A DNA stretch of 60,784 bases from Bacteroidota bacterium. Its GTDB lineage: Bacteria > Bacteroidota > Bacteroidia > JABDFU01. Made by a program: the position numbers and the translations under genes. The notes beneath the pieces are model-generated. The model was given only the letters and a program-made list of their open reading frames with translations, searched no databases and was not told the origin of the DNA. Positions 1-60,784 of the stretch are shown here, in pieces (the first letter of the stretch is position 1; each line of letters opens with the position of its first letter). Where the stretch lies: assembly GCA_016183775.1 (NCBI GenBank), contig JACPDY010000015.1, forward strand, positions 1 through 60,784, written 5' to 3'.

Positions 1-725
1 CCACTAATTTTTTAAGTATCACGTCAAGCTGCGCGGGCGTAACCTGTTGTTTCGCATCACTCAGCGCGACGGCCGGCGTGCAGTGCGTTTCGATCATGAG
101 CCCGTGCATATCCATATCCAATGCTTTCTGCGAAATGTAGGGTATCAGCTCCGTGTTTCCGCAAATATGACTTGGATCACAGATAAGAGGCAGGTCCGGA
201 CATAATGTCCTCAATTCAATTGCAAGCTCCCATTTGGGAGAATTACGGAACGATTGATTATCGTGAGAATGAAACCCGCGATGTATAGCTCCGAGTTTTG
301 TGATACCGGCCTGATTGATACGTTCCAGCGCTCCTATCCATAATTGCAGATCGGGATTGATAGGATTTTTCACAAACACCGGAATATCCACACCCTTCAA
401 CGCGTCGGCAACATCCATTTTTCAAACATTCTTCCACATGCTTTCCATTCGCCACCTCGGTTGCAGTCAACATGCCGGTTTCTTCTTTCACCGTTTTCAT
501 CCATTTCAGGCCAATACTGCCAATGCCTTCAAAAGCATTGGGACGGGTGCGGGGCTTCCATATGCCTGCCCGGAAAATTATATTTTTGTCAATAGCCGCT
601 ATCGCTTTACCTGTTGTCAGCATTTGAGTTTCAGACTCGGCGCTGCATGGGCCTGCGATAATAATAGGGCGTTTTGCACCTTTAAGCCATCCGGATACCG
701 GGGTGATGTTTAATGTAGGTTTCAT
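1..725 (-). pseudogene. aroG: DAHP synthase (probably fused to chorismate mutase), deleted/frameshifted and cut by the window edge
   Basis: The enzyme family condenses PEP and erythrose 4-phosphate in the first step of the shikimate pathway. The N-terminal part (725 down to about 422) has the family opening, including IIAGPCSAE and FRAGIWKPRTRPNAFEG, and runs to HVEECLKNG. The remainder is in another frame (about 420 down to 1): VADALKGVDIPVFVKNP, then GAIHRGFHSHD, DPSHICGN and HGLMIETHCTP. Family members have about 20 residues between these parts, including the IGAR motif that contacts PEP phosphate. Here they are missing and the frame shifts. The downstream chorismate mutase domain expected in Bacteroidota would lie outside the window. 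The gene follows pheA on the same strand, 190 bp away. Either the gene is dead or the assembly is wrong at about 415-425. Identity is certain; status is not. Confidence 0.85.
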
Positions 726-796
726 ATTTATTTGTTTTTAATATTTAGATACTAAGGTTATTTCGAATAAGTATTTTGGTGGGCTTTGGTGTTTTG

Positions 797-834
797 GTGC
801 TTTAGTGGCAATTGGATTTTAGCCACTAAAGCAC
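797..834. repeat. 13-bp perfect inverted repeat between pheA and aroG
   Basis: The arms GTGCTTTAGTGGC (797-809) and its complement (822-834) are separated by 12 nt. No T-run follows on the minus strand, so it is not a standard intrinsic terminator. Similar words (GCCAC-AAA-CAC followed by AACCCGC, and TTTAGTGGCA) recur at 20177-20257, suggesting a degenerate intergenic repeat family. It could also shape the pheA-aroG transcript. Confidence 0.6.
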
Positions 835-915
835 AAAAGCTCCAAACCCGCATGCAAACACCATGTTTTCATCCAAAATATTTTTAAAAAATTTCATATA
901 ATAAGTCCCTGCCTT

Positions 916-1755
916 TTAGTTATTATAACTTGGTATGCTTGCTTTCATATATTCTCCCAATACAGATAGCCCGATCGTTGAACTTTTTATTTGTTTCAAC
1001 GATTGCTGAAGGTTCTCATATTTTACCCACTCAAGATCCGCATGAAAAGAATATTGAGAAGACTCCTCATAAACGGGCACACTCTGTATTTTCGAAAGGT
1101 TCACTCCATTTTGCTGGAAGACATTCAACACTCCCGCCAAAGAGCCAACTTCATGTTTAAGCCGGAAACAGATGGATGCTTTATCAGGGTTCGCAGGCCC
1201 CGAATCACCCTTTGAAAGGATCATGAAACGTGTAAAATTCCGCTTGATGCTTTCAATGTTGGAAAACAACTTCGGCACATTATACATTTCTGAAGCAAAT
1301 TCATTCGCAATGGCTGCGGTATTCCGCAAATTTTTATCACGAATATTTTTCACACAGGAGGCAGTATCCCGCTCCTCAATAATCTTTATATGCGGGAATT
1401 TCTGGAGGAATGTATTGCACTGTGCCAATGCCATTGGGTGTGAATGGATGAATTTCACATCCTCTATCTTAACACCTTCAAGCGCTAATAGATGCAGTTC
1501 GATTTTCAGATATTGTTCACCAATTATGCGGAGCTTATACTCATCAACCAGGTTGTAATTCGACAAAATGCTGCCCGCCACCGAATTCTCTATGGCCAAT
1601 ACCGCATAATCGACGTGATTATTGACGAGTTTTTCGCAACATTCACGAAAGGTATAACACTCGATTGAATCTACCTGCTCACCGTAAAATTTTTGCGCGG
1701 CTATGTCGTGATAAGATGCCGCTGCTCCGAAAATTGCCACTTTAAAATTGCGCAT
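916..1755 (-). CDS. pheA: prephenate dehydratase with ACT domain
   Basis: The 279-aa product converts prephenate to phenylpyruvate, the committed step to phenylalanine, in the cytoplasm. The catalytic PDT domain covers about residues 4-180 and includes AIENSVAGSI (55-64) and the TRF motif at 175-177. A C-terminal ACT domain (about 193-270, GSLAGVLNVF) is the usual phenylalanine-binding regulatory module. The classical ESRP signature reads QSVP here. There is no fused chorismate mutase. The ATG at 1755 lies 13 nt after the T-run of an attenuator, behind a Phe/Tyr leader peptide, so transcription is probably controlled by charged tRNA-Phe (and possibly tRNA-Tyr). The broken DAHP synthase gene follows on the same strand. 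Confidence 0.95.
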   Translation of the reverse strand: MRNFKVAIFGAAASYHDIAAQKFYGEQVDSIECYTFRECCEKLVNNHVDYAVLAIENSVAGSILSNYNLVDEYKLRIIGEQYLKIELHLLALEGVKIEDVKFIHSHPMALAQCNTFLQKFPHIKIIEERDTASCVKNIRDKNLRNTAAIANEFASEMYNVPKLFSNIESIKRNFTRFMILSKGDSGPANPDKASICFRLKHEVGSLAGVLNVFQQNGVNLSKIQSVPVYEESSQYSFHADLEWVKYENLQQSLKQIKSSTIGLSVLGEYMKASIPSYNN

Positions 1756-1768
1756 AATTATTATAGTT

Positions 1769-1797
1769 AAAAAAAAAGTCCCGATGTTATCGGGACT
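1769..1797 (-). terminator. attenuator terminator upstream of pheA
   Basis: On the minus strand a perfect 9-bp stem (AGTCCCGAT / ATCGGGACT, 1789-1797 and 1777-1785) with a 3-nt loop is followed directly by a run of T (1776-1769). No minus-strand gene lies upstream that it could end, because the neighbour at 2031 is on the plus strand. It sits between the leader peptide and pheA, as an attenuator should. Confidence 0.9.
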
Positions 1798-1854
1798 CTC
1801 TCAGATTTAGTTTTTATGTTCATTTACATAAGACTTCCTCTGCGATGTCCCAAC
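1777..1854 (-). promoter_or_regulatory. antiterminator pairing region of the pheA leader
   Basis: The leader-coding segment 1854-1847 (GUUGGGAC) is complementary, with two G-U pairs, to GUCCCGAU at 1796-1789, the 5' arm of the terminator. The two structures exclude each other, which gives the switch. The segment TTATGT-AAATGA-ACATAA around the leader stop codon is a further small inverted repeat. Confidence 0.7.
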
Positions 1855-1904
1855 AGGGCCGCAAAAAAATAAAAGAAGAAGTAATATGTTTTGTTCAGGT
1901 TCAT
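1824..1904 (-). CDS. pheL: Phe/Tyr-rich leader peptide of the pheA attenuator (26 aa)
   Basis: A 26-codon frame starts at ATG 1904 and stops at TAA 1824-1826. Its residues 7-14 are YYFFFYFF (five Phe and three Tyr), followed by AALLGHRRG. A ribosome stalled on these codons when aminoacyl-tRNA is scarce would leave the downstream RNA free. Codons 17-20 contain GUUGGGAC (1854-1847), which can pair over all 8 bases, two as G-U, with GUCCCGAU in the 5' arm of the terminator. That is a textbook antiterminator. The gene symbol is given by analogy with enteric pheL; there is no sequence homology claim. The leader begins about 10 nt after the predicted transcription start. Confidence 0.85.
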   Translation of the reverse strand: MNLNKTYYFFFYFFAALLGHRRGSLM

Positions 1905-1919
1905 TTTTCTAATACCGCA

Positions 1920-1952
1920 CAAATATAACACCTTTTATTTATGTAAAGCAAA
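1920..1952 (-). promoter_or_regulatory. Bacteroidota-type promoter of the pheA leader
   Basis: On the minus strand TTTG (1952-1949) and TATATTTG (1927-1920) match the -33 TTTG and -7 TAnnTTTG elements with a 21-bp spacer. Transcription would start near 1914, leaving about 10 nt before the leader ATG. Confidence 0.75.
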
Positions 1953-2030
1953 TTTATTACAGGGAAAACTATTCTGTATTACCTTTATGTTGCAGCCTGG
2001 TTATATTATTTAACCTCAAAATTATTGAAT

Positions 2031-2393
2031 ATGCCAAAAAAAACCGTTGTTATAGGCGCTTCTGATAATCCCGAACGCTATGCCTACAGGGCTACTATTC
2101 AGCTAAATAAGCATGGTCACCCGGTAATTCCAGTTGGTTTAAAGGAGGGAATGATCGGCACTATTTCCGTACTTAAAGGACAGCCTCTTATTAAAGATGT
2201 TGATACTGTTACCCTGTACGTTGGTCCGCAAAACCAGCCTTTTTGGTATGATTATATACTAAGCCTTAAACCCAAACGCATTATTTTTAACCCAGGCACT
2301 GAAAATCCGGCGTTCGAAAAAATGGCGGCCTCGAAGGGAATTGAAGTGCAGGAGGCTTGTACATTGGTTTTACTGTCGATCGGGAATTATTAA
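2031..2393 (+). CDS. CoA-binding domain protein (Rossmann fold, YccU-like)
   Basis: The product is a small 120-aa single-domain protein of the CoA-binding family. It opens with KTVVIGASDNPERYAYRA, the glycine-rich nucleotide loop typical of this fold, and carries FNPGTENP and a C-terminal QEACTLVLL, where the cysteine is usual in the family. The biochemical role of these small proteins is not settled. A TTG two codons upstream is possible, but ATG 2031 is the more likely start. It diverges from the pheA leader and converges with the aminotransferase gene, whose end is 12 bp away. Confidence 0.85.
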   Translation: MPKKTVVIGASDNPERYAYRATIQLNKHGHPVIPVGLKEGMIGTISVLKGQPLIKDVDTVTLYVGPQNQPFWYDYILSLKPKRIIFNPGTENPAFEKMAASKGIEVQEACTLVLLSIGNY

Positions 2394-2405
2394 AAACAGA
2401 ATGTT

Positions 2406-3593
2406 TTATTTTATTGTATCCATACAATCCAGAATTGTATGACAAGCCTTCTTTATCTCCTCCACCGAAATGATCAGCGGCGGCGCAATACGCATACTTT
2501 TCATATTGAATAAAAACCAATCAACGATCACTCCTTTTTGGATACATGCATCAATTATCCTTTTATTCAGTTCGAAACTTTCAAACTCGACTGCAATTAA
2601 CAAGCCCTTACTTCTCACTTCCCTGATCAACGGATGTTTAAGGTGATCAATGATCAAGTCGTGCTTTTTCTCCACATCATTCACCAATTTTTCTGTGACA
2701 ATTGTTTGTAAGGTTGCCAACCCGGCAGCACAGCATACAGGGTTACCGCCAAAAGTAGTAATATGCCCCAACTCGGGATCCGCTGCCAAACCCGACATTA
2801 TTTTTTGAGAAGAAACAAAAGCGCCAAGCGGCATACCACCACCCATTCCTTTGGCTAAACATAAAACATCCGGAATGACATTATAATGTTCGCAAGCGAA
2901 AAGTTTGCCTGTACGGCCATAACCGGTTTGTATCTCGTCAAAGATCAGCAACGCTCCTGTCTCAGTGCATCGTTCGCGGAGCTTTTGTAAAAATCCTTCC
3001 CGGGGTAATATCACCCCCGCTTCAGCTTGTACCGGTTCTATCACAACCGCGGCAGTTCGTTTTGTAATAAAATTTAAATCCTCAACATTATTAAATTCCA
3101 GGTGTCCCACATCCGGTAACAAAGGGCGGAATGGCTGCTTCAACCGTTCATCCCCCATCAAACTCAATGCTCCCTGCGTACTGCCATGATACGAATTTTT
3201 AAAAGATATCAGTTCAGTACGTCCTGTATAACGCTTTGCCAGCTTTAACGCTCCTTCAATAGCTTCGGCACCTGAGTTAACAAAATACACACTTTGAAGC
3301 GCAGAAGGTAATAGTGATGAAAGTAAAACCGCCAGCTGCACCTGCGGTGATTGAATGTATTCTCCATAAACCATTACGTGCATATATTTACCGGCCTGCT
3401 GTTTAACGGCCTGCACTACACTGGGATGACAATGACCAAGGTTGGAAACCGAAATACCCGAGATCATATCGAGGTATTGCTTGCCGGATGTATCATATAT
3501 ATAACATCCATCCGCTCTGTCAATTTCAAGAGCCAAGGGAAACGGGCTTGTTTGAGCAACGTGCTTAATAAAAAGTTCGCGTGGACTGATCAT
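2406..3593 (-). CDS. class III (ornithine/acetylornithine-type) PLP aminotransferase
   Basis: The 395-aa protein is of full family length. Visible motifs are NSGAEAIEGALKLAK (106-120), SYHGST (134-139), FDEIQTGYGRTG with the cofactor aspartate at 219, and LCLAKGMGGGMPLG with the Schiff-base lysine at 248. It transfers an amino group between an omega-amino substrate and 2-oxoglutarate. The exact substrate (acetylornithine, ornithine, succinyldiaminopimelate or another) cannot be read from motifs, and no arginine-pathway genes are nearby. It converges on the CoA-binding gene and is divergent from the PBP4 gene. Confidence 0.88.
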   Translation of the reverse strand: MISPRELFIKHVAQTSPFPLALEIDRADGCYIYDTSGKQYLDMISGISVSNLGHCHPSVVQAVKQQAGKYMHVMVYGEYIQSPQVQLAVLLSSLLPSALQSVYFVNSGAEAIEGALKLAKRYTGRTELISFKNSYHGSTQGALSLMGDERLKQPFRPLLPDVGHLEFNNVEDLNFITKRTAAVVIEPVQAEAGVILPREGFLQKLRERCTETGALLIFDEIQTGYGRTGKLFACEHYNVIPDVLCLAKGMGGGMPLGAFVSSQKIMSGLAADPELGHITTFGGNPVCCAAGLATLQTIVTEKLVNDVEKKHDLIIDHLKHPLIREVRSKGLLIAVEFESFELNKRIIDACIQKGVIVDWFLFNMKSMRIAPPLIISVEEIKKACHTILDCMDTIK

Positions 3594-3738
3594 CCCGTAA
3601 AGTTAATAAGCTGAATTTGTATATTCGTAGAAAAACCGGACTATTTCACTTGAACATATTTTATAAGATGCTAAAGGTCAAGTGGAACTCGTAATTTATG
3701 TAAATGAAGTTGGTGTAAATTATACATACTCGTTTCTG

Positions 3739-5223
3739 ATGAACAGAACACTAATTTTTTTTTTAGCATTCTCTCTTTCTTCGGCAACTTATGCCCAAGC
3801 GCTGGCAGAATCCAAAAGCTTTACTAAACTGAAAGCCGAAATTGAAACGTTGAAAAATGATGCCGATATGACTCACGCCTCCTGGGGCATTTGTGTGATG
3901 AAAGCTAAAACCGGTGAAATAATTACAGAACACAATAGCAATCTGAGTTTAATTCCCGCATCAACACAAAAAATTGTTACAACAGGCGCAGGACTTGGTT
4001 TGCTTGGCGCTGACTACACTTATCAGACTACGTTGGAATATGACGGCAATTTTGATTCTATAACCGGTATCATAAAAGGCAACCTGTACATAAAGGGCTC
4101 CGGTGACCCCACACTTGGATCGGAATATTTTAAAGACAAAAATGATACTACTCCGATTGTAAATAAATGGGCTACTGCTTTAAAAGCAAAAGGCATTAAA
4201 ATAATTGAAGGAGATGTGATCGCAGATGCCTCTGTATTTGATGAGGAAATGGTTCCATCTAACTGGATATGGGGTGATATGGGTAATTACTATGGGGCCG
4301 GGGCATCCGGACTCAGCTATATGGATAATATGTACAAGCTTTATTTCCGCTCCGGCAAAACCGGCGACTCCACACATATTACTAAAATCACCCCCGATGT
4401 TCCTAACCTAAAGATCACTAATTATGTGAAGGCAGGAGGCACCGATGACAATGCCTATATATACGGCGCACCCTACAATCACAACAGGTATGTAACTGGA
4501 ACAATACCCGCAAATAAAATTGATTTTGATGTAAAAGGTTCTTTACCTGACCCTCCCCTCCTGCTTGCCCATGACCTGACACAAGCCTTAGCCGGCAACG
4601 GCATTAAAGTAACAGGAACTTCAACAACTGTACGCCTGATGAAGCTCCTGAACCATTACACAGAAAAACCAGGAAAAAAAATTTATGTTCATACATCTCC
4701 TCCACTGAGTAAGATCGTTTACATCACTAATCTTATCAGCAACAATCTTTTTGCGGAGCACATTTTAAAAACGATCTCTTTTCAAAAGCGCGGATATGGA
4801 ACTGAAAGCGCCGGAATTGATGAAGTGATCAGATTCTGGTCAGCTAAAGGTGTTGATACAAAAGGACTCAACCTGTATGATGGCTGCGGGCTGGCAAGAG
4901 CCAATACAATTACGCCAAAACAACTTGCAGAGCTCTTTCATGTGATGGTATTTGATAACACCTACACTTCATTTTATAATTCACTGCCTGTAGCAGGTAG
5001 AACAGGTACCATGTCAGGCCTGTGCCGCGGCTCATGTGCCGAAAACAACCTGCATGCGAAAAGCGGTAGCATAAATAAAGTCCGATCATTCGCAGGCTAT
5101 GTAAATAACAAAAGTGGTGAGCAGCTCTGTTTCTCCGTAATTGCCAACAATTTTGATTGTTCCTCAAGCGAAATGAGAAGAAAACTGGAGCGCTTGATGG
5201 TGCTTATCGCGGAATTGGATTAA
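3739..5223 (+). CDS. dacB: D-alanyl-D-alanine carboxypeptidase/endopeptidase, PBP4 family
   Basis: The 494-aa periplasmic protein trims or cleaves peptidoglycan peptide cross-links. From ATG 3739 there is a clear signal peptide ending near ATYAQA (16-21). The serine-peptidase S13 motifs are STQK (75-78, nucleophile Ser), SNN in LISNNLFAEH and KSG (441-443). The long insert between the first two motifs is typical of PBP4. A GTG at 3682 would extend the frame by 19 residues ahead of the signal peptide and is unlikely. It lies 145 bp from the divergent aminotransferase gene and 48 bp before the TMTC-like gene. Confidence 0.92.
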   Translation: MNRTLIFFLAFSLSSATYAQALAESKSFTKLKAEIETLKNDADMTHASWGICVMKAKTGEIITEHNSNLSLIPASTQKIVTTGAGLGLLGADYTYQTTLEYDGNFDSITGIIKGNLYIKGSGDPTLGSEYFKDKNDTTPIVNKWATALKAKGIKIIEGDVIADASVFDEEMVPSNWIWGDMGNYYGAGASGLSYMDNMYKLYFRSGKTGDSTHITKITPDVPNLKITNYVKAGGTDDNAYIYGAPYNHNRYVTGTIPANKIDFDVKGSLPDPPLLLAHDLTQALAGNGIKVTGTSTTVRLMKLLNHYTEKPGKKIYVHTSPPLSKIVYITNLISNNLFAEHILKTISFQKRGYGTESAGIDEVIRFWSAKGVDTKGLNLYDGCGLARANTITPKQLAELFHVMVFDNTYTSFYNSLPVAGRTGTMSGLCRGSCAENNLHAKSGSINKVRSFAGYVNNKSGEQLCFSVIANNFDCSSSEMRRKLERLMVLIAELD

Positions 5224-5247
5224 AACGAATAATTTTCACCCGTTTTT

Positions 5248-5255
5248 TATCTTTG
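5248..5255 (+). promoter_or_regulatory. possible -7 promoter element for the TMTC-like gene
   Basis: TATCTTTG matches TAnnTTTG exactly and would start transcription about 10 nt before the ATG at 5272. No TTG lies at the right upstream distance, so this rests on the -7 element only. Confidence 0.4.
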
Positions 5256-5271
5256 TACTAAATTTTGCTGT

Positions 5272-7269
5272 ATGAGCAGTGGCAAAAAAAATAATCCGAA
5301 ACAAAAGCAAAATAATAAGAGCACCTCCGGTTCAACGAAAACGGAAGGTCTTTTTAAACGCCCCGCCTTTTGGCTTACAATTATCCTCATACTCACCTAT
5401 ATTTCATTTGCTCCTTCATTAAAAAACGGATTTACCAATTGGGATGACAATGTTTATGTCGCCGAAAATAATCTGATCACAAGCCTGTCGTCAGAAAACA
5501 TAAAAGAAATATTCAAAACAGAGAATCATGTATCATTCAATTATCACCCTATAACTATACTTTCCCTTGCAATCGATTACAATATTTCAGAGTATGCACC
5601 CCGAACATTTCATCTGACCAATATATTATTCCATTTATTAAATACCGCATTGGTATTTGTATTCATTTATTTACTTAGTGGTAATAAAATACAGGTTGCT
5701 GTAATTGTCGCTTTGTTTTTCGGTATACATCCCATGCATGTTGAATCCGTGACCTGGATCTCCGAAAGAAAAGATGTGTTATACACCTTCTTTTTCATGT
5801 CAGCCCTGATCATCTATTATAAATACATTCATGAGACCGGAAAAAATAAATTTCTTCTTTATATCCTGATCTTATTGTTGTTCATACTCGCAATATTATC
5901 AAAGGCAATGGCGGTGGTATTACCGGCGGTTTTATTGTTAGTTGATTATTATTCAGGACGCAAATTTGACAAATACACACTATTGGAAAAACTTCCTCTT
6001 TTTGTATTATCCGTCCTTTTTGGCCTGCTCACCACTCAGATCCAACAGGGCGCCATTGCTAAATTTGAAACATTTACAGTATTACAACGCTTCACCTTTG
6101 CCTCTTATGGATTCATCAATTATATTTCCAATCTGTTTGTTCCAATCAATCTCTCCTGCTTTTATCCCTATCCTACCTTAATAGGAGATCGCCTGCCCAT
6201 TATATTTTATATTTCACCATTTATTGTGCTGGCGTTATTTGTACTTGTTTTTTTCAGCACAAAATTCACCAAGGCGATCGTATTCGGCTTCCTGTTTTTT
6301 TGTGCAACGATCGCGCTGGTTTTGCAATTCATTTCTGTGGGCCAGGTAATTATGGCCGACAGGTATTCGTATGTACCCTATATAGGTTTACTTTTTCCTA
6401 TCGCACTCGGATATGACCGGCTGCAGCAAAACACGGATAAAAGATTTATGCTGTATAAACGAATAACGATGGTACTGCTGCCGGTTTGTGTTATAGCATG
6501 TATGTGGATGACCAATGAACGAACCAAAGTATGGATGAACGGAGATACGTTATGGACTGATGCATTAAGCAAATATCCCTGCGGCGAGACCTTCCTGAAC
6601 AGGGGAAGCTACCTTGTAAACAAAGCGGCATACGATAAAGGAATTAAAGCCGTAAGTGAAAACGAGTATGACAGAGCCCTGAATGACTTCAACATAGCCC
6701 TTCAAATGAATCCGGGCAGTGTAAAGGCATATACCAATCGTGCGAATATTTACGGGCTTAAAAATCAGTTCGACCTGGCACTCAGTGACTATTCAAAAGC
6801 ATTGCAGTTGGACTCAACGGATACAAAAACATTTTTTAACCGGGGTATTACATATAGTTTAATGAAACAATTCGACAAAGCAATAGCAGATTATACAAAA
6901 GTTTTGCAAAAGCAACCCGATCTGAATTCCGCAAAACAAAACAGGGCTTACGCGTACATTGAAAATGGCAATTACAGGAAAGGCATTCAGGATCTGAATG
7001 AACTGATCGCCCTAAAACCGGCTGTTGATTACTATTTTTACCGGGGCCTGGCATACAACAGAACCGGGGAGAATGAAAAGGCCCTTGCAGATTATGTGAC
7101 CTATATACAATCAAATCCGAATAATGCGAACGCGTATTTTAACCGTTCCGTAATTAATAAGGCAATGGGAAAATACCGGGATGCTCTTGCTGATGCTCTA
7201 AAAGCGGAAAGCATGGGATACAAAGTGGAAAGCAGCTACATGAACGAACTAAAGGCAAAGGTTAGCTGA
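5272..7269 (+). CDS. multispanning GT-C glycosyltransferase-like protein with C-terminal TPRs (TMTC/PMT-like)
   Basis: After a short basic N-terminus (about residues 1-30), the 665-aa protein has roughly ten hydrophobic segments up to about residue 420, then about five or six tetratricopeptide repeats (445-660, e.g. LNDFNIALQMNPGSVKAYTN). The first external loop contains NGFTNWDDNVYV, and a later one HPMHVESVTWISERKDVLY. Both resemble the PMT/TMTC family of dolichol- or polyprenyl-phosphate-sugar-dependent O-glycosyltransferases, where the acidic pair in the first loop is catalytic. It may therefore glycosylate exported proteins, but donor and acceptor are unknown. The TPRs could bind the acceptor. 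It converges with glnN, 6 bp from its end. Confidence 0.8.
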   Translation: MSSGKKNNPKQKQNNKSTSGSTKTEGLFKRPAFWLTIILILTYISFAPSLKNGFTNWDDNVYVAENNLITSLSSENIKEIFKTENHVSFNYHPITILSLAIDYNISEYAPRTFHLTNILFHLLNTALVFVFIYLLSGNKIQVAVIVALFFGIHPMHVESVTWISERKDVLYTFFFMSALIIYYKYIHETGKNKFLLYILILLLFILAILSKAMAVVLPAVLLLVDYYSGRKFDKYTLLEKLPLFVLSVLFGLLTTQIQQGAIAKFETFTVLQRFTFASYGFINYISNLFVPINLSCFYPYPTLIGDRLPIIFYISPFIVLALFVLVFFSTKFTKAIVFGFLFFCATIALVLQFISVGQVIMADRYSYVPYIGLLFPIALGYDRLQQNTDKRFMLYKRITMVLLPVCVIACMWMTNERTKVWMNGDTLWTDALSKYPCGETFLNRGSYLVNKAAYDKGIKAVSENEYDRALNDFNIALQMNPGSVKAYTNRANIYGLKNQFDLALSDYSKALQLDSTDTKTFFNRGITYSLMKQFDKAIADYTKVLQKQPDLNSAKQNRAYAYIENGNYRKGIQDLNELIALKPAVDYYFYRGLAYNRTGENEKALADYVTYIQSNPNNANAYFNRSVINKAMGKYRDALADALKAESMGYKVESSYMNELKAKVS

Positions 7270-7275
7270 ATTTCC

Positions 7276-9465
7276 TTATTTCGTAAATAACATTTCACGG
7301 TACTTCGGCAAAGGCCACTGCTCATCATCGATCAATAACTCAAGTTTATCCACATTATAACGTATAGTCTCGAAGTGCGGCTTAACCTTCTCACAATAGG
7401 CAACAGCCTGCTTCTTGTGATCCTCTATTGCATTGGCCTTCTTTCGCTCTTCCGTCATATTATCAACACTGTTTTTAATGGTTGATATGCGTTCGGATAT
7501 TTCTTTTATCATTTCCAGCTGGGTCGCCGCATTTTTCTTAAACTCTACTCCATCAAAAATATCCTTCATTTTCTTTACATTGTCGATCAGCAAATTCTGA
7601 TAGCGGATAGCGGTTGGAATAACATGGTTCAAAGCAAGATCGCCGATGATACGCGATTCGATCTGAATTTTTTTGGTATATGTTTCCAGGTAAATAGCGT
7701 GGCGGGCTTCCTGCTCACGTTGACTCATTATACTGTGACGCTCAAACAGCTTAACGGAACTATTGCTGACATATGCATCAAGCGCCTGCGGAGTTGTCTT
7801 GATATTGTTCAAACCGCGCTTGGCCGCCTCTTTCACCCACTCTTCGCCATAACCATTGCCTTCAAACAATATTCTTTTTGATGACTTGATATATGTTACC
7901 AATACCTGGAAGATCGCTTCATCTTTATCAACGCCTTTATTTATCAATACGTCAACTTCTTTTTTAAATTCAACCAGCTGATCAGCCATGATCGCATTCA
8001 ATACCGTCATCGCTCCTGCGCAATTAGCTGATGAGCCGACAGCACGGAACTCAAACTTATTACCTGTAAACGCAAATGGAGATGTGCGGTTACGATCGGT
8101 ATTGTCAAGCAAAATATCCGGGATCTTACCGATACCTAATTTCAAAGCCGTTTTCTCGTCAGGTGTCATTTTTCCTGACTTAACCTTTTTTTCCAAATCG
8201 TTAAACACTTGCGTTAACTGCGAACCAATAAATATGGACATGATAGCCGGAGGCGCTTCGTTGGCACCCAGGCGGTGATCATTATTCGCCGAAGCGATAC
8301 TTGCGCGCATCAGATCGGCATTATCATTTACCGCCTTGATCGTATTAATAAAAAAAGTTAAGAACTGTAAGTTCGTTTTAGGCGTTTTGCCCGGACTCAA
8401 TAAATTTTTACCGGTATTGGTGCCCAGGCTCCAGTTATTGTGCTTACCGCTTCCGTTAACACCGGCAAAAGGTTTCTCATGCAGTAACACACGGAAGTTA
8501 TGACGCCTTGCCACTTTTTCCATCACATCCATCAACAGCTGGTTATGATCGACAGCAAGATTACATTCTTCGAATACAGGAGCGCACTCAAATTGATTTG
8601 GTGCAACTTCGTTGTGACGGGTCTTAATAGGAACACCCAGCAGCCAACACTCCACTTCCAACTCGCGCATAAATGATGTGGCCCTGTCGGGAATACTTCC
8701 GAAATAATGATCTTCCAGTTGTTGACCCTTTGCCGGCGCATGACCGAACAGCGTACGACCCGTCATAATAAGATCCGGGCGCGCATTAAACAAGGCGGTA
8801 TCAACTAAAAAGTATTCCTGCTCCCATCCAAGGGTTGCAGATACTTTGCTAACATTCTTATCGAAATACTGGCACACTTCAGTAGCGGCTTTGTCAAGCG
8901 CATGAAGAGCTTTTAATAAAGGTGTTTTAAAATCGAGGGCCTCACCTGTGTAGGATACAAATACCGTGGGGATGCAAAGTGTTTTACCAATGATAAATGC
9001 GGGTGATGTTGGATCCCAAGCAGTATAACCGCGCGCCTCGAAAGTGTTGCGTATACCTCCGCTCGGAAAACTGGATGCATCCGGCTCCTGCTGCACCAAC
9101 TGGTCGCCGCCAAAATTTTCTATAGCACGACCACCTTCGATTGGTGTAAAAAACGCATCGTGTTTTTCAGCAGTAGTTCCTGTTAATGGTTGAAACCAAT
9201 GCGTATAATGACTTACACCTTTTGTTTTTGACCAGGCTTTCATGGAGGCAGCGACCTGGTCCGCCATTTTGCGCTCAATTTTACTGCCGGTATCAATTGC
9301 CGACATCACACTGCTGTATGCCTCGCCCGAAAGGTATTCGCGCATAGCATCACGACCAAAAACATTCTTACCATAATAATCCGAAACATTATCGGATGGC
9401 AGCTCAATATTAATTGGTGTACGACTCAACACTTCTTCTAATGCTTTAAATCTGTGAATGGCCAT
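7276..9465 (-). CDS. glnN: type III glutamine synthetase
   Basis: The 729-aa protein has the length of the GSIII family, much longer than GSI (about 470). It makes glutamine from glutamate and ammonia with ATP. Motifs include GWEQEYFLVD (metal-binding glutamates), NEVAPNQFECAPVFEE, HEKPFAGVNGSGKHNNWS (the ATP/glutamate loop) and DRNRTSPFAFTGNKFEFRAVGSS. The N-terminal region FGRDAMREYLS is typical of GSIII. Upstream are a well-formed promoter and a palindrome in the leader, so control by nitrogen status is likely. It is a single gene, convergent with the TMTC-like gene. Confidence 0.96.
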   Translation of the reverse strand: MAIHRFKALEEVLSRTPINIELPSDNVSDYYGKNVFGRDAMREYLSGEAYSSVMSAIDTGSKIERKMADQVAASMKAWSKTKGVSHYTHWFQPLTGTTAEKHDAFFTPIEGGRAIENFGGDQLVQQEPDASSFPSGGIRNTFEARGYTAWDPTSPAFIIGKTLCIPTVFVSYTGEALDFKTPLLKALHALDKAATEVCQYFDKNVSKVSATLGWEQEYFLVDTALFNARPDLIMTGRTLFGHAPAKGQQLEDHYFGSIPDRATSFMRELEVECWLLGVPIKTRHNEVAPNQFECAPVFEECNLAVDHNQLLMDVMEKVARRHNFRVLLHEKPFAGVNGSGKHNNWSLGTNTGKNLLSPGKTPKTNLQFLTFFINTIKAVNDNADLMRASIASANNDHRLGANEAPPAIMSIFIGSQLTQVFNDLEKKVKSGKMTPDEKTALKLGIGKIPDILLDNTDRNRTSPFAFTGNKFEFRAVGSSANCAGAMTVLNAIMADQLVEFKKEVDVLINKGVDKDEAIFQVLVTYIKSSKRILFEGNGYGEEWVKEAAKRGLNNIKTTPQALDAYVSNSSVKLFERHSIMSQREQEARHAIYLETYTKKIQIESRIIGDLALNHVIPTAIRYQNLLIDNVKKMKDIFDGVEFKKNAATQLEMIKEISERISTIKNSVDNMTEERKKANAIEDHKKQAVAYCEKVKPHFETIRYNVDKLELLIDDEQWPLPKYREMLFTK

Positions 9466-9538
9466 GAGTAGAAAAGATTTAGGATTAAAGATTTAAAAAT
9501 TTACGACTTATTTTATAAAAAATGACTTTTCTATACTT

Positions 9539-9561
9539 TACCCCCTATTTTTTAGGGGGTA
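9539..9561. promoter_or_regulatory. palindrome in the glnN leader
   Basis: The arms TACCCCCT (9539-9546) and AGGGGGTA (9554-9561) are perfect, with a 7-nt A/T loop. No T-run follows on either strand. The site lies downstream of the predicted glnN start site (about 9581) and 74 bp before the ATG, so it is either an operator or an RNA hairpin in the 5' UTR. Confidence 0.6.
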
Positions 9562-9586
9562 CATTAAAATAATGAACTTAATTTGA

Positions 9587-9619
9587 CAAATGTAGGCCAT
9601 TTTTATGGTGTAGATCAAA
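9587..9619 (-). promoter_or_regulatory. Bacteroidota-type promoter of glnN
   Basis: On the minus strand TTTG (9619-9616) and TACATTTG (9594-9587) are separated by 21 bp, the same geometry as the pheA leader promoter. The start site would be near 9581, giving a leader of about 115 nt that contains the palindrome. Confidence 0.7.
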
Positions 9620-10047
9620 AAATATATAATACTTTTTTAACAGGTTGTTAATTTCTGTTTAAGGAAAGTAATAACCTGTCGGACTTCCACCGGATCTGAT
9701 CTGGAATCGGGTGTTTTCACGCTTTTCCACCCGAAAAACTTACCTGTCGCTATGAGTGCCGTTATAGTCGGAATATATAATTGCAACTATTTGAATTACA
9801 ATATCTTGATGGCATAATACACCCAAAAAGCACCCTTTTGTGAATAATTTTTAATATATAAATCCTGGCCTTATCTTTTAAGAGGTGTCATTATATTTTA
9901 TCCTCAATACCAGGTAGTTGCAATGATGCACGTCTCTTTAACTCCTCTTTTCATCGTAATCATTCTACTGATTTACACACTTTAGTGAAACTCCACCCAT
10001 TCTTAATACGTAAAAAATAATAAGTATTGAAGTAAAAGGATGGAAAA
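9620..10047. other. long divergent intergenic region between glnN and the lytic transglycosylase
   Basis: This stretch shows no convincing gene. It holds a loose inverted repeat ACAGGTT (9640-9646) / AACCTGT (9673-9679) and the repeated word ACCTGTCG (9675-9682 and about 9743-9750). Neither has a T-run. A promoter for the plus-strand gene at 10048 is expected here, but no good TAnnTTTG was found. Confidence 0.4.
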
Positions 10048-11550
10048 ATGGTTATCAAGCTGCTTAAAATACGACATGTTCTGATGGCAATGATGGTGAT
10101 CCTTGTTGTACAAACGCGCGAGTGTGTAAGAGGAATAAAAAAACTCAGCAGAACAACAGATACTGCCAGCATGAACAAGCTTTCAGATATTGAATTGATA
10201 AAGAATAAGGGCAAACTGGTTGTGTTGGCCGAAAATAACTCTACCAGCTATTTCGTTTATAAAGGAGAACCTTTGGGTTACGATTATGAAATGCTTTCGG
10301 CCTATGCCGGATATCTTGGTGTTGAGTTGGAAATGATCGTTATAAATGACATGAATACGATCCTAGACGAACTAAATGCGGGTAAGGCTGATATCGCCGC
10401 CGCTAACCTCACTGTTACCAACGACAGGAACAAAATAGTCAACTTTACCACCCCCCTGCTGCAAACAAGACAAGTATTGGTACAGCGCAAACCTGATGGC
10501 TGGCAAAAGATGACAAGCCCGGCTCTCGAAAAGAAATTTATCAGAAACCTGAATGAACTGATAGGTAAAAATATCCATGTACGAAAGGCCTCTTCATTTT
10601 ATACACGCTTGCAAAGTCTTTCGGAAGAGATAGGCGGAGAAATCAGGATCACTGAAGCAACCGGGAATCTGGATAGCGAAGAACTCATCAGTTTCGTTGC
10701 TAAAGGATATATCGATTATACTGTTGTGGACGAAAATGTAGCCATGATCAATCAAACCTACTATGATAATATTGATATAAAAACAGCCATTAGTTTTCCG
10801 CAAAAAATAGCCTGGGCTGTCAGCAAAAGATCTCCAAAACTGTTAAACAGCATAAATGAATGGCTTATCAATAAAAAGAACAGGTCGCTGCAGACTGCAA
10901 TATTCACCAAGTACTATATAAATCAAAGAGCAGCCGGCGAGCGCATGGAGAGCGAATTCTTCTGTTCAAACGGAGGCTCCCTTTCACCTTACGACCATGC
11001 CATACGGAAATACAGCAAAAAATTAGGATGGGACTGGCGGCTTATGGCAGCTATGATATACCAGGAGTCGAATTTTAATCCCGACGCGCAATCATGGGCA
11101 GGGGCTTCCGGCCTTATGCAACTGATACCGGCTACAGCCAAACGTTTCGGCATGGACACCCTGATCGCCTCACCGGTTCAGAATATTGAGGCAGGAACAA
11201 ATTTTCTTATACATTTAAACAAATACTGGAGAGATTTTATATCCGACTCAGCTGAACGTATAAAATTTGTTCTGGCTTCCTATAATGTAGGGCTTGGCCA
11301 CGTAATAGATGCCCGCAACCTTGCAGCCAAGTATGACAAAGACCCGGACCTTTGGGATAACAATGTAGACTTTTACCTGCTTAATAAAGCCAAACCAAAA
11401 TACTATAATGATGATATTGTTAAGTATGGCTACTGCCGCGGTGAAGAGCCTTATAATTATGTGAAAGAAATTTTGATCAGAGTGGAACATTACCGCAATG
11501 TTTTACGTATACGGGAGCAAATGCCGGTTTTAGCAAGGCTTGAAAAATAG
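10048..11550 (+). CDS. mltF: MltF-like membrane-bound lytic murein transglycosylase (solute-binding domain + SLT domain)
   Basis: The 500-aa exported protein cleaves peptidoglycan glycan strands to 1,6-anhydro ends. An N-terminal hydrophobic segment (about 10-23) is followed by a periplasmic solute-binding type 3 domain (about 50-290, e.g. GEPLGYDYEMLSAYAGYLG). A C-terminal SLT lysozyme-like domain (about 315-490) has the catalytic glutamate at 340 in YQESNFNP and AGASGLMQLIPATAKRFGM. This two-domain order is that of MltF, where the first domain senses a ligand and modulates the second. A small unknown gene follows by 33 bp. Confidence 0.9.
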   Translation: MVIKLLKIRHVLMAMMVILVVQTRECVRGIKKLSRTTDTASMNKLSDIELIKNKGKLVVLAENNSTSYFVYKGEPLGYDYEMLSAYAGYLGVELEMIVINDMNTILDELNAGKADIAAANLTVTNDRNKIVNFTTPLLQTRQVLVQRKPDGWQKMTSPALEKKFIRNLNELIGKNIHVRKASSFYTRLQSLSEEIGGEIRITEATGNLDSEELISFVAKGYIDYTVVDENVAMINQTYYDNIDIKTAISFPQKIAWAVSKRSPKLLNSINEWLINKKNRSLQTAIFTKYYINQRAAGERMESEFFCSNGGSLSPYDHAIRKYSKKLGWDWRLMAAMIYQESNFNPDAQSWAGASGLMQLIPATAKRFGMDTLIASPVQNIEAGTNFLIHLNKYWRDFISDSAERIKFVLASYNVGLGHVIDARNLAAKYDKDPDLWDNNVDFYLLNKAKPKYYNDDIVKYGYCRGEEPYNYVKEILIRVEHYRNVLRIREQMPVLARLEK

Positions 11551-11583
11551 CCGGAAAATAATAAACTAAACACCCTATATGCT

Positions 11584-11760
11584 ATGAACAGGGAACAATT
11601 GCAGGAAGTGCTCAAATGGTTGAACGACCAGATCGAGTACGCAAATGAAGCGATCCACGAATCACATCAATCGCATAATTACGGAAGAGAATCGCAATAC
11701 GAAGGGATAAGAGACGCGTTCATGCGATGCCTGAATAAACTGCAGCAGGAAGGAAAGTAA
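11584..11760 (+). CDS. small conserved-looking hypothetical protein (58 aa)
   Basis: This is a 58-codon frame from ATG 11584 to TAA 11758-11760, directly after the lytic transglycosylase and convergent with the M23 gene. The product is rich in Glu, Gln, His and Asn with a likely helical pattern (REQLQEVLKWLNDQIEYAN, then DAFMRCLNKLQQE). It has no signal peptide and no motif I recognise. Codon choice looks like that of neighbours, and it fills the only gap between the two genes. Confidence 0.6.
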   Translation: MNREQLQEVLKWLNDQIEYANEAIHESHQSHNYGRESQYEGIRDAFMRCLNKLQQEGK

Positions 11761-11768
11761 AATGATAT

Positions 11769-12743
11769 TTATCCTATTACAATTTTTTGACCGGCTTTCA
11801 GTCGCGACCACTGACTTATTTTATTTTGCAAAGCAAGTGCTTTTGCCGAAACGCCAAAATGTTTGGCCACATCAAAAACAGTATCCCCTTTTTTTGCTAT
11901 ATACTCCTTAATATCAGGAGGATATGCCGACAAACCTAAACGGGTACTTTTAATGATCAATCTTTCACTTACCAATTTTTGCTCAGCAAATTCAAACAGA
12001 TACATTGGATTAATTGGTTTACTTTTAAAGCGAATTTCAAAATGTAAATGAGTGCCGGTTGAATGCCCAGTTGACCCACCCAGTCCCAGCAAATCCCCTG
12101 AATTCACAACTTGGCCTGGTTTCACCTTTATCTTTGTTAAATGCGCGTATAGCGTTTCCAAGCCATTGGCGTGCCTTACAATAACCACGTTACCAAATCC
12201 TCCCTGGAATCTTGCAAAACGTACAACACCATCGAAGGCAGCTACCACTTTATCCCCCTTGTTAAGATCTATATCCACACCGTTATGGTTGGCTGTTTTT
12301 CTCCATCCGAACTTTGAAGTAATAACCCCTACGATCGGCAAAGAGTATCCCATATGCTGTTCATCTATAAGACTGATAACACAGGTTGTATCCAGCCTTT
12401 CTGTCAATTCTTTCACTGAAAAAATATGCTTTTCGTCCCAGTCATTCTGCTTCTCGACCGCCGCTACCAGTTCACACTTATGCTTTTTTACAACGGAATT
12501 AATCTCATCAACCAGCTCAACCGGGATTGAATCCATTTCAAACAGAAAATCAACCAGTGAATACAGCTGCTGCTGATTCATGGACCGAATGAAACTGCGG
12601 ACAGAATCTCCGGCCGCTATTTGTTCAACATTAATAGTACGGACACTTGTATCGACAGGAGCAGAAGATTTTTTTTCACCTGCAAAGACAATCAGAGGAA
12701 AACAAAAAAGGGTTGTAAAAAGTCGCTTGAATGGTCCTTGCAT
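11769..12743 (-). CDS. M23 peptidoglycan endopeptidase with C-terminal LysM
   Basis: The 324-aa exported protein opens with a hydrophobic signal segment (about 8-22, ending VFAGE). The zinc endopeptidase domain (about 135-245) shows HNGVDIDL with ligands H153 and D157, then THLHFEI with the catalytic/ligand histidines H232 and H234. A single LysM domain (about 279-323, KKGDTVFDVAKHFGV) would anchor it to peptidoglycan. The LysM follows the peptidase domain here. It probably cleaves peptide cross-links in the periplasm. Confidence 0.9.
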   Translation of the reverse strand: MQGPFKRLFTTLFCFPLIVFAGEKKSSAPVDTSVRTINVEQIAAGDSVRSFIRSMNQQQLYSLVDFLFEMDSIPVELVDEINSVVKKHKCELVAAVEKQNDWDEKHIFSVKELTERLDTTCVISLIDEQHMGYSLPIVGVITSKFGWRKTANHNGVDIDLNKGDKVVAAFDGVVRFARFQGGFGNVVIVRHANGLETLYAHLTKIKVKPGQVVNSGDLLGLGGSTGHSTGTHLHFEIRFKSKPINPMYLFEFAEQKLVSERLIIKSTRLGLSAYPPDIKEYIAKKGDTVFDVAKHFGVSAKALALQNKISQWSRLKAGQKIVIG

Positions 12744-12881
12744 GAATTTCTAAACTAGAAAAGAAATCCTTAAACAACAAGGGATTTGGCAAAAAATAGC
12801 CCTATCTACTGATTAATCCGACAAATATGTAAAAAGGAAGGTTATATGGTAAAATAACAGGCAAAAACAATTTACCAATAG

Positions 12882-14105
12882 CTATGCAATAGCACTTTTT
12901 GTCTGTACAATTTTCCTTCCCGGATAAACCTTTAATGCCGCGTCAAGGCACTCCATCGCATTCTTTAAGGCTTGCTTATTTAAAACATACGCAATGCGTA
13001 CCTCATCAGTACCGGCACCCGGTGTAGAATAAAAACCGGTAGCGGGCGCCATCATTACTGTTTGATCATTGTGGTTAAAATCTTCAAGTAACCACTGGCA
13101 AAACTTATCTGAATTATCAATCGGCAAACGGGCAATACAATAAAAAGCGCCGATTGGCCTGGGACACAGCACACCTTCCATCTTATTGAGCGCCTCAATC
13201 ACAAAATCCCTGCGACCAACATATTCTTTCTTAACTTTTTCAAAATATTCTTTTGGTGTGTCAATTGCTGCTTCCGCACCTATCTGTCCGTATGTAGGCG
13301 GACTTAAACGGGCCTGCGCAAATTTCAAAGAGGCACTCATCACTTCTTTATTCTTTGTAATAAGGGCTCCTATCCTGGCCCCGCAGGCACTGTAACGTTT
13401 GGATATCGAATCGAGCATAACAACATTTTGCTCAATCCCTTTCAAATGCATTACTGAAACATATTCCTTCCCATCATAACAAAACTCACGATATACTTCG
13501 TCAGACAATAAGAACAGGTCATACTTCAGCACTAACTCCCGTAATGACTCTAACTCTTGTTTTGAATACAAATAACCTGTTGGATTGCCGGGATTACAAA
13601 TTATTATTCCTTTTGTTTTAGGAGTGATCAACTTTTCAAATTCGCTGATCGGCGGTAACGCAAACCCCGTTTCAATATATGAACGGATCGGCTTGACAAC
13701 TATGTCAGCGGCACAGGCAAATCCATTATAGTTGGCATAAAATGGTTCGGGAATAATAACTTCATCACCTGTATTAAAACAGGTCATCATTGCTATTGAC
13801 AATGCTTCTGAGCCTCCGGTAGTAATCATGATTTCGGAAAAATCCAGATCAATCTTATAAGACTTATAATAGCTAACCAGTTTCTTCCGGTATGATTCAT
13901 TACCTGCCGAATGAGAATATTCTATGACAGGAATATCGGCTTTCTTAACAGCATCAAGCATTACTTTAGGTGTTTCAATATCTGGCTGACCAATATTGAG
14001 GTGATAGACAATACGTCCATCCTTTTTGGCTTTTTCAGCATAAGGAACCAGCTTACGTATTGGCGAAGCGGGCATACTTAATCCCTTTTTAGAAATTTTC
14101 GGCAT
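12882..14105 (-). CDS. class I PLP-dependent aminotransferase (aspartate aminotransferase family)
   Basis: The 407-aa cytoplasmic fold-type I enzyme has HLNIGQPDIETP at 35-46, the NPGNPTG motif at 171-177, SDEVYREF at 201-208 and the PLP lysine K236 in LDSISKRYSACGARIG. This subgroup is annotated as aspartate or aromatic aminotransferase in Bacteroidota; substrate choice cannot be read from motifs. It is transcribed away from the DUF1573 pair's terminator, which separates it from those genes. Confidence 0.85.
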   Translation of the reverse strand: MPKISKKGLSMPASPIRKLVPYAEKAKKDGRIVYHLNIGQPDIETPKVMLDAVKKADIPVIEYSHSAGNESYRKKLVSYYKSYKIDLDFSEIMITTGGSEALSIAMMTCFNTGDEVIIPEPFYANYNGFACAADIVVKPIRSYIETGFALPPISEFEKLITPKTKGIIICNPGNPTGYLYSKQELESLRELVLKYDLFLLSDEVYREFCYDGKEYVSVMHLKGIEQNVVMLDSISKRYSACGARIGALITKNKEVMSASLKFAQARLSPPTYGQIGAEAAIDTPKEYFEKVKKEYVGRRDFVIEALNKMEGVLCPRPIGAFYCIARLPIDNSDKFCQWLLEDFNHNDQTVMMAPATGFYSTPGAGTDEVRIAYVLNKQALKNAMECLDAALKVYPGRKIVQTKSAIA

Positions 14106-14161
14106 TGTTTATATTGTTTTTGGAAATGCAAAGATTCATATTTTTATTGAAAATGCCTAAA

Positions 14162-14198
14162 AACAAAACCGTTCCGATCATATCGGAACGGTTTTGTT
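14162..14198 (-). terminator. strong bidirectional hairpin terminator after the DUF1573 genes
   Basis: A perfect 17-bp stem (14162-14178 and 14182-14198, core ACCGTTCCGAT) has a 3-nt loop. Its outer base pairs are A/T rich, giving a U-tract-like 3' arm on both strands (GGTTTTGTT). It lies 19 bp after the stop of the minus-strand DUF1573 gene, whose transcript it most likely ends. Confidence 0.85.
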
Positions 14199-14216
14199 CG
14201 GATAAATTTCTCTGAA

Positions 14217-14699
14217 TTATTTTCTCGGGGTCTCCGGTGTAGTTGTTGTTGCCGGAGTAACTGGTGCGGCCGGAGCTGCAGGAGTTGGGTCAGGCTTAAC
14301 AGTCCCTTTGATCTTCAACACTTTTGATGGTGTTTTAGCATTTGATGTAACAGTTACTGTCTTTTCAAATGCGCCGATACGATCTGTAGCATAGTGAACT
14401 TTAATTGAAGCTGTTTCTCCCGGTTTAATGGGCTCCTTAGGCCAAGTAGGTACTGTACATCCGCATGAGCCTGTGGAATTAGAAATGATTAACGGTTCTT
14501 TACCAGTATTTTTGAACTTAAACTCACGGTTCCCATCCGCATTGTGCTCAATAGTGCCATAATCGATAACTTCAGTTTCAAATACAATATCAGCTGCATT
14601 TGGATTGGTCGGATCAGCTGTAGTTGTACCCTGCGCTTGTATTACTCCTACCAGGGCCATGCTCAACATAAACCCGAGTGACAAGATTACTTTTTTCAT
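14217..14699 (-). CDS. secreted DUF1573 protein (second of a tandem pair)
   Basis: The 160-aa product has a signal peptide (about 1-22, ending VIQAQ). A single Ig-like DUF1573 domain (about 38-133) carries the family words FKFKNTGKEPLIISN, GSCGCTVPTWPKEPIKPGE and TVTVTSNAKTPSKVLKIKG. The tail is rich in Pro, Ala and Thr. The domain is common in secreted proteins of Bacteroidota; its function is unknown. It lies 37 bp after its paralogue at 14737-15198 and before a strong terminator, so the two form a unit. Confidence 0.88.
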   Translation of the reverse strand: MKKVILSLGFMLSMALVGVIQAQGTTTADPTNPNAADIVFETEVIDYGTIEHNADGNREFKFKNTGKEPLIISNSTGSCGCTVPTWPKEPIKPGETASIKVHYATDRIGAFEKTVTVTSNAKTPSKVLKIKGTVKPDPTPAAPAAPVTPATTTTPETPRK

Positions 14700-14736
14700 A
14701 GTTGCGTGTGTTTTTATGGTTATTGATTTGTTTTAC

Positions 14737-15198
14737 TTATTTACCCTCAAAAGGTATGCCACTTTTACTCATACCATTACTTGGAAAAGCTTCTTCAACA
14801 GGTTTGGCTTCGATTTTACCCTTTATTCTGACCACCTTTTGCTGTGTTTTCGCATTTGAGGTAACGGTAACCGTTTTCTCAAACGGCCCTACCCTGTTCG
14901 AATCATACTTAACTTTTATCACCCCCGTGTCTCCGGGTTTAACGGGCTCTTTAGGCCACTGGGGCACTGTACAACCACAGGATGGCTGCGCATTACTTAT
15001 TAACAAGGGCTCCTTTCCGGTGTTTTTAAATTTAAACTCAACGGCGCATTCGGCCCCTTGTTTTAAAGTACCGAAATCGTGCTGGTCGCTTTCAAAAACT
15101 ATTTCTGCAGCATTTGGATTAGGCGGTACATTCTCCTGCGCACTCAATTTCAGAAACCCAGCAAAAACAACTGCTAACGATAAAAAAACTGACTTCAT
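14737..15198 (-). CDS. secreted DUF1573 protein (first of a tandem pair)
   Basis: The 153-aa product starts at ATG 15198, which puts a clean signal peptide (MKSVFLSLAVVFAGFLKLSAQ, cut after about residue 20) at the N-terminus; a longer frame to 15276 would bury it. The DUF1573 domain repeats the words of the neighbour: FKFKNTGKEPLLISN, SCGCTVPQWPKEPVKPGD, TVTVTSNAKTQQKVVRIKG. The identity over these motifs shows a tandem duplication. Function is unknown. A TACTTTTG at 15226-15219 is a possible -7 element. Confidence 0.87.
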   Translation of the reverse strand: MKSVFLSLAVVFAGFLKLSAQENVPPNPNAAEIVFESDQHDFGTLKQGAECAVEFKFKNTGKEPLLISNAQPSCGCTVPQWPKEPVKPGDTGVIKVKYDSNRVGPFEKTVTVTSNAKTQQKVVRIKGKIEAKPVEEAFPSNGMSKSGIPFEGK

Positions 15199-15292
15199 GA
15201 TTGATTTTTTTAGCAACTCAAAAGTAATAAAAATTCCACACAAAATATTTCTGCCAAAATCATGCCATATTACCAAAACAAAGTAATTTTAG

Positions 15293-15300
15293 TAGTTTTG
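15293..15300 (+). promoter_or_regulatory. possible -7 element for tRNA-Gly and valS
   Basis: TAGTTTTG fits TAnnTTTG and ends 15 bp before the tRNA. No TTG lies 21 bp upstream. The short distance to the tRNA 5' end and the lack of any other plus-strand gene nearby support it. Confidence 0.4.
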
Positions 15301-15315
15301 CTTTGATAAAATCAA

Positions 15316-15388
15316 GCGGAAGTAGCTCAGTTGGTAGAGCATCAGCTTCCCAAGCTGAGGGTCGCGGGTTCGAGTCCCGTTTTCCGCT
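15316..15388 (+). tRNA. tRNA-Gly (anticodon CCC)
   Basis: A 73-nt cloverleaf is complete. The acceptor stem GCGGAAG/TTTCCGC closes with one G-U, the D arm is GCTC/GAGC, the anticodon arm TCAGC/GCTGA has loop TTCCCAA (anticodon CCC), and the T arm GCGGG/CCCGT has loop TTCGAGT. The discriminator is U, as in bacterial tRNA-Gly. No CCA is encoded. It ends 17 nt before the valS ATG. Confidence 0.95.
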
Positions 15389-15405
15389 CTGAAAAAGTAC
15401 TATTT

Positions 15406-18003
15406 ATGGAGATCCCTAAAACATATAATCCCAAAAGCACCGAAGGCAAGTGGTATAGCTATTGGCTGAAACACAAATTCTTCCGATCGGTTCCGGATAA
15501 GCGCGAACCTTATACAATTGTTATTCCTCCTCCAAATGTTACGGGAGTATTGCATATGGGGCATATGCTTAATAATACTATACAGGATGTATTGATCAGA
15601 AGGGCCCGTATGATGGGTAAAAATGCCTGCTGGGTTCCGGGTACCGATCATGCATCCATTGCAACAGAGGCTAAAGTTGTTGCCATGCTCAAAGAAAAGG
15701 GCATAAAAAAAGCTGATCTGACCCGTGAAGAATTTTTAAAATATGCCTGGGAATGGAAAGAAAAATATGGAGGGATCATTCTCGAACAATTGAAAAAACT
15801 TGGGGCCTCCTGCGATTGGGATCGTACCCGTTTCACGATGGAGAATGACCTGAGTGAAGCAGTTATTGATGTATTTATTGACTTGCATAAAAAAGGTCAT
15901 ATTTACCGCGGCCATCGCATGGTGAATTGGGATCCGGTCGGATTAACCGCTGTATCGGACGAAGAAGTGATCCACAAAGAGGTAAATTCGAAATTATATT
16001 ATGTGCGCTATCAAATCGAAGGCACAAATGAATGGATAACCGTTGCAACAACTCGTCCTGAAACCATTTTAGGCGATACTGCCGTTTGTGTTCATCCTGA
16101 CGATGAACGCTACAAACACCTGAAAGATAAAAAAGCGATCGTGCCTATTGTAAATAGGCTTGTTCCGATAATTTTTGACTCCTATATAGACCTAGCTTTT
16201 GGTACAGGCGCGTTAAAGGTTACACCGGCACATGATATTAATGATTATAACCTAGGTATTAAATACAAACTTGAAGTAATTGATACTCTTTCTCTTGATG
16301 GCAGAATGAGTCCTGAGGCAGGTTTCTATATAGGCGAAGACCGCTTTGTTGTTCGTAAAAAAATTGCGAAAGACCTTGAGGCCATGGGCCAAATTGTTAA
16401 GGTTGAAGAGATCAAAAACAAAGTAGGTTATTCTGAGAGAACTGATGCAGTTATTGAGCCCCGGATATCCCTGCAGTGGTTCCTAAAGATGGATAAATTA
16501 GCGAAGCCTGCATTGGAAAATGTAGTGAATGGAAATGTAAAACTGATCCCGGATAAATTTATCAATACATACAAACATTGGATGGAAAATGTACATGACT
16601 GGTGCATCAGCCGTCAATTATGGTGGGGACAACGGATCCCGGCCTGGTACGATGAAAAGGGAAATTACGTTGTTGCAAAAACAAAAGAACAAGCCATTGA
16701 AAAATTAAGAATTAAGAATGGAGAATTAAGAATTGAAAATATAAAGCAAGACGAAGATGTTTTAGATACCTGGTTCTCCTCATGGCTTTGGCCCATTAGC
16801 GTGTTTGATGGATTTAAATATCCTGAAGGCGCTGATATTAAGTATTACTACCCCACAAACGACCTTGTAACCGCTCCCGAAATTTTATTTTTTTGGGTTG
16901 CACGGATGATCGTTGCCGGATATGAATATAGGGGTGAAAAGCCTTTTTCAAATGTATACCTCACCGGGATTGTACGCGACAAACAAGGCCGTAAAATGTC
17001 CAAATCATTGGGCAATTCTCCTGACCCACTGGATCTGATCGAAAAGCACGGGGCCGATGGCGTTCGGGTAGGCATGCTCCTCGCCTCCCCTGCCGGCAAT
17101 GATCTGCCTTTTGATGAATCGCTTTGTGAACAGGGACGGAATTTTTCTAATAAGGTGTGGAATGCTTTTCGTCTCATCAAAGGTTGGAATGTTGATCCCT
17201 CTTCCAAACAACCCGAAGCCAATAAAACAGCCATTGAATGGTTCAATGCCCGCTTTAATGAGCAATTGGAAATAATAAACGACCACTACAGCAAATACCG
17301 TATGAGTGAGGCTTTAATGAGCAGTTATAAACTTGTATGGGATGACTTCTGCTCCTGGTATCTCGAGATGATCAAACCGGAATTCGTTGATGGACAAAGT
17401 AAGCCTATCGATAAAACGACTTATGACGCTTCAATTGGTTTCATTGAGAATATTTTAAAAGTATTGCATCCTTTCATGCCATTTATTACAGAAGATATCT
17501 GGCATCTACTGAATGAACGAACTGAACAGGATTGTATTATCGTCGCCGAATGGCCAACCAATGGGCAATTAGATCAATCACGATTGAACGAATTTACTGT
17601 GATCAGCGAAGTTGTGAATTCGATAAGAGGGATAAGAAGCCTAACAATTAAAGTTCTACCTGAAAACGCAAGCAGGCATTGGGACAACCTGATCTGCAAA
17701 CTTTGTAACCTATCCGAAATAATATACAGCGAAGATAAACCGTCTAACAGCATTTCCTTTGTTGTTAAACAATTTGAATGCCATATACCTGTTTTAGCAA
17801 ATATTGACCCAAAAGCTGAAAAAGAACGCCTGCAAAAAGAACTGGAATACAACAAAGGCTTTTTAAGATCGGTACACGCCAAACTGGCAAATGAACGATT
17901 TGTTGCCAATGCCAAACCCGAAATAATACAAACTGAAAAACAGAAACAGGCAGACGCAGAAGCAAAAATAAAAGCCATCGAAGAGCAGTTAACCAACCTT
18001 TAA
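15406..18003 (+). CDS. valS: valyl-tRNA synthetase
   Basis: The 865-aa class I synthetase charges tRNA-Val. The HIGH motif reads HMGH (50-53) in [16 protein letters not shown] and the KMSKS motif is at 530-534. The editing (CP1) domain shows [19 protein letters not shown], followed by the tRNA-binding anticodon domain and a C-terminal coiled coil (about 810-865) typical of ValRS. ATG 15406 is chosen because the longer frame would run through the tRNA gene. Residues about 433-445 ([12 protein letters not shown]) look like translated AT-rich repeat DNA. The gene converges with the YdcF gene. Confidence 0.96.
16702..16740 (+). repeat. AT-rich short repeat inside valS
   Basis: The word GAATTAAGAATT recurs within 39 bp and reads in frame as [12 protein letters not shown], between the EQAIEK and QDEDVLDTW segments of ValRS. 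A similar AT-rich run (AATTATGAATGAAGAATG) lies in the intergenic DNA at 60031-60061. Confidence 0.5.
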
Positions 18004-18010
18004 ACCCCAA

Positions 18011-18166
18011 CTATGCATTAGAAAAATCTAATGCATAGCGATTAAGAAAATCAACCGTTTCGGCTGCACTTTGTTTCACCGAAAAGGTGATTTTCTAAGT
18101 CGGGATAAACCCAACTAATGCAGATAGTTCGGCTCATTCTTCGCCTTCTACTGCATAAGTTGGGTT
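18011..18166. repeat. cluster of inverted repeats between valS and the YdcF gene
   Basis: Three stem-loops fill this convergent gap. The first has a perfect 12-bp stem (18011-18022 / 18027-18038, CTATGCATTAGA). A second, 18045-18096 (AGAAAATCAACC / GGTGATTTTCT), encloses a TCACC-GAAAA-GGTGA hairpin at 18076-18090. The third pairs 18108-18123 with 18151-18166 over 16 bp with one mismatch (AACCCAACTAATGCAG). The first may end valS transcription; none has a long T-run. Confidence 0.6.
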
Positions 18167-18926
18167 AAATATATCCGGTAATTTTATAACTAAAGTATCC
18201 TATCAATTCATGATTTAGGATATACCAATTGGCCAATGTATAAGCATTGGGCAAGAGCAAATGATCTAATTCAAACTTGCGTGGTCCGCTCATTCTGTCG
18301 GCACTGTATGGGTCTGTCTTTACTCTCTCTTTTTCAAAGCATTTTACAGCCCTTCGTAAATGCCAGGCCGATGTGATCAACAGGTATTTACCATTCGGCA
18401 CTTCTTTTTGTAAAATGGGCGCTGTGAAAACCGCATTCTCATGTGTATTGCGCGAATCATTTTCAATAATAATATCCTGTTCCGGAATACCTATCAGGGT
18501 CAGGTACCGTTTTATCCAAACGCCTTCCTTCTCATCCGGATGCAACAAGCTTCCGGAGCCGCCGCAATATATGATCTTTTTTATTTTACCCTTTTTGTAC
18601 AATTCAACAGCCTGGAAGAGCCGGTCGCTTTGCTGTAAAAATTGTATCCTGTTAATTTTGGGATCAAAATGGATAGTGCTGCCCAACACGATGCCGGCAT
18701 CATATACTGGTAACCGATCTGCAGATAGCGCCGGCACCTCCCATAAACGCATGGCCTCATCAAACAAAAACGGATTTGAAAACACAACGAAAAGGATAAT
18801 GGCAATTTTCAAAAAACTCCTTTTTAAATGTTCACGTTTACCCAGCCACGCATATAACAACAGAGCAAGGATCCATACGACGGGATTAATAAAAAATGAA
18901 AATACTTTAGAAACTAAAAAAAACAT
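18165..18926 (-). CDS. YdcF/SanA/ElyC-like membrane protein (DUF218)
   Basis: The 253-aa protein has two N-terminal hydrophobic segments (about 7-28 and 37-54) followed by a DUF218 domain. Motifs are DAGIVLGSTI, QSDRLFQAVELYKKGKIKKIIYCGGSG, ENDSRNTHENA and LLITSAWHLRRA (the conserved T-S-x-x-H-x-x-R). Relatives (SanA, ElyC) affect envelope integrity and peptidoglycan or undecaprenyl-phosphate use, but the reaction is not established. It converges with valS and diverges from the aminopeptidase gene. Confidence 0.85.
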   Translation of the reverse strand: MFFLVSKVFSFFINPVVWILALLLYAWLGKREHLKRSFLKIAIILFVVFSNPFLFDEAMRLWEVPALSADRLPVYDAGIVLGSTIHFDPKINRIQFLQQSDRLFQAVELYKKGKIKKIIYCGGSGSLLHPDEKEGVWIKRYLTLIGIPEQDIIIENDSRNTHENAVFTAPILQKEVPNGKYLLITSAWHLRRAVKCFEKERVKTDPYSADRMSGPRKFELDHLLLPNAYTLANWYILNHELIGYFSYKITGYI

Positions 18927-19069
18927 ATCTTAAGTAATTAATACGAAACGCGAGACATTCACAAACACATTAAAATTAATGAAAGATTGTAAGTAATTTA
19001 CGAATAAGTGCCGGCTTAGATGATTAATTTTGTTGATGTATAAACACTTTCAAATTTTAAAGCTAAAAA

Positions 19070-20104
19070 ATGAAATTTAAATTTATGTTTAAATTTTTTT
19101 TTGATATTTCCCTGGTATTCATCATTGGATTATTAATGGCTTATAATCAATTGATCATTTATGGTTTAAAAATGGGAAAGGGTCAGTTACACATTGTATT
19201 GAATACCCGTCCGATCGATGATTGCCTGAATGACAAACAGTTTCCCGATTCGTTAAAGTCAAAGTTGCTTTTAATAAAAGAGGTCAGGCAATACGCGATA
19301 GACAGTTTAGGATTAAACAATTCCCCGAATTATGCTACTGTTTATGACCAGCAGAACAAACCTGCAATATGGGTAGTAACAGCCTGTGAACCATTTGCAT
19401 TTAAAGCAAAGGAATGGAAGTTTCCGATCGTTGGCATCGTGCCATACAAGGGCTTTTTCAAAAAAGAAGAGGCAAAAGCCCAGCAGATATCACTTTTAAG
19501 TGAAGGTTACGACACTAAACTGGGCACAACCAGCGGATGGTCAACACTCGGCTGGTTCAGGGATCCTATATTATCTAATATGCTTTATCAATCTGAAGGC
19601 GAACTTGCCGACCTGATCATTCATGAACTCACACATTCTTCCATATTTATGAAAAGTGATGTTCAGCGAAATGAAAACCTGGCAAGCTTTGTAGGCGATG
19701 TTGGCGCAAAAAAATTCCTTATTCACAAATTCGGAATTTACTCAAAAGAATACATCACATTTATGAATGATCAGCATGATGAATTAATGTACAACGAGTA
19801 CATGCTGAACAGCATGAAACAATTAGATGCGCTCTATAAATCATTTAACACAGGGACAAGTATTGACGAGAAAAAAAAATTGAAGGAAAAAATAATCATC
19901 AATATTGTCCTGGGAGTGAGCAAACTTAACCTGTTCAACAAAACAAAATATTTTAAGATTAGTAAACGTGCGCTAACCTGTAAGAACGCATTTTTTATGG
20001 AATTTGTCCGTTACGATTCGCAGCGTGGTTATTTTGAGACTGAGTTAAGTAAGGAAAAAAATAGCGACATCGCCGCCTTTATTAAACATCAAAAAAATTT
20101 ATAA
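19070..20104 (+). CDS. predicted zinc aminopeptidase (PF10023-like)
   Basis: The 344-aa protein has one N-terminal membrane segment (about 9-31). The zinc motif is HELTH (185-189) in LADLIIHELTHSS, with a downstream glutamate at 202 in RNENLASFVGD, the arrangement of the predicted-aminopeptidase family PF10023. Family members are mostly annotated without experiments. The sequence GWSTLGWFRDPILSNML just before the motif is typical. It is the last gene before the polysaccharide locus, with 281 bp of repeat-rich DNA after it. Confidence 0.82.
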   Translation: MKFKFMFKFFFDISLVFIIGLLMAYNQLIIYGLKMGKGQLHIVLNTRPIDDCLNDKQFPDSLKSKLLLIKEVRQYAIDSLGLNNSPNYATVYDQQNKPAIWVVTACEPFAFKAKEWKFPIVGIVPYKGFFKKEEAKAQQISLLSEGYDTKLGTTSGWSTLGWFRDPILSNMLYQSEGELADLIIHELTHSSIFMKSDVQRNENLASFVGDVGAKKFLIHKFGIYSKEYITFMNDQHDELMYNEYMLNSMKQLDALYKSFNTGTSIDEKKKLKEKIIINIVLGVSKLNLFNKTKYFKISKRALTCKNAFFMEFVRYDSQRGYFETELSKEKNSDIAAFIKHQKNL

Positions 20105-20176
20105 CTAATAACGGATCTTTTCAAGATTATAGTCGTATAGTTCCAACCCGATTAGGTTACGAAAGCTAAAACCCTT

Positions 20177-20257
20177 GCCACCAAATCACCAAAACCCGCG
20201 AAAAAATTTGGTGAAATTTAGTGCTTTCGTGCGTGGCTGCCGGCAGGTTTTAGTGGC
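20177..20257. repeat. degenerate intergenic repeat before pseB
   Basis: The region holds CACCAAAT (20179-20186) / ATTTGGTG (20206-20213) as an inverted repeat, AACCCGC, and TTTAGTGGCA (20248-20257). The same words occur around 797-850. It looks like a decayed copy of the same repeat; no coding capacity is visible. Confidence 0.45.
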
Positions 20258-20317
20258 AAAAAAACAAGTACCTTATTAACTGACAAGCTTTTATTAAGAA
20301 GTTCCCCATTTTTTACA

Positions 20318-20325
20318 TAATTTTG
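20318..20325 (+). promoter_or_regulatory. possible -7 promoter element for pseB
   Basis: TAATTTTG fits TAnnTTTG, 60 bp before the pseB GTG. A T-rich segment (20289-20292) lies about 25 bp upstream, longer than the usual spacer, so support is partial. Confidence 0.4.
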
Positions 20326-20385
20326 GCAAAGAACTATTATAAGCGCATTTTGATCAATACGCTTGGTAATTAAAACAAAAACACT

Positions 20386-21405
20386 GTGCAAAACCTTTCT
20401 TTCGACAATAAAACTATCCTGATAACAGGCGGGACCGGATCACTGGGTAAACATTTAACCAAAACTATCCTGGAGCGATATAAAGTGAAAAAACTCATTA
20501 TTTTTTCAAGGGATGAGTTGAAGCAATTTGAAATGTCGCACACTTTTCCTGAATCAAAATATCCGCAGATTCGTTTTTTTATAGGTGATATCAGGGACAA
20601 AGAACGCCTTAAGCGCGCCTTTGAAGGCGTGAACATTGTCATTCATGCTGCCGCACTGAAACAAGTACCTGCAGCGGAATACAACCCAATCGAGTTCATC
20701 AATACAAATGTTATAGGAGCTGAAAATATTGTAAGTGCCTCTCTTGATGCGGGAGTGCAATCGGTTGTAGCCCTGTCAACCGACAAAGCCGCTGCGCCTA
20801 TAAATTTATACGGCGCCACAAAATTATGTTCCGATAAACTTTTTGTAGCTGCTAACAACATAAAAGGAAGCAGGGATATTCGTTTGTCAGTGGTCAGATA
20901 CGGAAACGTTATGGGTTCAAGAGGTTCTGTCATGCCATTTTTTCTCGAAAAAAGAAAAAGCGGAACATTGCCTATAACACATGAAGAAATGACCCGGTTC
21001 AACATTTCACTACAGGAAGGTGTTGACCTCGTTTTATATGCCATTCAATATGCCTGGGGTGGAGAAATATTTGTTCCTAAGATACCCTCCTTTAGAATTA
21101 CAGAACTGGCAGAAGCTATAGCACCTGAGTGCAAGACAAAAATAGTTGGCATCCGCCCCGGTGAAAAAATCCACGAGGAAATGATCACTGAATCGGATGC
21201 AATGCTGACGGTTGACATCGGAAAATATTATGCTATTCTTCCACACCAGCCTACCTGGGATAAGGCCGAATACCTCAAAAAATATAAAGGCAAGCATGTG
21301 CCTGAGGGTTTCAGGTATAACTCCGGCACTAATTCCGAATGGTTATCTGTAACTCAACTCAGGAAGCTTATCAAGGCTGAAATCGATCCGGATTTTAAGG
21401 CTTAG
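20386..21405 (+). CDS. pseB: UDP-N-acetylglucosamine 4,6-dehydratase (inverting), first pseudaminic acid enzyme
   Basis: The 339-aa SDR enzyme makes UDP-2-acetamido-2,6-dideoxy-beta-L-arabino-hexos-4-ulose from UDP-GlcNAc. The NAD(P) loop is TGGTGSLG (14-21). The active site shows STDKAAAPINLYGATK (131-146) with Tyr 142 and Lys 146. RNITRPGEK-like words appear as GIRPGEKIHEEMITE. The length and the DKA/YGATK signature fit PseB rather than the retaining WbpM-type. The start is GTG. It begins the polysaccharide locus, but the next pse gene on this strand is 3.4 kb away because an antisense gene intervenes. Confidence 0.92.
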   Translation: MQNLSFDNKTILITGGTGSLGKHLTKTILERYKVKKLIIFSRDELKQFEMSHTFPESKYPQIRFFIGDIRDKERLKRAFEGVNIVIHAAALKQVPAAEYNPIEFINTNVIGAENIVSASLDAGVQSVVALSTDKAAAPINLYGATKLCSDKLFVAANNIKGSRDIRLSVVRYGNVMGSRGSVMPFFLEKRKSGTLPITHEEMTRFNISLQEGVDLVLYAIQYAWGGEIFVPKIPSFRITELAEAIAPECKTKIVGIRPGEKIHEEMITESDAMLTVDIGKYYAILPHQPTWDKAEYLKKYKGKHVPEGFRYNSGTNSEWLSVTQLRKLIKAEIDPDFKA

Positions 21406-21443
21406 TTTCGACTACTACTGATACAGAAGGATCGGAAGATAGA

Positions 21444-24400
21444 TCAATTGCGGAACTTTACAAACTTCTTAACCCCCTTAGCACTTTTATAGGTGATCTC
21501 ATAGGAATAAACACCATCACCTAAATTATAGGTATAATACTTTATAGTGTTGAAACCTTTGATGGCGGAATATTTTAACCGATCGCTGACCGCTTGTCCC
21601 AGTTTATCATAAACAATTAATTCAACTTCCGCATCTGAAGGAACAATAAGCGGTATTGTAATGTAGTCTGATGCCGGATTTGGGCTTGGTTCAGGCAAAA
21701 TAAATTCATTGCTCTTTAATCCAATACATATTTCATTATCAGTAGAATTAGCATCCTGAAAGCCATTTGGTTTTTTGGCAGTAACACAAATATAATTATG
21801 CGCGCTTGTAGTGTTTAACCGTGGAGACGTTTTGAACGTATATGAAGAAATACCCCCAATACTTAAATTTCCCGTCCACGATTCTTTAAACCCGTTATCT
21901 CCATCTATATCCACAATAAAATCAGCGGCGGTCAGCGGCCGGGTGGATGCATTACCGAAGCTGACAGTTACATTTAAAAAATTATCCGCATCAACATCCG
22001 CCTGCACCTGCAATAATGCTATATCATATTTCGCATATTGCAGCTGAAATGTCTGAGATGAGGAATTTACACAACCATTATTATCAGTAAGCGCTAAACT
22101 TATTGTGTATGTTCCTGAATCCTGATAGGTATGTGTAGGTGAAGTAAGGCCGCTTTGAAAAGTATCACCAAAATCCCATGCCGAAGTGCCGGCGGCTGAC
22201 AGGTTGGTAAAGCTCACAGCTAATGGAGGATCGCCATAGGTAGGAGAGAATGTAAATCCGACAGTTGGAAGAGCGTTAATTGTAAATGATCTTGTTGTTG
22301 AATCCTTACAACCCTCCAAAGAAGTCACAACGAGTTTAGCGCTATGGCTTCCTGTATTAGAAAAAGGGTTCTTAGGATTTTGCACGGTGAAATTCTGGGC
22401 ACCATCAACTGTCCATAGCCAACCATTTAAAGATGAACTATTCACTATTGAACTATCAATTAAGTTAATGCTATCGTTCACACAAAACGGACCGGATAAA
22501 CCGATTTTAGCCAAAGGGGTATTGTAAATTGTAAGGGGTGTAATTACTGTATCATAACAGCCATTATTCGCTCCTACAATATACTTTACGATATAGGTCC
22601 ATGCAATATTATAGGTATGATTGGGGTTTTTTATCGTTGAAGAACCTGCATCTCCGAAATCAGTTTTCCAGGTTTGAATTACAGAAGGCGATATAATGGT
22701 GGAATTATCAGTAAAAAATATCTTTTGCTTTTCACAGGTCAGCGAGGTTGAAAATTGAGCCGTAGGTGCCGGCTGAACAGTAACTGACTTCACTAAAGAG
22801 TCTGCACATCCTTTATTGTTTAGAACAACAAACTTAACAGCATTCACACCCGAAGCGGTAAATTTATGATTGGGACTCGCAAGCGTGCTTGTATTATTTG
22901 CCCCACTGGCAGGATCGGCAAAATTCCAGGAATAGCTTTGAGCAGAGTATCCTCTCAGGTCCGAAAGGTTAGTAAAGCCAACATTATCGCCACTGCAGGC
23001 CAATGAATTTGAAAAGAACACCAATGGTTTCGGATATATATGCAGCTGCAACGTTGTGTCTTTGGAACAGCCAACGTTCGTTGTAACAGATAGTTTAACA
23101 TTAAATACTCCTGTGTCATTAGGTGCCTGATATAGATGCACAGGATTTGTTAATGAAGAAGTTTTTGTATCGCCAAAATCCCATAAACGACCTGTTATTG
23201 AATTACCGCCCGGAGGTAAAGAAAAATCTGTAAATTTAATTGAATCACCCTTGCAACCGCTTGAAAGATAACTGAAGCTTGCTTTAGGAGCAATACCTGA
23301 AATGGAAATATCAATAGTATCCTTTGCTGTGCAATTATTTTTGTCCGATACATTAACCCAATATTTTCCAGGACTTATAATTGTTAATGAGCTTCCTGTA
23401 GAATTATCTGACCAGGTATATATGTTTCCGGGAAATGCCCCGGATTTTAAAACAATTGAATTACCGGAACAAAAAGTAGTATCCGGACCAAGGGAAACCT
23501 GTTGAGAAAAATTGTCAGTATAAATCGACACTGTGTCCGAAAGAACAGTACAACCTGCCCAATCAGTTATTTTAACAGAATATTTTCCCGTCTGGGAAAC
23601 AGTATATAAAGAATCTGTTGAATTATCCTGCCATTTAAATGTAAAATATAATTTACTTAATTGTGTATTCCATACCAACGGCGATTCAACACAAATAGTA
23701 TCATTGAAAGAACTTGAATAATTTATTGAAGGTATAACTACCTGAACGGTATCAGAATGAGAAAAACCAAAATCGTCCAACGCTTTAATCCAATAAGTTC
23801 CTGAGTTAGTTAATTTAATAGACTTTGTAGTATCGCCTGTTGACCAAACATAGCTTTTATATTTTCCATAGGGTCCGAGAGAAGGACAGAATGTTGTAAC
23901 CGTTGTATCTCTTCCAAGATCAGGTTTACCATAGTATTTGTCGCTTAAATATTTATAAATATTGCTTTTATTGACAGTGGTAATATTTTGTTTATAGATC
24001 AACAACTCATTTATTACACCATCTAAATTTGCCTGTGATGAATAATCAAAACCTAAAAATCCATTTAAAATAAATTTAGGAATCAAAGATGCGGATGACT
24101 GTATATTAAACTTTAATATGCCATTTATAAATAATTTCAGACTGTCTGATCTAACTTCAATTTCATATAAATAAAAATTACTAACCGCAGGAGGAGCGTT
24201 GCTGATTTGACGATAATCTATACCAAAATTCCGATTGGCCACATAATTAAATGTGCCACTACCGTTATCAGTTCCTCCAATTTCAAATCCCAATTCCAAA
24301 ACAGAACTATCAACCGGGCTTGAGGCAACTCTGAATAATCCGTTGAAATTTTTCCGCAAATTATTTTTGCCAACTATAAAAAAAGTAAAGCCTTGTGTTA

Positions 24401-24695
24401 AATCCATTTTTAATAAACTTTCCAGATATGTTGATGTTCCATTAAAAAGAAGGCCCGGCTTATCATTAAATACAGAATCCTTCCATAAGGGCATATTTCC
24501 AATCGTTCCCTGAACAAAGTGGTTATTATTGCCACTATAATCATTCCATTGTTGAACATTTTTAAAGCCATCATAAGTAACTCCGCTATCTGCCTTCAAC
24601 CAAAGCAGCATATTGACTTTTGAAATTTGAGAAAAAGCAATATCGGAAAGGAATAGAAAAAGAAACGATATGATTATCTTTAAAGGCTTTTTCAT
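21444..24695 (-). CDS. large secreted PKD-repeat surface protein with T9SS sorting tail
   Basis: The 1083-aa product has a signal peptide (about 1-22). A LamG/concanavalin-like N-terminal region (about 27-250, VNMLLWLKADSG...QWNDYSGNNNHF) is followed by Ig-like segments and about five PKD-type domains (WDFGDTKTS, WNFADPASG, WKTDFGDAG, WLWTVDG, WDFGDTFQS), then a CARDB-like stretch. The last about 80 residues (EPSPNPASDYITIPL ... VYDKLGQAV ... GVYSYEITYKS) are a type A T9SS C-terminal signal. The protein should be exported by the type IX system and attached to the cell surface, often through an anionic LPS. It lies antisense between pseB and pseG, where pseC would be expected. Confidence 0.88.
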   Translation of the reverse strand: MKKPLKIIISFLFLFLSDIAFSQISKVNMLLWLKADSGVTYDGFKNVQQWNDYSGNNNHFVQGTIGNMPLWKDSVFNDKPGLLFNGTSTYLESLLKMDLTQGFTFFIVGKNNLRKNFNGLFRVASSPVDSSVLELGFEIGGTDNGSGTFNYVANRNFGIDYRQISNAPPAVSNFYLYEIEVRSDSLKLFINGILKFNIQSSASLIPKFILNGFLGFDYSSQANLDGVINELLIYKQNITTVNKSNIYKYLSDKYYGKPDLGRDTTVTTFCPSLGPYGKYKSYVWSTGDTTKSIKLTNSGTYWIKALDDFGFSHSDTVQVVIPSINYSSSFNDTICVESPLVWNTQLSKLYFTFKWQDNSTDSLYTVSQTGKYSVKITDWAGCTVLSDTVSIYTDNFSQQVSLGPDTTFCSGNSIVLKSGAFPGNIYTWSDNSTGSSLTIISPGKYWVNVSDKNNCTAKDTIDISISGIAPKASFSYLSSGCKGDSIKFTDFSLPPGGNSITGRLWDFGDTKTSSLTNPVHLYQAPNDTGVFNVKLSVTTNVGCSKDTTLQLHIYPKPLVFFSNSLACSGDNVGFTNLSDLRGYSAQSYSWNFADPASGANNTSTLASPNHKFTASGVNAVKFVVLNNKGCADSLVKSVTVQPAPTAQFSTSLTCEKQKIFFTDNSTIISPSVIQTWKTDFGDAGSSTIKNPNHTYNIAWTYIVKYIVGANNGCYDTVITPLTIYNTPLAKIGLSGPFCVNDSINLIDSSIVNSSSLNGWLWTVDGAQNFTVQNPKNPFSNTGSHSAKLVVTSLEGCKDSTTRSFTINALPTVGFTFSPTYGDPPLAVSFTNLSAAGTSAWDFGDTFQSGLTSPTHTYQDSGTYTISLALTDNNGCVNSSSQTFQLQYAKYDIALLQVQADVDADNFLNVTVSFGNASTRPLTAADFIVDIDGDNGFKESWTGNLSIGGISSYTFKTSPRLNTTSAHNYICVTAKKPNGFQDANSTDNEICIGLKSNEFILPEPSPNPASDYITIPLIVPSDAEVELIVYDKLGQAVSDRLKYSAIKGFNTIKYYTYNLGDGVYSYEITYKSAKGVKKFVKFRN

Positions 24696-24796
24696 GTGAA
24701 AATTTCATAAATTTACAACAATTTACATTGCAATGCAAAAATGGATCTGATGATACCCGGATTTGATTATGTTCCGCTTGCTCTTAATAAAAAAAC

Positions 24797-25837
24797 ATGA
24801 AACGAGTTCTTTTTAGAGCCAATTATAGTGCAATAATTGGCTTAGGGCACGTAAGCAGGTGTATTGCCTTAGCATCTATTCTCAGGAAAAAATTTAAAAC
24901 CGGGTTTATCACAAATGGAATAAACCCGTCTCTGGAAAAAAAGATAAGATTATCAGCCGACTTCGTTTGTAAAATACCTTTAACGGATGATATCCGGTTG
25001 GATGCAAAGTTAACCGCTAACAGGCTTAAACCGCAAGACATTGTTGTACTTGATGGTTATGATTTCGGCACAATTTACCAAAAAGAATTATTGAAAAAAA
25101 AATGTAAGATTGTTTGCATTGATGATATTCATGATTCCCATTTTATTTCGGATGCTGTGATAAACCATGCTGAAAGCATTAAAAAGACAGCTTATTCAAA
25201 TGAGAAACATACCGCACTCTATTTAGGATTCAAATATGCCATCATTAATCCCGTTTTTCTAAAGGCAGCGGGAAAGAAAACAAATACCATTACAAAACAA
25301 CCGGGAGAATGTTTTATAAATATGGGGGGATCGGATTCGCCGAATAATACATATAAAATAATCAGAGCTTGCCTGCGATTTGACAAACTGAAGAAGATCA
25401 GGGTTGTTATTGGAAAATTATATCCACACAAAAAAGAATTGTTTGATTTAGCGAACAGATACAAATCAAAAATTATGATTTATATCGATATTAGTCCGGA
25501 TCAGATATCCCGATTATTACAAAAATGTGAAGTTGCCATATGCCCGGCCAGTACCATTTCTATTGAATCGTGTGCAATTGGAATAGGACTGATCACAGGA
25601 ATAACCGCTTACAATCAAACTGATATTTATAACAGTTTGATTAAAACAAAATGCGCATTTGGCATAGGCAATATTAACAATCAATCAGAACTTGTTTTGT
25701 CAGGAAAAATCAGAAGATATATCAGAAATAAAAACAAAATCAAAAACAATATAAATAACCAGAAACAATTAATTGATGGGAGATCTCCTGAAAGATTACT
25801 CGCAATTTTTGAATCATTATCAGAATCAAATGATTAA
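24797..25837 (+). CDS. pseG: UDP-2,4-diacetamido-2,4,6-trideoxy-beta-L-altropyranose hydrolase
   Basis: The 346-aa GT-B-fold hydrolase releases UDP to give the free hexose used by PseI. The N-terminal GLGHVSRC (17-24) is the GxGHxxRC loop of PseG, whose histidine is catalytic. Other family words are VLDGYDFG, INMGGSDSPNNT and CPASTISIESCAIGIG in the UDP-binding half. It overlaps pseH by 8 bp and starts a tight pseG-pseH-pseI-pseF run on this strand. Confidence 0.9.
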   Translation: MKRVLFRANYSAIIGLGHVSRCIALASILRKKFKTGFITNGINPSLEKKIRLSADFVCKIPLTDDIRLDAKLTANRLKPQDIVVLDGYDFGTIYQKELLKKKCKIVCIDDIHDSHFISDAVINHAESIKKTAYSNEKHTALYLGFKYAIINPVFLKAAGKKTNTITKQPGECFINMGGSDSPNNTYKIIRACLRFDKLKKIRVVIGKLYPHKKELFDLANRYKSKIMIYIDISPDQISRLLQKCEVAICPASTISIESCAIGIGLITGITAYNQTDIYNSLIKTKCAFGIGNINNQSELVLSGKIRRYIRNKNKIKNNINNQKQLIDGRSPERLLAIFESLSESND

Positions 25838-26300
25838 ATTCAGATATGCGGGAATAAATGATTCCGACTTGTTACTCAATTGGGCTAATGATGATTTTGT
25901 CAGAAAAAATTCATTTAACCAGAATAAAATAACCATTACCGAACATACATCCTGGCTAAATACTATACTCAATTCGGCTACAGACCTGATTTATATATTC
26001 AGCAACAAAGATATTCCGGTTGGAACTGTAAATATCCGACTGAAAAATAATGAAACTGTAATAGGAATATCAGTAGATAGGACATTCAGGGGAAAAGGAT
26101 ATGGTGCATTAATGCTAACTTTGGCAACAAACAACTACTTTGATTTAAAGAAAATTGAGAGCATTTTTGCTTATATAAAAAAATCTAATTCAGGCTCAAT
26201 AAAAACTTTTTTAAAGGCAAACTTTACCATTGGTGAAGAGCTCTGGATAAATGAATCAGAGTGTTTAAGGTTATTTTTAACAAATGGAGATCAACATTAA
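25830..26300 (+). CDS. pseH: GNAT acetyltransferase, UDP-4-amino-sugar N-acetyltransferase
   Basis: The 156-aa acetyl-CoA transferase would acetylate the 4-amino group of the pseudaminic acid precursor. ATG 25830 begins IKFRYAGINDSDLLLNWAND, the usual PseH opening. The GNAT pyrophosphate loop is VDRTFRGKGYGALML. A longer frame upstream lies inside pseG and is not needed. It overlaps pseG by 8 bp and pseI by 17 bp. Confidence 0.88.
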   Translation: MIKFRYAGINDSDLLLNWANDDFVRKNSFNQNKITITEHTSWLNTILNSATDLIYIFSNKDIPVGTVNIRLKNNETVIGISVDRTFRGKGYGALMLTLATNNYFDLKKIESIFAYIKKSNSGSIKTFLKANFTIGEELWINESECLRLFLTNGDQH

Positions 26301-27324
26301 CAATATTAAAATCGGTTCTGATTATAAGCCTTTTATCATTGCCGAAATGAGTGGCAACCACAACCGCTCGCTTGAAAGGGCTATCTCGATTGTGGATGCA
26401 GCCGCAGCCGCCGGAGCACATGCAATAAAGCTCCAAACTTATACCGCTGACACCCTGACGATCAAAGGATCTTATACTATAGCCGATAAAAATTCATTAT
26501 GGTATGGAAAAGAATTATATGATCTCTATCAGGAAGCATACACCCCCTGGGAGTGGCACGAAGCACTTTATAAAAGGGCTAAAGAAAAAGATATAATTTG
26601 TTTTAGCACTCCCTTTGATGAGTCATCAGTTGACTTTCTTGAAAAGCTTGGTAACCCAATATATAAAATCGCGTCATTTGAAAACAACTATCAGCATTTA
26701 TTGCAAAAAGTTGCAAAAACGGGTAAGCCGGTTGTCATGTCAACGGGTATTAGTACGAAAAATGAACTTTCCGAGTCGGTTGACATATTGAAGAAACATG
26801 GATGTAAAGAACTTATTTTACTCAAATGTACGAGCAGCTATCCTGCGTCGCCTGAAGCAAGCAATCTCAACACAATCCCTGACATGAAAAAATTTTTCAA
26901 TTGTCACATAGGTTTGTCTGACCATACCTTGGGTATCGGAACAGCTGTTGCTGCAGTTGCATTAGGCGCCGTCGCTATTGAAAAACATTTTACGCTTGAC
27001 CGGTCCGAAGGAGGAGTTGACAGCGCCTTTTCCATGGAACCTAACGAGTTGAAACAACTGGTTGAAGAAACGAAAAGAGCATGGCTTTCACTTGGTCACA
27101 TTAGTTATGAAATAAGCAAAGAGGAAGAAAAATCAAGAACTTTTAAAAGATCGATCTATGCATCGTCAGATATAAAGAATGGAGAGAATATAACAAATAA
27201 TAATATCCGGATCATACGACCTGGTTTTGGTTTAGCACCCAAATATTACGAAGAGATTATTGGTAAAACCGCGAATACAAATATTAACAGAGGAACTCCT
27301 ATAACATGGGATTTGATCTCATAA
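26284..27324 (+). CDS. pseI: pseudaminic acid synthase
   Basis: The 346-aa enzyme condenses 2,4-diacetamido-2,4,6-trideoxy-L-altrose with PEP. The NeuB TIM barrel (about 1-270) includes FIIAEMSGNHN (18-28), AIKLQTYTADT (45-55) and IGLSDHTLG; a C-terminal SAF domain (about 285-345) has FKRSIYAS. The words EMSGNHNRS and TADTLT favour PseI over sialic (NeuB) or legionaminic (LegI) synthases. It overlaps the end of pseH and is followed by pseF after 10 bp. Confidence 0.92.
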   Translation: MEININNIKIGSDYKPFIIAEMSGNHNRSLERAISIVDAAAAAGAHAIKLQTYTADTLTIKGSYTIADKNSLWYGKELYDLYQEAYTPWEWHEALYKRAKEKDIICFSTPFDESSVDFLEKLGNPIYKIASFENNYQHLLQKVAKTGKPVVMSTGISTKNELSESVDILKKHGCKELILLKCTSSYPASPEASNLNTIPDMKKFFNCHIGLSDHTLGIGTAVAAVALGAVAIEKHFTLDRSEGGVDSAFSMEPNELKQLVEETKRAWLSLGHISYEISKEEEKSRTFKRSIYASSDIKNGENITNNNIRIIRPGFGLAPKYYEEIIGKTANTNINRGTPITWDLIS

Positions 27325-27334
27325 TATTATAGCC

Positions 27335-28036
27335 ATGAAATACAGATCACTTGCCATAATTCCTGCCCGCGGAAACAGTAAAAGAATTCCCGGCAAGAAC
27401 ATTAGGAATTTTATGGGCTCCCCTATAATCAGCTACTCCATACGGGCAGCTATTGAATCGAACTGTTTTGATGAGGTGATGGTATCGACTGATGACGATA
27501 AAATAGCTGATGTGGCAAAAAAACACGGAGCAAAGGTTCCGTTCATGCGTTCTGAAAAAAATTCTGACGACCATTCCACTACAGCTGATGTATTGATAGA
27601 AGTACTGGAATATTACAAAAAAGAAAATAATGATTTTATTTATGCATGCTGCATTTATCCCACCGCTCCGTTTGTAACACCTGAACGTTTAAATGAAGCC
27701 AGGCAATTGCTGATTAATAATAAATCTGATTCTGTTGTACCCGTAACTTTATTCAGCTATCCTATATTCAGGTCATTAAAAATTGAGAATGATAAACTGC
27801 AAATGATATGGCCCGGGTACTCAAACAAACGCTCACAGGATCTTCCAAAAGCTTACCATGATTGTGGACAATTTTATTTCCTTGACGTAAAAAAATTTAT
27901 GAAAAATAAAAAAATATTTTCTGACAATACAATACCTATTATTATTCCTGAATCAGAAGTACAGGACATAGATAATGAAGAAGATTGGAAGATGGCTGAA
28001 ACAAAATATAGTTTGCTCAGAAAAATGAATACATAA
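27335..28036 (+). CDS. pseF: pseudaminic acid cytidylyltransferase
   Basis: The 233-aa enzyme activates pseudaminic acid to CMP-Pse. The N-terminal IIPARGNSKRIPGKNIRNF is the CTP-binding signature of CMP-nonulosonate synthetases. VMVSTDDDKIADVAKKHGA and IYPTAPFVTPERL (CTP/metal) follow, with the late DIDNEEDW containing the metal aspartates. It ends 60 bp before hisH. Confidence 0.92.
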   Translation: MKYRSLAIIPARGNSKRIPGKNIRNFMGSPIISYSIRAAIESNCFDEVMVSTDDDKIADVAKKHGAKVPFMRSEKNSDDHSTTADVLIEVLEYYKKENNDFIYACCIYPTAPFVTPERLNEARQLLINNKSDSVVPVTLFSYPIFRSLKIENDKLQMIWPGYSNKRSQDLPKAYHDCGQFYFLDVKKFMKNKKIFSDNTIPIIIPESEVQDIDNEEDWKMAETKYSLLRKMNT

Positions 28037-28096
28037 ATTTTTTATTCACCTGACTTTGCATTATCACGTTTAAACTCACTTCAAAATATTAATGAA

Positions 28097-28711
28097 ATGC
28101 TGGGAATTATTGACTATGGTATGGGGAACTTGAAGTCTGTAACAAATGCTTTAAATTTTTTGAAAATAAAAAACAAAATTGTTAATGACCCGGACTCATT
28201 TAAAATGTGTGATAAATACATACTCCCTGGCGTTGGTGCGTTTGGAATGGCTATAAATAATATTAAAAATGCGCCCTATTATAATACATTAATTGAAGAG
28301 TGTTTTATCAAGAAAAAATCAATTCTGGGACTTTGTTTAGGCATGCAGTTGTTCTTTGATGAAAGCCAGGAACATGGGCTATTCACAGGCTTAGGATTCA
28401 TGAAGGGAAAAGTCGAACCGCTTTCTTCCATAACTCATAAACTTCAGATTCCTCACATCGGCTGGAATACAATCGTTGCCCATCCCTCCTCTTTGCTTTT
28501 TAAAAACATCAAGCCGGAAGAAATGGCTTTCTATTTTGTCCATAGTTATTATTGTAAAGTGGAAGATGAAAAAGCAAAATGCAGCAATACCGTATATGGC
28601 AAATCGTTCACTGCAGCTGTGGAAAAAGAAAATTTCTACGGATGCCAGTTTCATCCCGAAAAAAGCCAGCGAAGCGGATTAAAAGTTCTGGCTAATTTTT
28701 ATAATCAATAA
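28097..28711 (+). CDS. hisH: HisH-like glutamine amidotransferase of amidination module 1
   Basis: The 204-aa class I glutaminase releases ammonia from glutamine. The catalytic triad is intact: C80 in LGLCLGMQL, H186 and E188 in QFHPEKS. In histidine synthesis it pairs with HisF, but no other his gene is present; hisF follows by 1 bp and then an N-acetyl-sugar amidotransferase. As in wbpG/hisH2/hisF2 loci of Pseudomonas, the likely job is to feed ammonia to the amidotransferase that makes an acetamidino sugar. Confidence 0.88.
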   Translation: MLGIIDYGMGNLKSVTNALNFLKIKNKIVNDPDSFKMCDKYILPGVGAFGMAINNIKNAPYYNTLIEECFIKKKSILGLCLGMQLFFDESQEHGLFTGLGFMKGKVEPLSSITHKLQIPHIGWNTIVAHPSSLLFKNIKPEEMAFYFVHSYYCKVEDEKAKCSNTVYGKSFTAAVEKENFYGCQFHPEKSQRSGLKVLANFYNQ

Positions 28712-28712
28712 A

Positions 28713-29498
28713 ATGGTTAAAACACGAATTATTCCGGTTCTATATATTAAAAATGGCCTGATAGTCCGCAGCGAATCATTTTCCTGTCATCAGGTGATAG
28801 GGAATGTCATAAATGAAGCCACCAGGTACAATGAATGGAATGTTGACGAGCTTATATATATTGATATAAGCAGAACATCGGATTATGACCTGGGAAGGGA
28901 CGATCACAAAATAAGCTCCTACAAGACTATCGAAGAGATCATTGAAAAGATATCTGAAATATGTTTTATGCCATTGACCTTCGGCGGAGGAATCAGAAGT
29001 CTGAATCAAATAGATTTTTTAATAAAAAATGGTGCGGATAAAATTACATTAAACTCGGCTGCAATAAATAATCCTGATCTAATACAAAAGTCAGCCGAAA
29101 AATATGGTTCACAGGCCATCGTAATATCAATCGATTATAGTGTCATCGACAACAAGCCGGTAATTTTTACTAATTTTGGACAAAACAATACGTCTATTAA
29201 TCCGCTCGATTGGATGAAAGAGATCGAAAAATTAGGTGCAGGGGAAGTATTTTTAAATTCAATTGATCGAGATGGAAAAGCATGCGGCTTTGACATTGAT
29301 TTTATCGGATCAGCTGTTGAACACACATCTTTACCGGTAATTGCATGCGGAGGAGCCGGTAGTGAATATGACTTTCTGGAGCTTGCAAAGACCACTAAAG
29401 TTTCAGCTATTGCAGCAGGAAATTGGTTTCACTTTGTTGAACACAGTTATTCCAGGGTAAAACAAGTACTAAAGAAGAATGGTATCAATGTCAGATAA
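28713..29498 (+). CDS. hisF: HisF-like ammonia-channel protein of amidination module 1 (cyclase Asp11 lost)
   Basis: The 261-aa TIM barrel has LTFGGGIRSLNQ, LNSIDRDGKACGFD and IACGGAGS as in HisF. The catalytic acid corresponding to Asp11 of Thermotoga HisF is Tyr 11 here (RIIPVLYIKNG). The second catalytic acid remains (D141), as do the gate residues R5, E46, K110 and E178 by alignment. Without Asp11 it should not cyclise PRFAR; it probably only takes ammonia from HisH and passes it on. It overlaps the next gene by 11 bp, fitting physical coupling. Confidence 0.88.
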   Translation: MVKTRIIPVLYIKNGLIVRSESFSCHQVIGNVINEATRYNEWNVDELIYIDISRTSDYDLGRDDHKISSYKTIEEIIEKISEICFMPLTFGGGIRSLNQIDFLIKNGADKITLNSAAINNPDLIQKSAEKYGSQAIVISIDYSVIDNKPVIFTNFGQNNTSINPLDWMKEIEKLGAGEVFLNSIDRDGKACGFDIDFIGSAVEHTSLPVIACGGAGSEYDFLELAKTTKVSAIAAGNWFHFVEHSYSRVKQVLKKNGINVR

Positions 29499-30666
29499 AA
29501 AATATCACATAGAGCCTAACCGACCAGCACAAATGTTATATTGCAGGAAATGCGTTTGTCCGAAAAGTTCAGCCGTACCTCTCGCCTTTGATAAGTCGGG
29601 AATTTGTTCTGCCTGTAATACTGCCGGACAAAGAACAGAAATTGACTGGGAAAGACGAAAAAAATTATTTGAACGCCTAATCGAAGATTATCGGAATAAA
29701 GATGGCGCCAATTATGATTGTATCATTCCGGTAAGTGGAGGAAAAGACAGCTACTTTCAGATTCACATAATTAAAAAAGTATATAACCTTAACCCGCTCC
29801 TCGTTACTTATCATGGTAATAATTACACGCCAACAGGCATGAAGAACCTTCTTAACATGAGGGAAGTATTTGGGGTAGATCATATTTTCTTTACCCCAAG
29901 TATAGAAGTATTAAAAACAATGAATCGATTGGGAATGCTGATAATGGGAGACATGAACTGGCATGCGCATGCAGGCATTTTTACCTATCCCATCCAGGTT
30001 GCCGTTCAACAAAATATTCCTTTAATGATCTGGGGCGAACACGGCTTTATGGATTTGGGAGGTATGCACTCTTACTCCGACCTTGTTGAATTTACATACC
30101 GATACAGACATGAACATTGCCTGAGGGGATTTGAATGGTTTGACTTTCTCGAAAAAGCAAAAAACTATGGAGAAAAACTGGAAAAGAAAAATCTTCTTCC
30201 ATGGATGTATCCGGGCGACACGGATATAGAGAAAATTGGGGTTCGGGGAATTTACATTTCAAATTTCTTTAAATGGGAAGCCAATGAGCATGGTAAGCTT
30301 ATGCAGGAATTATATGGCTTTAAAGAAGCCGAAGAACCATTTGAACGAACTTACAGAAAAATGTCAAACCTTGACGATATGCATGAGAATGGCATTCATG
30401 ATTATTTGAAATACATTAAGTTTGGCTATGGACGGGCAACTGACCATGTTTCTAAAGATATAAGGGCAGGTAAAATGACCAGAGAAGAAGGGATTCAGAT
30501 TGTGAAAAAACTAGACCATATAAAACCCAGGGATCTTTATAGATGGCTTCCCTATGTAGGGTGGACAGAAGAATATTTTGACAAAGTGGCGGATTCCTTC
30601 CGTGACCCCAGGGTTTGGTGGAAAGACAAAAATGACAATTGGGTAAAAGATAATATCTGGAATTAA
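29488..30666 (+). CDS. pseA: N-acetyl sugar amidotransferase, module 1 (PseA-like)
   Basis: The 392-aa ATP-dependent enzyme should convert an N-acetyl group of a sugar to an acetamidino group. It has a zinc-type Cys set (C19, C22, C40, C43; LYCRKCVCP and ICSACN) and a PP-loop SGGKDS (83-88) that activates the substrate with ATP. An alternative ATG at 29479 gives three more residues. Its place just after the pse genes and hisH/hisF suggests the product is an acetamidino-pseudaminic acid, as made by PseA of Campylobacter, though the acceptor may be another sugar. Confidence 0.85.
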   Translation: MSDKKYHIEPNRPAQMLYCRKCVCPKSSAVPLAFDKSGICSACNTAGQRTEIDWERRKKLFERLIEDYRNKDGANYDCIIPVSGGKDSYFQIHIIKKVYNLNPLLVTYHGNNYTPTGMKNLLNMREVFGVDHIFFTPSIEVLKTMNRLGMLIMGDMNWHAHAGIFTYPIQVAVQQNIPLMIWGEHGFMDLGGMHSYSDLVEFTYRYRHEHCLRGFEWFDFLEKAKNYGEKLEKKNLLPWMYPGDTDIEKIGVRGIYISNFFKWEANEHGKLMQELYGFKEAEEPFERTYRKMSNLDDMHENGIHDYLKYIKFGYGRATDHVSKDIRAGKMTREEGIQIVKKLDHIKPRDLYRWLPYVGWTEEYFDKVADSFRDPRVWWKDKNDNWVKDNIWN

Positions 30667-30668
30667 GC

Positions 30669-31661
30669 ATGTTTAAAGAGAATGATATAAGACCTGAAAA
30701 TCTGCTGGCAGAGCAAGAACGATTGTTTGCACTTGATGTTGAACGGATGATGAAGCATTCAGATCAGTTTATAAACTCTGATTGTCCTGTATGCGATTCC
30801 ACCGATCACATAAGCGTATATTCAAAATATGGCATGTGTTTTTCCAAATGTAATCATTGCAACACCGTTTTTGCCAATCCTCGTCCTACATTATCAATAG
30901 TTGAAGATTATTACGTCCACTCTCAGAACTATAAATTCTGGGCTGAAAATATTTTCCCTTTAACAGAACAGGTAAGAAGAGAAAAAATATTTCTTCCAAG
31001 GGTGAATACGATTATAGAAATCTGTAAAGAACATAATATAAATAACGGAACATTAATTGAAATAGGTACTGGATTCGGAACATTTTGTGTAGAACTTCAG
31101 TCCCGTAATTTTTTCAATAAAATTGTTCCCATTGAACCCACGCCTCATTTAGCTCAGTTACTCCGCAATAAGGGGTTTGATGTAGTCGAAAAATTTATTG
31201 AAGATGATTCTATAAATTTAAAGGGGGATGTGGTTGTGGCCTTTGAAGTTCTTGAACACATGCTAAGTCCGGTTAAGTTTCTAAACAAGTGCAGTTCTCT
31301 CCTCAATAAAGGAGGCATTGTATATCTCACTTGTCCGAATGGAATGGGGTTTGACAACCTCCTGCTGCAGGAATATGCACCCGCAGTTGATATTGAGCAT
31401 CTCACATTAATCAATCCGGATTCCGTAAAAATACTGTTTGAGAGAACCGGATTTGAAACCCTGCATGTAGAAACTCCCGGATTATTAGACACCGATATTG
31501 TAAAAAACCGGCTGATCAAAAACAATACTTTGTTAAACCATCATCCGCTGTTCAGATATATGCTGGTGGAAAAATGGAATCAGTATGGAGAGAAGTTCCA
31601 AACATTTCTAAAAGAAAATAATATGTCTGGAAATATGCTGGCCATTGGACGTAAAAAATAG
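30669..31661 (+). CDS. SAM methyltransferase with N-terminal zinc-binding domain
   Basis: The 330-aa protein begins with a four-cysteine cluster (CPVCDS ... CNHC, about residues 39-65) and then a class I methyltransferase fold with motif I LIEIGTGFGTFC and the acidic VVAFEVLEHML motif. This layout is common in sugar C-, N- or O-methyltransferases of polysaccharide loci. It begins 2 bp after the amidotransferase, so it is probably translated with module 1 and may modify the same sugar. The substrate is unknown. Confidence 0.78.
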   Translation: MFKENDIRPENLLAEQERLFALDVERMMKHSDQFINSDCPVCDSTDHISVYSKYGMCFSKCNHCNTVFANPRPTLSIVEDYYVHSQNYKFWAENIFPLTEQVRREKIFLPRVNTIIEICKEHNINNGTLIEIGTGFGTFCVELQSRNFFNKIVPIEPTPHLAQLLRNKGFDVVEKFIEDDSINLKGDVVVAFEVLEHMLSPVKFLNKCSSLLNKGGIVYLTCPNGMGFDNLLLQEYAPAVDIEHLTLINPDSVKILFERTGFETLHVETPGLLDTDIVKNRLIKNNTLLNHHPLFRYMLVEKWNQYGEKFQTFLKENNMSGNMLAIGRKK

Positions 31662-31770
31662 GCATAGAATAAAATACAGACCTTATATCCCGGAACTATC
31701 GACTGCAATTATTACATGTTATCAATGCCTGCAAAAAAATGGTTGGGAAAAAGTATTTTTCTCATATAGG

Positions 31771-33237
31771 CTACATTCTATCCTGTATAGTTTTAAATAC
31801 CGATTTAGAGAAAGTATTTCGTAAAGTAATTCCCCGTAAAAATACCCTATAAGACATAATTGAAAAAACGACAAAAGGAATCAGATATATATACATTTGA
31901 GTTTGTGTGCTAATGCCCCAATAATTAAATATCATGATTAATAACAAGGTGCATATAATGCCAATCATAAATATATGAGTATATCTCAGTTTATACCTGA
32001 ATTCGGATACCCTTTTATAATAATAAACCGCTAATAGTAATTGTCCGGCCCTTGTTATAACAGATGCTACTCCTACTCCAACAAGACCCATCCGGGGTAT
32101 TAATAATATATTTAATCCTATTGATGCAATAGCCGCAAATAAATTAAGCAGCGGCAATTTTTTAGTTTCCTTGAGGAAAAACAATGGTTCAACATACACG
32201 CAATAAAAATATCGAAGTATTTGTCCAATCAATAATAAAGGCAAAACTTTAAATGAAGAAAAATATACCTCACTCAGCAAATGAATAGTTGCAAATGGAT
32301 AAAATACGCATAACATAACAATGGTAAATAAAATCACATTTCCTATCCCCCTGTATATTCTGCTTATCCCTTCAACATTCTCCATTAAACGTTTCGATTT
32401 TTGATAAATATCGGGCAAAGTTGCACTTTGTAAAGCTTGAAGAATATTTTCAACAATAAAAGCAGTAACAGCAGCAAGATTGTACACAGCTACCAGTTCC
32501 AGGGTAAGGTAATTTTCAACTAAAATTTTATCATAATGCATATAGATTAAGGATAATATAATGTAGAACATAATAGGAATAGAATATGAAAATGTATATT
32601 TAATAAATCTAAAATCAAACACAAATTTCATCTTAAGTAAAAGCGCTGCCCATGCAATCGCGCTGACAATTAAATAGCTGAAAAATCTCAACCATAATAT
32701 CGTTTCAGGACCCGACTTATAGTAACATACTCCGATGAGCTCAACTCCAACACTTACTAAAAACATTGATGCAGATATAACAGTATAAGAAACAGGCTTC
32801 TGCTGATTTCTATAGTATAATAATAAAAGTGAATTGATCCCCGATAAAGCACTCAATAAGACAGTGCTTAAACCGTACTTTTCAAATGTATAATTAGGAT
32901 CACTAAATATCATTTGATACATCCATTCTCCGCTAAAAATCAGAATCACCAGAAAAAATACAGCTGCGCCGGTAATAGTAAGTAATATAGATGTAAAATA
33001 AGCATTGAGAAGTTTCTTTGATTTATTATATGTAAAATAATAATATGAAAATCCGTTCTCAAGGCCTAGTGTAAAAAAAACGGGAAGAAAAACAGCTACC
33101 GTACTGGCCAACCCTATCGCTCCCATATCTTTTGGTGATAAATATAAAAGCAAGATAGGAAGTGTTATAACACGCGCAGCAATCGGCAAAAAAGCCATTA
33201 TGCTATATAGGATTGTAGATTTTAAAAAGGATTTCAA
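31771..33237 (-). CDS. wzx: polysaccharide flippase (Wzx/oligosaccharide MATE-type)
   Basis: The 488-aa membrane protein has about 12-14 hydrophobic segments over its whole length and the pattern of the polysaccharide-synthesis (MOP) exporter family (LYLSPKDMGAIGLASTVAVF near the start). It should flip the lipid-linked repeat unit across the inner membrane. It is on the opposite strand to its neighbours, and no other flippase is seen in the locus, which supports the role. Confidence 0.85.
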   Translation of the reverse strand: MKSFLKSTILYSIMAFLPIAARVITLPILLLYLSPKDMGAIGLASTVAVFLPVFFTLGLENGFSYYYFTYNKSKKLLNAYFTSILLTITGAAVFFLVILIFSGEWMYQMIFSDPNYTFEKYGLSTVLLSALSGINSLLLLYYRNQQKPVSYTVISASMFLVSVGVELIGVCYYKSGPETILWLRFFSYLIVSAIAWAALLLKMKFVFDFRFIKYTFSYSIPIMFYIILSLIYMHYDKILVENYLTLELVAVYNLAAVTAFIVENILQALQSATLPDIYQKSKRLMENVEGISRIYRGIGNVILFTIVMLCVFYPFATIHLLSEVYFSSFKVLPLLLIGQILRYFYCVYVEPLFFLKETKKLPLLNLFAAIASIGLNILLIPRMGLVGVGVASVITRAGQLLLAVYYYKRVSEFRYKLRYTHIFMIGIICTLLLIMIFNYWGISTQTQMYIYLIPFVVFSIMSYRVFLRGITLRNTFSKSVFKTIQDRM

Positions 33238-33333
33238 TATACGTTTTGTAAATTATTCAAAAAGCGATACCTTAGTTGCTATGCTGGTTTTATTGAAGCT
33301 GTGTTTTATTGATTATCAAATTACTTCATAGCT

Positions 33334-35118
33334 TTGGACATCCTCGTAAGCGATAAGCCCCTGACTTTCAGTAAAATAAATGGTCATTACCTCCTGGTCA
33401 AAGATACTAATATTTTAGAGACGAGTATTCTGAAAAAAGAAGACATTGTTGCCGTTAACAGCTTAATGAACGGAGCAGAATTTATTGCAGAAAGAATTGC
33501 AATAAGATACCTAAACAGAATAATTTATCTGTTAAACAAAAATAAATTTAGCTTCAATAGTTATCTGAGTATAAACAATCCGGAGTACAATCTATACGCT
33601 TCCTGTAATTATTTTTTGCGTGAAAATTTTAAAGACTCTATTAAAATTATTTTACTCCTAAAAAAAATTTCCTTAAAACTAAAATCCGGCAAGAACAACA
33701 ATATAATATACAATCTGCATTTAAGTGATGAGAACATTCAGCTTTTTACATTCCTAAAATCAAATAGGATAAAAGTGAACTTAGTTTATACAATTGACTA
33801 CTACTACAATTATAAAACTTATATCGGATTCATTAACAAAAGTTTTAAAAACATTGCTTACCAATTGAAGTATATGACCCGTTCCTGGAAAAGAAAAACC
33901 GGCAGCCAACGTAAACATATACTTTTAATCCTGAATGATCTTGATCATCATCAACATGTTCTTAAAAATTTCATACACTTGCTAAGTATAACAAAAGAGT
34001 TTGAAATCTCATTAGTTATAACGTCATCAGGAATTAATCCTGACTATAAGAACTACTCTCCTCCTTACACATTTGACGACATGCATTTTTATATGTTTTC
34101 TGCCTTTTGCAAAGGCACTTTTACAAACAGGCATAAGATATACAAGTCGGCTTCTATAATTGGGTTGAACCGCAAAAATCTGATCATAACTGATCCGTTA
34201 TATGATTTCAATCTTATCTATGAATGGATGGGAAATGTATTTAAAGCATTAAAACCAGATATCTGCCTTAATATCGGAACACATTTTTATGGCCGTGCCC
34301 TAAGTGATGTTGCCAGGTACTTTAAGACACCAAGCATAAGCATTGATTATGGATTATTTAGTTTTGATCCATCAATGGACAGTAAAATAAAATTCGATTA
34401 CAGAGCCTGTCTTGGGCAAGCGTCAATTGAAGTATGGAAACACTGTAACGACCCTTCTCTGCACCATGTACCGATAGGTTTTTGCAAATTTGATGAAATT
34501 AACTTTTCACAATTTAACAAAGAAAATTTCATGACTAAACACAATCTTATTCATGATAAAACAATTTTCTTTGCCAGCACCAGTAACACATCAAAAAATG
34601 ACACATACTCTGAAGAAAAAAAAACAATTATTACTTTTCTTTCAAATATGTGCCATAAAAAAAGATGGAATCTAATTATTAAGAAACATCCTCTTGAAAC
34701 CGATAGTATAATTGAAGACGCACTTCAAAAAAATAATTTTCCATGCCAAAAAAGTTTCAGCCATCACCAGATATCAATATATGAGGCCATATATTATAGT
34801 GATGTTGTTGCCAATCAGATGTCGAGTATTGTTTTGGAATGTATTTATTTCAGAAAACCCTTTTGCTATATCACCACCAGCACAAACTACAATCAAACCG
34901 CATTCTCAATTCTGAAAAAAGAGAAAATTATTGAAACCTTTTCCGACTTCAGAAAATTCGAACAATTCTGCGAGTCCATTATGTATGGAAATGACACGGC
35001 AACTTTCACAAAAAAACTGGAATTATTATCGGAAAGATATTTGTACAAAACAGATGGCAAAGCTTCTCAAAGATTATTGGAACTTGTAATAAAAATTTTA
35101 CAAACCACAACTACGTGA
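33334..35118 (+). CDS. unclassified GT-B-like surface carbohydrate protein with HP and SS motifs; candidate nonulosonate transferase
   Basis: I do not recognise a named family for the whole 594-aa protein. The C-terminal half (about 195-590) looks like a GT-B fold. It contains KKHPLE (HP at 452-453) and QMSSIVLE (SS at 497-498), the HP/SS pair that binds CMP-sugar in several bacterial sialyltransferase families and CDP-glycerol in TagF-type enzymes. Since the locus makes CMP-pseudaminic acid and no other CMP-sugar transferase is visible, it is the best candidate for the Pse transferase. The start is TTG (33334); no in-frame ATG occurs before codon 45. It is divergent from wzx and convergent with the acyltransferase. 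Confidence 0.55.
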   Translation: MDILVSDKPLTFSKINGHYLLVKDTNILETSILKKEDIVAVNSLMNGAEFIAERIAIRYLNRIIYLLNKNKFSFNSYLSINNPEYNLYASCNYFLRENFKDSIKIILLLKKISLKLKSGKNNNIIYNLHLSDENIQLFTFLKSNRIKVNLVYTIDYYYNYKTYIGFINKSFKNIAYQLKYMTRSWKRKTGSQRKHILLILNDLDHHQHVLKNFIHLLSITKEFEISLVITSSGINPDYKNYSPPYTFDDMHFYMFSAFCKGTFTNRHKIYKSASIIGLNRKNLIITDPLYDFNLIYEWMGNVFKALKPDICLNIGTHFYGRALSDVARYFKTPSISIDYGLFSFDPSMDSKIKFDYRACLGQASIEVWKHCNDPSLHHVPIGFCKFDEINFSQFNKENFMTKHNLIHDKTIFFASTSNTSKNDTYSEEKKTIITFLSNMCHKKRWNLIIKKHPLETDSIIEDALQKNNFPCQKSFSHHQISIYEAIYYSDVVANQMSSIVLECIYFRKPFCYITTSTNYNQTAFSILKKEKIIETFSDFRKFEQFCESIMYGNDTATFTKKLELLSERYLYKTDGKASQRLLELVIKILQTTTT

Positions 35119-35130
35119 AAAACACTCCGG

Positions 35131-36201
35131 CTATGCATATTTATTTTTGAGATGTAAAAAATATTTTTCGATTATAATATAAGACAAATACGAAATTGCT
35201 GTAAGGATCAGAAAATTTTCAACAAAAACAATTGCAGTTTTATTATTGCTGTAAAAAACATCAGGTATAAATGGATTGATATAGCTGTCAAAAAACTTCA
35301 ACTGAATAACAATCGGGAATATAGGATGATATAGATACATCCCATAACTGATTTTCCCGATAAAAACCAACGCTCTATTCTTAAATAATGACATCAGTGG
35401 ATTGGAGGATTCCTGGTATTTTAAAATATAGCTGATAATAAATAAAGTAATAATTGACACAAGAGTTCTGAGGGGAATAAAAGGCCACATTTGTTTTTCC
35501 AACCCAATTACAAACAGAACCAGGGAAACAATAGCCCCGAACATTAAATAACGATTAACAATTCTCGTCTTATCTGGCAAATATGCATATTGCCATGCTA
35601 ATATCGCCCCCAAACCAAATGCATCAAAACAGGTGATAGTAAATTGGTCTTTCATTTTAATATCACTTAACAACAATTGACTTGCAAAACCAGTAATGAT
35701 AAATGTTGCAATAACATATGGCAAATATTTCTTACTTGTAAACAAAATAGTAAGCGGGAACAAAAGATAATACTGTTCTTCTATTGCAAGTGACCATAAG
35801 TGAGAAATTACACCATCCCACTGTTGAATTTTAATGAAATAAAAATTGGTTGTATAGGTAAGCAGATACAACCAGGATTCATTAAAATTATAATCAAAAC
35901 TCCTCCTGAATATAAAAAGCAATAACAAGGTAAGATAGTAAATGGGAAAAATCCTCAAAGAGCGCCTGATATAAAATTTTTTTAATGCAATCCAGGGAGA
36001 CTCTTTATCTTTTTCAATGGATCGCTTTTTCCCGAGCAATATTCCTGTAATCAAAAATCCACTCAGCACAAAAAAAATGTTTACCCCTATTGGCCCGTTA
36101 GGCAGATAATTTATGGGGCTATCGGCAGAAAGCCAATGGCTGACAATAACAAAAAGCACTGCTATACCTCTTAAACTATCTAACTCTTTTATGTATCTCA
36201 T
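35131..36201 (-). CDS. acyltransferase 3 family membrane protein (OafA-like)
   Basis: The 356-aa protein with about 10 membrane segments opens with YIKELDSLRGIAVLFVIVSHW, holding the conserved R and H of acyltransferase 3. It then has GVNIFFVLSGFLITGILL, YIRRSLRIFPIYY and LWSLAIEEQYYLLFPL. Such enzymes O-acetylate (or otherwise acylate) surface sugars. It converges with the HP/SS protein gene and diverges from the PhyH gene. Confidence 0.88.
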   Translation of the reverse strand: MRYIKELDSLRGIAVLFVIVSHWLSADSPINYLPNGPIGVNIFFVLSGFLITGILLGKKRSIEKDKESPWIALKKFYIRRSLRIFPIYYLTLLLLFIFRRSFDYNFNESWLYLLTYTTNFYFIKIQQWDGVISHLWSLAIEEQYYLLFPLTILFTSKKYLPYVIATFIITGFASQLLLSDIKMKDQFTITCFDAFGLGAILAWQYAYLPDKTRIVNRYLMFGAIVSLVLFVIGLEKQMWPFIPLRTLVSIITLFIISYILKYQESSNPLMSLFKNRALVFIGKISYGMYLYHPIFPIVIQLKFFDSYINPFIPDVFYSNNKTAIVFVENFLILTAISYLSYIIIEKYFLHLKNKYA

Positions 36202-36226
36202 ATAACAGCTGAATAAAAATAATACG

Positions 36227-36257
36227 TAAGTTTGTGAAAGGAAAGTAAATACATTTG
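36227..36257 (+). promoter_or_regulatory. two candidate -7 elements before the PhyH gene
   Basis: TAAGTTTG (36227-36234) and TACATTTG (36250-36257) both fit TAnnTTTG in the divergent gap. Neither has a TTG exactly 21 bp upstream. The second would leave almost no leader before ATG 36264. Confidence 0.35.
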
Positions 36258-36263
36258 AAAACC

Positions 36264-37106
36264 ATGGTTTCAGACGCTACTATTGATTCATTTAAAAAAG
36301 ATGGGTACCTATTGATTCCCGGTTTTGTGTCAAAGGAAGATATAAATCAACTCAGAAGCACAATACAACCCTATTTTGAAAATGGCTCCTGGTCCAAATA
36401 CCAATTCAACACTAAACATGTAATAAATAATGTTTATGAAACTTTTCCTGAAATCATCAATTTAATAATAAACAAAGAACTTATTAATGTTTTATCTAAA
36501 ATATTTAACTCCAAACCCGTACTGTTGCCCGAAACAACTATTCATTATAACATATACACATCATGGCATAAAGATACAACAACCCAGGAAAAAATGGGAC
36601 ACATGTTTCAATGGAAACCAAATGCGTTAATGGTAGAAGCAGGCATTTATCTGCAGGATAATGATGAGTATGGAGGTGGCCTTACCGTTATGCCCGGCTC
36701 ACAAAAAGATCCTGATTACTTTAAAGACATCAACCTATCCGAACCCACATTAATCAACAAAATAAAAAAAAAACTGGCCTTATATAATGAAAGAAGTGAC
36801 AAAGTAGTTAATCCATATAATAGAGACATATTTGATATCCCCTCAAAAGCAGGCGATCTTGTAATATTTAATTTTCTTACCAATCACAGGGCCTCTTTGC
36901 CCATTGGATATAAAACTGAAGAAATACCATTTTCAAAGAAAAAGCTGGCCATTTTTAATGCTTTTAGCATTGATAATGAAACCTGTAACGAATACTATAA
37001 TTTTATACTCTCCCGCAAAGAACCATTTTATTCAAACTTAAAGAACAGAGGCGTGCTTCCGGCCTTAAAAACAAAGGCTGAAGAGCTTAATTTTAAAATA
37101 TATTAA
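36264..37106 (+). CDS. phytanoyl-CoA dioxygenase (PhyH) family Fe(II)/2-oxoglutarate oxygenase
   Basis: The 280-aa protein opens with FKKDGYLLIPGFVSKEDI, typical of PhyH. The metal ligands are H102 and D104 in TSWHKDT and H208 in TNHRAS, with GGGLTVMPGSQK between. Enzymes of this family hydroxylate or oxidise small substrates, and in surface-sugar loci may act on sugars or lipid parts; the substrate here is unknown. ATG 36264 is preferred over a TTG three codons upstream. Confidence 0.8.
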   Translation: MVSDATIDSFKKDGYLLIPGFVSKEDINQLRSTIQPYFENGSWSKYQFNTKHVINNVYETFPEIINLIINKELINVLSKIFNSKPVLLPETTIHYNIYTSWHKDTTTQEKMGHMFQWKPNALMVEAGIYLQDNDEYGGGLTVMPGSQKDPDYFKDINLSEPTLINKIKKKLALYNERSDKVVNPYNRDIFDIPSKAGDLVIFNFLTNHRASLPIGYKTEEIPFSKKKLAIFNAFSIDNETCNEYYNFILSRKEPFYSNLKNRGVLPALKTKAEELNFKIY

Positions 37107-37251
37107 AATTGCAAGGGACAGATAAATAACTAATCATCAATACTATAAATTATAAACAATTATTCAGACAAAATCACGGAGTCAAATTTGTTATGAATCT
37201 TTTGATCTATAGTTGTTGTGCCTGACTAATAGTTTGACAAAATAATTCTCA

Positions 37252-38196
37252 ATGACCATATCGGTTATTACATCCACTAAAAACAGAAGGACTTCTCTTA
37301 CTCAAACACTTACCTGTTTCTTCGAAAAAAATTCATACCCCGGCGAAAAAGTCGAATACATTGTTGTAAATGACGGAGATGATAATTTAGATGATATTGC
37401 ACAATTATTTGCCCGCAATAATTTCAAAATATTAAAAAATAAAGGCAGTGGATTAGCTGCCGGAAGAAATACGGGGGCCTTAAACGCTCGCAATCAGTTG
37501 CTTCTTTTTCTTGACGATGACATACTTATTGAAAGTGATCACCTTCAAAACCACGTCGACACTCACCTGAAATTTAGGGATTGTATAGTAACCGCGCACC
37601 GGGAATATCCTCCTGCCCTGATAGTTGAAATGAGAAAAACTCCCTTCGGTAGCTATAAGGAACGAATGGATTACACCTGGTATGAAGGTTCTGACGTAGT
37701 AAAAAATATTGACGAAAGATATGTACAACTTGCCGGACTAGCGGGCTTCAGTTGCAGTATGACAAAAAAATGTTTTGAACAAATCGGTCTTTTCAATGAA
37801 AAATTCCCGGCTGCAGGTAATGAAGATCTTGATTTTTATTGGAGGGCTTCCGCCAAAGGATTTAAATTAATATATGACAAGAAAAATATATGTTACCATA
37901 ATGAATTTTTTAACCTGGATATGGATACATGGTTAGAACGACAAGAAAATGGCATGATCAGCTTCCTGGTACTATGTGAATTATTTCCCAAAGAAAAAAA
38001 CAGCTCAAAATATTTAGAATATACTCCGGTAAAAATGGCTGATCCCTTAACTTTAAAGATGAAAAAAATAATTAAACTGTTTTTTTCGAATAAATACACC
38101 TATTTATGCTTGCGCCGGTGTGTTTTATTTTTCAATAATATCAAAAATAGCTACGAAAAAATATACACTGATGAAATAGGCGCGCATACAAACTAA
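37252..38196 (+). CDS. GT2 family glycosyltransferase
   Basis: The 314-aa GT-A protein has ISVITSTKNRRTSL at the N-terminus and the DXD-type motif FLDDDIL (about 83-89). The acceptor-site region NEDLDFYWRASAKGFKLIY supplies the catalytic acid (ED). There are no strong membrane segments; the C-terminus is basic. It should add one sugar to the lipid-linked unit. Donor and linkage are unknown. A 145-bp gap before it shows no clear promoter. Confidence 0.85.
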   Translation: MTISVITSTKNRRTSLTQTLTCFFEKNSYPGEKVEYIVVNDGDDNLDDIAQLFARNNFKILKNKGSGLAAGRNTGALNARNQLLLFLDDDILIESDHLQNHVDTHLKFRDCIVTAHREYPPALIVEMRKTPFGSYKERMDYTWYEGSDVVKNIDERYVQLAGLAGFSCSMTKKCFEQIGLFNEKFPAAGNEDLDFYWRASAKGFKLIYDKKNICYHNEFFNLDMDTWLERQENGMISFLVLCELFPKEKNSSKYLEYTPVKMADPLTLKMKKIIKLFFSNKYTYLCLRRCVLFFNNIKNSYEKIYTDEIGAHTN

Positions 38197-38229
38197 AAAA
38201 TATATACACATCGTTAACTACAAGCTGAT

Positions 38230-39111
38230 ATGAACAAGCATACCTTCTGCCTGATTTGCGGATCTGAAAGATTACTTAAACTTCCCAAATTTTATGAAAA
38301 ACATGGATTAGTGAAATGCCGTAATTGCAGTTTTGTATTCATGGAACAAATTCCTACTGACGAGGAACTCAGTAAACATTACTTTAAATACTCATATGAC
38401 GTAACCGGATATTTATCCCCTTTCACTATTAACAGTTATAACTTACTGTTGGATGAATTTGAAAAATACAGAGTATCGAACCGTTTACTGGATGTAGGAT
38501 GCGGACGGGGTTGGTTTTTAGAGGAAGCAAAAAAAAGAGGTTGGGAAGTTTTTGGCACAGAATACTCTGATGCCGCTTTGAAAATTTGCCAAAAAAAAGA
38601 CATCAACATGAAATCCGGGAAACTAAACCCGGATGACTTCATTGAAAAAGATTTTGATGTGATCACTTCGTTTGAGGTGATTGAACACATTAATAATCCT
38701 AATGAAGAAATGGCCAACATAACTACGCTGCTCAGAAACGGAGGATTATTTTATTGTACTACACCTAATTTCAATTCATTTTTAAGATATTACCTGAAAG
38801 AAAACTACACCTCTATAATTGAATATCCGGAACATTTATCGTATTACACCAAGAAAACACTGACTTCATTGGCAATAAAACATCATTTCCGTCCGGTAAA
38901 ATTCTTATCTACCGGTATTAGCCTATCTGCAATCAAAACATCAAAGGGTATCTCAAACGAAAACCTTGTTTCTCCGGATACATCCGATGAAAAGCTGAGG
39001 AAAAGAATTAACGACAGGTGGATCGGGCGATTTGCCAAACGCGTAGTTAATTTTCTATTGACTGTTTTCGGAGTAGGAGTTACCCTAAAGGGTTATTATG
39101 TTAAAAGCTAA
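38230..39111 (+). CDS. SAM methyltransferase with N-terminal zinc-binding domain
   Basis: The 293-aa protein starts with a four-cysteine cluster (CLICGS ... CRNC, about residues 7-35), then motif I LLDVGCGRGWFL (about 81-92) and VITSFEVIEHINNP. It shares its plan with the methyltransferase at 30669-31661 but is clearly different in sequence. It probably methylates a sugar in the repeat unit. It follows the GT2 gene after 33 bp. Confidence 0.8.
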   Translation: MNKHTFCLICGSERLLKLPKFYEKHGLVKCRNCSFVFMEQIPTDEELSKHYFKYSYDVTGYLSPFTINSYNLLLDEFEKYRVSNRLLDVGCGRGWFLEEAKKRGWEVFGTEYSDAALKICQKKDINMKSGKLNPDDFIEKDFDVITSFEVIEHINNPNEEMANITTLLRNGGLFYCTTPNFNSFLRYYLKENYTSIIEYPEHLSYYTKKTLTSLAIKHHFRPVKFLSTGISLSAIKTSKGISNENLVSPDTSDEKLRKRINDRWIGRFAKRVVNFLLTVFGVGVTLKGYYVKS

Positions 39112-39216
39112 TTTATGTTACCTCCCTTATACATAACTGATTATTGATCAAGGCTTTCCTGGGGACGCCATCTCTTTTAAGATGACCGACACCCCTTTAA
39201 ATTGAAGAAAATTGCA

Positions 39217-39224
39217 TACCTTTG
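39217..39224 (+). promoter_or_regulatory. possible -7 element upstream of fkbM
   Basis: TACCTTTG is an exact TAnnTTTG match in the 189-bp gap before the FkbM gene, 76 bp from its ATG. The -33 side is weak (TTTA at 39196-39199). Confidence 0.4.
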
Positions 39225-39300
39225 TGCACTAAAAGCGCTGCAAAAATCTCTCATTAATATTGAAAACCCGAACCAGTTATTAACCGGTAAAACTTAATGT

Positions 39301-40146
39301 ATGGCAGCCGTTAACTCTCCTATAAGAGATATTGTAAAACCTTTATTATATAAGTTATTACCTGAATTTCTCTATAAAAAAATACAAGTTCGTGCGAAAT
39401 ACCGCGATATCAAATTCAAGATGGTGGAAGAGCCTGAAATGGAATTACTTCCAAGATTGATTCAGACTGGCACTGAGGTAATTGACGTTGGAGCAAATTA
39501 TGCTTACTATACAGAAAAATTATCTAACCTGGTAGGTCCTGACGGACATGTTTACAGCTTTGAGCCCATACCTTTTACTTATGATGTTGCCATAAAACTG
39601 CTTGATCTTTTTAACCTGCGTAATGTTACATACATTCAAAAAGGTGTAGGTGAAAAAGATGAAACACTTATGTTCAGGATCCCCAGGCAATCATTTGGAG
39701 CTATAAGTGCCGGCCTGTCACATATTGCCAAACGGAACAATGACTTTAAAGAAAGAGATTTGTATTACGCTTTTTCCAGCGACGAATATATAAATGCAGA
39801 AGTGATTTCACTTGACAGTTATCTGTTATCAAAAGTAAAGAATGTAACGCTCATCAAGATTGATATTGAAGGTGCCGAATACTTTGCCCTGAAAGGCATG
39901 AAAGAACTCCTGAAAAAATTCAAACCAGTAGTGATTGTTGAAATACAGTATTTCTTTCTGGAAGGTTATGGATTAACGATAAATAACCTTCTTGATCTGA
40001 TTAATAAAGAATTGGGATATAACATATACATATATGACCCCAAAGAGAAAATGATTAAAAATGTTGATTTGAATGCAGTATGGATGGCTAATTATATATT
40101 GATACACAGGGATAAATTAGATCAATACAAATACCTGATCAAATAA
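39301..40146 (+). CDS. FkbM family methyltransferase
   Basis: The 281-aa protein has the FkbM core: TEVIDVGANYAYYTEKLSNLVGP, VYSFEPIPFTYDV, VISLDSYLL and LIKIDIEGAEYFALKGMKELL. Family members O-methylate sugars or other hydroxyls. It is the third methyltransferase in the locus. It opens a run of plus-strand genes through 48799 that may be one operon. Confidence 0.88.
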   Translation: MAAVNSPIRDIVKPLLYKLLPEFLYKKIQVRAKYRDIKFKMVEEPEMELLPRLIQTGTEVIDVGANYAYYTEKLSNLVGPDGHVYSFEPIPFTYDVAIKLLDLFNLRNVTYIQKGVGEKDETLMFRIPRQSFGAISAGLSHIAKRNNDFKERDLYYAFSSDEYINAEVISLDSYLLSKVKNVTLIKIDIEGAEYFALKGMKELLKKFKPVVIVEIQYFFLEGYGLTINNLLDLINKELGYNIYIYDPKEKMIKNVDLNAVWMANYILIHRDKLDQYKYLIK

Positions 40147-40206
40147 TGCCCCCCATTTCGTATAAACTTCATGGCAATGTTTTAATATTTATCATTTAAT
40201 TTTCAA

Positions 40207-41154
40207 GTGAAGGATTATCCTTATATCAAAAAGATTGTTTCCGTTTTCGCCGGTACGGCAAACCGGTATAAAGCCCATAAACTGGCTGCTCCAATACTAC
40301 TTGAAATGTCCAGGGATAAAAGCTTTATGCATGATGTGATCCGCCATAACTTTTCACAACCCGGCTATTGGAATAGAAAAAGGTTGTATAACACATTGAT
40401 GTTTGATGTAGTTGTAACATCCGATTTTCATATCGTCGTTAACATATTTCCTGCACTTCCCGATAAGGCAGCGGATGTAACCTTCCAAAGCATACACCAT
40501 CACGGAGGAATGCTGCTCACAACTGTGTCAGCGTTAGGTCCCGGTTATAGTGCTTTTGTTTTTAAAAAAGGGTTTGAGATCAACAAACAAACGCACGAAA
40601 CAAAAATGGAAGTTGACCGGTTTTATTATAACCCACTTTATAACATTGAATTCGTTGATTCCTGGACTCCCCATGTAGTATTTTACCCTACTGAAACATC
40701 GGTAACTATTGCTTTGTGGAGTAATGAAAAAAAACAACTTACAGAGTCTCTAAAACAATTTTCGTTTTTAAAAAAATACAAAACCACTTTATCCCACTTA
40801 ATCAATCTGCTTGGCTTAAAAAGAATATTAGGAATTAATTATGTTGAATATTTCGACTTTTACATCGAAAATTCAAAAGTGAAAGCGCTCCGGGAAAGGC
40901 TGCACTATCCGGAGGGCACAAACGAAAACTTCATCAGGAACATGCTTGCTTTTGCCCAGAAAACAGGTTTCGATGACTATACTTTTATAAACTCATTTAT
41001 ATCCAGGAACGATATAAATGATACTGCCAAAAAGTGGATAAAAAAATACAGTGCGGGAGAAAAAATTACCGAAGAATTTGAAGAATGTCATCTAAACATT
41101 CCTAAAATAAATCTTAAAAAAGAAGAAATTGAAACTGCCTTTAAAAATTATTAA
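40207..41154 (+). CDS. unknown 315-aa protein of the polysaccharide locus
   Basis: I recognise no family. The protein is cytoplasmic-looking, with no signal peptide or membrane segment, and starts at GTG 40207. A His-rich turn, FQSIHHHGGMLLTTVSALGPGY (about residues 93-115), preceded by beta-rich MFDVVVTSDFHIVVNIFPAL, resembles a cupin-like metal site, but that is only a visual impression. The C-terminus is helical and charged. It precedes the transglutaminase-like gene by 32 bp and may work with it or with the second amidination module. Confidence 0.6.
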   Translation: MKDYPYIKKIVSVFAGTANRYKAHKLAAPILLEMSRDKSFMHDVIRHNFSQPGYWNRKRLYNTLMFDVVVTSDFHIVVNIFPALPDKAADVTFQSIHHHGGMLLTTVSALGPGYSAFVFKKGFEINKQTHETKMEVDRFYYNPLYNIEFVDSWTPHVVFYPTETSVTIALWSNEKKQLTESLKQFSFLKKYKTTLSHLINLLGLKRILGINYVEYFDFYIENSKVKALRERLHYPEGTNENFIRNMLAFAQKTGFDDYTFINSFISRNDINDTAKKWIKKYSAGEKITEEFEECHLNIPKINLKKEEIETAFKNY

Positions 41155-41186
41155 CGTTATTTTATTTTTTGATCTTTCTCACTATT

Positions 41187-41912
41187 ATGCAATTAAAAAA
41201 ACTTCTGTTTGTAAGCATTAAATTGATTCTGGGGTTGTTATTTATATACTGCTTAGGCCATCATATATACAACCAGTACGAATTAAAAAAAACAGACGAA
41301 AAGATATTTAACACCTCTCTTGATGAAGCCAGGAAACTGGATGAGATCACAAGAGTAAAAAAAATTCACGCTTATGTTAAGTCTCATATAGGCTTTGAAG
41401 GCCTGGATGTGAATATGGACAGGCCTATTTTAAGAGCCAGTGAAATAGAGACGCTGAAATCCGGAAAAGGATTTTGCGGAGAAAATGTACGTGTAATGAT
41501 CAAATTATTAGACCAGGTTGGCATACCGGCCAGGCGTTTTTATCTGTATGGTGAACAATGGCAGCACGTACTCACAGAATGTAAAATTGACGGAAAATGG
41601 TATTTGATTGATGCCCATAATGACCCATTCATTGAAATGACCGGCGATATGATAGGAAAAATACCCTCCCCGGATTTCAAATTACTTAAAAATACAGACG
41701 AAACAAATGAATGGCTTGATTATCACCGCATACGTTTCTTCGAATTCAATTCATTCCTGAAAAACAAAAAAAAGATTTATCTGCCCCACTCAGTTGTTTA
41801 TTTCTTTGAAAGTATTTTTCTTATCAAAGCGGCTGTAATTGCCGGTTTATTCATAGGTGTATATTTCATTGAAAAAAAATTCGCTAAAATTTCTGTCACA
41901 GTCCATAAATAA
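41187..41912 (+). CDS. membrane-anchored transglutaminase-like protein
   Basis: The 241-aa protein has an N-terminal membrane segment (about 6-24) and a second near the C-terminus (about 205-225). Between them is a transglutaminase-like (papain-fold) domain with the triad C97 in KGFCGEN, H127 in QHVLTE and D142 in IDAHND. In loci of this kind such domains may cleave or join amide bonds. ATG 41187 is chosen over a TTG at 41169. It precedes the second amidotransferase by 8 bp, so the genes are probably co-transcribed. Confidence 0.75.
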   Translation: MQLKKLLFVSIKLILGLLFIYCLGHHIYNQYELKKTDEKIFNTSLDEARKLDEITRVKKIHAYVKSHIGFEGLDVNMDRPILRASEIETLKSGKGFCGENVRVMIKLLDQVGIPARRFYLYGEQWQHVLTECKIDGKWYLIDAHNDPFIEMTGDMIGKIPSPDFKLLKNTDETNEWLDYHRIRFFEFNSFLKNKKKIYLPHSVVYFFESIFLIKAAVIAGLFIGVYFIEKKFAKISVTVHK

Positions 41913-41920
41913 AAGCCAAG

Positions 41921-43042
41921 ATGATTCCCAGTTTGAAATTATGTAAGAGATGCATTATGGATGATGCTCGGCCCGGCACTTTTTTTGATGAAAACGGATA
42001 TTGTAATCATTGTTCTGAATATATAAATAAAACATCGAAAAGAGCTTACCAGGGTGAACAAAGCGACAAAAAACTGAACAGCATATTTAATAAAATAAAA
42101 GAAAGTGGAAAAGGTAAACGTTATGATTGCCTGATTGGTATTAGCGGCGGAGTTGACAGTTGTTATGCAGCATACCTGGCAAAAAAGAATGGCTTAAGAG
42201 TACTTACAATGCATCTTGATAACGGATGGGATTCGGATACATCCGTAAAAAATATTAAGTATGTTATTGATAAGCTTGGGTTTGAATATGAAAGTTTTGT
42301 TTTAGACTGGGAAGAGTTCAGAGATCTCCAGTTATCCTTCTTAAAAGCCTCTGTTCCGGATATGGAAAATCCTACCGATTGTGCAATTATAGGCTCACTC
42401 CATAAAACCGCTGTTCAATACGGAATAAAATACATTATCAGCGGCGGTAACTATGCAACCGAAGGATTTCTGCCGAAATTTTTTCAATACAATGCAAAAG
42501 ACTCAAAATATATACGCGCAATCCAAAAAATATTCGGCTCAAAGCCGCTTAAAACATATCCCTTCTTCAACTGGAAAATGGAGTTTTATTACAAACTTGT
42601 AAAGGGAATCCGTATTGTGTATCCGTTAAACTACGTTAATTACTCCAAGAAAGAATCACAACAACTGCTTGAAAAGGAGTTTACATGGAAATATTATGGG
42701 GGAAAACACTACGAATCCATCTATACACGCTTTGTTCAGGGATACATTCTCCCGAATAAGTTTAATGTCGACTACAGGAAAATAACACTCTCTATGCAGA
42801 TAATAAATGGTGAAATAACCCGCGACAATGCGCTTGAACAGCTAAAAGAAAAGCCATACTCAGAAGAGAAATCAAAAGAGGATATGATCTATGTATGTAA
42901 AAAACTGGGCATTAGCACCGATGAGTTTAATAAAATTATGGAACTGCCGCCAAAAACTTATCTTGATTATCCTAATGAGGAAAAATTTCTGAATTTCATT
43001 TACACTACATACAAAAAGCTAGGTTCATTATATAGCAGTTGA
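41921..43042 (+). CDS. wbpG: N-acetyl sugar amidotransferase, module 2 (WbpG-like)
   Basis: The 373-aa protein has the Cys set C8, C11, C28, C31 (LCKRCIMDD and YCNHC) and the PP-loop SGGVDS (75-80) in DCLIGISGGVDSCYAAYLA. The N-terminal CxRCIMDD with FDENGYCNHC is typical of the WbpG/PseA amidotransferase family. It is only distantly similar to the first copy at 29488-30666, so the two should act on different sugars, perhaps a diacetamido-uronic or amino sugar here. hisH and hisF copies follow by 6 and 2 bp. Confidence 0.87.
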   Translation: MIPSLKLCKRCIMDDARPGTFFDENGYCNHCSEYINKTSKRAYQGEQSDKKLNSIFNKIKESGKGKRYDCLIGISGGVDSCYAAYLAKKNGLRVLTMHLDNGWDSDTSVKNIKYVIDKLGFEYESFVLDWEEFRDLQLSFLKASVPDMENPTDCAIIGSLHKTAVQYGIKYIISGGNYATEGFLPKFFQYNAKDSKYIRAIQKIFGSKPLKTYPFFNWKMEFYYKLVKGIRIVYPLNYVNYSKKESQQLLEKEFTWKYYGGKHYESIYTRFVQGYILPNKFNVDYRKITLSMQIINGEITRDNALEQLKEKPYSEEKSKEDMIYVCKKLGISTDEFNKIMELPPKTYLDYPNEEKFLNFIYTTYKKLGSLYSS

Positions 43043-43048
43043 TTATTT

Positions 43049-43672
43049 ATGGAATCAGGAAAAATAGCTATTGTCGATATGGGAATGGGTAACCTGTGCT
43101 CCGTTAAAAAGAAACTTGACTGGCTTAATATAAATTCTGAAATAACCTCTTCACCAGATTTTATCAACGAAGCCGATAAAATTATATTGCCAGGTGTTGG
43201 TCATTTTGGCAAAGCAATAGATAGTTTAAAAAAAAAGAACCTATACGATACGATAAACGAAGCCGTTAAAATAAAAGGCAAGCCTATCCTGGGAATCTGC
43301 CTGGGTATGCAGCTAATGGCACAAAGCAGCGAAGAAGGAAGTTGTGCCGGATTTGGATGGTTTGATTCACAGGTAGTAAAATTCAACATCAGTAATTACG
43401 GAAAATATAAAATTCCACATATAGGATGGAACCAGGTGAACATTAAAAAAAACAGCGTGTTAATGAAAGAGATAAAAGACGGAACTGAATTCTATTTTGT
43501 TCATTCTTACCACTTTATTGCTAACAACCAGGATGATATCCTTAATGCGACCGAATACGAATATCAATTTATATCAGCGATAGAGAAAGAGAATATATTT
43601 GGAGTTCAGTATCATCCTGAGAAAAGTCATGATGCCGGCTCAACACTTTTTAAAAATTTTGCACGTATATAA
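43049..43672 (+). CDS. hisH: HisH-like glutamine amidotransferase of amidination module 2
   Basis: The 207-aa glutaminase has an intact triad: C84 in LGICLGMQL, H189 and E191 in QYHPEKS. It has the same length and plan as the first copy (28097-28711) but is well diverged. It is followed after 2 bp by hisF. The role is to supply ammonia to the amidotransferase at 41921 through the HisF barrel. Confidence 0.88.
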   Translation: MESGKIAIVDMGMGNLCSVKKKLDWLNINSEITSSPDFINEADKIILPGVGHFGKAIDSLKKKNLYDTINEAVKIKGKPILGICLGMQLMAQSSEEGSCAGFGWFDSQVVKFNISNYGKYKIPHIGWNQVNIKKNSVLMKEIKDGTEFYFVHSYHFIANNQDDILNATEYEYQFISAIEKENIFGVQYHPEKSHDAGSTLFKNFARI

Positions 43673-43674
43673 CC

Positions 43675-44436
43675 ATGTTCAGACCACGGATCATACCTGT
43701 ACTGTTGCTCAGTAATAATGGCCTGGTAAAATCGGTGCGATTTAAAAACCATAAATACATTGGCGACCCAATTAATGCAGTAAAAATATTTAATGATCTA
43801 AAGGCTGACGAACTGACATTTTTAGATATTACGGCGGGAAAGGAAAACAGAACTATTTCACCTGAATTTGTAAAAAATATTGGAGGAGAGAGCAATATGC
43901 CATTTTCTGTGGGCGGAGGGATCAATAGTCTTGAAACCATCCGGCAAATCATTTTAGCCGGAGCTGAACGCGTAGTCATAAATACTCATGCTGCCAGAAA
44001 CCCTGATTTCATTTTACAAGCTTCAGAAAACTTCGGAAGTTCTACAATTATTGTATGTATTGATGTTAAGAAAAAAATTTTAGGAAAAGACCGCACCTGG
44101 ATTTATTCCGGCACCGAATCCACCAACTACGACCCTGTTGAGTTTGCTCAATTGATGGAAGAAAAAGGAGCCGGCGAGCTTATCATACAATCAATTGACA
44201 ACGATGGAATGATGAACGGATACGATATTAAATTAACGAAGAAAATAGCCGATGCCGTAAAAATTCCGATAATAGCTTTAGGCGGCGCCGGCTCACTGTC
44301 ACATTTAAAAGAAGTCTACTCTTCCGGAAATGCGAATGGAATAGGTGTTGGCAGTATGTTTGTTTATCATGGAGTGAACAAGGGTGTACTAATAAATTAT
44401 CCCGATAAAGCTAAATCGACAAGCTTATTCAGTTAA
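43675..44436 (+). CDS. hisF: HisF-like ammonia-channel protein of amidination module 2 (cyclase Asp11 lost)
   Basis: The 253-aa barrel has FSVGGGINSLETI, IQSIDNDGMMNGYD and IALGGAGS. Position 11 is leucine (RIIPVLLLSNNG) where cyclases have aspartate, while D130 remains. The gate residues R5 and E46 are kept, Lys99 is Arg, and the late glutamate (E168) is kept. As with the first copy, this argues for loss of cyclase activity and retention of the ammonia tunnel. It ends the module, 7 bp before a GT2 gene. Confidence 0.88.
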   Translation: MFRPRIIPVLLLSNNGLVKSVRFKNHKYIGDPINAVKIFNDLKADELTFLDITAGKENRTISPEFVKNIGGESNMPFSVGGGINSLETIRQIILAGAERVVINTHAARNPDFILQASENFGSSTIIVCIDVKKKILGKDRTWIYSGTESTNYDPVEFAQLMEEKGAGELIIQSIDNDGMMNGYDIKLTKKIADAVKIPIIALGGAGSLSHLKEVYSSGNANGIGVGSMFVYHGVNKGVLINYPDKAKSTSLFS

Positions 44437-44443
44437 AACGCAT

Positions 44444-45334
44444 ATGCACATAAGCAACCATTTAGTATCGATTGTAATACCTGCATATAACGCGGAGTTG
44501 TTCATTAAAGAAACGATTGACTCCGTATTAAATCAAACCTATAAAAATTTTGAATGTATTGTTGTGGATGATGGTTCAAAAGACTCAACATCTGGCATAG
44601 TTAAAGAGTTAACCAAATCTGACAAGAGAATAAGATTAATCAAACAAGCAAACCAGGGAGTTTCTGCAGCCAGGAACGCAGGCGCGACGAACTCAACCGG
44701 AATTTATATAGCCTTTTTAGATGCCGATGATATATGGGTTCCGGAACATTTGGAGTTGCTGATTCAGGAATTACAGACGCACAAACTTGAATTTGTTCAG
44801 TCGAACTATCAAACCATAGACCAAAACTCAAAAAAATTAAACTATCAATCCAATGCCAAAGGTGGAAATATATTCAGGCACCTTTTACTCGGCAAGTATG
44901 ATCATTACTCCGGAATTTCAGGAACTATGGTTACACGAACAGCTTTTAATAAAACAGGAGGTTTTGATATTAACCTATCAAATGTTGCCGATTGGGACTT
45001 TTTCTTACAATATGCCAGACCGTTCCAAATAGGATTAGTAAATAAGGTAACATGGCTCTACAGGTTACATTCAAACAACATGCATTCTGGGATTCACCTG
45101 CTGGAAAAAGACATTTTATATATTTTTAAAAAACTGAGCGTGAATTATTCATTCCCATCTTTCGTTTTCAAACTTAAGTGTTATTCCAATATGTACTGGA
45201 TGCTCGGAGGATCATACATAAAAAAAAATAAATACAAAACGATCAAATATGTGGCTCTTTGTATATTATGTTATCCGCCCAATTCTATCAAAATTGCAAA
45301 AGCTCTGATTAAACAAACCGGTAAAAATGAATAA
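44444..45334 (+). CDS. GT2 family glycosyltransferase (paralogue A)
   Basis: The 296-aa GT-A protein has VSIVIPAYNAELFIKETIDS, VVDDGSKDST, the DXD in FLDADDIWVP (about 84-93) and a catalytic region NVADWDFFLQYA. The C-terminal KCYSNMYWMLGG ... YPPNS is shared with the gene at 47798-48799, showing the two are paralogues flanking a GT-B fusion gene. It overlaps that gene by 8 bp. Confidence 0.88.
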   Translation: MHISNHLVSIVIPAYNAELFIKETIDSVLNQTYKNFECIVVDDGSKDSTSGIVKELTKSDKRIRLIKQANQGVSAARNAGATNSTGIYIAFLDADDIWVPEHLELLIQELQTHKLEFVQSNYQTIDQNSKKLNYQSNAKGGNIFRHLLLGKYDHYSGISGTMVTRTAFNKTGGFDINLSNVADWDFFLQYARPFQIGLVNKVTWLYRLHSNNMHSGIHLLEKDILYIFKKLSVNYSFPSFVFKLKCYSNMYWMLGGSYIKKNKYKTIKYVALCILCYPPNSIKIAKALIKQTGKNE

Positions 45335-47801
45335 CGTATTGGTTGTCACATACTGGAGCTATAAGGATGCGCTTATCCAAACATATACACTGCCATATCT
45401 AAGGATCATCAGGAGTAAATTACCACCAGGAGCTAAAATATATCTTGTAACATTTGAAAGTAGCATCCATCAAATAACAGTACCTGAAAAGCAAAAAATT
45501 AAAGAGGAACTCAGTGAAGAAGGAATTTATCTTCTCTCCCATTCCTATATAAATTTCGGGATAAAAGCATTCATACAAATAATCCCGATAACGTTAAGCT
45601 TGCTTTGGATTAGCCTTTTCAAAAAAATATCGACTATTCATTGCTTTTGTACACCTGCCGGAGCTATAGGATACCTCTTGTCGGTAATATCACGTAAACA
45701 GCTTGTAATTGACAGTTACGAACCACATGCCGAAGCCATGGTAGAGAACGGTACATGGAAAAAAAATTCGCTGCAGCATAAAGTGTTATTCTTTTTTGAA
45801 AAGTGCCAGACAAAACGGGCCAGGTATATAATTGGAACAACTCCGGGTATGCGGAACTATGGACAAAATAAATACGGGGTTGTAATTAAAAATTTCTTCA
45901 CGAAACCGGCATGCATCGATTTTGGATTATTTGATCATGACAAACTTATCTCAAAAAGAGAGGAAATACGAAATAAACTTGGACTGACAGGGAAAGTAGT
46001 GGGAATATATGCCGGGAAAATAGGTGGCATATACCTGGAAAGGGAAATTTTTGAAATAATAAAGACTGCACAAGACCATTGGGGAGATAAATTCAGGATG
46101 ATACTGCTTACCAGTGCACCTGAACCACTTGTAAAAAATTACATCAGGGAGCTTTCCATAAACAGCTCTTCCATAACAATTAAATTTGTGGACCATGAAC
46201 AAATTCCTTCATACCTATCTGTAGCAGACTTTGCCATCAATCCTGTTAAACCTGTGCCAACCAAAAGATTCTGTACGTCCATTAAAGATGGAGAATACTG
46301 GGCAATGGGCTTGCCTGTAATTATTCCCGATAATATTTCGAATGATTCAGAAATAATAAAAAAACATAAAATTGGTGCAGTACTATCCCAACTTAATCAG
46401 GAAGAATATAAAACAGCGATCAGGGAAATCGACCAACTCATTCATAATACCTCCGGATCAAACCTCCAGAGAAAGATCATTGATGTAGCCAATCATTACC
46501 GCAATTTTAATATTGCCAATAGTATATATTCCGTTATATACAGGTCTGAAACTGCAAGGAACAAAATTATCATCTTCCTGTATAATTCTCTTTTTGACCC
46601 ATTGATCCAATCAAACATATACCTGTATATCAGGGCCATTTCCCAAACGCTGCCAGACAAATATGAATTCACCTTCATAACATACGAAGAAAAAAATCAA
46701 GTTGATTTTTACACATCAGAACATAACCAGGAAATACTTAACGAACTAACCCTTTTGAATATACATTGGATAAGCCTCAAATGGAGACCCGGCCTGAACA
46801 TAGTGAACAAATTTTTAGATTTAATATCCCCCCTGCCCGCTCTTATTATGCTGAAATCAAATAACTATAATTCAATAGTATCCCTCGCTTCTGTATCCGG
46901 TTCATTTGCCTACCTATACTCAGCGGTATTGGGCTTCAACCACTATTTATATCAATTTGAACCCCATTCAGATTTTGAAGTAGATGCAAACAGGTACAAA
47001 CACAGCAGCCTGCAGTACAAAACTCTTAACATGCTCGAAAAAAAATCTGTCAAAAAGGCTAAGGTTATCAGTACTGGCACCAACGCAATGATCCAAACAT
47101 TAAGCCAGTGGGGCGCAAAAGGAATGATTTATAAAATTCCCAGTGTAGTAAATGAAAATAAATTTAATTTTTCAAATGCAGAAAGGAGTCTTATAAGAAA
47201 TGAACTCAACATACCTGAAAACGCAACTGTTGTATTATATACAGGAAAATTCGGAGGACTATATTACAAGGAAGAAATCATTGAATTTCTGGGCGAACTT
47301 TTAAAATTAAACCCGTTATACTACATACTTATTGTTACTCCTAACGACAAAAAAGAGCTCGAATATTTATGCATCAAACATAAAATCTCTTCCAATAACC
47401 TGACGATCACCGGATCAACGCATGATGCTATCCATAAATATTATTTTGCTGCTGACATTGGCATTGTAGGTATTCCCTCAACTCCCTCCCAAATATACCG
47501 TTCCCCGATCAAAACCGGCGAATACCTCGCTTCTGGTATTCCATACATAGTTTGCAGAGGCGTTTCCGATGATGACCTTTATGCTGAACGCTATAAAATC
47601 GGCGTGGTGGTTGAAGGAATGTCTGCTTCAAGCGCGAATTACGTTCATCCTAAAATCATGGATATCTTATCAGAAAACAAAGAGCAGTTAAGAATGAGGT
47701 GCAGGAAATATGGTATTGAATACAGGGGGTTTTCTGTTTTATATCCGACCTTTGTAAAAGCTCTGAATAGTTTGATAGACGATAAAATATTTTTAAAATG
47801 A
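45327..47801 (+). CDS. tandem fusion of two GT-B glycosyltransferase domains
   Basis: The 824-aa protein consists of two GT-4-like units, residues about 1-400 and 405-824. Matching segments are SYEPHAEAMVENGTWKKNSLQHK with QFEPHSDFEVDANRYKHSSLQYK, and VVGIYAGKIGGIYLERE with VVLYTGKFGGLYYKEE; both units end with a donor-site ISIKDGEYWAMGLP / PIKTGEYLASGIP. This is an internal duplication, so one protein may add two sugars in a row, or one unit may be inactive. There are no membrane segments or signal. It overlaps both GT2 neighbours (8 and 4 bp). Confidence 0.85.
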   Translation: MNNVLVVTYWSYKDALIQTYTLPYLRIIRSKLPPGAKIYLVTFESSIHQITVPEKQKIKEELSEEGIYLLSHSYINFGIKAFIQIIPITLSLLWISLFKKISTIHCFCTPAGAIGYLLSVISRKQLVIDSYEPHAEAMVENGTWKKNSLQHKVLFFFEKCQTKRARYIIGTTPGMRNYGQNKYGVVIKNFFTKPACIDFGLFDHDKLISKREEIRNKLGLTGKVVGIYAGKIGGIYLEREIFEIIKTAQDHWGDKFRMILLTSAPEPLVKNYIRELSINSSSITIKFVDHEQIPSYLSVADFAINPVKPVPTKRFCTSIKDGEYWAMGLPVIIPDNISNDSEIIKKHKIGAVLSQLNQEEYKTAIREIDQLIHNTSGSNLQRKIIDVANHYRNFNIANSIYSVIYRSETARNKIIIFLYNSLFDPLIQSNIYLYIRAISQTLPDKYEFTFITYEEKNQVDFYTSEHNQEILNELTLLNIHWISLKWRPGLNIVNKFLDLISPLPALIMLKSNNYNSIVSLASVSGSFAYLYSAVLGFNHYLYQFEPHSDFEVDANRYKHSSLQYKTLNMLEKKSVKKAKVISTGTNAMIQTLSQWGAKGMIYKIPSVVNENKFNFSNAERSLIRNELNIPENATVVLYTGKFGGLYYKEEIIEFLGELLKLNPLYYILIVTPNDKKELEYLCIKHKISSNNLTITGSTHDAIHKYYFAADIGIVGIPSTPSQIYRSPIKTGEYLASGIPYIVCRGVSDDDLYAERYKIGVVVEGMSASSANYVHPKIMDILSENKEQLRMRCRKYGIEYRGFSVLYPTFVKALNSLIDDKIFLK

Positions 47802-48799
47802 GCTCTAATCCCTCTTCCCCTGTTGTTTCCGTAATAATTCCGACATATAATTCAGGAAAGTATATTGAAGAAACGATTCAATCTGTAAAACAACAAACAT
47901 TTAATGAGTGGGAATTATTAATTATTGATGATGGTTCTACGGATAATACCCCTGCAACTATCTTACCTTATCTCTGCGACAAACGGATACAATATCATTA
48001 TCAGAAAAACAAAGGAGTATCAGCTGCAAGAAACAGAGGGATTGAATTGTCAAAAGGCATGTATATAGCTTTTCTGGATGCCGATGATGTTTGGCTGCCC
48101 ATGAATCTTGAAAAAAAAATAATGGCATTGCAACCCGACACTATTGACTGGGTATTTAGCGATGCTCTCCTGTTATTTGAAAACAATAATGTTATAGTGG
48201 CTCCTGACGGGACCGACAAATTAATATTGGAACATTACCTGCTATGGGATCGAATGGTGGTACCCGGGCCGTCAAGCAATATTATCCTAAAAAGAAAATG
48301 TTTAAATACAGGCCTAAGATTTGACCCAATGTTTTCAACAGCTGCAGATCAGGATTTCTGCTTCTATTTAAGTGCACGATATGAGGGCAAACGAATTGCC
48401 GCCCCCCTTTTTAAATACAGGCAGTTAACAAATAGCATGAGTAAAGACATGAGAGTTGTTTCAAAAGATCACTATAATGTGTACAGGAAAGCAGAAAACA
48501 ATAAATTATTCAAATCGTATTTATTTAAAAACAAATGCTTTTCGAACATGTATATAATATTAGCCGGTGGATGGTGGTCTATTGGCGGCAATATAATTAA
48601 TACCAAGCCGCTAACAAGAATGCCAAATACGCGGGGCATAATACCAACTAAGCCATCAAGTCCGCGTTTTATTTTGATAGACTTGATGACAAGTTGGTAT
48701 AAAACGATTATTTACCTGATTAAAGCGATCATAATATATCCACCAAACAGCAACAAGCTCATGGCTAAATTTTTTAAAAAATATATTTACGCGGGTTAA
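47798..48799 (+). CDS. GT2 family glycosyltransferase (paralogue B, with inserted segment)
   Basis: The 333-aa protein has VSVIIPTYNSGKYIEETIQSV, IIDDGSTDNTP and the DXD in FLDADDVWLP. Relative to paralogue A, about 35 extra residues lie between LAGGWW and YKTIIYLIKAIIIYPPNS; the DNA there (48641-48700) is a palindrome. The remainder aligns along its length. The inserted part is in a C-terminal region outside the catalytic core, so activity may be kept. It overlaps the fusion gene by 4 bp (ATGA). Confidence 0.86.
   Translation: MSSNPSSPVVSVIIPTYNSGKYIEETIQSVKQQTFNEWELLIIDDGSTDNTPATILPYLCDKRIQYHYQKNKGVSAARNRGIELSKGMYIAFLDADDVWLPMNLEKKIMALQPDTIDWVFSDALLLFENNNVIVAPDGTDKLILEHYLLWDRMVVPGPSSNIILKRKCLNTGLRFDPMFSTAADQDFCFYLSARYEGKRIAAPLFKYRQLTNSMSKDMRVVSKDHYNVYRKAENNKLFKSYLFKNKCFSNMYIILAGGWWSIGGNIINTKPLTRMPNTRGIIPTKPSSPRFILIDLMTSWYKTIIYLIKAIIIYPPNSNKLMAKFFKKYIYAG
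48641..48700. repeat. palindromic element inside GT2 paralogue B
   Basis: Arms 48641-48662 and 48680-48700 are inverted copies (ATACCAACT ... ATCAAGTC) differing at a few central bases, with a 17-bp loop. The coding effect is an in-frame insertion of about 35 residues compared with paralogue A. The outer words CCAACTAA / AAGTTGG also occur in the inverted repeat at 18108-18166, which may be the same family. Confidence 0.6.
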
Positions 48800-48823
48800 A
48801 AATTTCCAGTGAACATATACACG

Positions 48824-50173
48824 CTATGTCTTCATTCTATTCTTTAAAGAGAATCCCAGCATGAGAGTAAGACTGGCAACCAAAAAAGGCAAACACGGTA
48901 TTTTCAACCTTACCAGGGCCCCAAAATTTGATATGGATATTCCTACTGATAATGCAAAGAAAACAGAGAAAAAGACCGAAAACAATATCAGTGGATGAGC
49001 CCCAATGTATCTGAAAAAACCAATAAACCTGAGACGAATAAGAAGAAATATAACAACTCCCATTATCAGCAAGTTTTCAATCCCGGAAATCAGCATAACA
49101 AAATTCTTAATTTCCCATATATAAGGCCTGAACAGAGCAGCATTTATAGCGGCAGGAGCTTTTACCAAAAGGTTACCCAGGGTCCCGTCAAAATCGCCTA
49201 TATCAAAATGGTTTCCCCCATAATAATCTTTTTTCAAATCATTTTGAGTTGAAACAGCTTTTTTCAACACATTATCCAATGAATATTGTCCGAAAGCATT
49301 ACCCAATTGATCAAGCACAAAAAAGCTAACCGAAAAAATCAATACAGATATTATTGGTAAAAAAATAAATTTTGCTAATTTACTCCTCATGGAGGCCAGG
49401 TAATCATAAAATAACCAAAGGAATGAACCCGGCAGTGCTGCAGCCAATATATAAGGCTTTATAATAACCAAAATAAAAGATGCCAGAAACAACTTGATGC
49501 TATTTGAAAAAACGAACTTCCTTTTTATTAATGCAAAATAAAAAGCATAAACATACCATCCTAAAGCACTAATTGTAATGGAATCTTTTAACACCCCCGA
49601 TCCCCAAAAAAACACAGATGGAATAAAAAAGAACGACCAGGAAAGATTCTTATAAGAATTGGGGAATTCGCTCACAAATACTTCATAAGCCTTCCAAATC
49701 CCCGAATAGGTAAACAATGCTGTTAATATACACATTGGAAAAAACAGGTCAAGAGACAAAATATTGACTAACACGTATAACCTGGTTGCATTAAAGGCAT
49801 AGGAGTCGTTTATAAAATCAGGAACTTCATCGGTATTTGAAAAGGAGTTAACAATATCCTCATCTGTAATATCCCAGTCAAACATTATTGAAAAAAAACC
49901 GGAAGGATTTTTGAACAAAAGATCCTTCATGATCGATGAACAGTGATAATAATAATGGGTATCTGCCGTTTTGCCCGAATAGTAGAATGCATATACCAGC
50001 CCGAAGGCCAGAGCACCCAATACCTTTACCCATAAACCTGATGAAAAATAACTCCAATGCCCCTTATTGCCCTTATTTATCCTGACCACCCTGATAACAA
50101 TAAAAATGACAATGAGATAGAAGGGGGTTAATACCAAATCCCAGATCGACGTTATATCATAATAGTCCCGCAT
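48824..50173 (-). CDS. multispanning membrane protein, candidate O-antigen polymerase (Wzy-like)
   Basis: The 449-aa protein has about 10-11 membrane segments with a larger loop after about residue 270 (YSLDNVLKKAVSTQNDLKKDYYGGNHFDIGD). No exact family motif is visible, but size, topology and place in a locus with a flippase are those of Wzy polymerases, which are poorly conserved. It is on the opposite strand. It could also be an unrelated integral membrane protein of such loci. Confidence 0.55.
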   Translation of the reverse strand: MRDYYDITSIWDLVLTPFYLIVIFIVIRVVRINKGNKGHWSYFSSGLWVKVLGALAFGLVYAFYYSGKTADTHYYYHCSSIMKDLLFKNPSGFFSIMFDWDITDEDIVNSFSNTDEVPDFINDSYAFNATRLYVLVNILSLDLFFPMCILTALFTYSGIWKAYEVFVSEFPNSYKNLSWSFFFIPSVFFWGSGVLKDSITISALGWYVYAFYFALIKRKFVFSNSIKLFLASFILVIIKPYILAAALPGSFLWLFYDYLASMRSKLAKFIFLPIISVLIFSVSFFVLDQLGNAFGQYSLDNVLKKAVSTQNDLKKDYYGGNHFDIGDFDGTLGNLLVKAPAAINAALFRPYIWEIKNFVMLISGIENLLIMGVVIFLLIRLRFIGFFRYIGAHPLILFSVFFSVFFALSVGISISNFGALVRLKIPCLPFLVASLTLMLGFSLKNRMKT

Positions 50174-50271
50174 TCTTTATTTTATCCTCCGATACATAAA
50201 TCTAACAATTATCCGTCACAGAGCCCTATGCTGCAATAATTATTATTACTTTTATCTTACAAAGCATTCGC

Positions 50272-51267
50272 ATGCAACCAACTTCACTAGTCACCGGAGG
50301 GGCCGGGTTCATAGGCGCTCATGTAGTTAATGAATTGTTAAAACAAGGTCACAAAGTCATAGTGCTGGATGACCTTAGTGGTGGCTTTATTGAAAACATT
50401 AACCCGAAAGCTGAATTTATTAAGGGCTCTGTTACTGACCATGTACTCATCTCTGAAATTTTTTCTGAAAACAGGTTTGATTATGTATATCACCTGGCTG
50501 CATACGCAGCCGAAGGGCTGAGTCATTTTATAAAACGTTTTAATTATACGAATAATGTTGTTGGAAGTATAAATCTGATCAATGAATCGGTAAAACATAA
50601 GGTCAAATGTTTTGTATTTACCTCCTCAATTGCCGTATATGGAAATCAAAAATCGCCGGTAACTGAAAACAATACGCCCTTACCTGAAGATCCGTATGGA
50701 ATAGCAAAGTATGCTATTGAAATGGATCTTAAAGTAACGCATGAAATGTTCGGATTGAACTATATTATTTTCCGTCCGCATAATGTTTATGGAGAATACC
50801 AGAATATTGGTGACAAATATCGAAACGTTGTAGGGATTTTCATGAACCAGTTAATGCAGGGAATTCCACTTACTGTTTTCGGAGATGGCAATCAAACACG
50901 GGCATTCAGCTATATTGCCGATGTGGCAGTGCCAATTGCGAATTCAGTAAACATTAATGCCGCTTATAACCAGATCATTAACATCGGTGCCGATTCCAGC
51001 TATACGGTAAATGAACTTGCCCGCGAAGTAATGAAATCTATGAACATCACCGGCAATATCAGGCACCTCGAAGCGAGAAATGAAGTGATAAACATTTACG
51101 CTGATCACACTAAAGCTGACAAGCTATTTGGCAACCAGAAAAAAACAAGCTTACCTGAGGGCTTAAAGAAAATGGCTGCATGGGCAGTTAAATCAGGTTC
51201 ACGGAAAAGTCAAAAATTCAGCAACATTGAGATCGTAGAAAAACTCCCTCCTGTCTGGCTGGAATAA
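50272..51267 (+). CDS. NAD-dependent sugar epimerase/dehydratase
   Basis: The 331-aa extended SDR has VTGGAGFIGAHVVNELL (NAD loop), DDLSGG, FTSSIAVYGNQ with the active-site Ser, and Tyr-Lys in DPYGIAKYAIE. Together with FRPHNVYGEYQNIGDKYRNV it fits the UDP-hexose 4-epimerase group (WbpP/GalE-like). It makes or interconverts a nucleotide sugar for the locus. Exact substrate is unknown. It precedes the GT4 gene by 4 bp. Confidence 0.85.
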   Translation: MQPTSLVTGGAGFIGAHVVNELLKQGHKVIVLDDLSGGFIENINPKAEFIKGSVTDHVLISEIFSENRFDYVYHLAAYAAEGLSHFIKRFNYTNNVVGSINLINESVKHKVKCFVFTSSIAVYGNQKSPVTENNTPLPEDPYGIAKYAIEMDLKVTHEMFGLNYIIFRPHNVYGEYQNIGDKYRNVVGIFMNQLMQGIPLTVFGDGNQTRAFSYIADVAVPIANSVNINAAYNQIINIGADSSYTVNELAREVMKSMNITGNIRHLEARNEVINIYADHTKADKLFGNQKKTSLPEGLKKMAAWAVKSGSRKSQKFSNIEIVEKLPPVWLE

Positions 51268-51271
51268 CATA

Positions 51272-52351
51272 ATGAAAAAAATATTATTTGTAGCCACCCA
51301 CAGACAGGACAGATCTCCCAGTCAACGTTTCAGGTTCGAACAGTATTTGAAGTTCCTGGAAAAGGAAGGCATTTCATACCATTTCTCACCTCTTCTCTCA
51401 GAAAGCGATGATAGTCATTTTTACAGCAAAGGAAAAATAGGGACAAAACTTCTGATACTTGTAAAATCTTTTTTTAAAAGAATGTCGGATGTTCTGCTCT
51501 CCTCCGGGTACGAAATTATTTTTATTCAAAGAGAGGCTTTTGTTACCGGCACTGTTTTTTTTGAAAAAATATGGAGACTTCTTGGAAAAAAAATAATTTA
51601 TGATTTTGATGACTCCATATGGCTATTAGATGTTTCAGATGCGAATAAAAAATTCAGTTGGATGAAAAATCCAGGTAAAACTGCTAATATAATCAGCCTT
51701 TCAACTGTTATTTTTGCAGGCAACGAATACCTTGCCGATTATGCCAGGCGATTTAACAACAATGTGGAATTAATGCCAACTACAATAGATACTGACCTGT
51801 ATAGAGCGTATTCCAGATTACCTGAAGGAGTTATTTGTATTGGCTGGAGCGGAAGTATCACAACAATCAAACATTATGATCATGCAATTCCTGTACTGAA
51901 AAGGATCAAAAAAAAATATGGTGACCAGGTAAAATTTAAAGTTATAGGTGATAAAAACTATGTTAATACTGATCTGTCAGTAGTGGGCATTGCCTGGAAT
52001 AAAGAAAATGAAGTTGATGAGTTAAATACGTTTGACATTGGAATTATGCCATTACCTGACGATAAATGGTCCAAAGGTAAATGCGGCTTAAAAGGATTGC
52101 AATACATGTCGATTGAAATACCAACAATCATGTCGCCTGTTGGTGTAAATACAGAAATAATACAAGATGGTATTAATGGATTTCTTGCCCGCACAGAAGA
52201 TGAATGGGTAGAAAAAATTTCCCGATTGATCGAATCACCTGAACTCCGCAAAAAACTTGGGCAGGCCGGCAGAAAAACGGTTTTAGAAAAATATTCGGTT
52301 AATGCAAATAAAGAAAAATATCTTGCACTGTTTCAAAAAATAATCTCTTAA
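51272..52351 (+). CDS. GT4 family glycosyltransferase
   Basis: The 359-aa GT-B protein has an N-terminal acceptor domain with RDQDRSPSQRF-like RQDRSPSQRFRFEQYLKFL and a C-terminal donor domain with VICIGWSGSITTIKHYD, FDIGIMPLPDDKWSKGKCGLKGLQYMSIEIPTI and the late VNTEIIQDGINGFLA. The final E-rich turn matches the EX7E region of this family. It is bracketed by two epimerase genes. Confidence 0.87.
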   Translation: MKKILFVATHRQDRSPSQRFRFEQYLKFLEKEGISYHFSPLLSESDDSHFYSKGKIGTKLLILVKSFFKRMSDVLLSSGYEIIFIQREAFVTGTVFFEKIWRLLGKKIIYDFDDSIWLLDVSDANKKFSWMKNPGKTANIISLSTVIFAGNEYLADYARRFNNNVELMPTTIDTDLYRAYSRLPEGVICIGWSGSITTIKHYDHAIPVLKRIKKKYGDQVKFKVIGDKNYVNTDLSVVGIAWNKENEVDELNTFDIGIMPLPDDKWSKGKCGLKGLQYMSIEIPTIMSPVGVNTEIIQDGINGFLARTEDEWVEKISRLIESPELRKKLGQAGRKTVLEKYSVNANKEKYLALFQKIIS

Positions 52352-52360
52352 TAAAAAATA

Positions 52361-53395
52361 ATGCAAAAGTTGAATACAATCCTCGTCACCGGCGGCGCCG
52401 GCTATATAGGCTCACATACTATAATTGAGCTGATCAACGAAGGATATACTGTAATTTCTGCCGACAATTACAGCAACTCCTCCGAAAAAACATATGAACG
52501 CATAAAAAAAATAACGGGGGCTGATGTCAAACATTATAAAGTTGACCTGTGTGATTCTGCTCTGACAAAAAAAATATTCACCGAAAATCCCTCCATAACA
52601 GGTATCATTCATTTTGCCGCGTTAAAATCAGTTCCCGAATCTGTTGAACAACCCCTGCTTTATTACCGCAACAATGTCAACTCCCTGCTTAATATTCTCG
52701 AATGCATGAAGGAGTTTCACACGCGTGATCTTATCTTCTCCTCTTCCTGCTCGGTATATGGCAATTCCGACAAATTACCTGTAAATGAAAATACGCCTAT
52801 CGGCATCATCGAATCTCCTTATGGTTATACCAAAATTGTCGGAGAGCGTATCATCCAGGACTTTCTGAAGATCAACCTGAAAGCAAAAGCCACATCACTC
52901 CGCTACTTCAACCCTGTTGGAGCACACATAACGGGACAAATAGGAGAAATACCGGCTAACCGGCCAAATAACCTTGTGCCAATAATAACACAAACCGCCA
53001 TTGGCAAGATAAAAGAAATGAGTGTATATGGTGATGATTACAAAACCCGCGATGGCAGCTGCATACGGGACTACGTTCATGTAAGTGATATTGCTGATGC
53101 GCATGTGAAAGCATTGAAATTTCTGAATGAAGGAATGCAGGATGCAAACTATTCATTATTTAACCTGGGCACAGGCAACGGAATAACCGTACTTGAAGCC
53201 ATAAGTGCCTTTGAAAAAATTTCAAAACAAAAATTGAATTACAAGATCGCTCGCCGCCGCGCAGGCGATGTGGCCGCTATTTATTCTGACAGCTCTAAGG
53301 CGCTGAATTTGCTGAAATGGAAACCCAAACATTCCATCGAATCCATGATGGAAACGGCCTGGAAGTGGGAACAATATCTGTTAAAAGAAAAATAA
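52361..53395 (+). CDS. galE: UDP-glucose 4-epimerase
   Basis: The 344-aa enzyme interconverts UDP-Glc and UDP-Gal (possibly the N-acetyl forms). Motifs are TGGAGYIGSHTIIELI, SADNYSNSS, FSSSCSVYGNSDKLPV with catalytic Ser, YGYTK (Tyr/Lys), LRYFNPVGAH and DGSCIRDYVHVSD. All are canonical for GalE. It ends the locus, with its stop 3 bp from that of convergent rlmH. Confidence 0.93.
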   Translation: MQKLNTILVTGGAGYIGSHTIIELINEGYTVISADNYSNSSEKTYERIKKITGADVKHYKVDLCDSALTKKIFTENPSITGIIHFAALKSVPESVEQPLLYYRNNVNSLLNILECMKEFHTRDLIFSSSCSVYGNSDKLPVNENTPIGIIESPYGYTKIVGERIIQDFLKINLKAKATSLRYFNPVGAHITGQIGEIPANRPNNLVPIITQTAIGKIKEMSVYGDDYKTRDGSCIRDYVHVSDIADAHVKALKFLNEGMQDANYSLFNLGTGNGITVLEAISAFEKISKQKLNYKIARRRAGDVAAIYSDSSKALNLLKWKPKHSIESMMETAWKWEQYLLKEK

Positions 53396-53398
53396 ATA

Positions 53399-53872
53399 TC
53401 ATTCGTGATGATACGATTCACCTTTAATAATAGTGAAAGCTCTGTAGAGCTGCTCCACAAAAAACAACCTCACCATTTGATGTGAAAAGGTCATTTGTGA
53501 AAGTGCTAATTTATAGTTGGCCTTTTTATAAACCTCTTCCGGGAAACCAAAAGGACCACCCACAAAAAATACAATTGTTTTAACTCCCGAATTCATCTGT
53601 TTCTGGATAAACTTAGAAAAGTCGGTTGATGTATATTCTTTGCCTTTCTCATCTAAAAGTATAAGTATTGATGAAGGATCAACGTGTTTAAGCAATTCCT
53701 CCCCTTCTTTCTTTTTAACCTCAGCAGATGTAAAATTTCCCGATCGCTTTACAGCTGGCAGCTCCACATACTCGAAGGTTACATAATGCTTTAGACGGCT
53801 GATATAGCCGCTTATTCCTTCCTTTAAATAGGCGGAATCGGTAGGAGAAATTACAATAAGCCTGATCTTCAT
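53399..53872 (-). CDS. rlmH: 23S rRNA (pseudouridine1915-N3)-methyltransferase
   Basis: The 157-aa SPOUT enzyme methylates pseudouridine 1915 of 23S rRNA. The knot has FFVGGPFGFPEEV (SAM loop) and the C-terminal signature LSQMTFSHQMVRLFFVEQLYRAFTIIKGESYHHE is exact for RlmH. ATG 53872 gives the expected MKIRLIVIS opening; three upstream codons are not needed. The neighbour DUF4783 gene diverges. Confidence 0.95.
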   Translation of the reverse strand: MKIRLIVISPTDSAYLKEGISGYISRLKHYVTFEYVELPAVKRSGNFTSAEVKKKEGEELLKHVDPSSILILLDEKGKEYTSTDFSKFIQKQMNSGVKTIVFFVGGPFGFPEEVYKKANYKLALSQMTFSHQMVRLFFVEQLYRAFTIIKGESYHHE

Positions 53873-53928
53873 TGTGAACAACCTGTTAATATACTCTACA
53901 AAAAAAGCATATTTTCGCTTAATTCTAT

Positions 53929-53936
53929 TATTTTTG
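53929..53936 (+). promoter_or_regulatory. possible -7 element for the DUF4783-nadC unit
   Basis: TATTTTTG fits TAnnTTTG, 36 bp before the ATG at 53972. A matching -33 TTG was not found. Confidence 0.4.
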
Positions 53937-53971
53937 GCTTAATTATTGATTAATTGGTTAAAACATATTAA

Positions 53972-54358
53972 ATGAACCTCAAATTATTCATAACCTGTTT
54001 GCTGATTGGGCTTAAAACATCGTTTGCCTTTGATATCAATGATGATATAGCAAATGCTATTAAAGCGGGAAACAGTAAGGCTATAGCGGCCTGGTTTACA
54101 GATAATGTGGATTTGAAAGTGCTCGATCAGGAAGATGTATACAGCAAAGCACAGGCTGAACTTATTGTAAAAGACTTTTTCACAAAACACCCGGTTAAAT
54201 CGTTCAGTATAGCTCATAAAAGCTCTAAGAATGATTCGCAGTTTGCCATTGGCACATTGGAAACCACCAACGGCAAATACAGGATTTATTTTCTTTTGAA
54301 AAAATCGGCTGAAAAACTCCAGATACAACAATTCCGTATTGAACCAGAAAATGAGTGA
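53972..54358 (+). CDS. exported DUF4783 protein
   Basis: The 128-aa product has a signal peptide (about 1-19, LIGLKTSFAF) and an NTF2-like small domain (DIANAIKAGNSKAIAAWFTDNVDL, LIVKDFFTKHPVKSF, YRIYFLLKK) as in DUF4783. Its function is unknown; it is common in Bacteroidota next to nadC and is probably periplasmic. It overlaps nadC by 8 bp. Confidence 0.85.
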   Translation: MNLKLFITCLLIGLKTSFAFDINDDIANAIKAGNSKAIAAWFTDNVDLKVLDQEDVYSKAQAELIVKDFFTKHPVKSFSIAHKSSKNDSQFAIGTLETTNGKYRIYFLLKKSAEKLQIQQFRIEPENE

Positions 54359-55277
54359 AAGCGCCTCTCCTGCTCTTCTTCCTTTGACTTCACTCAGGAC
54401 AAACAAAGAGAGAAATATCTTTACTTTCAATAATCCCAAGAACCTTAAATACATTAATGATTTTATTGCAAATTCACTGCGTGAAGATGTTGGTGACGGC
54501 GACCACACCTCAATTGCCTGCATCCCTGCAAAAGTAAAGGGAAAGGCCCGGTTGCTGGTAAAAGAAAATGGTGTTATTGCGGGCATTGAACTGGCAAAGT
54601 TTATTGTAAAAAAAGTTGACCGGAATCTTCGGATCAGGCAACTTATAAAAGATGGTTCCACGGTAAAACCGGGAGATGTCGCTTTTACAATTGAAGGCTC
54701 TGCGAGATCAATATTAAAAGCTGAACGCCTTATCTTGAATTGTATGCAGCGTATGAGCGGCATCGCGACCAAAACAAACAAACTGGTACAACTCTGCAAA
54801 GGAACTAAAGCAAAAGTTATTGATACCCGAAAAACAACACCCGGCCTTCGCTTCCTCGAAAAATGGGCCGTAAAGATCGGAGGAGGAAGCAATCACCGTT
54901 TTGGCCTTTATGATATGATTTTAATAAAAGACAATCATATAGATTTTGCAGGCGGTATTGAAAAGGCTATTGAAGCTGCAAACAAGTATCAAAAAAAGAA
55001 AAAACTTAAAATAGAGATTGAAGCCCGCAACATGACTGAGGTAAAGCAAATACTTACAGCTGGGAAAGTACAGCGTATCATGCTTGATAATTTTCCAATT
55101 TCCGACCTGAAAAGAGCCGTTAAATTAATAAACAGAAAATACGAAACAGAAGCATCAGGAGGTATTACCGAAAAAAATATCCGCAACTATGCACTTTGCG
55201 GAGTTGATTATATTTCAATCGGTGCTTTGACTCATAGTGTAAAAAGTCTTGATCTGAGTCTTAAATCTTATGCGTAA
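54351..55277 (+). CDS. nadC: nicotinate-nucleotide pyrophosphorylase (carboxylating)
   Basis: The 308-aa enzyme forms nicotinate mononucleotide from quinolinate and PRPP in NAD synthesis. Motifs are [11 protein letters not shown] (the N-terminal active region), [52 protein letters not shown] and [14 protein letters not shown]. The usual protein begins at about [10 protein letters not shown]; here about 32 extra residues ([18 protein letters not shown]) precede it, with no internal ATG in between. This DNA looks like repeat sequence captured as a new N-terminus. The start at ATG 54351 overlaps the DUF4783 stop. Confidence 0.93.
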
Positions 55278-55288
55278 CAATTAAAAAA

Positions 55289-55329
55289 TTACACGGAGTT
55301 TCACAGAGAAGACACAGAGCCACACAGAG
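55289..55329 (+). repeat. left inverted repeat of the GxxExxY unit
   Basis: Four heptamers, CACGGAG and three CACAGAG, begin at arm positions 4, 14, 25 and 35. The spacing is 10, 11 and 10 bp, about one helical turn, so all face the same side of the DNA. Confidence 0.8.
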
Positions 55330-55336
55330 AAAAAAA

Positions 55337-55708
55337 ATGGAACTAAATCAAATCACAGAAAAAATTATCGGATGTGCTATTGAGGTTCATAAATATCTTG
55401 GTCCCGGTCTATTGGAATCGGCTTATGAAGAATGTCTTGCCTTTGAATTAACAAATGCAGGTTTGACAATTGAAAGACAGAAAGCTGTACCCGTTGTTTT
55501 TAAGGAAATAAAATTAGATTGTGGGTACAGAATTGACATTTTAGTTGAAAACATTGTAGTTATTGAATTGAAAACGGTGGATGCTTTCAATCCAGTGCAT
55601 GAGGCGCAGATACTTACCTATATGAAATTTTCCAAAAAAAGCATTGGCCTTCTTATTAATTTTAATGTCACATTACTAAAAAATGGGCTCAAAAGGTATA
55701 AACTTTAA
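55337..55708 (+). CDS. GxxExxY family protein, PD-(D/E)XK nuclease-like
   Basis: The 123-aa protein has the naming motif in [11 protein letters not shown] (G-x-x-E-x-x-Y) and the nuclease-like core [15 protein letters not shown], where D and E-x-K correspond to PD-(D/E)XK metal and catalytic positions. The family (PF13366/TIGR04256) has no proven role. It has no signal peptide. The gene is bounded on both sides by the inverted arms described here, which suggests that the protein and the repeats belong together. Confidence 0.88.
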
Positions 55709-55709
55709 C

Positions 55710-55750
55710 CTCAGTGAACCTCTGTGTCTTCTCTGTGGCACTCTGTGTAA
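55710..55750 (-). repeat. right inverted repeat of the GxxExxY unit
   Basis: Read on the minus strand, heptamers CACAGAG (three) and CACTGAG lie at the same arm positions 4, 14, 25 and 35 as in the left arm. The outer 31 bp differ from the left arm at three positions only. Confidence 0.8.
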
Positions 55751-55781
55751 TAAAAATCAAGTTTCCAAATGATCTATATCA

Positions 55782-56702
55782 ATGGCCGGTAACTTCCTGC
55801 ATAAAATAGCTAAGTCTAAGCTAGTGGCTTCATTTATAAAAATCAGCCGACGCATAATTTTACCTGGCTTTGAAGGATTGCCCTTATATGATGTTTTACT
55901 GTTCTTTTTTAAAGGACTTCAGAAAGGTGCAATAACCACACGTGCATCCTCATTGGCTTTCAATTTTTTTTTAGCAGTATTCCCGTCAATCATCTTCCTT
56001 TTTACACTTATCCCTTACGTACCAATTGATAATTTCCAGGTCACCTTATTTGAATTACTGAAGGAAGTAATGCCCAAAGCCGCGTTTGAGGCGGCAGAGG
56101 GGACAATTGTAGATATTATCAAAAATCAACATGGCGGTTTATTGTCGATCGGCTTTATAAGTGCATTATATTTTTCAACGAATGGTTTTAACGCCATGAT
56201 AGAAGGATTTAACAACACTTATCATCAGATTGAGACGCGGAGTGCTATCAAGCAGCAGCTAATAGCATTAGCGCTTGTGCTAATAACTACCACCCTCCTT
56301 ATTGTTGCCATTGCATTGATCATATACAGCCAGTTAATACTTGTAAAATTTCCGCTGGGCCGGGCCTCCTATTATCTCATCCTGTTTGGCCGTTTTGCAA
56401 TCGTCTTTCTTTTGTTTTTCTGTATTATTTCATTTATTTATTACCTGGGCCCCGTAAAAAAAATAAGATGGAAATTCGTTTCCGCCGGCTCAACTTTTTC
56501 AACCATACTGGCATTACTTACTTCATTGGGATTCGCCTATTACGTCAATAACTTTGGCACTTACAACAAGCTATATGGCTCCATCGGAACATTGATAATT
56601 GTTCTGCTGTGGATCTATTTTAATTCTATTGTACTGCTGCTGGGCTTCGAACTGAATGTAAGTATACACTCTGCGAAAAAAACACGATCACACATCTCCT
56701 AA
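55782..56702 (+). CDS. YihY/BrkB family inner membrane protein
   Basis: The 306-aa protein has about six membrane segments. The family words are AITTRASSLAFNFFLAVFPSIIFLF, LLSIGFISALYFSTNGFNAMIEGFNNTYH and the final YGSIGTLIIVLLWIYFNSIVLLLGFELN. The family was once called ribonuclease BN, which is now known to be wrong; its transport or envelope function is unclear. It starts 32 bp after the GxxExxY unit. Confidence 0.88.
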   Translation: MAGNFLHKIAKSKLVASFIKISRRIILPGFEGLPLYDVLLFFFKGLQKGAITTRASSLAFNFFLAVFPSIIFLFTLIPYVPIDNFQVTLFELLKEVMPKAAFEAAEGTIVDIIKNQHGGLLSIGFISALYFSTNGFNAMIEGFNNTYHQIETRSAIKQQLIALALVLITTTLLIVAIALIIYSQLILVKFPLGRASYYLILFGRFAIVFLLFFCIISFIYYLGPVKKIRWKFVSAGSTFSTILALLTSLGFAYYVNNFGTYNKLYGSIGTLIIVLLWIYFNSIVLLLGFELNVSIHSAKKTRSHIS

Positions 56703-56816
56703 ATTAATTCTGCTGTTTGATACTGCGGGATTGGTGAAAATATCTAAAAACCGCTTATCATAATATTTCCGGAGTTTAGATACATTTTTGTACTTTCACT
56801 ACCCTATTTAACTGTC

Positions 56817-59800
56817 ATGCAAAAGCACCTGTTTATAATATTGATAGCCCTTCTATGCAGGGGAGTGCTACCTGTCATGGCCCAATCAGAAAACTCAAAC
56901 AGTAATTCTAAGCTGTTTCGCAGCGTTGACAATCCTCAATACTGGAAAAACCGGAAACCCTTTGAAGGCTATTGGCAGCAGGATGTTTACTATAAGATCA
57001 AAGCAAGTGTTGATGATAAAACAAACATTGTTGATGGCAGTGAAGAATTGACTTACTGGAATAATTCACCGGATGAGTTGAGTTACGTATATTTTCATTT
57101 GTACAATAACGCCCAGGTGAAGAATTCTTATTTATCCGACCTCTATAAGAACAATAACAATACCGTTAAGTACGGCAAATACCAGCAGCAGGAACTAGGT
57201 ACTAATATTACAAAAATAAGTGCGGGCGGGCAGGAACTGAAGACTGAACTCGACAATACGATCCTTAAAGTTTACCTCCCGCAGCCCTTAAAACCCAACC
57301 AGTTTGTTACATTCAATATCGACTTTAAAACTTATTTCGACAATGGAAGTATCCGAAATAGGATGAAGCAATTTTATGCATTCGGGTATAAACACTTCGA
57401 CCTGGTACATTGGTATCCCCGTATTTCGGTGTACGACCGCAAGTTCGGCTGGGATACGCAACAGCATATGGATCATGAATTTTATGGTGATTATGGAAAC
57501 TACGATGTTCAGCTGACATTCCCTAACAATTACATTGTTGAAGCGACGGGAGTATTACAAAATAAAGAAGAGGTAATGCCCCAGGAATTACGAAACAAAC
57601 TCGACATTAAAAATTTCAGTACCAAACCCTGGAATGAAAAGCCCTCTGAGATAATTAAACCTGACGGCAGCACCAAAACATGGAACTATTATGCCGAAAA
57701 TGTACATGATTTTGCCGCTACCGCTGATCCTACATACCGGATTGGTGAAGTAGAATGGAACAGTATAAAATGTATCTCAATCGTGCAGGAACCTCACGCT
57801 TCACGTTGGCAAAATGCGGCTTCCTATGCCGCAAAAGTGATAAAGGTATACTCAGAAGATTTTGGTTTATATATCTATCCGAAAATGGTGGTTGCTGATG
57901 CACAGGATGGAATGGAATATCCAATGCTTACACTCGATGGCGGCTCAGACCCCGATTACCGATCCCTGCTGGCACATGAAATAGGCCACAACTGGTTTTT
58001 TGGCATGGTTGGAAGCAATGAAACATATCGTGCGGCACTCGATGAAGGATTTACCCAATTCCTCACCTGCTGGGCGTATGAAAAAATTGATGGCAAATAC
58101 CTTCTACAAAACCCGCCAAGGTCAAAATATGTAGAAAAGTATCTTGAACCTGATCTGATACGATTTACGAGGGGCTACAACGGATATATGAATGATGCTG
58201 TTAAAGGTGCCGAAACTACCTTAAACACACATTCCGATGAGTTTAACGGGGGGGTACGACATGATGGAGGCTACAGGCAGGTTTATTATAAAACAGCTAC
58301 CATGTTATACAACCTGCAATATGTTTTGGGAGATAGTTTATTCCTGGCAGCCATGCAACACTATTTCAGTCAATGGAAAGTTTGTCACCCTTATATTGAA
58401 GATTTCAGAAGTTCCATCATTAATTTTACACATGTTGATCTCAACTGGTTCTTTGATCAATGGTTTGAAACAGCCAAGACAATTGACTATAAAGTACAGT
58501 GTGTAAAAAGTGGAAAAGAAGCAGGCGAGCATATCATTACATTCAAACGTAAAGGCCGGATGCAAATGCCAATCGACTTTAGCGTGATAACAGACTCCGT
58601 AGAATATAAATATCATATCCCGAACAATTGGTTTGTTAAAAAGACGGATGCAACCATTCTGCCGCGATGGATCGGCTGGGATAAGCTAAAACCAACTTAT
58701 GAAGCGAAGATCAAAGTTCCAGGCAAAATAAATAATGTGGTGATCGACCCTAGTGCGCGCTTGGCGGATGCGTACATGCTTGATAATGGTGCACACTTAC
58801 CCATAAAAATGGATTTCGATTCAAAGATCTACAACCCGGCCGACTGGACCAGCTACCGGCTTTTTTACAGGCCTGACTTATGGTATAACGGCTATGATGG
58901 GCTTAAAGCAGGCTGGCATGTAAATGGTAATTACATGAATTATCATCACATTTTTGACGCTACTTTATGGCTCAATACCGGCCTGGTACAAAATAACCTG
59001 TCGAAAGACGCGTATATCAATAAGTTTGACGACCTGAATTTCAGGATCAATTACCGTACTGCAACCGATAAGTTCATGAAAGGCTCGGCAGTATATCTTT
59101 CTGCCAAAATACTTGACGGGCTAAATGCTTATGTGGCTGGTTTTGACAGAAGAGATATTTCAGGCCGGAATAAAGTTTATATGTTCTTTAAATCGATGTA
59201 CAGGAAAGACAGGCATTCACTTAATTATCTTCTACTGCCTGGTGAATGGAGTGTGAAAGATTATAATAACACCCTTAACATCGGTATCGACCATATTTAC
59301 TATTATAAGTTCGGGACCGGCACCATTAATTTAAACATGCGCTCATCTGCATTAGAAAGCAGTTACGACTATGCAGCGGTGTCACTCACTGTTATAAATA
59401 AAAACAAGATCGCCAAAAAAGTAAGTTTTAACACACGTACCTTTATTCAATATGGAACAGGAAGTAAATGGGCCCCGGAATCATCGCTGTTTTTAGCGGG
59501 AGCTAACCCTGAAGAAATGATGGAAAATAAATTCACCCGCTCTCAGGGCTTCTTCGAACCATCACTGGCAACTTTCGGAACCACTACAAACAATTTCACT
59601 CACGGAGGAGGATTGAATTTAAGAGGCTATGCCGGATATCTCGCACCGGAAACAGATGCTAATGGCAACCTCGTGATGAGCTATAAAGGCACTTCAGGAG
59701 CGGCAGTTAACGCCGAGCTGGATTTCAGCGACCTTATAAAATTTCAACCTAAATTGTTCAGAAATTGGCTGAAACTCTCCACCTATCTTTTTGGTGATGT

Positions 59801-60026
59801 TGGTGTAATTAACATTAACACTCCGACTGAATATATTGTGCTTGGCAATATACGTGCGGATGCAGGTGTTGGTGCGGCACTTACAATTAAAAGGTTTGGC
59901 CCGCTGCAAACTGTTGAACCACTAACTGTCCGTTTTGACATGCCCCTGTTTTTAAACCGTACCCCTGCCCTCGCACCGGAGTTCTTTGCCTTCAGATGGG
60001 TGATTGGGGTTAGCAGGGCGTTTTAG
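56817..60026 (+). CDS. exported M1 family zinc metallopeptidase (gluzincin)
   Basis: The 1069-aa protein has a signal peptide (about 1-22, cut before QSENS). The M1 N-terminal beta domain contains VYFHLYNNAQ. The catalytic region has HEIGH (387-391) and a downstream glutamate E410 in DEGFTQFL, with the tail NETYRAALDEGFTQ. The remaining about 550 residues are a long beta-rich C-terminal part as in Bacteroidota homologues. It likely acts at the cell surface or periplasm on peptides. Confidence 0.9.
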   Translation: MQKHLFIILIALLCRGVLPVMAQSENSNSNSKLFRSVDNPQYWKNRKPFEGYWQQDVYYKIKASVDDKTNIVDGSEELTYWNNSPDELSYVYFHLYNNAQVKNSYLSDLYKNNNNTVKYGKYQQQELGTNITKISAGGQELKTELDNTILKVYLPQPLKPNQFVTFNIDFKTYFDNGSIRNRMKQFYAFGYKHFDLVHWYPRISVYDRKFGWDTQQHMDHEFYGDYGNYDVQLTFPNNYIVEATGVLQNKEEVMPQELRNKLDIKNFSTKPWNEKPSEIIKPDGSTKTWNYYAENVHDFAATADPTYRIGEVEWNSIKCISIVQEPHASRWQNAASYAAKVIKVYSEDFGLYIYPKMVVADAQDGMEYPMLTLDGGSDPDYRSLLAHEIGHNWFFGMVGSNETYRAALDEGFTQFLTCWAYEKIDGKYLLQNPPRSKYVEKYLEPDLIRFTRGYNGYMNDAVKGAETTLNTHSDEFNGGVRHDGGYRQVYYKTATMLYNLQYVLGDSLFLAAMQHYFSQWKVCHPYIEDFRSSIINFTHVDLNWFFDQWFETAKTIDYKVQCVKSGKEAGEHIITFKRKGRMQMPIDFSVITDSVEYKYHIPNNWFVKKTDATILPRWIGWDKLKPTYEAKIKVPGKINNVVIDPSARLADAYMLDNGAHLPIKMDFDSKIYNPADWTSYRLFYRPDLWYNGYDGLKAGWHVNGNYMNYHHIFDATLWLNTGLVQNNLSKDAYINKFDDLNFRINYRTATDKFMKGSAVYLSAKILDGLNAYVAGFDRRDISGRNKVYMFFKSMYRKDRHSLNYLLLPGEWSVKDYNNTLNIGIDHIYYYKFGTGTINLNMRSSALESSYDYAAVSLTVINKNKIAKKVSFNTRTFIQYGTGSKWAPESSLFLAGANPEEMMENKFTRSQGFFEPSLATFGTTTNNFTHGGGLNLRGYAGYLAPETDANGNLVMSYKGTSGAAVNAELDFSDLIKFQPKLFRNWLKLSTYLFGDVGVININTPTEYIVLGNIRADAGVGAALTIKRFGPLQTVEPLTVRFDMPLFLNRTPALAPEFFAFRWVIGVSRAF

Positions 60027-60030
60027 GAAA

Positions 60031-60061
60031 ATTATAAATTATGAATGAAGAATGTTGAATT
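60031..60061. repeat. AT-rich short repeat after the M1 gene
   Basis: AATTATGAATGAAGAATG and neighbours resemble the words in the valS insertion at 16702-16740. It is low complexity, so the link is tentative. Confidence 0.3.
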
Positions 60062-60074
60062 AAAAAACACTTGT

Positions 60075-60112
60075 AAAAAAAACGCTGATCGTTTTGATAA
60101 TGACAACCAGCG
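60075..60112 (-). terminator. intrinsic terminator of the lipoprotein gene
   Basis: On the minus strand CGCTGGTTGT (60112-60103) pairs with ACGATCAGCG (60092-60083) over 10 bp, two as G-U, followed by eight T (60082-60075). It lies 28 bp after the stop of the minus-strand gene. Confidence 0.8.
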
Positions 60113-60139
60113 CTCTATTTTCAACAGATAAGACAACTA

Positions 60140-60652
60140 TCAATCAAAACCCAAAGCTTTTTGAGCTTCAGCATAATTATGCCAATTGGTGGTTGGATGC
60201 TGTTTCATAGCGGATGCCGCTATACATACAACTTTAAATTTACAAGAAGACACTGCCCAATAAGTGTTAAAATCCTGATTTAAAGCTCCTGAACTATGTG
60301 TCCAGTATACAGTAACTTTTCCCAACGATGCTTGTTGAACCAAAACGTAACCGGTCGAATTGGTTGGCCAAGGTGTTGGGTTCCACGTTGTACCATTATC
60401 AATACTCCAAAACACCTCAATTGCACCTGAATCCATAATCGCGGCTGTTATATTAGGATCGTTTATATAAACATAATAATATTTAGGAAAATTACTCCAG
60501 GTTGTAACTGTGAATATTGTGCTTTTCACATTGGCATTGCCATTTATACCGTTCGTGCCGTTTGTACCGGCTGCCCCATCTTTCGGTTTAGTGCAAGAGG
60601 TAATTAATAAGGATATTGATACAAAAAATGTGAGAAGCTTTAGCGTTTTCAT
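60140..60652 (-). CDS. lipoprotein with a short collagen-like Gly-x-x stretch
   Basis: The 170-aa product has a signal peptide with lipobox LLITSC (Cys 20). It is followed by GAAGTNGTNGINGN, a Gly-x-x run common in Bacteroidota lipoproteins, then a beta-rich unknown domain with many Trp and Tyr (WSNFPKYYYVYINDP, STGYVLVQQASLGKVTVYW). It is probably anchored in the outer membrane or surface. No known domain could be named for the main part. Confidence 0.75.
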   Translation of the reverse strand: MKTLKLLTFFVSISLLITSCTKPKDGAAGTNGTNGINGNANVKSTIFTVTTWSNFPKYYYVYINDPNITAAIMDSGAIEVFWSIDNGTTWNPTPWPTNSTGYVLVQQASLGKVTVYWTHSSGALNQDFNTYWAVSSCKFKVVCIAASAMKQHPTTNWHNYAEAQKALGFD

Positions 60653-60784
60653 CTGTATATAATTTAGTTAAGCATTGATATTCAATTTTTTAAGAACAGG
60701 TTAAGAGCGTAAATTTTCATCTTCGTACTCCCACACACAATTGCTTGTATGTTTGGTAACAACGGTTGGTGCTTAACCTGTAAA

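Follow-up and report, generated by a model that had tools for sequence, protein, structure and literature searches.

The pheA gene of a Bacteroidota bacterium (contig JACPDY010000015.1, whose 60,784 analyzed nucleotides we call the window) is preceded by a leader which, judged from its sequence and from comparison with related loci, is very probably a transcription attenuator of the classical ribosome-mediated type, one that would sense charged tRNA-Phe and tRNA-Tyr. Such switches are textbook knowledge, and we regard this locus not as a new mechanism but as a well-supported new case.

Anatomy of the pheA leader

The minus strand of the window carries every part of such a device, from the promoter through the leader frame, the arms and the terminator to pheA itself:

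1952-1949, minus strand: promoter -33 element TTTG, 21 nt from the -7 element (from sequence)
1927-1920, minus strand: promoter -7 element TATATTTG, of the TAnnTTTG form, giving TTTG-21-TATATTTG (from sequence)
1904-1824, minus strand: leader peptide ORF MNLNKTYYFFFYFFAALLGHRRGSLM plus stop, 26 aa, ATG...TAA (from sequence and comparison)
1889-1874, minus strand: 5' side of the protector hairpin (region 1), overlapping the control codons (MFE fold)
1886-1863, minus strand: control codons 7-14, Y Y F F F Y F F (from sequence)
1855-1839, minus strand: antiterminator arm (region 2), forming 15 pairs with 1805-1788 and starting 7 nt past the last Phe/Tyr codon
1854-1847, minus strand: core of the antiterminator arm, GUUGGGAC, within codons 17-20 (from sequence)
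1845-1826, minus strand: 3' side of the protector hairpin, which encloses the core of the antiterminator arm (MFE fold)
1805-1788, minus strand: region 3, the partner of the antiterminator arm, including the terminator 5' arm at 1797-1789 (from pairing)
1797-1777, minus strand: terminator hairpin, AGUCCCGAU (1797-1789), loop AAC, AUCGGGACU (1785-1777), a perfect 9-bp stem (from sequence)
1776-1769, minus strand: terminator U tract, eight U (from sequence)
1755-916, minus strand: pheA, prephenate dehydratase (Pfam PF00800, E 3.7e-52)
1-725, minus strand: DAHP synthase, the second gene, which runs off the contig start and is fused to chorismate mutase in relatives

An earlier note on this DNA had read a 26-aa frame with YYFFFYFF, an upstream promoter with -33 TTTG and -7 TATATTTG, a perfect 9-bp terminator with eight T, and codons 17-20 complementary to the terminator 5' arm, and had concluded that all parts of translation-coupled attenuation are visible. 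Each of these elements is present at the coordinates listed, and promoter, leader, arm, terminator and pheA were all found. The frame had also been said to end just before the terminator; the order is correct and the adjacency is not, since 26 nt separate the leader stop codon from the terminator stem.

We take TTTG and TATATTTG at a spacing of 21 nt to be the sigma-A promoter form of Bacteroidota. The core of the antiterminator arm, GUUGGGAC, forms 8 bp, two of them G-U, with GUCCCGAU of the terminator, and the pairing grows to 15 pairs when the flanks are included; the terminator itself is part of a fold of -18.4 kcal/mol, and the pheA ATG lies about 14 nt past its U tract. The upstream neighbour, a gene for a CoA-binding protein at 2031-2393 on the plus strand, is transcribed divergently, which means that the terminator does not belong to any gene upstream. 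A second short frame, MNIKTKSERVPITSGLFF (1822-1766, minus strand), begins directly after the leader stop and crosses the terminator. We rejected it as a part of the device, as such frames occur in only 11 of 52 leader loci and at no shared position.

Chance and folding tests in the window

When the 300-nt upstream region was dinucleotide-shuffled 2000 times, an equally Phe/Tyr-rich short ATG frame arose once. The fold of the 160-nt leader RNA is 4.5 s.d. better than those of its shuffles, and 3 of 200 shuffles matched the duplex between the antiterminator arm and the terminator arm. Runs of six consecutive TWY codons are not rare in the genome (67 matches, as compared to 78 in a reversed control), and the weight of the case therefore rests on the assembly of parts and on conservation. 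The single-sequence evidence is modest, and it is the comparison that decides.

Protector pairing in the window, measured between the sequence upstream and that downstream, reached -13.3 kcal/mol against -5.6 kcal/mol in shuffles, with none of 40 shuffles as good. On a narrower measure, the pairing of the arm itself with upstream sequence, the window scored 0.31, which is not above shuffles, whereas the enclosing hairpin is. Even for the free RNA, the antiterminator is the best fold as long as the terminator 3' arm is missing (-32.9 kcal/mol), and once the 3' arm is present the terminator always wins. Static folding of the window leader hence does not separate an on from an off state, so the switch must depend on order and timing.

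Spread of the leader across pheA loci

Loci encoding PF00800 were searched for in the family, order, class and phylum of the source genome. The class set comprised 77 loci (46 with several kb of flank, 30 short ones and the window), and a Phe/Tyr-rich leader was found upstream of pheA in 52 of these Bacteroidia loci, representing 18 of the 29 families sampled; it is missing from about a third of the sampled class loci. Under a strict threshold (at least 6 F/Y among 10 residues, no more than 300 nt away) the leader was called in 46/76 class loci as compared to 1.1% of dinucleotide shuffles, in 0/146 cases ahead of other genes, taken from the window and these loci, and in 0/29 pheA loci of the phylum that lie outside the class. 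As the loci are interrelated, these tallies do not count as independent trials. A scan of genome contigs with the PheA protein returned no relatives. One further locus, L030, rested on a weak call, was judged to carry a false leader and was dropped from the 52.

On the PheA tree the distribution of the leader requires at least 11 gains or losses, compared with 20.5 when labels are shuffled; the leader is thus passed on within broad clades, while some families lack it. In 30/52 loci the TAnnTTTG element occurs no more than 70 nt before the leader ATG, where 4.2 would be expected from shuffles. In two loci, L055 and L060, there are two tandem Phe/Tyr-rich frames upstream of pheA (MLQTRFFFGYYYFYAAA and MVPTQQVFFTYGYYFFYLKKPARCCQC in L060), which may represent a pair of attenuators arranged in series.

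All 52 leaders contain both Phe and Tyr codons; how many F and Y there are, and in what order, varies freely from one family to the next. Trp was considered as a third sensed amino acid and rejected: W occurs in 19 of 53 leaders but makes up 1.8% of residues, which is too little. The free variation of the run bears on whether the peptide itself, rather than its codons, could be the sensor. A Phe/Tyr-rich chain might stall the ribosome on binding a free amino acid or another ligand, in the manner of TnaC, with the terminator responding to that event and not to uncharged tRNA; such a dense aromatic run is indeed an unusual nascent chain, and the same RNA anatomy would be expected. Arrest of this type, however, needs fixed residues, which the families do not share, and an arrest caused by excess would switch this anatomy in the wrong direction. 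That the codons are those for the products of the pathway is what tRNA sensing predicts, and we consider peptide-mediated arrest highly improbable.

Pairing, spacing and co-variation of the arms

The looked-for pairing of the paired arms, which the earlier note had proposed as a check together with the Phe/Tyr-rich frame in homologous pheA leaders, was positive in the 18 class families. In 50 of the 52 leader loci, the segment following the run can form a duplex of 8 or more pairs with the 5' side of the terminator. Shuffled leaders rarely reach such energies: in 33 of 53 loci (L030 included) at most 5 of 200 shuffled leaders gave an equally good duplex energy. Sought over the whole stretch as far as the terminator, the arm nonetheless starts 7-13 nt past the last Phe/Tyr codon (10th-90th percentile; median 10), and the front edge of a ribosome stalled on the last control codon is expected at about this distance.

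Each arm prefers the terminator arm of its own locus over those of other families, with a median of 4% of foreign arms being as good. The arms co-vary between families, such that the anatomy is conserved and the sequence is not:

Family f40: GCCGGGACT/AGTCCCGGC
Family f54: GTCAGGATTGTG/TACAATCCTGAT, TTGAGACTTTGTA/TATAAAGTCTCGA and AAACGAGGTTGATAT/ATATAAGCCTCGTTT
Family f57: GGCAGGAGTTTGTAT/ATATAAAGTCCTGCC
Family f63: ATGAGAACTTCATGT/ACGGGAGTTCTCAT
Family f15: CGGGAGGGTAAAATCATT/AATGAAGCCCCTCCCG

This pattern also weighs on the idea that the short frame encodes a functional small hydrophobic protein and that the terminator is a coincidence. Aromatic-rich small peptides can be membrane active and the frame is widespread, but outside the F/Y run no conservation is evident between families, the end points of the frame vary, and what its 3' half conserves instead is base pairing to the terminator. 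We give such a protein even less credence than peptide-mediated arrest.

The remaining parts of an attenuator also recur among the relatives. Across the leader loci, the arm and the sequence after it pair with the upstream sequence at a median of -10.6 kcal/mol, as compared to -5.1 kcal/mol in shuffles, and an intrinsic terminator (a hairpin with a U tract) lies between the leader and the first gene in the window and in the other leader loci. The sequence marks of a leader attenuator are thus in place: an ORF with clustered codons, a terminator, a spaced antiterminator arm and a protector hairpin. The distance from the stop codon to the end of the arm has a median of 4 nt in the relatives, and in the window the stop codon lies 16 nt further on. 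In many relatives, with the stop codon within a few nt of the arm, a ribosome at the stop codon would therefore cover the arm, whereas in the window the enclosing hairpin must do the work.

Proposed mechanism of attenuation

From the parts, their conservation, their spacing and their co-variation, all of which can be read in the sequences, we infer a start site, ribosome stalling, an order of folding and a response to both amino acids, as follows. RNA polymerase would start some 15 nt ahead of the leader ATG, with a ribosome then beginning to translate the 26 codons. When charged tRNA-Phe and tRNA-Tyr are both plentiful the ribosome would clear codons 7-14, upon which 1889-1874 could pair with 1845-1826 and enclose the antiterminator arm; alternatively, a ribosome at the stop codon would keep the arm from use. 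With the arm sequestered in either way, the terminator at 1797-1777 would form and transcription would stop some 14 nt short of pheA. A shortage of either tRNA would make the ribosome stall on codons 7-14 and cover the 5' side of the protector, while the arm at 1855-1839, immediately in front of the ribosome, would be left free. The free arm would then capture the nascent 5' side of the terminator, allowing read-through into pheA and the genes that follow.

Relation to known leaders

Neither the window leader nor those of 20 related loci contain a match to any Rfam family (release 15) that reaches the cut-off; among these 20 loci Rfam gave one match, a Flavo-1 motif in L015 that falls outside the leader. 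Phe_leader (RF01859; E. coli pheL) aligns to the window over the full model length (1-125) with 31.8 bits (E 0.0012), not reaching the gathering score of 55. The two share a leader peptide, a protector, an antiterminator and a terminator ahead of pheA, but belong to different phyla, and the window leader would work like Phe_leader while being a non-member by covariance-model score. A sub-threshold match to the Flavo-1 RNA (1784-1859, minus strand; 24.2 bits against a cut-off of 42, E 0.0033) overlaps the antiterminator and terminator region and may reflect a shared GGGAC...GUCCC pairing.

These searches bear on whether the terminator could be under some other control, by an RNA-binding protein, a T-box, a riboswitch or Rho, with the leader frame merely coating the RNA. 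Protein regulators as yet unknown would be compatible with the sequence. The window leader, however, has no T-box or riboswitch match in Rfam, its best sub-threshold matches are the Phe_leader attenuator and Flavo-1, and the control codons fit the pathway in 52/52 loci, so that we hold this possibility to be as slight as that of a small functional protein.

Within the same phylum, a close parallel to the attenuator proposed here is Bacteroid-trp (RF01692), which likewise has runs of pathway codons in a leader peptide ahead of an aromatic biosynthesis operon, but with Trp codons and the trp operon. The pheA leader gives no match to this family and the window leader has no Trp codon. Bacteroid-trp was listed for Rfam in 2010 (Weinberg 2010, PMC2864571). 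In Flavobacterium psychrophilum, a transcribed and structured 5' region of pheA, conserved in Flavobacteriaceae and left unexplained, was termed an original cis-regulatory element and found in other genera of that family, and clues to leader-peptide attenuation were noted upstream of amino-acid operons (PMC9723704). The main-text passages considered here differ from our account in making no reference to Phe/Tyr codons, arms or a class-wide spread (PMC9723704). Loci of family f54, which includes L015 with its Flavo-1 motif, carry the leader. As far as the main text of that study allows, the F. psychrophilum element is probably the same device. The earlier note had left open whether this class was already described in the lineage, and the answer is a partial one: there is the F. 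psychrophilum element, unexplained in that main text (PMC9723704), and Bacteroid-trp as the Trp counterpart. In openly readable main texts we found no description of a Phe/Tyr leader across Bacteroidota.

Operon context and state of this copy

Counting the loci that are placed on the tree and have sufficient flank, the leader is present in 31 of the 35 where a DAHP synthase follows pheA and in 0 of the 8 where none does. Independent contrasts between presence of the leader and an adjacent DAHP synthase are concordant in every informative pair, though the pairs are too few for significance (median p 0.25). In L067 and L036 the DAHP synthase/chorismate mutase follows pheA directly, and in L059 and L043 pheA is followed by an aminotransferase, prephenate dehydrogenase and DAHP synthase/chorismate mutase. 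A leader with both Phe and Tyr codons fits an operon that contains DAHP synthase/chorismate mutase and, in some loci, the aminotransferase and prephenate dehydrogenase. To our knowledge, E. coli PheL has Phe codons and no Tyr codons, and the enterobacterial pheA operon has no DAHP synthase.

The DAHP synthase gene in the window has a frameshifting deletion of 56 bp relative to its relatives, in the middle of the enzyme with the junction near 413, which reflects either a pseudogene or an assembly fault at the contig end. A 28-nt inverted repeat (782-849; 86% complementary, 12-nt loop) lies between pheA and the DAHP synthase gene and is similar to intergenic repeats seen in Bacteroidota. The source genome's own family and order contain only congeners, and no pheA was seen in any of the five (56-85% complete). 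When window 1-2400 is set against the congeners L117, L119 and L120, the argD-dacB-glnA neighbourhood is kept in them, with pheA and the CoA-binding gene absent beside argD; in congeners with sequence past argD, other genes follow it. The difference may reflect a gain or a loss of the operon, or a chimeric contig end, and this copy may be decaying or misassembled.

A Trp-rich (WWW) leader, MTNKLNNNWWWLSR, precedes trpE in the same genome (L122, 1243-1199, minus strand; G000:C10), scoring 39.2 bits against Bacteroid-trp (RF01692), under the cut-off of 49. A second DAHP synthase lies beside trp-like genes on contig C149, the neighbours having been identified by reading the sequence, and the trp operon here seems to include a DAHP synthase of its own. 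No HisG was found in the genome.

Implications

Few studies have dealt with amino-acid control in Bacteroidota, and it is from Proteobacteria that the textbook attenuator is best known. Our results provide a sequence-supported Phe/Tyr attenuator in 18 families of Bacteroidia, which probably explains the conserved 5' element of Flavobacterium pheA. We further lean, with less assurance than for the attenuator itself, towards a class-wide dual sensor, in which interspersed Phe and Tyr codons gate the Bacteroidia pheA-DAHP synthase/chorismate mutase operon through a fixed ruler of 7-13 nt. If this is true, control of entry into the shikimate pathway would be divided between two leaders, the Phe/Tyr one and the Trp one that precedes the trp operon. 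The rule for the spacing between control codons and arm offers a simple search for more leaders, and also a direct test of transcription-translation coupling in this phylum.
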